Of a DNA stretch of 34,966 nucleotides, positions 1 to 34,966 are shown piece after piece. Positions within the stretch are counted from its first letter, which is position 1; each line of letters opens with the position of its first letter. The notes below the pieces were generated by a model. It worked only from the letters and a program-made list of their open reading frames with translations. It was not told the DNA's origin and did not search any database. Origin of the DNA: Chitinophaga pinensis. GTDB lineage: Bacteria; Bacteroidota; Bacteroidia; Flavobacteriales_D; Crocinitomicaceae. A program made the translations under genes and the position numbers. The stretch spans positions 1 through 34,966 of the forward strand of contig CALPWQ020000018.1 of assembly GCA_943327315.2 (NCBI GenBank). The letters run 5' to 3'.

Positions 1-1
1 A

Positions 2-265
2 GACGCAGAGGCTTATCATGGCAAACAAGGACTTCACTTCGCTTTGGGAGTTTTGTTTGGGCCTTTTGCGATGATTGGCACGGCACTCTCAAATCCAACT
101 CCTGAGCGCGGTAAACAAACTATCTCAATGTCAAAAAATAAGGACCAGTTCAATGATCCAGAATATTTGAAGTGTTACAAAAAGGAGGCTAAAGGAAATT
201 TAGTATTAATGGAATCATTGGGTTGGTTGTCTTGGGTATTATTCGGTATTCTTATTTCCAACTAA
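2..265 (+). CDS. Small membrane protein, C-terminal part (5' end outside window)
   Basis: The reading frame is open from base 2, so the gene begins before the window and only about 87 residues of its C-terminus are visible; the first ATG in frame (base 44) is unlikely to be the true start. The visible part holds a hydrophobic segment (LGVLFGPFAMIGTAL), a polar stretch with the motif NDPEYLKCYKKEAK, and a second hydrophobic segment at the end (LGWLSWVLFGILIS). This pattern resembles small flavobacterial proteins of unknown function that have an xxYHG-type motif, a 'P-x-x-G-x-I/T-A' membrane helix, a Y-x-x-x-Y-x-x-x-A helix and a final membrane helix. A hairpin terminator follows about 45 nt after the stop. 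No function can be given. Confidence 0.6.
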   Translation, partial: DAEAYHGKQGLHFALGVLFGPFAMIGTALSNPTPERGKQTISMSKNKDQFNDPEYLKCYKKEAKGNLVLMESLGWLSWVLFGILISN

Positions 266-310
266 CACTGTTACATTTTCTTTCGAAACGTTATCAACGT
301 TACTTCACCC

Positions 311-346
311 GTCAAAATCGTTCAGTTGAGTATGAACGATTTTGAC
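311..346 (+). terminator. Perfect 14-bp hairpin after the first gene
   Basis: GTCAAAATCGTTCA (311-324) and TGAACGATTTTGAC (333-346) are exact reverse complements with an 8-nt loop, followed by ATTTTTAG. The position just after the stop at 265 and the short T tract suggest a factor-independent terminator, although the T run is weak. Confidence 0.6.
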
Positions 347-426
347 ATTTTTAGAGAAAAATCAGGTCATGATGGCAAACTAAAGCATAGGATGATTTAA
401 TACTTTACTTTATGAACCTAAGGCGA

Positions 427-543
427 AGCCACCAAAGTTCCGTAACTCGTAACTCATTACTCGTAACTAAAACGCCACTTGCTTTTGAATTAAATCGCGC
501 AGCCACCAAAGTCCCGTAACTCGTAACTCATCACTCGTAACTA
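427..543. repeat. Duplicated 43-bp intergenic repeat
   Basis: Bases 427-469 and 501-543 are the same 43-bp unit with two mismatches. Each begins AGCCACCAAAG and ends in tandem CGTAACT/CATTACT-like heptads. The two copies are separated by 31 nt. Such 'GTAACTCGTAACTCATTACT' runs are low-complexity intergenic repeats; no gene was seen between 266 and 560. Confidence 0.7.
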
Positions 544-560
544 TAATTTCCAACTCCTCC

Positions 561-2966
561 TTACATCTTCAAGGTGGCCGTAATCTTCGGCACAAGATTC
601 ATCTTCCAGTCGCTATTCGCATAAGCCCCGTAGCGGTAAAAGACACCAATACCTATTCCTGAAATGTTGGAAGTAATCAGGTTGTTGATGATCAATCCGC
701 CCTCGAAAAAGCCCTTGTCCATGGTCTTGAAAGTGGTGGAGTGGTATTCCTTGTGTGCCATATCGCCATAACCCACCGCATGATGCAAGGCAAATTGCGG
801 CTGTGTCCATTTCTTGCCCGTCTTGATGCTGTAGAAGGTCAAGCGTGTGAACAATGCCGCTTGACGCTGCTGGTAAAATTCAGACGGAACCATGGTTTCA
901 AAGGTGTTCGGCGCTGAAATCATCCAGTTTTTTCCGGTTCCATTCCCGTTGTGCATCAGAAATAAGGGTACATCTCCAATGGTTTGTCCGGCTTGAATGG
1001 TCCACATGAAGGTGCCGATGCCTCGGATGCTCACGTTCTGCTGAATCTCCGCATTGAAGCGGTAGTAGTCGAAATCGGATTCAAAAACGCCCTTCCAACC
1101 TTTCACCGCGCGAACACGTATCTTCGGGTATTTGGTTCCTTTGGAGATGCGTTTGTCGCCGAGCAGCATGACTTTCTCGCCAATGTTCCAGTTGAACTCA
1201 ATGCCTGTTTCTGCGAGATCAATATCGCGAAATGGAAAGGTTGTGGCAATGCTATTCGGATAGAACTGATAATCTCCCGTGAACCAAATGCGTTGGTAGT
1301 TGCCAATGAGTGTCATCTTGAGGTTGGGCAGTATGTTGGCTGAAAACGACAATTCACCCAGGCGCTGCCGTTCCATGTTGCTGATGAAAAAATCGCGGTA
1401 CACCGAGGTGGAGTTGAGGTTAAAGGCATCTTTTATGAAGTTGGTTCCTCCGCGCTCTAGCAGATCTTGCTGGTAGCGCAAATCGATTTTGATACCGTGC
1501 TTGCGGGATAAATGTACCGTGCTGTAACCCCCAAATTTATTTGTTCGGTCACCAGTTGACCAGCCATAATAGCCACCAATGACCGCGTTTTTCATCGTTT
1601 TTTTGGAGGTTTCTAAACCGAATCCAAAACGGTAGCGCTCGTAGTAATTGAAGTCGAGAAGTCGGGTAAGATCCAATGCGAGTGCTTTCATCGGAACTTT
1701 TCCTTCCGCCAAGCTTGCCACCATAGTCAATCGTTCATCTAGATGTTCTGCCTTGGAGAGGCTGTCGATCACGGTATAGGTCCGTTTTTCTTTCTCGGTG
1801 ATTTGATAGACGCGCAGACTATCCCAGGTCTCATCAGCTATGGCATTGGCCTCTTCATTGGTGGTCACGGTCACATTGCTGAAGTCGCGCTTGCGCAGTC
1901 CTTCGGGATTGATCTCTACCTGTTTGATGTAGGTACTGCCTCGGCCTTCAAGAAAGGTCGTGACGATTGTACTGTCTTTTGCCTTGAGGACGATGGGCAA
2001 GGAACGCAGTTCGATTTCAGTGCTGAGTTTTGATGGGAACCATTTCTTCCCATCCACAAAGGCGTATTCCTGAACAATGGTAATGGGTGTCCCCACAGTG
2101 TCGAGGTAGGGTTTTGCCGTTACCTTTTCAATGGCGTACCCATTGGTGTTGATGTAGAGACGTCCGGTCATGCCATCGAAGTTTTTGCCAGTGCGCGGAC
2201 GGTAGTAAATGGTGAAGGTGGTATCGCGATTGACGATGGTGGTATCCTCCAATACGAAGACGTAGCGGTTTGTTCCGCCAAAAGCTATCGGATTGATGTA
2301 CGTTTTTCCGAGCAGATTGAACTGATTTTCATAGAAGCTGAAGGACTGGAGTTCATTCGCAAAGGTCGAAAGGGCAGGATCGCTGAATCCAGATACTTTG
2401 TAGGCGGTGATTTCCTCCTTGTCGTGCGATGGTGGGATGAAGGTGCGGGTGGAGGCACTTTCCAGGATTAGGATATGTTGTTTATCCAAAAAGTTCCCTG
2501 GAGTCGCCTTGCTTGTGTCTGTTAAAAAGCCCTCGATGCCATCGCGGTTGACATCAAAAATAAATTTGCTGTAGCTTTCGTAACGAAAAGCGTCATTTTC
2601 CAAGGGATTGTTTTTCTTGCGATTGGCTATGGCCAAATTGATGATGCGGTGCGCTGGATTTTCACCCGCCATAGCGCGTACTTCCTGAATGAATTGCACA
2701 TAGGGTTGCATCTGGAAAATGCTACCCGATAGTGCCGCTAATGAAACAATGGTATCGCGGTAACCTCCAGCGCGGAGTTCAACGGATTCTGGGAGTGAAG
2801 TGAAATGAATAGCGCCATCAAGGTCCGCTAAAAATGGTTCACCCGTCGATGGCCGCACTTTCACGAAAGGAATGGCTTCACCGGTAGATGAATCATGGAT
2901 AAAATAGGTTTGACAGGAAGCGTTTAATCCAATCAGCAGGAAGATGAGCGCAGCACAAATTTTCAT
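561..2966 (-). CDS. DUF5686 / carboxypeptidase-regulatory-like outer-membrane protein
   Basis: An 801-residue protein with an N-terminal signal peptide (MKICAALIFLLIGLNASCQ). A short carboxypeptidase-regulatory-like beta-sandwich follows at about residues 20-90 (STGEAIPFVKV...GEPFLADLDGAIHF). The long remainder matches the DUF5686 pattern: an ENPAHRIINLAIANRKKNNP-type start, then many aromatic amphipathic strands with features such as RLYINTNGYAIEKV and FGFGLETSKK, ending in an aromatic-rich strand. Known family members are predicted outer-membrane beta-barrel proteins of unknown role. It stands alone on the minus strand with no visible link to the sugar genes, and no copy of the regulon operator lies upstream. 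The ATG at 2964-2966 is directly followed by the signal peptide, which supports this start. Confidence 0.8.
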   Translation of the reverse strand: MKICAALIFLLIGLNASCQTYFIHDSSTGEAIPFVKVRPSTGEPFLADLDGAIHFTSLPESVELRAGGYRDTIVSLAALSGSIFQMQPYVQFIQEVRAMAGENPAHRIINLAIANRKKNNPLENDAFRYESYSKFIFDVNRDGIEGFLTDTSKATPGNFLDKQHILILESASTRTFIPPSHDKEEITAYKVSGFSDPALSTFANELQSFSFYENQFNLLGKTYINPIAFGGTNRYVFVLEDTTIVNRDTTFTIYYRPRTGKNFDGMTGRLYINTNGYAIEKVTAKPYLDTVGTPITIVQEYAFVDGKKWFPSKLSTEIELRSLPIVLKAKDSTIVTTFLEGRGSTYIKQVEINPEGLRKRDFSNVTVTTNEEANAIADETWDSLRVYQITEKEKRTYTVIDSLSKAEHLDERLTMVASLAEGKVPMKALALDLTRLLDFNYYERYRFGFGLETSKKTMKNAVIGGYYGWSTGDRTNKFGGYSTVHLSRKHGIKIDLRYQQDLLERGGTNFIKDAFNLNSTSVYRDFFISNMERQRLGELSFSANILPNLKMTLIGNYQRIWFTGDYQFYPNSIATTFPFRDIDLAETGIEFNWNIGEKVMLLGDKRISKGTKYPKIRVRAVKGWKGVFESDFDYYRFNAEIQQNVSIRGIGTFMWTIQAGQTIGDVPLFLMHNGNGTGKNWMISAPNTFETMVPSEFYQQRQAALFTRLTFYSIKTGKKWTQPQFALHHAVGYGDMAHKEYHSTTFKTMDKGFFEGGLIINNLITSNISGIGIGVFYRYGAYANSDWKMNLVPKITATLKM

Positions 2967-3005
2967 GGGTTAATATTACATGTTTTTTGGTTACCCTAGC
3001 CCCGT

Positions 3006-3043
3006 GTTTCAACCTGGGGTTTTAAAGGGTTTCAACCTGGGGT
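3006..3043. repeat. Tandem GTTTCAACCTGGGGT repeat
   Basis: GTTTCAACCTGGGGT occurs at 3006-3020 in near-identical form and at 3029-3043. It is followed by a small inverted repeat (AACCATTTTAATGGTT, 3073-3088) and ACCTTGGGTGAAATCCCCC. This resembles a decayed copy of the hairpin-rich intergenic repeats common in Bacteroidetes. Confidence 0.5.
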
Positions 3044-3130
3044 AAAGCGAATCATTTGTTTGATATGGATGAACCATTTTAATGGTTTACCTTGGGTGAA
3101 ATCCCCCATAATTCATATTTACACAAACAA

Positions 3131-3161
3131 AAAAAGGAAACACCAAACGGCATTTCCTTTT
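3131..3161 (-). terminator. Terminator of the isomerase gene
   Basis: On the minus strand AAAAGGAAA (3153-3161) pairs with TTTCCTTTT (3132-3140) around a 12-nt loop and runs into further T residues. It lies about 20 nt downstream of the isomerase stop at 3182. Confidence 0.65.
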
Positions 3162-3181
3162 CATTAAATCCGAAAATCGAA

Positions 3182-4162
3182 TTAGATCTTGTCCAATTCA
3201 GACTTCAAATGATCAATGACTTTGATGTCATAAATATCCGTTTTGCTATCTACAGCAAGGTGGTATGACAACCAATCTGCAAAGTGAATGAAGTACAAGC
3301 TTTGAAGAATTGGGTCACCTACAGGTGCTTTGATGTCGAAGATGTGCGGTGTTTTTGTTTCCACAACCTCACGAGTCAATTCGAAACGACGCTTGTTGCG
3401 TGGGTGCATGTCGCTGTTTTCGAAGAAGATCGCAGCTTCATTGTCTGTTCCCCAGCCCCATCCAACAAGTTCGTTGTGGTTCATCTCTGGAATCACGTGA
3501 CAACGACAAAGCAACTTTGAATTTTCGTTCAACTGTTGTTTCGCGCGAATCGTGCATCCCTCATAAGGTGCTTCCGCGTAGAAAACGATATTTTTTCCAA
3601 CGATTTCTGTCGCTACCTTACGTGCATGTGCATTGATGGCATCCGACATTTCTTTCAATTGATTGGCAGCATCAATGATGCGTGTAGTAAAGCCTTCTGT
3701 GACTCCATAAGCATCCAACATACGAGCAAGAGCAGCAAGCGAATACCCCAAGGCAGCGCGTGGCGGCAATCCACCTGGCACTGTCAAAAGGCTATATGCG
3801 TTGTCCTTGCAAATGCCCTCCAATTTCCCACCTGAGGTAATTCCGGCGATTTGAGCACCACGCTCCATGCAGTCCTTCAATGTGATGATCGTTTCTTCTG
3901 TGTTTCCAGAATAAGACGAAGCGATGACGAGTGTATTTTTACCAACAAAATTTGGTGAAGTATAGTTTTGAGTTAAAACGACAGGAACTGTGCGTGAAGC
4001 ACTTGTCCAATCGAGCATCAACTTAAGTCCAATTCCCGAACCACCTAAACCAGTAAAAAGAATTGAATCGAATTGCGCGTTGTTTCCTTTAAAATCGAGC
4101 GCGTTTGCGTCATTTGCAGTGGTCAGGATCTGGTCGCTGAACCCTTGAATTAGTTCATTCAT
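3182..4162 (-). CDS. Bifunctional phosphoglucose/phosphomannose isomerase-type protein
   Basis: A 326-residue cytoplasmic SIS-domain protein of the PGI/PMI family first known from archaea, predicted to interconvert glucose-6-P and fructose-6-P (and mannose-6-P). Visible marks are GLGGSGIG (residues 38-45), the sugar-phosphate loop SSYSGNTEET (82-91), the family signature GGLPPRAALGYS (130-141), LNENSK with a conserved Glu (211-216) and PEMNHNELVGW with a conserved His (225-235). It is about half the length of classical Pgi. It diverges from the secreted T9SS protein at 4293, and the shared intergenic region holds a regulon operator. It could therefore be co-regulated, although no good leftward -7 box was found. 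It would link the glucose-6-P pool to fructose-6-P for biosynthesis beside the Entner-Doudoroff route. Confidence 0.85.
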   Translation of the reverse strand: MNELIQGFSDQILTTANDANALDFKGNNAQFDSILFTGLGGSGIGLKLMLDWTSASRTVPVVLTQNYTSPNFVGKNTLVIASSYSGNTEETIITLKDCMERGAQIAGITSGGKLEGICKDNAYSLLTVPGGLPPRAALGYSLAALARMLDAYGVTEGFTTRIIDAANQLKEMSDAINAHARKVATEIVGKNIVFYAEAPYEGCTIRAKQQLNENSKLLCRCHVIPEMNHNELVGWGWGTDNEAAIFFENSDMHPRNKRRFELTREVVETKTPHIFDIKAPVGDPILQSLYFIHFADWLSYHLAVDSKTDIYDIKVIDHLKSELDKI

Positions 4163-4227
4163 GTGCGTTAAAAAATAATTTTTTCGAAGGTACGCAGAAA
4201 AAAATAATCATGGATAAAGAAAAAAAA

Positions 4228-4269
4228 TAAATGTCATTATGACACTAAGTAAATTTTATTGTAATATTG
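4228..4269 (+). promoter_or_regulatory. Regulon operator over the -33 element of the secreted T9SS gene
   Basis: The 21-nt site at 4228-4248 has the core TGTCATTATGACA (4232-4244), a perfect palindrome about its centre, with CTAA on the right. Rightward, TATG (4238-4241) could serve as the -33 box, followed after 20 nt by TAATATTG (4262-4269, one mismatch to TAnnTTTG) and then the ATG at 4293. The site also lies 66 nt before the divergent isomerase gene. Confidence 0.65.
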
Positions 4270-4292
4270 CCGAAACAATTAAACTATTTTAT

Positions 4293-5006
4293 ATGAAAAA
4301 AATCTTTACTATTCTTTCAGTACTCGGATTGAGTATTGCTTCTTACGCTCAGGTAACTGTAACGTATCAAGTTGACATCAATGCTTACATTGCAGCTGGG
4401 AACACCCTAAATGCAAACGGAATTCGTGTTGGCGGTAACTTCACATCAAATGGTTCAACAGTACTTGATTGGACTCCTGCTGACGCTGCTTCTGCAATGA
4501 CAGATCTTGGTAACGGTATCTGGTCTATCGACGTAACTTACCCTACTGCTTCTGTTGGTGCTACTCAGTACTACAAATTTGTAAACGGTGACTGGGGTAC
4601 AAACGAAGGACAGGATGCAGCAAACACAATCGTTTCTGGTGGATGTGGTGTTGACGATGGTTCTGGTAACATCAACCGTACATTAACTATCCCTTCTTCA
4701 AACATAACATTGTGTTATGCATGGGATGCGTGTACTGCTTGTGCTGCTGGTTTGACTGAAGCAGCGATCAACAATGTAGTTGTTTCGCCAAACCCAGTGA
4801 ACGAAACTGCAACATTTACATTTGCATTGAACGGAACAAACGATGTAACAATCACTTTGTTTGATCTTACTGGTAAAGTTGTTTCTACAACAACAGTTTC
4901 TAACCAATCATCTGCTGCAGTAAACACTGCTACGTTGAATGCAGGAACTTACATCTACACTGTGAAGGCTGGCGAAAGCACAGTTACAGGAAAGATTGTT
5001 AAGTAA
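4293..5006 (+). CDS. Secreted beta-sandwich (starch-binding-like) protein with T9SS sorting domain
   Basis: A 237-residue protein. The start at 4293 was chosen because a clean signal peptide (MKKIFTILSVLGLSIASYAQ) begins there; the in-frame ATG at 4239 lies inside the operator. Residues about 21-110 form a beta-rich domain with GIRVGGNFTSNG, LDWTP, LGNGIWSIDV and YYKFVNGDWG, a pattern like carbohydrate-binding modules of starch enzymes and SusE-type proteins. Four Cys follow at about 118-150. Residues 161-237 are a type A T9SS sorting domain (VVVSPNPVNETATFTF...LFDLTGKVV...LNAGTYIYTVKAGE). It has no catalytic domain. It is the first gene under the operator and is separated from the amylase at 5074 by a terminator. 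Inference: an abundant cell-surface glucan-binding protein. The substrate is not proven by sequence. Confidence 0.7.
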   Translation: MKKIFTILSVLGLSIASYAQVTVTYQVDINAYIAAGNTLNANGIRVGGNFTSNGSTVLDWTPADAASAMTDLGNGIWSIDVTYPTASVGATQYYKFVNGDWGTNEGQDAANTIVSGGCGVDDGSGNINRTLTIPSSNITLCYAWDACTACAAGLTEAAINNVVVSPNPVNETATFTFALNGTNDVTITLFDLTGKVVSTTTVSNQSSAAVNTATLNAGTYIYTVKAGESTVTGKIVK

Positions 5007-5026
5007 TCTGACATAACTTATTGGTT

Positions 5027-5052
5027 AACCCGGGCCTAGTGTCCGGGTTTTC
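5027..5052 (+). terminator. Terminator or attenuator between the T9SS protein and the amylase
   Basis: AACCCGG (5027-5033) pairs with CCGGGTT (5043-5049), extended by a G-U and a C-G pair, and is followed by TTTTC. The next gene starts only 22 nt later in the same direction, with no obvious separate promoter. Partial read-through is therefore likely. Confidence 0.75.
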
Positions 5053-5073
5053 TTTGCACTAAACCTTTTACCG

Positions 5074-7845
5074 ATGCGCGCTATAAAATCTCTTGCTTTA
5101 ATGACTGCCATGTACTTTACGTGGTCTGTGTCCGCACAAATTCTGGATGTTAGCCCAGCTTTCCCGACTGTAAATGATGTGGTTACAATCACCTATAATG
5201 CCGCAGAAGGAAATGGTGCTTTGATAGGCTCAGGCACAGTATATGCGCACATGGGATTGATTACTGATCAAAGCACTTCTTTAAGCAATTGGCTTTTTGT
5301 TCAGGGTACTTGGGGTACTGCGGATGCTACCGTTCAAATGACAAATCTTGGAAACAACATTCACCAGATTACGGTCGACATGGATGTATTTTATGGATTT
5401 CCGGCAGGCACGGTGGTTGAGAAAATGGCATTCGTTTTTCGCAATGCTGCAGGAACAACGGTTGGTCGTTCGGCCGATGGATCCGACATCTACTACGATG
5501 TGTATCCAACAACAGCGGGATTTCTCGCTAAAATCTTTTCACCTGAAAATGTGATGGCTGTTAACCTCGGGGCCTCAGTGCCACTCGTAGGAAAAAGCAA
5601 TCAAAACGCAAACGTGACTTTTACAGACAACAACGTTCCGATTGCGAATTTAGCTTCGGCTGCACTGTTGTCTCAAAATTACACAGCGAATACTCCAGGT
5701 GAACACTGGATTCGTTTCTCCGCCGATAACGGTATCGAGGTGATTACCGATTCAGTGCTCATCGTGGTCAATCCACAACCAACGCTTATTGATCCACCAG
5801 CAGGGCTGCTTAACGGATTGAATTATGTTGATCAGAATACGGTTATTTTGAAGCTTTATGCACCAGAAAAAAATAACATCTATGTACTTGGTGACTTCAA
5901 TGCATGGTCCCCAAGTTTGGCCTATCACATGAACCTGTCACAGGATTTAAAGACCTGGTGGATTCAACTCGATGGACTTCAGCCCGATACTCAATACGGG
6001 TACCAATATTACATTGATGGTGTGCAGCGTTTTGCAGACCCATTGAGCTTGCGTGTGGCAGATCCGAGCAATGACGGAAGCATCAGCGCAGCATCTTATC
6101 CGAGTCCGTATGCATATCCAACAGGACTTACAACGGGTTTCATTTCCCTTTTCGAAACGAATCCGCCTAGTTTTTCGTGGCAGAATGATGGGTACCAAAA
6201 GCCGGCGAAAAAAGGATTAATGATCTATGAGTTGCTTGTGCGCGACTTCGTGGCGAAACGAAATTACCAGACACTGATCGATACCTTGGCGTACTTAGAC
6301 CAACTTGGTGTCAATGCCATCGAGCTTATGCCCGTAGGTGAATTTGAAGGAAACGAAAGTTGGGGGTACAACCCAAGTTTTCACATGGCACTTGACAAGT
6401 ATTATGGCACGCCAGAGAAGTTTAAAGAATTCGTAGATTCTTGCCACGGCCGTGGGATTGCCGTAATCATGGACATTGCGCTCAACCATGCTTTCGGACA
6501 AAATCCGATGGTGAATATGTATTGGGATGCAGCGAATGGTCGTCCTGCCGCAAATAACCCTTGGTTCAATGCCATCTGTCCGCATAGCCCGTATTGCTGG
6601 GGTTACGACTTTAATCATGAGGTGCAAGCAACCAAAGACTATGTAGATCGTGTGAACCGCTATTGGATGAATGAATTTCACATCGATGGATACCGCTTTG
6701 ACTTTACGAAGGGCTTTGTCAATAGCGGAGCGAATTACAGCAATACACGCATCGCAATCATCAAACGCATGGCAGATTCACTATGGATTCAACAGCCAGA
6801 TGCCTATGTGATTTTGGAACATTGGGCCGACAATGCAGAGGAAATACAATTGGCAAACTATGGAATGATGCTCTGGGGTAATTTAACCTACGAATATCAT
6901 CAAGCCATGAAAGGGAACAATTCCAACCTCACCAATGGGATTTATTCCTCTCGCGGTTGGACAAGTCCTCATTTGGTAACCTATAGTGAAAGTCATGACG
7001 AGGAACGCGGTATGTATGAATGTTTGTCGGCCGGTGTTTCGACGAATCCTGCCCACAACGTTAAGGAATTACCAATCGCTCTTTTACGCGCACAAGCTGC
7101 AGGCGTCATGTTGTTGACAACTCCAGGACCAAAAATGATTTGGCAATTTGGTGAACTCGGATACGACATTTCCATTGACAATCCATGCCGTGTTTGTAAT
7201 AAGCCCATTTTGTGGGCATACTATCTACAAAACAATCGCCGTCAATTGTTCGATGTGTATGCAGCGACGCTTAAGTTGAGAACGGAAAACGCAGTCTTCA
7301 ATGATGGAACATTTTCTCATGCCTTGAATGGTTCTGTGAAGAAAATCACCTTTGCGCATCCGTCAATGGACGCTATGGTGATTGCCAATTTTGCGGTGAC
7401 CCAACAGACGCCTTATGCCGGATTTCCACACACAGGAATGTGGTATGAATACTTCACGGGAGACAGTATCGATGTGACCAATGTGAACATGCAAATTCCA
7501 ATGACTCCAGCGGAATACCGCGTTTATACATCGGTTAGTTTACCTAAGCCAACGATTCTTTCAACGGTAGGGTACGAGGAGTTGGCGATGGATGACTTTG
7601 ATTGCACTCTTTATCCTAATCCAGCTTCGGAGGAAATGTTCATTCGTTCGCAACGTGATTTAACGAAAGTTGTGCTGCGCATTATTGATCAAGGTGGTAA
7701 GGAAATGAAGTCTATTCCGCTAGGAACAATGATTGAAAATGATGCAATGAAGATTCAGCTCAATGGCATTGCCAATGGAACTTATTTGGTACTGATCGAA
7801 AGCGCTGAAGGCTATTTCTCTCAAGAGTTTATCAAACATGATTGA
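5074..7845 (+). CDS. Secreted modular GH13 alpha-amylase with CBM48-like and T9SS domains
   Basis: A 923-residue extracellular glucan hydrolase. It starts with a signal peptide (residues 1-22) and two beta-rich N-terminal modules (about 25-145 and 150-235). A CBM48-like module follows at about 255-325 (LYAPEKNNIYVLGDFNAWS...YGYQYYIDG). The GH13 barrel runs from about 380 with region I DIALNH (467-472), region II GYRFDF with nucleophile D543, region III ILEHW with acid/base E582 and region IV ESHDEE with HD at 641-642, so all catalytic residues are present. A T9SS sorting domain closes the protein (LYPNPASEEMF...NGTYLVLIESAEG). The CBM48 plus barrel resembles branching/debranching-type GH13 members, so the exact bond preference is open. 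It is probably transcribed by read-through from 4293. Confidence 0.85.
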   Translation: MRAIKSLALMTAMYFTWSVSAQILDVSPAFPTVNDVVTITYNAAEGNGALIGSGTVYAHMGLITDQSTSLSNWLFVQGTWGTADATVQMTNLGNNIHQITVDMDVFYGFPAGTVVEKMAFVFRNAAGTTVGRSADGSDIYYDVYPTTAGFLAKIFSPENVMAVNLGASVPLVGKSNQNANVTFTDNNVPIANLASAALLSQNYTANTPGEHWIRFSADNGIEVITDSVLIVVNPQPTLIDPPAGLLNGLNYVDQNTVILKLYAPEKNNIYVLGDFNAWSPSLAYHMNLSQDLKTWWIQLDGLQPDTQYGYQYYIDGVQRFADPLSLRVADPSNDGSISAASYPSPYAYPTGLTTGFISLFETNPPSFSWQNDGYQKPAKKGLMIYELLVRDFVAKRNYQTLIDTLAYLDQLGVNAIELMPVGEFEGNESWGYNPSFHMALDKYYGTPEKFKEFVDSCHGRGIAVIMDIALNHAFGQNPMVNMYWDAANGRPAANNPWFNAICPHSPYCWGYDFNHEVQATKDYVDRVNRYWMNEFHIDGYRFDFTKGFVNSGANYSNTRIAIIKRMADSLWIQQPDAYVILEHWADNAEEIQLANYGMMLWGNLTYEYHQAMKGNNSNLTNGIYSSRGWTSPHLVTYSESHDEERGMYECLSAGVSTNPAHNVKELPIALLRAQAAGVMLLTTPGPKMIWQFGELGYDISIDNPCRVCNKPILWAYYLQNNRRQLFDVYAATLKLRTENAVFNDGTFSHALNGSVKKITFAHPSMDAMVIANFAVTQQTPYAGFPHTGMWYEYFTGDSIDVTNVNMQIPMTPAEYRVYTSVSLPKPTILSTVGYEELAMDDFDCTLYPNPASEEMFIRSQRDLTKVVLRIIDQGGKEMKSIPLGTMIENDAMKIQLNGIANGTYLVLIESAEGYFSQEFIKHD

Positions 7846-7862
7846 TACAAACGACATTTTTT

Positions 7863-7946
7863 CTCTGCTCCTCTGTGGTAAAAAAAGAAAACGTTTATCG
7901 TCAAAGGGACATTGTGTTTAGTGTTAACCGCAGAGCCAAAGAGGTT
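7863..7946. repeat. Imperfect inverted repeat between amylase and gapdh
   Basis: CTCTGCTCCTCTGTGGT (7863-7879) is an imperfect inverted partner of ACCGCAGAGCCAAAGAGG (7927-7944). The 'CCTCTTTG-CTCTGCGGTTAA' sequence looks like a dispersed intergenic repeat. It separates two convergent genes and could help termination. Nothing else is visible in 7846-8002. Confidence 0.35.
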
Positions 7947-8002
7947 TTGAACATCATTGCGTATTTTCCTAAATAGATGAATTCTAAGCTAATTCCAATA
8001 CC

Positions 8003-9061
<1,059 letters not shown>

Positions 9062-9089
9062 GTAATATTAACGAAAAAATAATGGGCCC

Positions 9090-11441
9090 TTACTGTCGAA
9101 CGATGCGCTGGCGGAAAATGTGTCCATTGTAGTTGATCACAAGGAGATAGTTGCCGTCTTCAATAGCGGAGACATCCAAGCTGAAACTTCGCGAATCAAT
9201 GGAGTAAATGTTCACAGGCACTTGTTTTCCATCCATGCTGTACAACTGTATTTCTGCATCAACGGGCATAGGGACAAGGTATTCAACAGTCACTTCGGTC
9301 TTCGCAGGATTGGGATATACCATCCAGTCATCATTCGTTGATTCTTCAATTCCAGCCGATGAAGAACTACATGCACATTTATTTTTCGGAACGCTTGTGT
9401 CCACAATGCCTGGAGCGGTATAGATAAGTTTGACATAACATTTTTGTCCAGCTTGTGTCGCCGTAGCATTTTTGATGCGTATGCTGTACCACCCGGAGTA
9501 GGCAGGAACGATTGAATCGAGGATTGTTCCTGCAGCACTCACTGAATCAATGACATTGCAATCTTTGTCTAAATAGAAAACCGTGATCGGTAAAAGTGGA
9601 TTTTCAGGATAGAGTTCCAAGTTAATTTGTTGTCCAGATTGCGCGAAGATGCGTCCCACCAAACGGCAATCGGTGCTGTTTGTAGGCAGGTTTCCTCCTT
9701 GTTGAAGGGATGCGGGACTGTTGTCGCCAAGGTCACCCGCCATTTCCCATTCTTGTGTAGTGCGTTTTGTTGGTCGGTTGTAATTGGCGGAAATACCTTG
9801 TGGAGCCCAAATGGAATATCCACGACGTCCTTGCAAAGCAGAACCGTCACACGGTGGAATCGCAATGTTTACTTTTCCTCCGCCATAAACAGTTGCTGTT
9901 GCCGTTCCATTCGCGCCTGAGTAATCAATCAAAACGGTTCCATCGGGCCAACTTGTCTGCACGCCATTGAGGTTTTGCCAGTTTGACCAAGAATCTGTCA
10001 CAGCGATCAATGCTTTTGCGGAACGTTCAATCACCAAGGCATCAGCTGCTTGCCAACGAACGTTGTAAGCACCTTCTTTGAAGCGCAGGTTTTGGTGGCA
10101 CCACAATAAGTTTTCAAGGTCGCTGTAAACAGGAAGCTGAGCAGCATTCGCTGGATCGTGATTGAAACGATTTCCCAAATAGCCGATGTTGAATAAATCT
10201 TCGAAGAACACTTGTGGAGCACCGTCTACCGCAAAGGAAATGGCATAGGCAGCGCTGTGTCTTCCGTCGTTCGGTTCAATTTGTTGCCCAAGTTGTGAGC
10301 CGGTGTTCCATCCTGTAATGTTCCCAGTAGCATCAACTATTGGACGATAGGTATCGTGATTGTTGACAAAAGGAACTGTGCGCAATCGGTTTTGTTGTTG
10401 GTAGCTGGGAATGGTTCCAATATCGAAATTTCCATTCCCTGAAATCATTGATGTTAAACCACCGCGAAGGGCGAAATCAAAGGTTCCTGCTCTGTTTTGA
10501 ACATTGTTTGCCCATGCATCGAGTTCGGCTGCTGATCCAACCCATTCGCCTACGGCATACATCTGGTCTCCACCATTCGCCCATAAAGACCCAAACTGAA
10601 GGTTCCAAAGAAAATCTTCTGCAGCATACGTTGGAAAGTGTTTCACAGCATCAATACGAACTCCATCCCAACCAACTTGCTTCTTGTACCATATGAGCCA
10701 GTTCCGTGTTCCTGTGCGCATGTAATCTGTGCTTTGTGTTGGATTAAATGTAGCATTGCTGCTCAACCCAAAGGCGCTTGTTTCGTAGGAAACATCTGGA
10801 CCCCAATACGGCGAATTGATCTCGTTGGTGCAACATGGATTGCCAGCGTTTGGGTAAAAATTTTGCCAGTTTTTAGAGAATCGACCTTGACGCGCCAAAT
10901 AGTCGGCGGCTGTTTCTGTAATGGCTGGTGTGTTATAACAGGTGTAGCGAAAATTCTTGTACTTATTGGTTGAACCGTCGTCCATGGCACTTGGATCATT
11001 GCCTCCTTGACCAGCGCCACTTCCAGCACCAGTAACATGATTGAGAACTATGTCTTGAATGACATCAATCCCATTGGCTTTAAGAACAGCAATCAACCGA
11101 AGCAATTCATCTTTATCCCCCAATCGGGTGTTGCTTGAACCTTTTTGGTATTTGTCCCCCAAGTCGTAATGGTCAAAGGGAGCGTATCCAACGCTGTTCG
11201 TCCCTGTATTTTTGATGGAAGGTGGAATCCAAACAGCATCAATTCCTAAAGCCTTCAAGCGAGGAGCAAGTTCCGCCAAGTAGTTTGCCCAATCATTGGG
11301 GAAATTTGTGTTGTAGTAATCCCACCAAAATCCTTGAAGGACAATCTGTCTGCTTGGGTCGTTGACCTGAGCGTTTAATGGCCTTGTGAATGTGAAATGG
11401 CTAAAAAAACCAAGGATAAAAAGACGAAAGATGGTTTTCAT
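9090..11441 (-). CDS. Secreted GH13 alpha-amylase with T9SS sorting domain
   Basis: A 783-residue extracellular alpha-amylase with a signal peptide (residues 1-24). The GH13 barrel is of the liquefying, bacterial type (IVLQGFWWDYY, LGDKYQKGS). It has region I DIVLNHV (130-136), region II GVRIDAVKH with nucleophile D264, region III GEW with acid/base E299 and region IV NNHD with HD at 362-363. After the barrel and its C domain (to about 540) comes a beta-rich pre-peptidase-like module at about 560-690, then a Cys-rich linker (CACSSSS) and a T9SS sorting domain (VYPNPAKTEVTVEY...DGNYLLVINYNG). It is the last gene of the kinase-to-amylase operon, 10 nt after the maltose phosphorylase gene. It would supply oligosaccharides to the inner enzymes. 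Active-site residues are complete. Confidence 0.9.
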   Translation of the reverse strand: MKTIFRLFILGFFSHFTFTRPLNAQVNDPSRQIVLQGFWWDYYNTNFPNDWANYLAELAPRLKALGIDAVWIPPSIKNTGTNSVGYAPFDHYDLGDKYQKGSSNTRLGDKDELLRLIAVLKANGIDVIQDIVLNHVTGAGSGAGQGGNDPSAMDDGSTNKYKNFRYTCYNTPAITETAADYLARQGRFSKNWQNFYPNAGNPCCTNEINSPYWGPDVSYETSAFGLSSNATFNPTQSTDYMRTGTRNWLIWYKKQVGWDGVRIDAVKHFPTYAAEDFLWNLQFGSLWANGGDQMYAVGEWVGSAAELDAWANNVQNRAGTFDFALRGGLTSMISGNGNFDIGTIPSYQQQNRLRTVPFVNNHDTYRPIVDATGNITGWNTGSQLGQQIEPNDGRHSAAYAISFAVDGAPQVFFEDLFNIGYLGNRFNHDPANAAQLPVYSDLENLLWCHQNLRFKEGAYNVRWQAADALVIERSAKALIAVTDSWSNWQNLNGVQTSWPDGTVLIDYSGANGTATATVYGGGKVNIAIPPCDGSALQGRRGYSIWAPQGISANYNRPTKRTTQEWEMAGDLGDNSPASLQQGGNLPTNSTDCRLVGRIFAQSGQQINLELYPENPLLPITVFYLDKDCNVIDSVSAAGTILDSIVPAYSGWYSIRIKNATATQAGQKCYVKLIYTAPGIVDTSVPKNKCACSSSSAGIEESTNDDWMVYPNPAKTEVTVEYLVPMPVDAEIQLYSMDGKQVPVNIYSIDSRSFSLDVSAIEDGNYLLVINYNGHIFRQRIVRQ

Positions 11442-11451
11442 AATCGTATAG

Positions 11452-13731
11452 TTATGGGATAGAAATGAGTTGTTTTTGTCCAGCAGTTAGGGTGTATTTT
11501 TGCTCAATCACGTTAAAGTCGAGCTCATCTGTTCCAAGGTTGGATATCTCCATTGTTTTTCCTGAAACATGAATATGTACTGGCTGTTCTTTAAAGAAAA
11601 TCTGGAAGGAATACGATTTCCATTTTTTCGGAATCATCGGACGAACGGATAGTTTTCCGTCAATCACGCGCACCCCAGCCATGCCCTCGACAATGCTCAT
11701 CCATGTACCGGCCATGCTGGTAATGTGCAAGCCTTCATTGACCTCGTTGTTGTAGTCGTCGAGATCTAAACGCGAGGTGCGTAGGTACAAGTCATACGAA
11801 CGGTCATGGTCGCCAATGCGCGCCGCCAAAATGGAGTGAATGCAAGGAGACAAGGAGGACTCGTGAACGGTTTTTGGTTCATAAAAATTAAAGTTCTCTC
11901 GGATTTCTTCTTCGCTAAAGCAGTCTTCAAACAAATAAATCCCCTGCAATACATCTGCCTGTTTGATAAACACAGAACGTAAAATGCGGTCCCACGACCA
12001 ATGTTGGTTGATCGGTCGCTCCGAATCGGGCAGGTCAGCGGCATTCATCATGACTTTATCCATGAATCCATCTTGCTGAAGGAAAATCTTTGTTCCTTCA
12101 AGTCTTGGGAAGTAGATGTTTTCACTCACATGCATCCATTGTTCGCGTTCTAAGGCCGACAATGCAATTCCCTTCTTGCCCAGGCGATCATAGCATTCCA
12201 AGGCATATTGAATGCACCAACGCGCTAAAAAGTTCGTGTACCAGTTGTTGTTGATGTTGTTTTCGTATTCGTTTGGACCAGTAACTCCAAGCATGACGTA
12301 CATGTTCTTGTCAGCGGACCAGTTGAAGCGTTGTACCCAGAAGCGCGCAATGGCAGTAAGCACATGAATTCCATATTTGCTCACATAATCGAAATCGCCG
12401 GTGTGACGCACATAGTTGTAAATGGCAAAGGCAATGGCACCATTTCGATGAATTTCCTCGAAGGTGATTTCCCACTCGTTGTGGCATTCTTCACCGTTCA
12501 TCGTTACCATTGGGTACAATGCCGCACCATCTGAAAACCCTAATTTTTCCGCGTTCTCGATGGCTTTGTCGAGCTGAAAATAGCGGTATTTCAAAAGTTG
12601 ACGTGCAATTTTTGAAGGAGCTGTTTTGAGGTAGAAAGGAATGCAATAGGCTTCCGTATCCCAATAGGTGGCACCACCATACTTTTCACCCGTAAAACCT
12701 TTAGGCCCGATGTTGAGCTTCGGATTCTTTCCTGTGTAGGTTTGATAGAGATGGAAGATATTGAAACGAATGGCTTGTTGTGCCGCTTTGTCTCCCGTGA
12801 TTACCACATCAGCATTTTCCCAAATGGATTTCCAGGCCGCACAATGTTCTTCGTGCAAGGCATCGAATCCACGCACATAGGCAGCCGTAACATTTGTAAT
12901 CGATGCTGCCACGGTATTGAAATGGGAGTGATTGATGGATGAGGTGACCGACACGTACTTTTTAATGGTGTAGGTTTTTCCTTTCTCCAAGAAATGCTCA
13001 AAATTGTTTTCAATGTAGAGTTCTTCCTCTTTGAGGTTGGGATGAATGTCAAGAATCTTTGACCCTTCCCAAAAAGAAAAACGCATGGCATTGGATACCA
13101 AGAAGTCTGTTTTCTTTGTCTTGGCACTCACAACACCTTTGCGCACACCAATGCGCTGTATGTCGGGTGTCCAGAAAAATTCGTTGTAGTTGGAGTCCGC
13201 ATTGTTCACACGTCCATCGAGGTAGGGAGAGATCTTAAAGTTCGCCGAAAAATTGAGTGGCTTAATGGTGTAGCGTATGGCGGCAAGTTCATCATTTGCC
13301 ATGGAGCAAAAACGCACGGTCTCCACTTCAACTTCTTTATTTCCTTTCAGTACACAGACAAATTTTCTTGTCAAAGTGCCTGTTTGCATATCGAGTTCGC
13401 GGTAGAACGATTTCACGTTGCATGTCGCCAAGTCAAGAGCATCGCCATCCACGTAGATATTTATGCCAATCCAATTGCACGAGTTCAACACCTTTGCGAA
13501 ATATTCTGGATACCCATTTTTCCACCAGCCTACTCGCGTTTTGTCGGGATAATAGACACCACCCACATAGCTTCCTTGTAGACTTTTTCCCGTGTAGGTT
13601 TCTTCAAAATTGGCACGTTGTCCAAAAGATCCATTCCCGATCGAAAAGATACTTTCTGCTTCCTCTTGTCGCTGCGGATCGAATTTGCGCTCGATCACTT
13701 TCCATTCATCGATCTCAAAGAGATTTTTCAT
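11452..13731 (-). CDS. GH65 maltose phosphorylase
   Basis: A 759-residue cytoplasmic enzyme without a signal peptide, which splits maltose with phosphate into beta-D-glucose-1-phosphate and glucose. GH65 marks are GATYWDTEAY (353-362), the maltose-phosphorylase-like stretch ECHNEWEITFEEIHRNGA (415-432), GVTGPNEYE with catalytic acid E488, KQADVLQG (590-597) and the phosphate-binding HESSLSP (623-629). The 415-432 stretch favours maltose over trehalose or kojibiose as substrate, from family knowledge. The start overlaps the end of the beta-phosphoglucomutase gene by 17 nt, so the two are translationally coupled, and the mutase uses exactly this enzyme's product. Length is normal for the family. 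Confidence 0.92.
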   Translation of the reverse strand: MKNLFEIDEWKVIERKFDPQRQEEAESIFSIGNGSFGQRANFEETYTGKSLQGSYVGGVYYPDKTRVGWWKNGYPEYFAKVLNSCNWIGINIYVDGDALDLATCNVKSFYRELDMQTGTLTRKFVCVLKGNKEVEVETVRFCSMANDELAAIRYTIKPLNFSANFKISPYLDGRVNNADSNYNEFFWTPDIQRIGVRKGVVSAKTKKTDFLVSNAMRFSFWEGSKILDIHPNLKEEELYIENNFEHFLEKGKTYTIKKYVSVTSSINHSHFNTVAASITNVTAAYVRGFDALHEEHCAAWKSIWENADVVITGDKAAQQAIRFNIFHLYQTYTGKNPKLNIGPKGFTGEKYGGATYWDTEAYCIPFYLKTAPSKIARQLLKYRYFQLDKAIENAEKLGFSDGAALYPMVTMNGEECHNEWEITFEEIHRNGAIAFAIYNYVRHTGDFDYVSKYGIHVLTAIARFWVQRFNWSADKNMYVMLGVTGPNEYENNINNNWYTNFLARWCIQYALECYDRLGKKGIALSALEREQWMHVSENIYFPRLEGTKIFLQQDGFMDKVMMNAADLPDSERPINQHWSWDRILRSVFIKQADVLQGIYLFEDCFSEEEIRENFNFYEPKTVHESSLSPCIHSILAARIGDHDRSYDLYLRTSRLDLDDYNNEVNEGLHITSMAGTWMSIVEGMAGVRVIDGKLSVRPMIPKKWKSYSFQIFFKEQPVHIHVSGKTMEISNLGTDELDFNVIEQKYTLTAGQKQLISIP

Positions 13732-14365
13732 ACAGGGAAAGATTAAAATCTGTCAATGTGTCAACATAGGCATCTGCCAGTTCAGCTACGTGTGGATTTC
13801 CAGTTGCAATGACTTTGAATCCACCGGCTTTTGCTGCCAGGATACCGCTTTCAGCGTCTTCAAATACCAAACAATCGGCTGCACTCAATCCCATCCCTTG
13901 AGCAGCATTGAGGAAAACTTCAGGATCTGGTTTTGGTGCGCTCACCCCATTTCCATCGATGATGGCATCGAATAGATCTTTGATTTGCAGAAGTTCGAGA
14001 ATCGCATTCGCATTCTTGCTGGATGAACCTACACCAAGTTTAATGTCATGTGCTTTGGCGTGCTGCAAAAGTTCGAGAACACCCGCGAGCGCATCGCCAG
14101 GACCAAGTGTGCGAATGGAATCCAGGTAGATCTCGTTTTTAAAAACGAGCAGCTCCTCAAAGTATTCAGTTGAAACTGTTGCTCCAGCCAAAGTGATGAT
14201 TTTTTTTAATGAATCTACCCGACTGATGCCTTTCAATTGTTCATTGTCCATTTCGGTGAAATCCGACCCAAGGCGTTCCGCTGTTTTTTTCCAAGCGATA
14301 AAGTGGTTTTTCTCTGTGGACACCAATACGCCATCTAAGTCGAAAATAAGTCCTTTTATTTTCAT
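13715..14365 (-). CDS. pgmB: Beta-phosphoglucomutase (HAD superfamily)
   Basis: A 216-residue cytosolic HAD phosphotransferase that converts beta-glucose-1-phosphate to glucose-6-phosphate. Present are the HAD motif FDLDGVL with nucleophile D9 and acid/base D11, the cap-domain motif LKGISRVDSL (44-53) typical of beta-phosphoglucomutases, GVGSSSKNA (111-119) with the motif II Ser, K145 in KPDPEVF and the Mg-binding FEDAESG (168-174). It starts directly after the transporter stop (14366) and overlaps the GH65 gene, placing it exactly between uptake and phosphorolysis. General HAD phosphatase activity is less likely given the cap motif and context. Confidence 0.93.
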   Translation of the reverse strand: MKIKGLIFDLDGVLVSTEKNHFIAWKKTAERLGSDFTEMDNEQLKGISRVDSLKKIITLAGATVSTEYFEELLVFKNEIYLDSIRTLGPGDALAGVLELLQHAKAHDIKLGVGSSSKNANAILELLQIKDLFDAIIDGNGVSAPKPDPEVFLNAAQGMGLSAADCLVFEDAESGILAAKAGGFKVIATGNPHVAELADAYVDTLTDFNLSLYEKSL

Positions 14366-15721
14366 TTATTTTAGTCTAATTCTAAGTGTTAACAGACATG
14401 CTATGAGCATCATTGATCCACCCAAAACAAGGGCATAAGCTGCATTGCCACCAAACATATATTTTACAATTGGTCCTGAGAAAAGTGCGCTAAAAATTTG
14501 AGGTAGGGTAATGAAGAAATTGAAGATTCCCATCATGATGCCCATTTGTGACGCTGGAAGTACCCCTGCAAGGATTGCATATGGCATCGCTAGAATACTT
14601 GCCCAAGCAATCCCGATAAAAATCATCGGGATGATCATCATGGTTTTATCTGGCATGAAGTACATCAAAACCAAACCAATTCCCCCCATCAACAAGGCAA
14701 CAGCATGTGTTTTTAATTTACCGAGTTTCTTTGCGATGTAAGGAATGCAAAACGCGAAAATCGCAGAGATCCCATTGTAGATTCCGAATAAAATCCCCAC
14801 CCAGTCGCCCAAATCTTCGCTCAACTTGTGTTGGCTTTTCAACACGGCATCCGTCGGATTGGCTTCGAGCCCAGCTTTAATGACTTCCATTGTGGGCAAA
14901 TCATAGGTATGTTCGCGCAAGGCGGTCGTGGTATATACCCAAAGGCAGAACAAGCCAAACCAAGAGAAAAACTGCACCAAACCGAGTTGCCACATTTCTT
15001 TAGGGATGCGGAATTTCTCCTTCTTCGTTTCTTCCGAAACAATGCCCATTTCGATGCGCTCTTCGGGCGAGTATTCTTTCGTTTTAAAGATTGTCCATAA
15101 GATGGCTGCCATAAATACAAGGGCACCAATGTAAAAGGAGTAAACGACATTTGGCTGAACTTTTACGCCTTGTACGTCATTAGAAACGCCAAAAATATTT
15201 GTTAAAATCCAAGGAAGGAATGATCCCACTACTGCGCCAATCCCAATCAATGCCGTTTGAATGGAAAATCCTTTGGTGCTTTGATCGTCATGCAAATTAT
15301 CTGCTACCAAGGCTCGGAAAGGTTCCATCGACACGTTGAATGAAGCATCCATCAGCATCAAGAATCCAGCGCCAACAAGTAGGGCAGGGAAGTAGGCGGT
15401 GAAATGATCTGCATTTGGCAACAGGACCAAGGCGGCACAGGCAAGGATAGCTCCGGCAAGGAAAAAGGGTTTTCTTCGTCCAAAACGCTTTGACCAGGTG
15501 CGGTCACTCCAATAGCCAATGATGGGCTGAACGATTAATCCTGTCAATGGAGCGACGAGCCAAAACCACGACAGGCTTTCGACATCAGCACCGAAATCAG
15601 TCAATATTCGACTTGCATTTCCATTTTGCAAGGCAAATCCCATTTGAATTCCGAGGAATCCGAAGCTCATGTTCCAGATCTGCCAGAACGAAAGTTTTGG
15701 TTTAGTAGTAGCAGCTTTCAT
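14366..15721 (-). CDS. SLC45/GPH-like MFS sugar transporter (maltose or glucose uptake)
   Basis: A 451-residue inner-membrane protein with about twelve hydrophobic segments. The first loop holds IIGYWSDRTWSKRFGRRKPFF (residues 67-87 region); its RFGRRKP matches the RxGRR motif of plant sucrose transporters and the related SLC45/GPH carriers. Relatives are proton-coupled disaccharide or glucose importers. A cytoplasmic loop in the middle (TKEYSPEERIEMG) and the repeat of the fold in the second half (LKTHAVALLMGGIG) fit the MFS plan. It sits 4 nt downstream of a periplasmic GH13 gene and abuts the mutase gene, so its likely cargo is maltose, possibly also glucose or short maltodextrins. Substrate is inferred from neighbours. 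Confidence 0.85.
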   Translation of the reverse strand: MKAATTKPKLSFWQIWNMSFGFLGIQMGFALQNGNASRILTDFGADVESLSWFWLVAPLTGLIVQPIIGYWSDRTWSKRFGRRKPFFLAGAILACAALVLLPNADHFTAYFPALLVGAGFLMLMDASFNVSMEPFRALVADNLHDDQSTKGFSIQTALIGIGAVVGSFLPWILTNIFGVSNDVQGVKVQPNVVYSFYIGALVFMAAILWTIFKTKEYSPEERIEMGIVSEETKKEKFRIPKEMWQLGLVQFFSWFGLFCLWVYTTTALREHTYDLPTMEVIKAGLEANPTDAVLKSQHKLSEDLGDWVGILFGIYNGISAIFAFCIPYIAKKLGKLKTHAVALLMGGIGLVLMYFMPDKTMMIIPMIFIGIAWASILAMPYAILAGVLPASQMGIMMGIFNFFITLPQIFSALFSGPIVKYMFGGNAAYALVLGGSMMLIACLLTLRIRLK

Positions 15722-15725
15722 AGGA

Positions 15726-17066
15726 TTATTTTGTCAATACGATGTATTCCCAAGGTTTCATCTCGAGGGACATTGTTTTTCCAATTTTTTGCGTTTTCCC
15801 GCTGAACAGATTCGTGTATTTACCACAAAGACGCTCATCGGTCAAGGTGATTTTTCCATTCGATGGCGAGAGGTTGATGGCCACAAGTACTTTCTGTTTC
15901 CCTTTTTCACGAACGAAAACGAGCATGTGTTCTTCACCTTCAGGACTCAACAGCTGCAATTCGCCACCTGAACGGCCACCCCATAGCGCTTGATTGGTTT
16001 GGTGTAGGTTGTTTAACTTCGTGTAAAAATCTACCAAATCCATTTTTTGCCAACCAATAGAGTCCTTGTCAAAAAACTTTAAGCGTCGATCCAAGCTGGT
16101 TTCTTGTCCGTTGTAAATCAATGGCATGCCATCAATGGTTGCTGCAAGAACCGCCAAGGCAAAACGAGCCTCACCCATGCGCTCCATCTCCGTTCCGTTC
16201 CATGAGTTTTCGTCGTGGTTGGAGGTAAACATCATGCGGTACGCATTGACAGGATAGGTTTTGTCTTTCTCGAAGTAGGCGCGAATGTCATCGATGTCCA
16301 TTACCCCCTTGGCGATTTTATTCATGATGTGGTGGAATTCCCAACCATAGGTCATGTCCATCGCTTGGTGAAGTGCTACTTCTTCGGCTTCTGCCAGCAT
16401 GAAAACGGGCTTGATTTCGTCCAATGCAGTGCGCACATCAATCCAGAAATCCAACGGCACCCATCCGGCAACATCACAACGATAACCGTCCAAGTCGAAC
16501 TCACGCACCCAATATTCCATGGCATCAATCATTCGACCGCGCATCTCTTTGCTGTCGTAGTTCAAATCGGCAACATCCCACCAATCTGTTCCGATGGTCG
16601 GTTGTACATTTCCTGTAGAATCGAGTGTGTAATAGTCTAGATGTCCCTCTGTAATCCAAACATTATCTGGCGAAGAGTGATTTGCTACCCAGTCGATGAT
16701 CACTTTCATCCCCAAAGCATGCGCGGCATCTACCAAATGTTTGAAATCATCTTTGTTTCCAAACTCAGGATTCACCGCTTTGTAATCTTTTACCGCGTAG
16801 TAACTTCCGAGCGAACCTTTGCGGTTTTTCTCACCAATCGGATTGATCGGCATCAACCACAAGATATCCACTCCCATTGCTTTTAAGCGCGGCAATTGTT
16901 TTTCAAAGGCAGCAAAAGTTCCTTCAGGCGTAAACTGACGGACATTGACCTCATAAATGGTCGCGTTTTTCGCCCAATCTGGCGTCACCAAAAGTCCTTT
17001 TTCTCCGGGCTGAGCAAAACTCATTCCGACATAAAATAGCAGTGAGAAAAGCAATCCTAATTTCAT
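15726..17066 (-). CDS. Periplasmic GH13 alpha-glucan hydrolase
   Basis: A 446-residue enzyme with a signal peptide (MKLGLLFSLLFYVGMSFAQ) and no sorting domain, so probably periplasmic. It is a compact GH13 barrel: region I DWVANH (125-130), region II GYRCDVAGW with nucleophile D198, region III LAEAEE with acid/base E226 and region IV SNHDEN with HD at 284-285, ending in a short C domain (VLVAINLSPSNGKITL). There is no N-terminal module. The start codon overlaps the kinase stop as ATGA (17063-17066), showing translational coupling. It probably trims maltodextrins to maltose and glucose beside the transporter encoded next. The alpha-amylase versus oligo-glucosidase or neopullulanase choice cannot be settled from motifs. 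Confidence 0.88.
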   Translation of the reverse strand: MKLGLLFSLLFYVGMSFAQPGEKGLLVTPDWAKNATIYEVNVRQFTPEGTFAAFEKQLPRLKAMGVDILWLMPINPIGEKNRKGSLGSYYAVKDYKAVNPEFGNKDDFKHLVDAAHALGMKVIIDWVANHSSPDNVWITEGHLDYYTLDSTGNVQPTIGTDWWDVADLNYDSKEMRGRMIDAMEYWVREFDLDGYRCDVAGWVPLDFWIDVRTALDEIKPVFMLAEAEEVALHQAMDMTYGWEFHHIMNKIAKGVMDIDDIRAYFEKDKTYPVNAYRMMFTSNHDENSWNGTEMERMGEARFALAVLAATIDGMPLIYNGQETSLDRRLKFFDKDSIGWQKMDLVDFYTKLNNLHQTNQALWGGRSGGELQLLSPEGEEHMLVFVREKGKQKVLVAINLSPSNGKITLTDERLCGKYTNLFSGKTQKIGKTMSLEMKPWEYIVLTK

Positions 17067-17920
17067 GATTTTTGCAGTTTAAGGTGATTTTCATGGTAGC
17101 TCACAAGTCCATCAATGGGTTTTCGAATGATTGAACCGATCTGCACATCAAGAGATTCACAGGCAGCAATCAATTGTTTTTCAAAGATCTGAGCAATCGA
17201 ACCGACAAAGTGCGATTTTACTTCACGGTAGTTCGGGTAACAGCACACATGGATGTCAATGAAATGACGAAAACCTTCATACACCATTTCCTGAATATAA
17301 GGATGTTCTGCGAAACGGGTAATGAAAGGCATAAAAGAAGCCAGGTATACATTGGCGTTCGGCGTCATATACACGCGCTCAACAATCAAGTCTTTGGTCA
17401 ATCCCAATTCGTTTTTCAACACATCAGAAATGTCTTCTGGCAAACGATGGTAGAGGTAGTTGGAGAGAAGTTTCTTCCCAAAGTAAGATCCACTGCCTTC
17501 ATCACCTAAGATATATCCCAAGGCAGGAACAACTTCAGTTACATTTTTCCCATCGAAATAACACGAATTTGAACCTGTTCCAATGATGCATGAAATACTA
17601 GGCTCTCCCTGATAGGTGGCATAAGCACAAGCCGTTAAATCATGGTCCACAGAAATTTCGGCATTGATAAACAAGCGCTTTAAGCCACGACGAATGACAT
17701 CGTTCAAATGAGGAGCTGAACATCCAGCACCATAGAAATATACGCGCTCAATCTTCAAAGAAGCCTCTTTTAAACCTGTGTTTCCATGAACAGCATGATA
17801 AACTGTATCTTCGTCATGAAAATATGGGTTCAAGCCCATTGTGGAAAAAGAGTGTTGTTCACCATTGTTCATCAATACCCAATCACTCTTGGTTGAACCG
17901 CTATCAACGATAAGTACCAT
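17063..17920 (-). CDS. BadF/BadG-type sugar kinase (candidate glucokinase)
   Basis: A 285-residue ASKHA-fold kinase of the N-acetylglucosamine kinase/BadF family. Motifs are phosphate-1 DSGSTKSDW (6-14), VDHDLTACAYA with a likely catalytic Asp (91-101), phosphate-2 IIGTGSNSC (112-120), LGDEGSGSYFGK (138-149) and adenosine motif FVGSIA (238-243). The start at 17920 gives the typical MVLIVDSGSTKSDW beginning; the frame is open further upstream, but that would run through the operator. It heads the maltose operon and diverges from the regulator gene. GH65 releases free glucose and no ROK-type or hexokinase-type glucokinase is encoded nearby. Inference: this protein phosphorylates glucose here, although annotation by similarity would give N-acetylglucosamine kinase. 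Confidence 0.82.
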   Translation of the reverse strand: MVLIVDSGSTKSDWVLMNNGEQHSFSTMGLNPYFHDEDTVYHAVHGNTGLKEASLKIERVYFYGAGCSAPHLNDVIRRGLKRLFINAEISVDHDLTACAYATYQGEPSISCIIGTGSNSCYFDGKNVTEVVPALGYILGDEGSGSYFGKKLLSNYLYHRLPEDISDVLKNELGLTKDLIVERVYMTPNANVYLASFMPFITRFAEHPYIQEMVYEGFRHFIDIHVCCYPNYREVKSHFVGSIAQIFEKQLIAACESLDVQIGSIIRKPIDGLVSYHENHLKLQKS

Positions 17921-17943
17921 ACAAAAAAAAATAGTTAAGGACC

Positions 17944-17996
17944 TTTGTGTCAAAAATACACTTTGCGAATGTATAGAAAAAACTTCATTAAATTTG
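17944..17996. promoter_or_regulatory. Shared operator and divergent promoters, kinase operon / regulator
   Basis: The operator variant at 17944-17964 contains GTGTCAAAAATACAC (17947-17961). Leftward, the complement of 17951-17958 reads TATTTTTG, a perfect TAnnTTTG box inside the operator, for the kinase operon. Rightward, TTG (17963-17965) is followed after 23 nt by TAAATTTG (17989-17996), a perfect -7 box for the regulator gene. One bound protein could thus block both promoters, which suggests autoregulation. Confidence 0.65.
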
Positions 17997-18011
17997 TGCA
18001 TGCACGATAAA

Positions 18012-18743
18012 ATGAACCATGAATTAAATCCGCGCATTTCTGCCGATTGCGTAATCTTTGGATTTGACCTGAATAAGCTCAATGTATTGTTGATAGAACG
18101 AGAAACCGTTGTTGGCTTGGACACCTATAAGGCCCTGCCGGGGGATTTAATTTTTGAAGATGAACCGCTAGACACCGCGGCAAATCGTGTGCTAAATGAA
18201 CTCACTGGCTTGGAGGATATTTTCTTGGAGCAGGTGGGAGCCTTTGGTGATCCAGATCGTTTGAGCAAGCCTCAAGACCGTGCATGGTTGAAGGCGGTTC
18301 GTCAAGATCCAGATGCTCGCGTTGTAACAATAGGCTATTATTCATTGGTTGGCATGAACAATTATGTGCCCCAGCCTGCATCTTTTGCACGCGCAGCGAC
18401 ATGGATTCCGATTGAAGAAATTGGTGAGTTGGCCTTTGACCACCGCCAAATTTTGGATGGTGCATTGAAAAAATTGAAGGAAAAGTTAAATGTGCAACCC
18501 ATTGGATTCAATTTGCTTCCGGAGAAATTTACTCTGTCTCAGCTGCACAGACTGTATGAAGCAATTTTAGGTGTTGAACTGGATAAGCGGAATTTTCGCC
18601 GCAAAATGTTAAAAATGGATATCCTCGAGAGTTTAGAAGAACGTCAAGAAGGGGTCCCTCATAAACCGTCTCAATTCTATAAGTTTAACGAACAGAAATA
18701 CCACGATTTATTGAAAACAGGCTTCGATAATTTCGCGTTTTAA
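18012..18743 (+). CDS. NrtR-type transcriptional regulator (Nudix domain + winged helix)
   Basis: A 243-residue protein with a Nudix-like domain at about residues 10-150 (CVIFGFDLNKLNVLLIERE, ALPGDLIF, GAFGDPDR, ARVVTIGYYSLV) and a C-terminal winged helix at about 165-215 (LLPEKFTLSQLHRLYEAILG...NFRRKMLK). The Nudix box (44-67) is degenerate: the catalytic REUxEE is RVLNEL, lacking two metal-binding glutamates. It is therefore probably a ligand sensor, not a hydrolase. Known Bacteroidetes relatives regulate sugar catabolism, for example the Bacteroides arabinose regulator AraR. It diverges from the maltose operon and precedes the Entner-Doudoroff operon, so it is the natural candidate to bind the six palindromes. 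The start at 18012 was chosen because it follows the -7 box by 15 nt; the ATG at 18000 is also possible. Confidence 0.88.
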   Translation: MNHELNPRISADCVIFGFDLNKLNVLLIERETVVGLDTYKALPGDLIFEDEPLDTAANRVLNELTGLEDIFLEQVGAFGDPDRLSKPQDRAWLKAVRQDPDARVVTIGYYSLVGMNNYVPQPASFARAATWIPIEEIGELAFDHRQILDGALKKLKEKLNVQPIGFNLLPEKFTLSQLHRLYEAILGVELDKRNFRRKMLKMDILESLEERQEGVPHKPSQFYKFNEQKYHDLLKTGFDNFAF

Positions 18744-18763
18744 AGGCATTCTTTGAGACTTCA

Positions 18764-18815
18764 TTTGAATTTCATACATACTTAGTGTATTTTTGACATA
18801 AAGCATGTATTTTTG
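18764..18815 (+). promoter_or_regulatory. zwf operon promoter with operator containing the -7 box
   Basis: TTTG (18764-18767), a 20-nt spacer and TATTTTTG (18788-18795) form a good Bacteroidetes promoter. The -7 box is inside the operator TTAGTGTATTTTTGACAT (18782-18799). A second TATTTTTG lies at 18808-18815 but lacks a suitably spaced -33 box. The zwf ATG is at 18837. Confidence 0.7.
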
Positions 18816-18836
18816 TACCGCACTAACGCAATAACT

Positions 18837-20330
18837 ATGAAGCCATCTAATGGGAAAAAGCAAGTAAAACCGATAAAACCGTTCAATGTGATCGTTTTCG
18901 GAGGGGATGGAGATTTGGCTTTTCGAAAGATTTATCCAGCGCTTTTTCATCGGTATGCAGACAACCAATTGACGGTTGATTTCAGCATTTATCCAGTAAC
19001 ACGATCGACACGCAAACATGCGACATTTAAAGATGAGGTCAGAAAGTTCATCGCTGAATCTACAGACTATGCTGTGAAACCTGAGGTAATTGATGTTTTC
19101 ATTTCGCGCATTCATCTGAAATGTATTCCCGAACATGAGTTGGTGAATTATGAGGATTTGCAAAAGTCGCTCTCAAAAACACCAAATCATCAGAACCTTT
19201 ATTACTTATCTACGCCATCTGAAGCATTTGGTCCAATTTGCGCGTGCTTGAAGCATGCTGGATTGGTCAATTCAAGCAGTAAGGTGGTGTTGGAAAAACC
19301 CTTAGGCAATAGCCTTGCATCGTCACAAGAAATCAACTCAATGATTAGCAGTTGTTTTCATGAGAATCAGATTTACCGCATCGACCATTATTTGGGAAAA
19401 GAAACGGTACAAAATCTAATGGTACTTCGTTTTGCGAATCACTTGTTTGAAAATGCGTGGAGCGCTGATCATATCGACAATGTGCAAATTACCGTAGCTG
19501 AAAGTCTTGGTGTTGAACACCGCGGTGGATATTACGACAATAGTGGTGCCTTACTCGACATGGTGCAAAACCACTTGCTCCAATTGTTGTGTTTGATTGC
19601 GATGGAACCACCTTCACGCTTGGAAGCCAATATTGTGCGGAATGAAAAGCTGAAAGTTCTCAACTCCTTGCGTTTGTTCAATAAAAAGTCGGTAGTGACG
19701 GAGACGGTTCGTGGCCAGTATACGCGAGGAGTTGTTGATGGAAAACAATTGAATTCTTATTTAGAGGATATCGAAGAGTACGAATCAAACACGGAAACAT
19801 TTGTGGCCGTTCAAGCGCACATTGACAACTGGAGATGGAAAGGAACACCGTTTTATTTGAGAACGGGCAAACGAATGCCGAAACGCTACTCTGAGATCGT
19901 CATCAATTTCAAGTCGGTGAAGCACAATGTGTTTTCGGATGAAGAAATTCCTGGTAACCGATTGATTATGCGTCTTCAGCCCGAAGAGCGCATCGAATTG
20001 GTACAAATGACAAAATTGCCTGGTCCTGGTGGATACCGCTACAAGCCGATTTCATTGAAACTGGATTACATGGATTCATTCAATGAACGTTTCCCTGAGG
20101 CTTATGAGCGATTGATTGTCGATGTACTTCGTGGTGAACAAACCTTATTCATGCGCCAAGATGAATTGGAAGCAGCATGGATCTGGATTGAGTCTATTGT
20201 TGACGGATGGGCAGTATCAAAACAGAAAAATGTCTTATACGAAGCAGGAACGTGGGGTCCGGGTGAACAAATCATGAAGGAGGATCACATGTGGCCAACA
20301 TCTTACCGCTACCTCAATGAAAACCTATAA
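18837..20330 (+). CDS. zwf: Glucose-6-phosphate 1-dehydrogenase
   Basis: A 497-residue cytosolic enzyme that oxidises glucose-6-P to 6-phosphogluconolactone with reduction of NAD(P). The nucleotide-binding motif is FGGDGDLAFRK (21-31), in which GGDGDLA replaces the more common GASGDLA. EKPLG (153-157) and the substrate-binding signature RIDHYLGKE (181-189) are intact. The C-terminal half carries the usual FYLRTGKRMPKR and DGWAVSK-type segments. The start at 18837 was chosen because the in-frame ATG at 18813 lies within the promoter region. It is the first gene of zwf-pgl-edd-eda and overlaps pgl by 14 nt. Its promoter carries the regulon operator, so supply of 6-phosphogluconate should follow starch or maltose use. 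Confidence 0.95.
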   Translation: MKPSNGKKQVKPIKPFNVIVFGGDGDLAFRKIYPALFHRYADNQLTVDFSIYPVTRSTRKHATFKDEVRKFIAESTDYAVKPEVIDVFISRIHLKCIPEHELVNYEDLQKSLSKTPNHQNLYYLSTPSEAFGPICACLKHAGLVNSSSKVVLEKPLGNSLASSQEINSMISSCFHENQIYRIDHYLGKETVQNLMVLRFANHLFENAWSADHIDNVQITVAESLGVEHRGGYYDNSGALLDMVQNHLLQLLCLIAMEPPSRLEANIVRNEKLKVLNSLRLFNKKSVVTETVRGQYTRGVVDGKQLNSYLEDIEEYESNTETFVAVQAHIDNWRWKGTPFYLRTGKRMPKRYSEIVINFKSVKHNVFSDEEIPGNRLIMRLQPEERIELVQMTKLPGPGGYRYKPISLKLDYMDSFNERFPEAYERLIVDVLRGEQTLFMRQDELEAAWIWIESIVDGWAVSKQKNVLYEAGTWGPGEQIMKEDHMWPTSYRYLNENL

Positions 20331-20985
20331 TGACCTCACTTCCCTTGAGGAAGGAATCACGCAATCTATTGCTGACCTTATTCGATCAGCGATTGAAATG
20401 CATGGTTCAGCACATATTTTACTTTCGGGAGGAACAACGCCTTTGGTGGTCTATGCGCGCTTAGCGAAGGAGGATATCAAGTGGGACAAGGTGTGGATTG
20501 GCTTGGTCGATGAACGCTATGTGCCTTTAGATCATCCAAAAAACAACGAACGCGCCTTGAGAGAGGCATTTGGTGAGGCTGTCTGTGGTCAAGCACATTT
20601 TATCGGAATGGTGCATGATGATGAGGATGCCGAACACAATTTATCGGTGGTTTCTGTAGAATATCAACCTTTCATGGACCGCACTGATTTTATCTTGTTG
20701 GGCATGGGAAAGGATGGACATTTTGCATCGCTCTTTCCGAATGACGCCGCATCAGAAATTGATTTACGTGCTGAATCGGTCAAAATCCTTTGCACAACAG
20801 CACCAGATTTTCCTACGGAGCGAATCACATGCAGCAAAGGCATGCTGAAACAAGCCAAACAAGTGGCATTGATGATTACCGGAACAGAAAAAGAAACGAT
20901 TTTCAATAAAAATAAAGAAAGCGGTTTGCCTGTGGGATATCTGCAGCGCGAATTCGGTCAGTTAAACGTATTTTACGCTCCTTGA
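20317..20985 (+). CDS. pgl: 6-Phosphogluconolactonase (DevB/Pgl type)
   Basis: A 222-residue cytosolic hydrolase of the glucosamine-6-phosphate isomerase/6-phosphogluconolactonase family that opens 6-phosphogluconolactone to 6-phosphogluconate. Visible motifs are HILLSGGTTPLVVYARLA (residues about 29-46), GLVDERYVPLDHPKNNE (57-73 region) and LLGMGKDGHFASLFP (near 128-142), with the DER and GxGxDGHxAS signatures of Pgl. It begins inside the last codons of zwf (14-nt overlap) and ends 1 nt before edd, consistent with tightly coupled translation of consecutive pathway steps. Confidence 0.93.
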   Translation: MKTYNDLTSLEEGITQSIADLIRSAIEMHGSAHILLSGGTTPLVVYARLAKEDIKWDKVWIGLVDERYVPLDHPKNNERALREAFGEAVCGQAHFIGMVHDDEDAEHNLSVVSVEYQPFMDRTDFILLGMGKDGHFASLFPNDAASEIDLRAESVKILCTTAPDFPTERITCSKGMLKQAKQVALMITGTEKETIFNKNKESGLPVGYLQREFGQLNVFYAP

Positions 20986-20986
20986 T

Positions 20987-22783
20987 ATGAATAAAGTAAT
21001 TCTAGATGTCACCCAACGAATCGTTGAACGCAGCAAGGAAACGCGACAAGAGTACTTCGATGCCATGCACGAGCAGTTTCGTACGGTTCCCTCTCGATCG
21101 GGGCTTCAATGCGGAAACCTCGCACATGCCTACGCGGGATGTGGTCACGATGACAAGGCGAAATTGTCTGAGGATGTCGTGCCAAACATCGGTATTGTTA
21201 CAGCCTACAACGACATGTTGTCGGCACACAAACCCTACGAACAGTATCCAGACAAAATACGTGAATATGCACAAGCGCACAATGCCGTTGCACAGGTTGC
21301 AGGAGCAGTTCCAGCCATGTGCGATGGGGTGACGCAAGGTCAAGTGGGCATGGAGCTGTCGCTTTTCAGTCGAGATGTCATCGCGATGTCGAGTGTGATT
21401 GGACTTTCTCACCGCATGTTTGATGCTGTGCTCAACTTGGGAATTTGTGATAAAATAGTTCCTGGGTTGATGATGGGTTCCTTGCGATTTGGGTACCTCC
21501 CAACGGTGTTTGTTCCAGCGGGACCAATGCCAACAGGAATCAGCAACGATGAAAAGTCGCAGATTCGTCAGGCGTATGCCGAAGGAAAAATTGGACGTGC
21601 CGAATTGTTGAAAGGTGAATCAGATTCGTACCATTCACCGGGAACGTGTACCTTCTATGGAACGGCCAACAGCAACCAGATGCTTATGGAAATTATGGGC
21701 TTGCAATTGCCGGGTTCAAGTTTCGTGAATCCTGGAACACTTTTGCGCGATTTGTTGACAGAGGAGGCGGTTAAAGCGGCGTTGGCGCTCAGCAACAGGA
21801 AAGAATTTAGTGCGACGATGGCAGGAATGGTCACTGAAAAGACTATTGTCAATGCCATTATTGGCTTACTCGCCACAGGCGGATCTACAAACCATACCAT
21901 TCATATCATTGCGATTGCTCGCGCTGCAGGTATCATCATCAATTGGGATGACTTCTCGGATTTGTCTGCCGTGATTCCATTGTTGGCGCGTGTATATCCA
22001 AATGGTGCTGCAGATGTCAATCATTTCCATGCCGCAGGTGGTGTTGGATTTGTGATGCGCTCATTGCTTGAGCATGGCTTGTTGCACGATGATGTCAATA
22101 CCATTCTTGGTCATGGCTTGTTGAATTTTACCAAAGAACCGAGCATTGAGAACGGAAAGTTGGTATGGCGCGAAGGCGCGAAGGAATCATTGAATGCATC
22201 CATTGTTCGGCCTGTATCTGACCCATTCAAACCGGAAGGTGGAATCAAGGTCCTGAAAGGGAACATTGGTCGCTCGGTGATTAAAACCTCTGCCGTAGAT
22301 AACGAACATTTAATCGTTGAAGCACCGGCTGTCGTGTTCGATGAACAAGAAGATTTCATCGCGGCATTCAAACGAGGAGAATTGAACAAAGACCTCATTG
22401 CAGTGCTTGCTTTTCAAGGACCAAAACAAAATGGAATGCCAGAATTGCACCAGTTGACACCTTCATTGACCATTTTACAGAAACGTGGATACAAAGTCGC
22501 GTTGTTGACGGATGGGCGCATGTCGGGCGCTTCGGGTAAAGTGCCTGCTGCGATCCACATGGTGCCAGAGGCAAGTGACGGAGGCTTTATAGGGAAAATT
22601 CAAACAGGAGACTTGCTGCGTTTGGATGCTGTATCGGGAACTTTGGAGTGCTTGACAGAAGGTGTTGAAGTGCGTGCTGTTCGGACGAAGAAAGCGGCAA
22701 CGCATGGTCTAGGTCGTGAGTTGTTTGCGCAAGCACGACGCACGGTCAGTGACAGTGAACAAGGGGCAAGTTTTATTATTTAA
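20987..22783 (+). CDS. edd: 6-Phosphogluconate dehydratase
   Basis: A 598-residue cytosolic [4Fe-4S] enzyme of the IlvD/Edd family that dehydrates 6-phosphogluconate to 2-keto-3-deoxy-6-phosphogluconate (KDPG). Signatures are YNDMLSAHKPYEQYP (74-88), PAMCDGVTQGQVGMELS (109-125) with a cluster Cys, a second cluster Cys in SPGTCTFYGTANSNQM, LLATGGSTNHTIH, and the late LTDGRMSGASGKVPAA. YNDMLSAH, the length near 600 and the neighbours distinguish it from dihydroxyacid dehydratase. This is the committed Entner-Doudoroff step. The cluster makes the enzyme oxygen-sensitive in other bacteria. Confidence 0.95.
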   Translation: MNKVILDVTQRIVERSKETRQEYFDAMHEQFRTVPSRSGLQCGNLAHAYAGCGHDDKAKLSEDVVPNIGIVTAYNDMLSAHKPYEQYPDKIREYAQAHNAVAQVAGAVPAMCDGVTQGQVGMELSLFSRDVIAMSSVIGLSHRMFDAVLNLGICDKIVPGLMMGSLRFGYLPTVFVPAGPMPTGISNDEKSQIRQAYAEGKIGRAELLKGESDSYHSPGTCTFYGTANSNQMLMEIMGLQLPGSSFVNPGTLLRDLLTEEAVKAALALSNRKEFSATMAGMVTEKTIVNAIIGLLATGGSTNHTIHIIAIARAAGIIINWDDFSDLSAVIPLLARVYPNGAADVNHFHAAGGVGFVMRSLLEHGLLHDDVNTILGHGLLNFTKEPSIENGKLVWREGAKESLNASIVRPVSDPFKPEGGIKVLKGNIGRSVIKTSAVDNEHLIVEAPAVVFDEQEDFIAAFKRGELNKDLIAVLAFQGPKQNGMPELHQLTPSLTILQKRGYKVALLTDGRMSGASGKVPAAIHMVPEASDGGFIGKIQTGDLLRLDAVSGTLECLTEGVEVRAVRTKKAATHGLGRELFAQARRTVSDSEQGASFII

Positions 22784-22792
22784 TTAGAAGGT

Positions 22793-23350
22793 ATGCAACA
22801 CGGAATAGACCAGGTATTGGCAAAACATAACATGATTCCCGTAGTCACGGTGAACTCAATGGAGGAAACGGATGTTGTCATGAACCGCTTATTGGAGCAA
22901 AATATACACGTCGCGGAGATTACACTTCGAACGGAATATGCCCTTACCGCGATTGCACATGTAAAGAAAAATTATCCTACGATCGATGTCGGAGTGGGAA
23001 CGGTAATATCCATTGGTCAAGTGGCGCCATTGGTTGATCTTGGAGTGGACTTCATTGTATCACCGGGCGCCACGATGGATTTGATGAACCACTTGAAGAA
23101 TGGAACGATTCCATTTATTCCTGGAGCAGTTACGCCATCAGAAATTATGGCGGGATTAGAAATGGGCTTGACGACATTTAAGTTTTTTCCGGCAAATTTA
23201 TTCGGTGGTATAGAAGCATTAAAGGCCTATGGTCAAGTTTTTCCTGCGGTCAAATTTTGTCCAACAGGAGGCATTAACGGCACAACACATTCAGATTACC
23301 TCGCGCTTTCCAATGTGATTAGCGTTGGAGGTTCATGGATGCTGAAATAA
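22793..23350 (+). CDS. eda: KDPG aldolase, short C-terminus
   Basis: A 185-residue class I aldolase that cleaves KDPG to pyruvate and glyceraldehyde-3-P. The active-site parts are intact: AEITLRTEYAL with E42 and R46, VGVGTV (67-71 region), FIVSPGA (88-93), TFKFFPAN with Schiff-base K130 and CPTGGIN. The protein ends at VGGSWMLK, where typical Eda proteins of about 205-215 residues continue with a further helix. The bases after the stop do not look coding in any frame, so this is a natural short form and not an obvious frameshift. It is the last gene of the operon, 9 nt after edd, followed by a strong terminator. Confidence 0.92.
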   Translation: MQHGIDQVLAKHNMIPVVTVNSMEETDVVMNRLLEQNIHVAEITLRTEYALTAIAHVKKNYPTIDVGVGTVISIGQVAPLVDLGVDFIVSPGATMDLMNHLKNGTIPFIPGAVTPSEIMAGLEMGLTTFKFFPANLFGGIEALKAYGQVFPAVKFCPTGGINGTTHSDYLALSNVISVGGSWMLK

Positions 23351-23365
23351 AAATATATGGTATGT

Positions 23366-23402
23366 AAAAAGGGGGACGATTTCTACAGCGTCCCCCTTTT
23401 TT
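23366..23402. terminator. Bidirectional terminator between eda and susD
   Basis: AAAAAGGGGGACG (23366-23378) and CGTCCCCCTTTTT (23389-23401) form a 13-bp stem with a 10-nt loop. A runs on one side and T runs on the other let it end transcription of both convergent operons. Confidence 0.9.
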
Positions 23403-23423
23403 ATGATTGGTTTAACCTAACTC

Positions 23424-25007
23424 TTAGTAACCTGGATTCTGAATGAGATTCGTGTTCAACACGAGGTCTGCCGTTGGAATAGGGTACAAGTTCAAGTGGT
23501 CAGACACACTGATACCAGCGACATCCCCACCTTTAAATGGCCATACATACGTTCCACCCGTAAACAATCCGAAGCGAATCAAATCGGTACGGCGCGTGCA
23601 TTCCCAATGCAATTCACGTGCACGCTCATCAATGATGTCATTTAAAGTCAGTGCTGAGAAGTTGGATGTTGCATTGCCATAAGCACGTTCACGCAGATAA
23701 TTCACATAAGTCAATGCTGTTCCTGCACTAGCACTTCCGCGAACAGCACATTCTGCATACATCAAGTACACATCTGCCAAACGGAACATTGGGAAGTCGA
23801 TATCAACAAATGCGGATGTTGCACTGTTTGAAGCAAGAGCCCCTGTAGAGGTGATGTTCTGATATTTCGGTAGCGCATACCCTTGTGTAAATGTCGACAA
23901 GCTGGTAATGTCTTTCGTTTGACCTGTGGTGTAGAACTGATAACGAGAATCAAGCGTTGTGTCGGCAAATTTGTTCACGAAAGGTGCTGTAGCTCGAAGC
24001 CCTCCCCATTTTCCATTTACACCGTAATTTGCAGCTACCATTGACCCACCCAAAGATGCACATACCATGAATGTTGTTCCTCCATAGGTTTGGGCATTAA
24101 TTCCGTCATAAATCACTGGGAAGATAATCTCTGGAGATGTGTTGTTGTCCGCACGGAAAAGATCTGTGTATTTATCGTCTAAAGCGAAACCACCTGTATT
24201 GATGATTTTAGAACAATAGGTAGCACAATCAGTATAACGTTCTGTTCCTGTGTATACTTTTGAATTCAAATACATGCGTGCCAGTAGGAACTGAGCAGCA
24301 GAGCGGCTTGCATGTCCATATTCTGCTGGTGAAGCAAATGGAAGCTCGTTCTCAATCGCAATAAGTTCTGTTTCGATATAGTTGAACAAATCTGCACGCA
24401 AGATGCGATCTGGCAAGAATGCACCCACCTTATCTGCTTCCGTTACGAATGGAACATTTCCGAACAAGTCCATCGCATGGTAGTAGCTCAAGGCACGCAA
24501 GAAACGGGCCTCATTGCGGTAAACACGGATGCGTGCTTTGTCCACTTCTGAGAAGCCGCGTTCCGACATTTTGTCATCACTCGATTCGCGGATGAACTCA
24601 TTACATATGGTGATTTGGTAATACACGCGGTAGTACATTCCTTTGATGAATGAGGTCTCAGGTGACCATGTCATCTTGTTCAATTCAGGAATTCCTGGGT
24701 CATTCCATCCACAAACAGCTTCGTCTGTTGGCAACTCTTGCAAGTTAAACAATACGCGCACATAGGCTGAGAATCCTTCGTCAATGCCTGCGATATCGCC
24801 ATTTCCAGCTGGACCTTTCAAACCTGTCATAGAAAGACCGGAGTACAATTTCGCCAACACATTGATGTAGTTGCTTGGATCACCATAAATGACTTCAGCG
24901 TTCAACCCGTATTTTGGCGTTTGATTCAGTTGTTTTTTACACCCAGTGGTGAAAAGAATACTTATTCCAACGAAGAGGATAAGTGCATATTTAAATGTAT
25001 TCTTCAT
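23424..25007 (-). CDS. SusD/RagB-family glycan-binding outer-membrane lipoprotein
   Basis: A 527-residue surface lipoprotein with a type II signal peptide (MKNTFKYALILFVGISILFTTGC; acylated Cys23). SusD-like parts are the early YINVLAKLYSGLSM helix, FIRESSDDK, RNEARFLRALSYYHAMDLFGNVPFV (the RagB/SusD hallmark near residues 166-190), RAAQFLLARMYLN-type TPR helices, and the C-terminal FPMFRLADVYLMYAECAVRG plus RARELHWECTRRTDLIRFG. It caps the SusC pore and binds the glycan for import. It lies 11 nt downstream of susC. The surrounding amylases indicate starch, glycogen or maltodextrins as ligand. Confidence 0.95.
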   Translation of the reverse strand: MKNTFKYALILFVGISILFTTGCKKQLNQTPKYGLNAEVIYGDPSNYINVLAKLYSGLSMTGLKGPAGNGDIAGIDEGFSAYVRVLFNLQELPTDEAVCGWNDPGIPELNKMTWSPETSFIKGMYYRVYYQITICNEFIRESSDDKMSERGFSEVDKARIRVYRNEARFLRALSYYHAMDLFGNVPFVTEADKVGAFLPDRILRADLFNYIETELIAIENELPFASPAEYGHASRSAAQFLLARMYLNSKVYTGTERYTDCATYCSKIINTGGFALDDKYTDLFRADNNTSPEIIFPVIYDGINAQTYGGTTFMVCASLGGSMVAANYGVNGKWGGLRATAPFVNKFADTTLDSRYQFYTTGQTKDITSLSTFTQGYALPKYQNITSTGALASNSATSAFVDIDFPMFRLADVYLMYAECAVRGSASAGTALTYVNYLRERAYGNATSNFSALTLNDIIDERARELHWECTRRTDLIRFGLFTGGTYVWPFKGGDVAGISVSDHLNLYPIPTADLVLNTNLIQNPGY

Positions 25008-25018
25008 GGTTTCGTAGA

Positions 25019-28000
25019 TTAAAAGTCAAACGTCAAATTGAGTGAGTACATGCGTGGACGTGGATAAATGTTGTTATCGATTCCACCATTTACTTCAGGA
25101 TCTTGTCCACTATATTTTGTAATCACAAGCACATTGGAAACGACAAGCGAAGCATTCAAACCAACTTTTTTCCCTGTCCATTCCATCTTACCGAAGTTAT
25201 ACCCAAGATTTATATAATCCAAACGAAGGAAGTTCGCTTTTTCCAAATAATGGTCGCTCAACAACTGACGCTCTGTAGTTTTTTGGAATTGTTCGTTGTA
25301 GTACAACTGTGAAATATTACTCAGGTATTGTTGTGTTCCATTCACGGATTGAAATGTTGCGTTGTTGGAGTGAATGTTGTTGTAGATGTATCCACCCAAC
25401 TCGCTGCGCATGGAAAGTCCTACATACCATTTTTTGTAGCTAAAGTTTAAAGTCATTCCGAGGAATACGTTTGGTGCAGCTTTGTGTGAAATGTAACGGT
25501 CGTCGATATTGATTACTCCATCGCCATTGCGGTCTACAAATGCATCCAAATCCGTGTATTTTGTACCCGTTGGATTGGCAGGATCAATCGGTGATCCCGA
25601 CTCAATTGGACTTCCATTGGCGTCGTACTTTTGCTCGTACACGAAGTAAGAGAAGGTTGGATTGCCCAATTGGTGAACTTGCACAGTGTTTCCAATTCCT
25701 CCAGAAATCCCGCCCACCAAAATTCCTGGGCTATTAGGATCATTTACCTGAGATAGTTTCAACACGGTATTCTTGTTGTAGGTACCATTTACCATGATGT
25801 CGAAACGCATGTCCTTTTTTGCAATTACACCGATATTCGTGCTCACTTCAATTCCTTTATTGTTCATACTTCCCACATTCGTTAAAATCTGATTGGTGAA
25901 GTTTGACCCTGCAGGAACAGGAACAGTTGCCAAAAGGTCTGTTGTTGTTTTCGTGTACAAATCAATCGAACCACTGATGCGGTCTTTTAAGAAGCCAAAG
26001 TCAAGTCCGACATTATAACTTGCCGTTTGCTCCCATTTCAAATTTGCATCAAATCCTCCTGGACGGAATACCGTGTAGTATTGTCCACCAAAAGCATATT
26101 GTGCACTAGTCGCTCCTTGATAGTAGTTTGAAATGTAGGCGTAATCACCGATCCCATCTTGCTGCCCCGTAACCCCATAACCCCCGCGAATTTTCAAAAG
26201 GTTTAATCCTTTGATGCTTTTCATAAATTCTTCGTTGGTTATAATCCACGCTGCAGAAACAGATGGGAAAAGACCCCAACGGGTATCGGGACTGAAACGA
26301 GAAGACCCATCGCGACGAAGTACAGCATTGAACACATACTTATTGTTGAAGGTGTAAATCAAACGACCGTAAAAAGAAAGCAATGCATTCTTCGTATAGA
26401 ATGGATTTGCTTCAGCAACTTGAATCACTGAATCAGGCTTCCCTAAACTGTACGTTGCGTTATTTGGACTTGAAGTGTACCAATCTTGGTATGAATACCC
26501 AAGTGTGACATCCACCAAGTGTTTTGATTTTTTTTCTCCGTTGTTGAAATTCGCGTAAGCTTCTAACAACTTGTTTCCTTTCGTTTGGCGGTATTGGCTA
26601 TAACTTCCTAAAGAAAAATAACCAGATGCAGAGTTGACAGGAACTGTTACACTACCTGATCCTTCGGATTGGTCAGTACCAGCATTCACAACAACTTTAA
26701 CCATTGGGAAGAAATGAAGCTTGTAAGACAGTTTCACATTCCCAATCAAACGATTTACCTTGCTCACATCTTCTCGAGAGTAGAGTAATCCAACTGGATT
26801 TTTTGGTGCCAAAGTCACAGGTTTACTGCCGTCCATCCACTCGTAATAGTTGTTGATTCCAGCAGTGTCATTCACAGGTTTTGTTGGATCGAAATACGCT
26901 GCACCCAATGCACCTCTGTTGGCAAAGAAATTTTGTGTATGTACAATTCGGGTGTTCAATTCCACTTGTAAATGCTTGTCGAAGAAGGATGGTGTCATGC
27001 TCAATGAAGCAGATGTTCTGTTGAAGAGGTCACGACGAAGCAATCCATTTTCGTTGCGATTTCCCATGGATAAGCGGTATGGTAAATTCTTTATTCCTCC
27101 GGTTACTGAAGCGTTGTTGTCGGTGACAAAAGCATTGTGGAAGACTTGACGTTGCCAGTCTGTACTGGCTGTACCCAACAAAGCTGCTTGTGTTGCTGTT
27201 CCGTTTGTTGTAATCAAATTGCGGTATTCATCAGCACTTAATACATTGGCATATTTTGCTACCGTAGAAAGCGATTGCTTCGTATCGACAACCACAGTGA
27301 CTTTATCATTAAGTCCTGTTCCTTTTTTCGTTGTAATGAGAATCACACCATTGGCTCCTCTCGAACCGTAAATGGCTGTTGCGGAGGCATCTTTCAGGAT
27401 AACAAAAGATGCGATATCATTTGGATTAATTAGTGACAAGGGGCTAGACGCACCGGAGATTCCTCCGTTGTCCAAGGGAACACCATCCACAACAATCAAT
27501 GGATCGTTGCTCGCATTGATGGATGTTCCACCGCGCAAACGAATGGTACTACCTGAACCTGGTGCCCCATCGTTCGAGTTTACTTTAACCCCTGCGGCTT
27601 TCCCCATGATGAGCTGTTCTGGTGTTGATACCGATCCTTGAACGAAATTCTTGTCGGTCAAAACCGATGCAGAACCTGTCATGTCGGTGGTGCGAGTTGT
27701 ACCGTAGCCAATCACGACCATTTCATCAATTTCTTGCACAGCAGAAACAAGAACGGCATCAGAAATCAATGTTTGATTCGCACTTAAGGTAATTGACCGT
27801 GTCACCGTAGTGAATCCTGACGATCGGAAAATCAATTTGTAATCACCTGCAGGGACATTCGTAATGAAATAATACCCTTTGTCGTTTGTCAAAGCCCCTC
27901 TAGATTGTCCTTCGAGAATGACTGATGCATTGTACATGGGTTGATTCAAAGAGTCTGTTACGGTACCTTTGATCGTAGCTCCTTGAGCAAGCGCTTCAGT

Positions 28001-28054
28001 GCTTGTCATTGCGACAAAAGCCAACGATAGCGCAGTAAGTACTGATTTTAGCAT
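25019..28054 (-). CDS. SusC/RagA-family TonB-dependent outer-membrane transporter
   Basis: A 1011-residue TonB-linked porin. It has a signal peptide (residues 1-23) and a carboxypeptidase-regulatory-like domain (about 25-105, [22 protein letters not shown]). The TonB-box region [11 protein letters not shown] comes next, followed by the plug domain with the SusC signature ([77 protein letters not shown]). A long beta-barrel ends in an aromatic strand ([10 protein letters not shown]). It imports oligosaccharides with SusD, powered by TonB. Its promoter carries one of the two best operator copies. No SusE or SusF homologue follows susD. Confidence 0.95.
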   Translation of the reverse strand: [1011 protein letters not shown]

Positions 28055-28078
28055 AGTTTAAATTTAGTAGAACAGGTT

Positions 28079-28121
28079 CAAATGTAATAAAAAATATATG
28101 TAAATGTCAAAATGACACTAT
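28079..28121 (-). promoter_or_regulatory. susC promoter with regulon operator on the -33 box
   Basis: The operator at 28101-28121 has the core TGTCAAAATGACA (28105-28117). Leftward, TTTG (complement of 28108-28111) is followed after 21 nt by TACATTTG (complement of 28079-28086), a perfect TAnnTTTG box, and by the susC ATG 24 nt further on. It separates susCD from the upstream cotH operon. Confidence 0.8.
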
Positions 28122-28128
28122 GAAAGTG

Positions 28129-30528
28129 TTACCACAAGATGTTCACGCGATTTTTCTTTCCATTTCCAACATCTTGAACGCGCACCTCATGCATGGCCTC
28201 GTTGTATGAAAAGCTCACATTTTTCGTGTTTACTTTCACGGATTTAGGCGCATTTGGCACATTTCGGACAACAAGTTCATCCGCAATCGCACCCTTTATT
28301 GGATTTTCATTAACATAAAAATCGAATACGGAACGACCTCCTAATTGTTTGTAGTGCAAATGGATGAGGCTAAAGTTTCCGTTCTCTATGGCTTGCGCAT
28401 CGGTGCCATTGTCGGTATAACAAATACCATTGGCTTCAGGGATGTTTGGGTCCAAGTAGAATAGAATGTCTATGTTTTCTGGCTTAAACTCGGATGTGTG
28501 CTGCATACCTGGACAAAGCGTAACAAAGGTTCCACTTTTCACATAGGTAGGAATGTGGTCCAGGGTAGTGCGTATGCGTTGTTGGGTGATTCCTTCGATA
28601 CCATTCACGCGTATGTATCCTGGAGTGTAATAGTCAAACCATGTTGTGTTTGTTGGAAAATAAACGGTCACTTCACTCGCTTTTGGATCGGTCACAGGCG
28701 TCACCAAAAAGGCATCACCCCATAAATAAGTGGATGAGATGCGGTAGGAGGCTGTGTCGTTTGGTGTCATGTAAAATAGCGGACGCATCAGCGGAGTTCC
28801 TTTGGTGCTGTTGATGTAAGCCAAGGTATAATTGTAGGGCAATAAATCATAGCGCAACTGAATGGCTTTTTTCGCCAGGGCTTTTGTTTCCGCATCTTTG
28901 AAGACAGGTTCACTCGCCACTTCTTCTTGGGCATGCGGTCGGAAAATGGGTTGGAAAACACCATATTGCAACCACCGTACATACAATTCTGGATCGTCAT
29001 TTGCTCCGCCGAATCCACCCAAATCAGAATGCATGTATCCAATGCCTTGAAGTCCCATTTGAAGGGAAATTTCTGTTTGCGGACGCAATCCTCCCCATGT
29101 TCTGTTGACATCGCCCGACCATGGAATCATGCCATAGCGCTGAGATCCAGCAGCACCAGCACGCATTAAAATAAAAGGTCGAACGTTGGGATACGTCGAT
29201 TCGTACCCTTTGTGAATCAATCCTGCCCAGTCGTGCCCATAAATGTTGTGCACCCAATCGGCAGGACCATTGGCATGTCTTAAATCATGCGGATGTACTT
29301 CGGGTTCGCCAAGATCTCCCCAGAAACCGCTTACTCCGCGCTCAATCAAACCTGTATAAATGTTCCAAAACCACTTCTTGCCTGCTTCACTGTAGATGTC
29401 AATCAAGCCGGTATTTCCAAAATAGAAGTTGTAAGTGAATGATTTCCCCAAACTGTCTTTCCCCAAAATGTCGTTGTCAACGGCCTCTTTCCATCTGTCA
29501 GAAGTGGTAAGGATAAAAGGTTCGGTGATCAGTACCGTATGTATATTTTTCGCATTGAGGTCCTGAATCATTTTATCAGGCGCAGGGAAGGAGTCGGTGT
29601 AAAATTTTAGATTTCCCATGGTGCCTTGAATCTCTTTGCCAAACCAATAAAGGTCTAAGATCACTGCATCGAGTGGAATGCTGTCCTTGAAAAATTGGTT
29701 CACCGTATATTCGACTTCATCCTGTGAGTGATAGCCAAAACGGCTAGCGAAATTTCCAAAAGCCCAGCGCGGAGGTAGGGGTTGATGACCCGTTAGTTGT
29801 GTATAGTTTTCAATCAAGTTTTCCCAAGAATTTCCGGCAATAACTTGATAGACCATTCTTCCTGCAACTGTCTCATAAACGATACTGTTATCGCCCTTTG
29901 AATCCAGATCCAAGTAACCGATTGGTGCGTTGTCAAAGTGTAGCATGAAACGTTTAGAACTAACCACAATAGGCATCGTATAGTTCATTAAAACCGAACG
30001 TTCTTCATACCCGTAATGTGCTCTGTTGTACAATTCCAATCGATTTCCACGGCGGTTCATGCCCAAAGCGCGTGCGCCACCGCCGAACAAGGCCTCTTCT
30101 TTCGTGATGCTAAAGGAAAGTGCTTTGTTCCCGTTTCCTAATTTTTGATAACCTTGTTTTTCGGCAATCAATAAGTTGGCATCGTGCCTGTACGAAACAT
30201 TGAATGGTTCTTTTTGGATGTCAACAGTGATGCTTTTGGAACCGTTCAGAATGACAAGTGACTCTTGATCTTGGATGCATTCGATGTCGTCACTTGTGCT
30301 TTTTGCAATCACGGCATGTGAGTCGTTATTGAGCGTTTCGCCATTGGGCACAAAAGCGGTCTGTAGGATTTCTGAACTGAAATAGGTGAAGTAATAGCTA
30401 CCATCTGATACCTTCACTACGATCGAATTCCCTTCTTTGTTCACAGAGACATACGTACGTGTTTGCCCTTGACTAAAGACTGTTGTTCCGAAAAGGAAAA
30501 TTCCAAAAAGGGTTAAAATTCGGTTCAT
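28129..30528 (-). CDS. GH31 alpha-glucosidase, secreted (periplasmic)
   Basis: A 799-residue family 31 alpha-glucosidase. The start at 30528 gives a signal peptide (MNRILTLFGIFLFGTTVFSQ) and overlaps the upstream GH13 stop as ATGA; an in-frame ATG at 30570 would spoil the leader. An N-terminal galactose-mutarotase-like domain runs to about residue 245. The barrel has LDAVILDLYWFG (286-297), GFWGDLGEPE with nucleophile D405 and PWSGDVNRTW with acid/base D473. A DUF5110-type beta domain closes the protein (ILFYLDPNIPEANG...YTDNGTDAQA). It most likely releases glucose from the non-reducing ends of maltodextrins. In the Bacteroides Sus locus this job is done by a GH97 enzyme (SusB), so GH31 is a functional substitute here (inference). 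Confidence 0.9.
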   Translation of the reverse strand: MNRILTLFGIFLFGTTVFSQGQTRTYVSVNKEGNSIVVKVSDGSYYFTYFSSEILQTAFVPNGETLNNDSHAVIAKSTSDDIECIQDQESLVILNGSKSITVDIQKEPFNVSYRHDANLLIAEKQGYQKLGNGNKALSFSITKEEALFGGGARALGMNRRGNRLELYNRAHYGYEERSVLMNYTMPIVVSSKRFMLHFDNAPIGYLDLDSKGDNSIVYETVAGRMVYQVIAGNSWENLIENYTQLTGHQPLPPRWAFGNFASRFGYHSQDEVEYTVNQFFKDSIPLDAVILDLYWFGKEIQGTMGNLKFYTDSFPAPDKMIQDLNAKNIHTVLITEPFILTTSDRWKEAVDNDILGKDSLGKSFTYNFYFGNTGLIDIYSEAGKKWFWNIYTGLIERGVSGFWGDLGEPEVHPHDLRHANGPADWVHNIYGHDWAGLIHKGYESTYPNVRPFILMRAGAAGSQRYGMIPWSGDVNRTWGGLRPQTEISLQMGLQGIGYMHSDLGGFGGANDDPELYVRWLQYGVFQPIFRPHAQEEVASEPVFKDAETKALAKKAIQLRYDLLPYNYTLAYINSTKGTPLMRPLFYMTPNDTASYRISSTYLWGDAFLVTPVTDPKASEVTVYFPTNTTWFDYYTPGYIRVNGIEGITQQRIRTTLDHIPTYVKSGTFVTLCPGMQHTSEFKPENIDILFYLDPNIPEANGICYTDNGTDAQAIENGNFSLIHLHYKQLGGRSVFDFYVNENPIKGAIADELVVRNVPNAPKSVKVNTKNVSFSYNEAMHEVRVQDVGNGKKNRVNILW

Positions 30529-32411
30529 CGCAGTTCGATTATGTAGGAAGTTTTTGCTTTCATTGGCCAATTGGAAGCATTGAGGTCAAAGGTCTCGTTT
30601 GAAAGGATGTCTGTTCCGCTTGTGTGTCCGAGAAATCCTTCGTTGAAGCGCGATGGATTGATGCTTTGTTGGGTAGCACTATTGTTTAAAATGACCATAA
30701 CGACCTTGTTCTCAAGAACACGAAAATACACATAGACGTTGTTTTCAGGAATAAAGTGAATCATTTTTCCGGAATGAATGACTGCGTTGTCTTTTCTCCA
30801 ATTGAGCAATTTTTTTGTAAAAGCATGGTAGGCTTCTTGTTCGGCAGTTCTACCCGCCGCCTTTTGATCGAAACCCGTCGTCTCTTTGTTGTCTTCGGGG
30901 ACAAATGCATTGACGCCATCACCAGGCCACCCGCCAGGAAAATCCTGACGAATATCGGCATCCCCCACTTCTTTTTTTCCCGCCATTCCGATTTCTGAAC
31001 CGTAGTAAATTTGTGGGATACCTCGGCAAGTAGAAATCAATGTCAATGCGAGTTTGTAATCATCGAGACTTGGACAGATTTCATTGAAACGCTGGGTATC
31101 GTGATTTTCAAAGAACACCAACAAGTTTTGTGGGTCTTTGTACAGGAAATCGTTCGAAAAATTATCAAAAAAGCGAACAACGCCTTTGTCCCAACCCTGT
31201 TCATTTTCTTTGAACGCGCCTAGAATCGCATCGTGCAAGGTGAAATCCATCACAGAAGGAAGGTGACTGTTGTAGTTTTGAATCGCTGCGATCGGACTTT
31301 CATTCTGCCAGTAAGAAATCTGTGCTTGGTCGTGTAGCCAAATTTCACCAACCATATTCAAGTTGGGATATTCGTTCATGACTTGTTTTGTCCAATCTGC
31401 GATGGCTTCCTTGTCATTAAACGAATACGTATCGATACGAATCCCATCCAAGTCGGCATATTCAATCCACCAAATTGTATTTTGAACCAGGTAATTTAAG
31501 ACCAAGGGGTTTCGCTGATTTAAATCTGGCATCGAACGCACAAACCATCCATCTTCGCAGTAATACGTGTCGCGCTCTGAACGGTGGTTGTCCATGTGTG
31601 TGGAGGTGCGGTAATTGGTTTGTCCGTAACCTGGAAATTGATGAATCCATTCGTAGGTAGGTAAATCATTCATCATCCAATGTGCTGCGCCCCAGTGATT
31701 GGGTACCACATCCATGATCATTTTTAACCCATTTTGGTGACACTTTGAGACGAGTGAACAGTATTCTTCATTCGTTCCATAGCGCGGATCGACACGGTAC
31801 AAGTCACTCTGACCGTAGGTGTGGTAACTGTATTCGGCGTCGTTGTCTTCCAACAAGGGTGTACTCCAAATGGCTGTTGCGCCAAGATCCTTGATGTAGT
31901 TGAGATGATCTGCAATGCCTTGAAGATCTCCGCCATGACGTCCTCCGGGTAAACTTCTGTTTGCTTTTTCTTTGGTGCTGGCGTCGCTGTCGTTGGACAA
32001 ATTTCCATTGGCGAAGCGGTCGGGCATCAGCAAATAAATGACATCCGAACTGTTGAAACCAAGACGGTTTATTGAGTTTTCTCGTCGCTGTTTTAGCGCA
32101 TACGACAAGGTATATACTTGTTTTTTTCCTCTGCTGAAATGTATGTCATAGTTTCCAGCACTCTTTCCTTGTGTTTCAATTTTAATGAACACATAGTTTG
32201 GATTTTCAGTTCGTGTAACTCCCAAAATCAGCAAGTGGTCGGAGCTCGGTGTCAGTTCGCTGATTCCTGTTCCGTGAACTATAATTTCTACTTGATGATG
32301 TTCCATGCCCGCCCACCAAAATGCAGGTTCAACCCGATCTATGGGAGTATCTTTGGCACATGCTATTGATGATCCAATGACTAGAAAGAGGAATATAAAA
32401 AGGTTTTTCAT
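30525..32411 (-). CDS. SusA-like GH13 neopullulanase / cyclomaltodextrinase
   Basis: A 628-residue enzyme with a signal peptide (MKNLFIFLFLVIGSSIACA) and an N-terminal cyclomaltodextrinase-type domain (VEPAFWWAGMEHHQVEIIVHG, residues about 27-110). The GH13 barrel has DRFANGN (131-137), GGDLQGIADHLNYIKDLG, region I DVVPNHW (234-240), region II GIRIDTYSF with nucleophile D327, region III GEIWLH with acid/base E356 and region IV ENHDTQRF with HD at 437-438. A C-terminal domain of the cyclomaltodextrinase family follows. The ACA region might allow lipidation, but the lipobox is poor. It lies 3 nt after the cotH-type gene and overlaps the GH31 gene. Expected role: periplasmic cleavage of imported oligosaccharides, as for SusA. 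Confidence 0.92.
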   Translation of the reverse strand: MKNLFIFLFLVIGSSIACAKDTPIDRVEPAFWWAGMEHHQVEIIVHGTGISELTPSSDHLLILGVTRTENPNYVFIKIETQGKSAGNYDIHFSRGKKQVYTLSYALKQRRENSINRLGFNSSDVIYLLMPDRFANGNLSNDSDASTKEKANRSLPGGRHGGDLQGIADHLNYIKDLGATAIWSTPLLEDNDAEYSYHTYGQSDLYRVDPRYGTNEEYCSLVSKCHQNGLKMIMDVVPNHWGAAHWMMNDLPTYEWIHQFPGYGQTNYRTSTHMDNHRSERDTYYCEDGWFVRSMPDLNQRNPLVLNYLVQNTIWWIEYADLDGIRIDTYSFNDKEAIADWTKQVMNEYPNLNMVGEIWLHDQAQISYWQNESPIAAIQNYNSHLPSVMDFTLHDAILGAFKENEQGWDKGVVRFFDNFSNDFLYKDPQNLLVFFENHDTQRFNEICPSLDDYKLALTLISTCRGIPQIYYGSEIGMAGKKEVGDADIRQDFPGGWPGDGVNAFVPEDNKETTGFDQKAAGRTAEQEAYHAFTKKLLNWRKDNAVIHSGKMIHFIPENNVYVYFRVLENKVVMVILNNSATQQSINPSRFNEGFLGHTSGTDILSNETFDLNASNWPMKAKTSYIIELR

Positions 32412-32414
32412 TGT

Positions 32415-33848
32415 TTACTGTATTGGAAAATAGGTGCGTGTTTTTCCATTGGCATCTAGATAGAACATGAGCTGTCCTTTCGTATTTAGTGGAACTTCTT
32501 GTCCCATCAGATTAAATGCTTTTATCGGAACAAACGGGTTAGACTCAAGGTCATCGATGGCCAAGGGACATGGGTTTTGCAAGCCTTGATAATTCGTTTG
32601 ATTGTTCGCTGACCCTTTGCGGTTCACAACAAATGAATATATGGATGAGGTAACATGTGCACCTGCTGCCTGGGTTATTGCATCAAGAAAATTTTGATCT
32701 GTAAATCCGTAATCAAGTGTTTTATACGTGTCTTCCAGAGCTGCACTTTCAATCAGTGCTTGTTTGTCGGTAAGCAGGGTGTTGATGCTTTGTTCTGTGT
32801 AAAAACTCGTGATGGCTTGATCCATATAATAGGTGAACAAGTCTTTGAAGTAAGGCACATTCATTAGCCGCGTATAAAGTGGTCGTGGCTGATTGCTTTG
32901 TGACCATTGGTAGATGTTTCGTGTTGCCCAATTGATCCCCATCCAATCGATCCCGAAGGTATTGTCCATGTCATACTCGATAAAGACGAATCTCCCGTCT
33001 GACGGACGTTGGTAGAGGTAGAAGTTGTTTTTATTGTAGGAATGTCCATCCCAATGCCCCGCCAGCACTTCGATCACCAAGGTGCGGAGGTAGAGATCAA
33101 CATCTAAAATTTGCTGAATGACACAAGGGAAATCGGCATCGCTGCAGGTGTTAAGGGTGTTTAGGAAGGAAATTAATCCGCTGTAATCGTAGGCTGCAGT
33201 GTTTGTTTTCAACTCATAGTAGGGAACATAGGCAGCTTGTCCAGTTCCTTGATAAGTCATGTCCGCACCCCAATTGGCCTTGTACAGATTGCCATTGTCA
33301 TCCCCAGGAAAACGCAAAGTGATGAAATTCTCATCGATGTGCTCGGCGTTGTAATACAAGCCTTTGTATTCACCATTTACATACAAACGGACATAACTAT
33401 TTCTGAATGAAATCACATTTTGATCGCGCAAAAGCGATGCAGAGAGAAATGACCGCAGGATGGATGGGTCGTTGTGCTCACCGTTTAAGTTGAGCTTCTC
33501 AAGTCCAAGCCATTTCTGTCCTTGCACAAAGCTATTCATTGAAACTTTAAAGGACTTTTTTGCCGCAAAACGGGAGGTGTTCCCGCGGAGTCGAAACCCG
33601 ACGTTAACCACTGAATCGACCAATATTGAACTTACATACTTGAATATAGCTGGATATTCGTGATTCGCTTCAAGGCTATCGGGATGTAGCATCAAGGCCA
33701 AATCAGCGGGGTCTACTTCAATAAATACGGAAGCCACTTCATTTTGAATGAATGCATTGTTGTCCGTTGGATGCACTTGGGCAACCGCAGAAACAGATGT
33801 GAAGATCACAAGCAGAAGGACAGCTATTTGACATGTTGATTTCAGCAC
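32415..33848 (-). CDS. Secreted CotH-kinase-family protein heading the SusA-like/GH31 operon
   Basis: A 477-residue protein of the CotH family, whose best-known members are atypical spore-coat protein kinases. A GTG start at 33846-33848 was chosen because it begins a proper signal peptide (VLKSTCQIAVLLLVIFTSVSAVAQ, Val read as Met) and lies just after the promoter; a TTG at 33887 would place the operator inside the gene. CotH marks are RLRGNTSRFAAKKSFKV (86-102), LNGEHNDPS (121-129), RLYVNGEYKGLYYNAEHID, GHSYNKNNFYLY (268-279) and EYDMDNTFG (291-299), which include the conserved polar and acidic residues of the fold. The C-terminal end (FNLMGQEVPLNTKGQLMFYLD) looks like a worn sorting-domain strand. 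Its role in glucan use is unknown. Confidence 0.8.
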   Translation of the reverse strand: MLKSTCQIAVLLLVIFTSVSAVAQVHPTDNNAFIQNEVASVFIEVDPADLALMLHPDSLEANHEYPAIFKYVSSILVDSVVNVGFRLRGNTSRFAAKKSFKVSMNSFVQGQKWLGLEKLNLNGEHNDPSILRSFLSASLLRDQNVISFRNSYVRLYVNGEYKGLYYNAEHIDENFITLRFPGDDNGNLYKANWGADMTYQGTGQAAYVPYYELKTNTAAYDYSGLISFLNTLNTCSDADFPCVIQQILDVDLYLRTLVIEVLAGHWDGHSYNKNNFYLYQRPSDGRFVFIEYDMDNTFGIDWMGINWATRNIYQWSQSNQPRPLYTRLMNVPYFKDLFTYYMDQAITSFYTEQSINTLLTDKQALIESAALEDTYKTLDYGFTDQNFLDAITQAAGAHVTSSIYSFVVNRKGSANNQTNYQGLQNPCPLAIDDLESNPFVPIKAFNLMGQEVPLNTKGQLMFYLDANGKTRTYFPIQ

Positions 33849-33862
33849 AGCGAAAGGTTTTC

Positions 33863-33883
33863 TTAACGTCAAATATACACTAA
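33863..33883 (-). promoter_or_regulatory. cotH operon operator containing the -7 box
   Basis: The site TTAACGTCAAATATACACTA(A) matches the regulon consensus with changes in both half-sites. On the minus strand the complement of 33870-33877 reads TATATTTG, a perfect TAnnTTTG box, 22 nt before the GTG start. No well-spaced TTG was found upstream, so the promoter may be weak or need help. Confidence 0.6.
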
Positions 33884-33893
33884 CCAATTTAAT

Positions 33894-33939
33894 TTGTGAG
33901 GCACATTGGTGAATACATTTGATTGTATCGCTAACTTTG
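33894..33939 (+). promoter_or_regulatory. Candidate promoters of the lipoprotein gene
   Basis: Two TAnnTTTG boxes are present: TACATTTG (33914-33921, TTG at 33894-33896, spacer 17) and TAACTTTG (33932-33939, TTG at 33906-33908, spacer 23). The second is 5 nt from the ATG at 33945, so the first is the likelier promoter. Confidence 0.45.
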
Positions 33940-33944
33940 TTTCT

Positions 33945-34487
33945 ATGCTGCGTTTTATTTTCTTTTTACTGATTGTCGCTTGTTCCACTCCTGAAAAAAA
34001 ACAGAAGGAGGAAGACGAACCCTTGGCCTGCAGTCCCTATGAAATTTACATCGATGATTCCGTTGCGATGGCGTGTTATTCGGGACCTGAGTTTTTAAAC
34101 GGTGAAGACATTGGTCATCAACTTTCCAATTATGTGGCAGATAGTGTTGGGAAGTACTTAAAATGGTCCTTCGAGAAAAGTGACTACAAGCGTGTGGTAT
34201 TGGACAGTATAGCTGTTGATTTAACCGTAATTTCAGGAGATACGGTGACCTATACCATTCAGATTCCCTTCGAAAAGACCAACCGTTGCAACGCCACTAC
34301 CTGCATCGACCACCGAGGAAGTTGGGTAGATAACCGCCGAATTGCGGATGCACACCACAAGGAATTTATTCAGAATTTGAAGAAGGCAGGTTACCAACGC
34401 ATACAATCAAGCCTTTTTACCTCAGGAACCTTGTACGAGTATTGGGTAGTGTTTACCCGTGAAGCGGATTTAAGAGATTGTGACTAA
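33945..34487 (+). CDS. Small predicted lipoprotein of unknown function
   Basis: A 180-residue protein. The start at 33945 gives a short lipoprotein leader (MLRFIFFLLIVAC, lipobox IVAC, Cys13) followed by a charged linker (STPEKKQKEEDEP). The mature part has several Cys (ACSPYE, MACYSG, RCNATTCID, RDCD), suggesting disulfides and a location outside the cytoplasm. Other parts are DSIAVDLTVISGDTVTYTIQIPFEK, HRGSWVDNRRIADAHHKEFIQNLKKAGY and a final YEYWVVFTREADL strand. I recognise no family. It diverges from the cotH operon; the operator at 33863-33883 is upstream but beyond its own promoter, so regulation by it is doubtful. Confidence 0.7.
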   Translation: MLRFIFFLLIVACSTPEKKQKEEDEPLACSPYEIYIDDSVAMACYSGPEFLNGEDIGHQLSNYVADSVGKYLKWSFEKSDYKRVVLDSIAVDLTVISGDTVTYTIQIPFEKTNRCNATTCIDHRGSWVDNRRIADAHHKEFIQNLKKAGYQRIQSSLFTSGTLYEYWVVFTREADLRDCD

Positions 34488-34532
34488 TTACTAATTACCA
34501 ATTACTAATGACGAATTACGAATTACGAATCA
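34485..34532. repeat. AATTACGAATTACTAAT-type tandem intergenic repeat
   Basis: Imperfect repeats of (C/G)AATTA(C) and CTAATTA follow directly on the lipoprotein stop codon. They resemble the CGTAACT runs at 427-543 in style but not in sequence. A fragment of the same kind (GATTACGAATTATGAAT) recurs at 34753-34769. Confidence 0.55.
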
Positions 34533-34756
34533 TTGTTGTCCGATAAAACTTTACTGTTCTTCTTGAAACCATTGAAATCATTGGCTTTATGAAGTGGTTT
34601 TAAAGAATGGGGGTGGTTTTTTATTTTATCTGATTTAATCATAAAGTATTTAAACTGTTTGACCCCACCGCAGCGGACAGGCCGATGGGGTCAGTTAATC
34701 TAAGTAAACAGGATTGGATATAACATGAAGTTGGGTTTAGTAGGACAACAATGATT
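34528..34756. mobile_element. Possible 229-bp MITE-like or decayed element
   Basis: AATCATTGTTGTCC (34528-34541) and GGACAACAATGATT (34743-34756) are perfect 14-bp inverted repeats enclosing about 200 non-coding bases. Both outer sides carry AATTACGAAT-like sequence. Inside is a smaller inverted repeat, GACCCCA (34661-34667) and TGGGGTC (34686-34692). No transposase fragment was recognised, so a chance or remnant structure remains possible. Confidence 0.4.
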
Positions 34757-34966
34757 ACGAATTATGAATGTTTGGTGAGTTGACGCTCAGCAAGAAAAAA
34801 ATAAAAATCCCCTAGTGGAGGGGCAAGGGGTGGTTTATACATGCTTCCTAAGCTATAACGCAGGTGTCAATACTAGAGAAGTTCACTAAAATTTGCTTTT
34901 GATATTCCGCCCCAGCGGCTTTCCCCAGCGGAGGTGAGCGAACAAAACCTGAACATAATTCAAAAT
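34757..34966. other. Gene-free tail with G/C-rich repeat fragments
   Basis: No plausible coding frame was seen. The stretch includes AATCCCCTAGTGGAGGGGCA (34806-34825 region), whose CCCCTAGTGGAGGGG part is a small imperfect hairpin, and a repeated CCCCAGCGG near 34910-34930. These look like dispersed intergenic repeat fragments. Confidence 0.4.

Follow-up and report, generated by a model that had tools for sequence, protein, structure and literature searches.

Why does a gene of CotH, a widespread family of kinases with an unclear role outside spores, stand at the head of a starch cluster in a member of the Bacteroidota, and does its product still act as a kinase there? We addressed this question for a stretch of DNA of 34,966 nucleotides, referred to as the window. 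Our preferred answer, held with about even confidence, is that the gene encodes a CotH-type kinase that is exported and acts on surface or periplasmic components of alpha-glucan use in Crocinitomicaceae and related Flavobacteriales.

At the window end, the gene order on the minus strand is CotH, SusA-like GH13, GH31, SusC and SusD (Table 1). The features of a Sus-type locus are present, namely a SusC/SusD pair with GH13 and GH31 alpha-glucan hydrolases in the same cluster; for SusD, the nearest NCBIfam model is the starch SusD NF033071 (407 bits, under the cut-off of 725). The CotH stop codon and the GH13 ATG (32411) are confirmed to lie 3 nt apart, as an earlier note on this sequence had stated, and the real start of GH31 gives a 4-nt overlap with GH13. 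Since SusC has its own operator copy, the genes probably form two linked units, CotH-GH13-GH31 and SusC-SusD, which refines the earlier description of CotH as the first gene of a glucan-hydrolase operon. The alpha-glucan route downstream comprises GH13, GH31, GH65 and a HAD protein regarded as beta-PGM, all encoded in the window.

Table 1. Positions of the CotH gene, its parts, the operators and the neighbouring starch genes, in window coordinates.
Feature	Position	Strand	Basis or remark
CotH-family gene	32415..33848	-	GTG 33848 to TAA 32415; 477 aa from GTG; PF08757 and translation
CotH kinase domain	32688..33593	-	Pfam residues 99-400 counted from TTG 33887; same place in genome search
Sec signal peptide, approximate	33780..33848	-	VLKSTCQIAVLLLVIFTSVSAVAQ, by eye; aligned relatives start near there
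C-terminal tail, ~42 aa, T9SS-type-A-like (suggestive)	32418..32543	-	Like tails in relatives; weak profile match
Asp280 codon, equivalent of catalytic D228 of B. subtilis	33048..33050	-	Aligned to FDG motif of 5jd9
Asp306 codon, equivalent of D251 (metal Asp) of B. subtilis	32970..32972	-	Aligned to WDYD of 5jd9
Operator palindrome over CotH promoter	33863..33882	-	TAGTGTATATTTGACGTTAA
Second operator, upstream of SusC	28101..28120	-	Exact match
Operator upstream of X25/GH13 pullulanase-type T9SS cargo genes	4228..4247	-	Exact match
Operator upstream of GAPDH	9041..9060	-	Exact match
Operator upstream of G6PD/Entner-Doudoroff operon	18783..18802	+	Exact match
SusA-like GH13 (cyclomaltodextrinase/neopullulanase type)	30525..32411	-	Pfam Cyc-maltodext_N, alpha-amylase, Cyc-maltodext_C
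GH31 alpha-glucosidase	28129..30528	-	Pfam; start ~30528 from ortholog comparison
SusC	25019..28054	-	TIGR04056 8.2e-194
SusD	23424..25007	-	PF07980
NUDIX-winged-helix regulator (NrtR/AraR type)	17841..18743	+	PF21906 3.2e-28, PF19368 1.4e-12

The family assignment of the first gene is clear (PF08757, E 5.7e-55, 187.5 bits against a curated cut-off of 23.8). The translation contains the motifs RGNTSRFAAKKSF, YNKNNFYLY and EYDMDNTFG, and its N-terminus is, judged by eye, a typical Sec signal sequence ending in AVAQ. The description of a secreted CotH-family protein with three named motifs therefore holds. The palindrome over the promoter contains the box TATATTTG (33877-33870), which we take to be a Bacteroidota-type -7 promoter box; its location downstream of the TTG at 33887 argues against a start at that codon and favours GTG 33848, the start assumed before. 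Divergent from CotH lies a lipoprotein-like gene of 193 aa (33906-34487) with no Pfam or NCBIfam match, which also adjoins CotH in G024, G010 and G004, three further genomes of the genus.

The palindrome has the form TAGTGT-N5-TGAC, and a like sequence occurs at the same place in relatives. Across the 3.04-Mb genome, the 20-bp operator pattern has five exact matches, all inside the window at starch/glucose operons; because the pattern was written from these five sites, the matches are exact by construction, and the near absence elsewhere is the informative part. The backward control of the pattern gave 1 match genome-wide, and a sixth genomic site, with 1 mismatch, falls between genes that look by eye pdhB-like and etfB-like (contig C5:5552-5571). 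The palindromic operator positions of the window also include 17944-17963. When up to 3 mismatches were allowed in 80 related loci (the best 80 of 579), 129 matches were obtained, compared with 17-54 for column-shuffled patterns, these counts taking in both strands of one palindrome. In these best 80 of 579 loci, 71 of the matches precede SusC, 18 X25, 18 CotH (in 13 loci) and 3 G6PD, the remaining 19 having no assigned gene.

Given that all five exact operators stand at starch/glucose operons of the window, CotH looks like a regulon member, and we consider it very probably a component of the starch regulon. The statement that CotH lies under the starch operator is thus right at the level of sequence, the palindrome being common to the X25/GH13, GAPDH, G6PD/Entner-Doudoroff and SusC operons. 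As judged from the shared palindrome and the gene order, CotH looks to be regulated together with the starch locus, and the palindrome defines a putative starch/glucose/Entner-Doudoroff regulon. The NUDIX-winged-helix protein is a likely candidate for the reader of this operator. A LacI regulator at 17063-18124 was rejected, as the gene there encodes a BadF/BadG-type protein (PF01869).

We next consider whether the CotH-GH13 pairing extends beyond this genome. Among 59 relatives, 18 have a CotH ortholog. Within the 25 same-genus genomes, the ortholog occurs in 9, the SusA-like GH13 in 7 and SusD in 8, with GH13 and SusD found entirely within those 9; in the two CotH-positive genomes without GH13 (G001 and G004), the contigs end inside the gene. 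The other 16 genomes have none of CotH ortholog, GH13 and SusD at the cut-offs used. Another CotH match is present all the same in 14 of these 16, so the starch genes are tracked by this particular clade and not by the CotH family in general.

A lack of conservation in related genomes had been named beforehand in the earlier note as evidence that would count against its proposal; the pairing is conserved. In the GTDB loci (the best 80 of 579, skewed toward near relatives), GH13 directly follows CotH on the same strand in 63/80, or in 61 of the 77 with more than 600 bp downstream, and the gaps in the 61 measured loci run from approximately -29 to +28 nt. GH31, SusC and SusD also follow GH13 within the available stretch in 36 of the 63, and two loci (L091 and L115) reach far enough yet have no GH31-SusC-SusD after GH13. 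A homologue of the window's pullulanase-type T9SS GH13 stands directly before CotH in 38 of the 70 loci, again from the best 80 of 579, that have room upstream. A Fluviicola MAG (L086) is among the genomes with the locus. Starch neighbours are absent from 16 of the best 80 of 579 loci, and one locus is cut off; the contig-end fragment L136 was left out of the tree and of the neighbour counts.

In other families CotH can instead stand directly before the pullulanase-type GH13. The CotH gene is also longer there: six of the seven scanned match CotH, LTD and T9SS domains and one matches CotH and LTD, with only 4/7 LTD and 4/7 T9SS matches reaching the curated cut-offs. Four of eight order-level loci (G054, G044, G057 and G039) have CotH before a pullulanase-type GH13 and SusC, and further alpha-glucan genes lie close by; G043, G040 and G051 have no homologue of the window genes nearby, and G050 has only a weak X25 tail match. 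Out of 20 further order loci, 10 have a pullulanase-type GH13 and SusC, 5 have only GH65, GH13SusA/X25 or GAPDH/BadF/beta-PGM homologues, and 5 have no starch enzyme (G089, G125, G136, G139 and G081, where G125 begins just before the CotH gene and G081, taken by its length and position to be identical with contig L123, has a SusC match of 24%).

To determine how far gene presence itself is coupled, we used 159 genomes of the order with a completeness of 90% or more, the window genome included (CotH, E up to 1e-50; GH13, E up to 1e-60). The CotH ortholog occurs in 71 and the SusA-like GH13 in 74 of them; 67 have both, 4 only CotH, 7 only GH13 and 81 neither. GH13 is thus present in 67/71 CotH-positive and 7/88 CotH-negative genomes (Fisher 2e-31, relatedness ignored). 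With 63/80 loci (best 80 of 579) and this genome co-occurrence, a chance neighbour is rejected, and the CotH-GH13 pairing is old. The seven genomes with GH13 but without CotH, together with G027 of the same family, indicate that the pathway can do without CotH. In G027 (L139:3268-6528; G027:C93), the gene that stands before the SusA-like GH13, in the CotH slot, encodes a surface protein of 1086 aa with SprB repeats, a CHU_C sorting domain and a CBM_4_9 match below threshold. In three other genomes, of the same genus as the window, a second, distantly related CotH stands divergently beside the starch CotH (L043:8590-10119, 510 aa and cut at the contig end; L044:16663-18930, 755 aa; L045:12337-14598, 753 aa).

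In the tree, 91 rows form one clade (100% SH-aLRT), 71 of them labelled as starch locus and 20 as outside, and this label requires 5 changes compared with ~22 in shuffles. The tree was made by a quick method, long branches are joined in it and two genomes appear twice (L041/L062 and L042/L061), so the sequence in which the starch position was acquired and lost is uncertain. The neighbours of some of the 20 non-starch rows are esterase genes or genes that look by eye like kdsA/kdsD. Among the orthologs outside starch loci, L052:18559-19719, L054:7818-9203 and L055:3438-4598 adjoin an esterase-like gene that belongs to the same homology cluster in all three (PF00756 was confirmed in both of those scanned), and in a marine subclade (L131, L133, L134, L135, L138 and L113), CotH lies beside a conserved set c1, c2 and c3 in place of starch genes, c1/c2 looking like kdsA/kdsD by eye.

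These orthologs outside starch loci, which include a nested clade of 16 in non-starch neighbourhoods, raise the alternative of a general envelope kinase in a convenient operon, serving surface maintenance, with its link to starch reflecting shared secretion or growth control. The eight other CotH genes elsewhere in the genome fit such a role as well. We nevertheless regard this explanation as quite improbable, since presence and absence of the gene track GH13 within one genus and family, and 15 of the 16 genomes with CotH outside the starch locus (from the best 80 of 579 loci) have GH13 elsewhere. In addition, the relocated copy of L127, one of the 13 loci with operator matches before CotH, has an operator-like palindrome upstream with 2-3 mismatches, a single case that could be chance.

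The genome has nine CotH genes, that of the window and eight more on G000 contigs C106, C33, C34, C153, C79, C157, C16 and C78; some of the eight lie in open frames of ~1330 aa, and several have T9SS-like C-termini by eye. Around these eight, no homologue of the window starch genes was found in the stretches read (two contigs being under 6 kb), the sole exception being a sorting-tail similarity inside one CotH protein itself. Consequently, the abundance of the CotH family does not explain the GH13 neighbour.

Having related the clade to starch use, we turn to its chemistry. The catalytic and metal aspartates of B. subtilis CotH, D228 and D251, correspond to D280 and D306 of the window protein; a passage of PMC7821199 reports D228Q to be inactive and describes D251A as catalytically inactive. 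In the clade, D280, N288, D306, D308, E182 and K203 are invariant in 91/91 rows, and R101, K110 and K111 are present in 90/91, the last row being gapped there. The residue before Trp in the GHWDG/GNWDG motif varies (Q in 37/91 rows), with the Asp kept. The two aspartates are 23 residues apart in 5jd9, the same as D228-D251, and 26 apart here, owing by alignment count to a 3-residue insertion. A pseudokinase arising by residue loss was rejected, no row of the 91 deviating at D280, D306 or D308.

The predicted structure agrees with this picture. An AlphaFold model of the window protein, built from 51 sequences (mean pLDDT 89.5, pTM 0.83), matches the B. cereus CotH kinase 5jda (5jda/5jd9) with Z 38.3 over 348 residues at 24% identity (E 2.5e-21, TMt 0.86). 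The next structural matches are PI4K, HipA, CtkA and Fam20 kinases at Z 10-13, where the middling scores of PI4K, HipA and Fam20 reflect a shared kinase fold, not function. Taken together, the catalytic and metal aspartates in 91/91 rows and the modelled CotH kinase fold favour retention of phosphotransfer chemistry in the clade. Loss of kinase chemistry is accordingly not favoured, and the suggestion of the earlier note that this branch had left it for glycan binding or anchoring loses ground.

If the chemistry is retained, its acceptor could be an alpha-glucan or oligosaccharide and not a protein. The placement of CotH in the regulon of glucan genes would suit a glycan kinase, as would the Fam20 proteins among its structural neighbours, including the sugar-bound Hydra Fam20 (5xoo), given that Fam20B acts on xylose according to an excerpt of PMC5865150. 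Their Z of 10-11 is, however, far behind the 38 of CotH, and the route encoded in the window, through GH13, GH31, GH65 and HAD/beta-PGM, needs no phosphorylated glucan. Moreover, the characterised CotH kinases known to us all act on proteins. We therefore consider a glycan kinase very improbable.

The window CotH protein has no match to the T9SS domain (PF18962/TIGR04183) in Pfam or NCBIfam. The profile of its tail, compared with T9SS C-terminal domains, gives a weak, in-register match (hhalign prob 10, E 0.003; four control slices, 0.1-0.5), and three non-CotH proteins of relatives finish in a similar tail; two of these, in L129, are clear, and in the third, from L042, the listed envelope is internal and the C-terminus reads alike. 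The one component of the T9SS machinery that was tested, SprA (TIGR04189), is present at 2449.8 bits. The tail likeness, the weak profile match and the presence of SprA together make surface exposure of the window CotH protein likely.

A surface location is also compatible with a non-catalytic part, in which the CotH fold would bind starch or protein, or anchor a Sus-like complex, conservation of the active-site residues then reflecting folding or the binding of nucleotide or metal. Outside the cytoplasm ATP is scarce, and none is expected there for a kinase to use; in G027 the CotH slot is taken by a sorted surface protein whose CBM_4_9 match is below threshold; and the order-level orthologs add LTD and T9SS domains. 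A comparable role has been raised elsewhere, the cellulosomal CotH of anaerobic fungi being speculated, in a passage of PMC8665504, to bind the plant cell wall. Binding alone can hardly explain an Asp set kept in 91/91 rows by orthologs down to ~36% identity, and the window protein has no carbohydrate-binding module in Pfam at E 0.001. We thus judge a purely structural part unlikely. Binding or anchoring may also be a second role alongside catalysis, in view of the tail that resembles a sorting signal and of the surface protein in G027.

Returning to an exported kinase, we propose the following sequence of events. Alpha-glucan derivatives would relieve repression at the palindrome, and CotH would then be made together with the GH13, GH31 and SusCD proteins. 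It would leave the cytoplasm via Sec and probably be sorted to the outer surface by its short type IX-like tail, where its targets may be Ser/Thr residues of an envelope or secreted protein induced along with it. The best candidate substrate would be the pullulanase-type GH13 with a T9SS domain, as this neighbour is common to the different arrangements. Phosphorylation may in turn aid assembly, stability or retention of a surface enzyme complex, by likeness to B. subtilis CotH, which phosphorylates CotB/CotG, and to the proposal for cellulosomal CotH. For kinases outside the cytosol, the Fam20 secretory kinases provide a precedent, as a passage of PMC7948968 relates. More broadly, starch use in this Gram-negative order would include a dedicated extracytoplasmic step, in which a Sus-induced, exported CotH draws on a phosphate donor outside the cytoplasm to phosphorylate the surface amylase, SusCD-complex proteins or the glucan; to this tentative proposal we give somewhat less than even confidence. 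CotH kinases would, on that proposal, recur in machines that break down polysaccharides outside the cell, both in cellulosomes and in Sus-type loci.

If the enzyme is active, protein (or glycan) phosphorylation outside the cytoplasm would be part of bacterial nutrient capture, and the CotH proteins of cellulosomes, bacterial as well as fungal, which lack an explanation, would be linked to it. Position, co-occurrence and operator connect this CotH clade with one defined metabolic function whose growth phenotype is easy to follow, so that the role of an exported CotH becomes directly testable.

Three known systems come closest to the locus. The Bacteroides Sus system (susABCDEFG) likewise has a SusA-like GH13, GH31, SusC and SusD in one cluster. 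To our knowledge, the classical Bacteroides Sus has no CotH, and among the matches listed from one open-access library, none describes CotH within a Sus-type locus. Control also differs, being exerted here through the palindrome and probably by a NUDIX-winged-helix regulator rather than SusR. With the Bacillus CotH kinases (B. subtilis; B. cereus 5jd9/5jda), the window protein shares the family, the modelled fold (Z 38) and the catalytic and metal aspartates, whereas it is exported by a signal peptide, belongs to a Bacteroidota host and lies under an operator common to starch genes. It also differs in its surroundings: Ser/Thr/Lys/Arg windows revealed no Ser/Lys-rich, CotB/CotG-like region in the 21 window proteins, so that no such partner is seen among them and a CotB/CotG-like substrate encoded in the window was rejected.

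The closest functional parallel is the cellulosomal CotH, which is likewise carried by an extracellular polysaccharide-degrading machine. The view that known CotH proteins are spore kinases or surface proteins omits the dockerin-bearing CotH of bacterial and fungal cellulosomes, as portrayed in passages of PMC12484212, PMC6083626 and PMC8665504. Their role is called unclear, structural and/or regulatory, in an excerpt of PMC12484212. In C. thermocellum, CotH occurs with LTD, for example in Cthe_0044 CseP and in Cthe_0239, an LTD-LTD-Fn3-CotH protein (passage of PMC6083626), and the same CotH and LTD pairing is found in the order-level orthologs described here. The cellulosomal proteins, including those of anaerobic fungi, are attached by dockerin and serve cellulose, whereas the present clade carries a type IX-like tail and belongs with starch; unlike theirs, its gene keeps a conserved position within a hydrolase operon.
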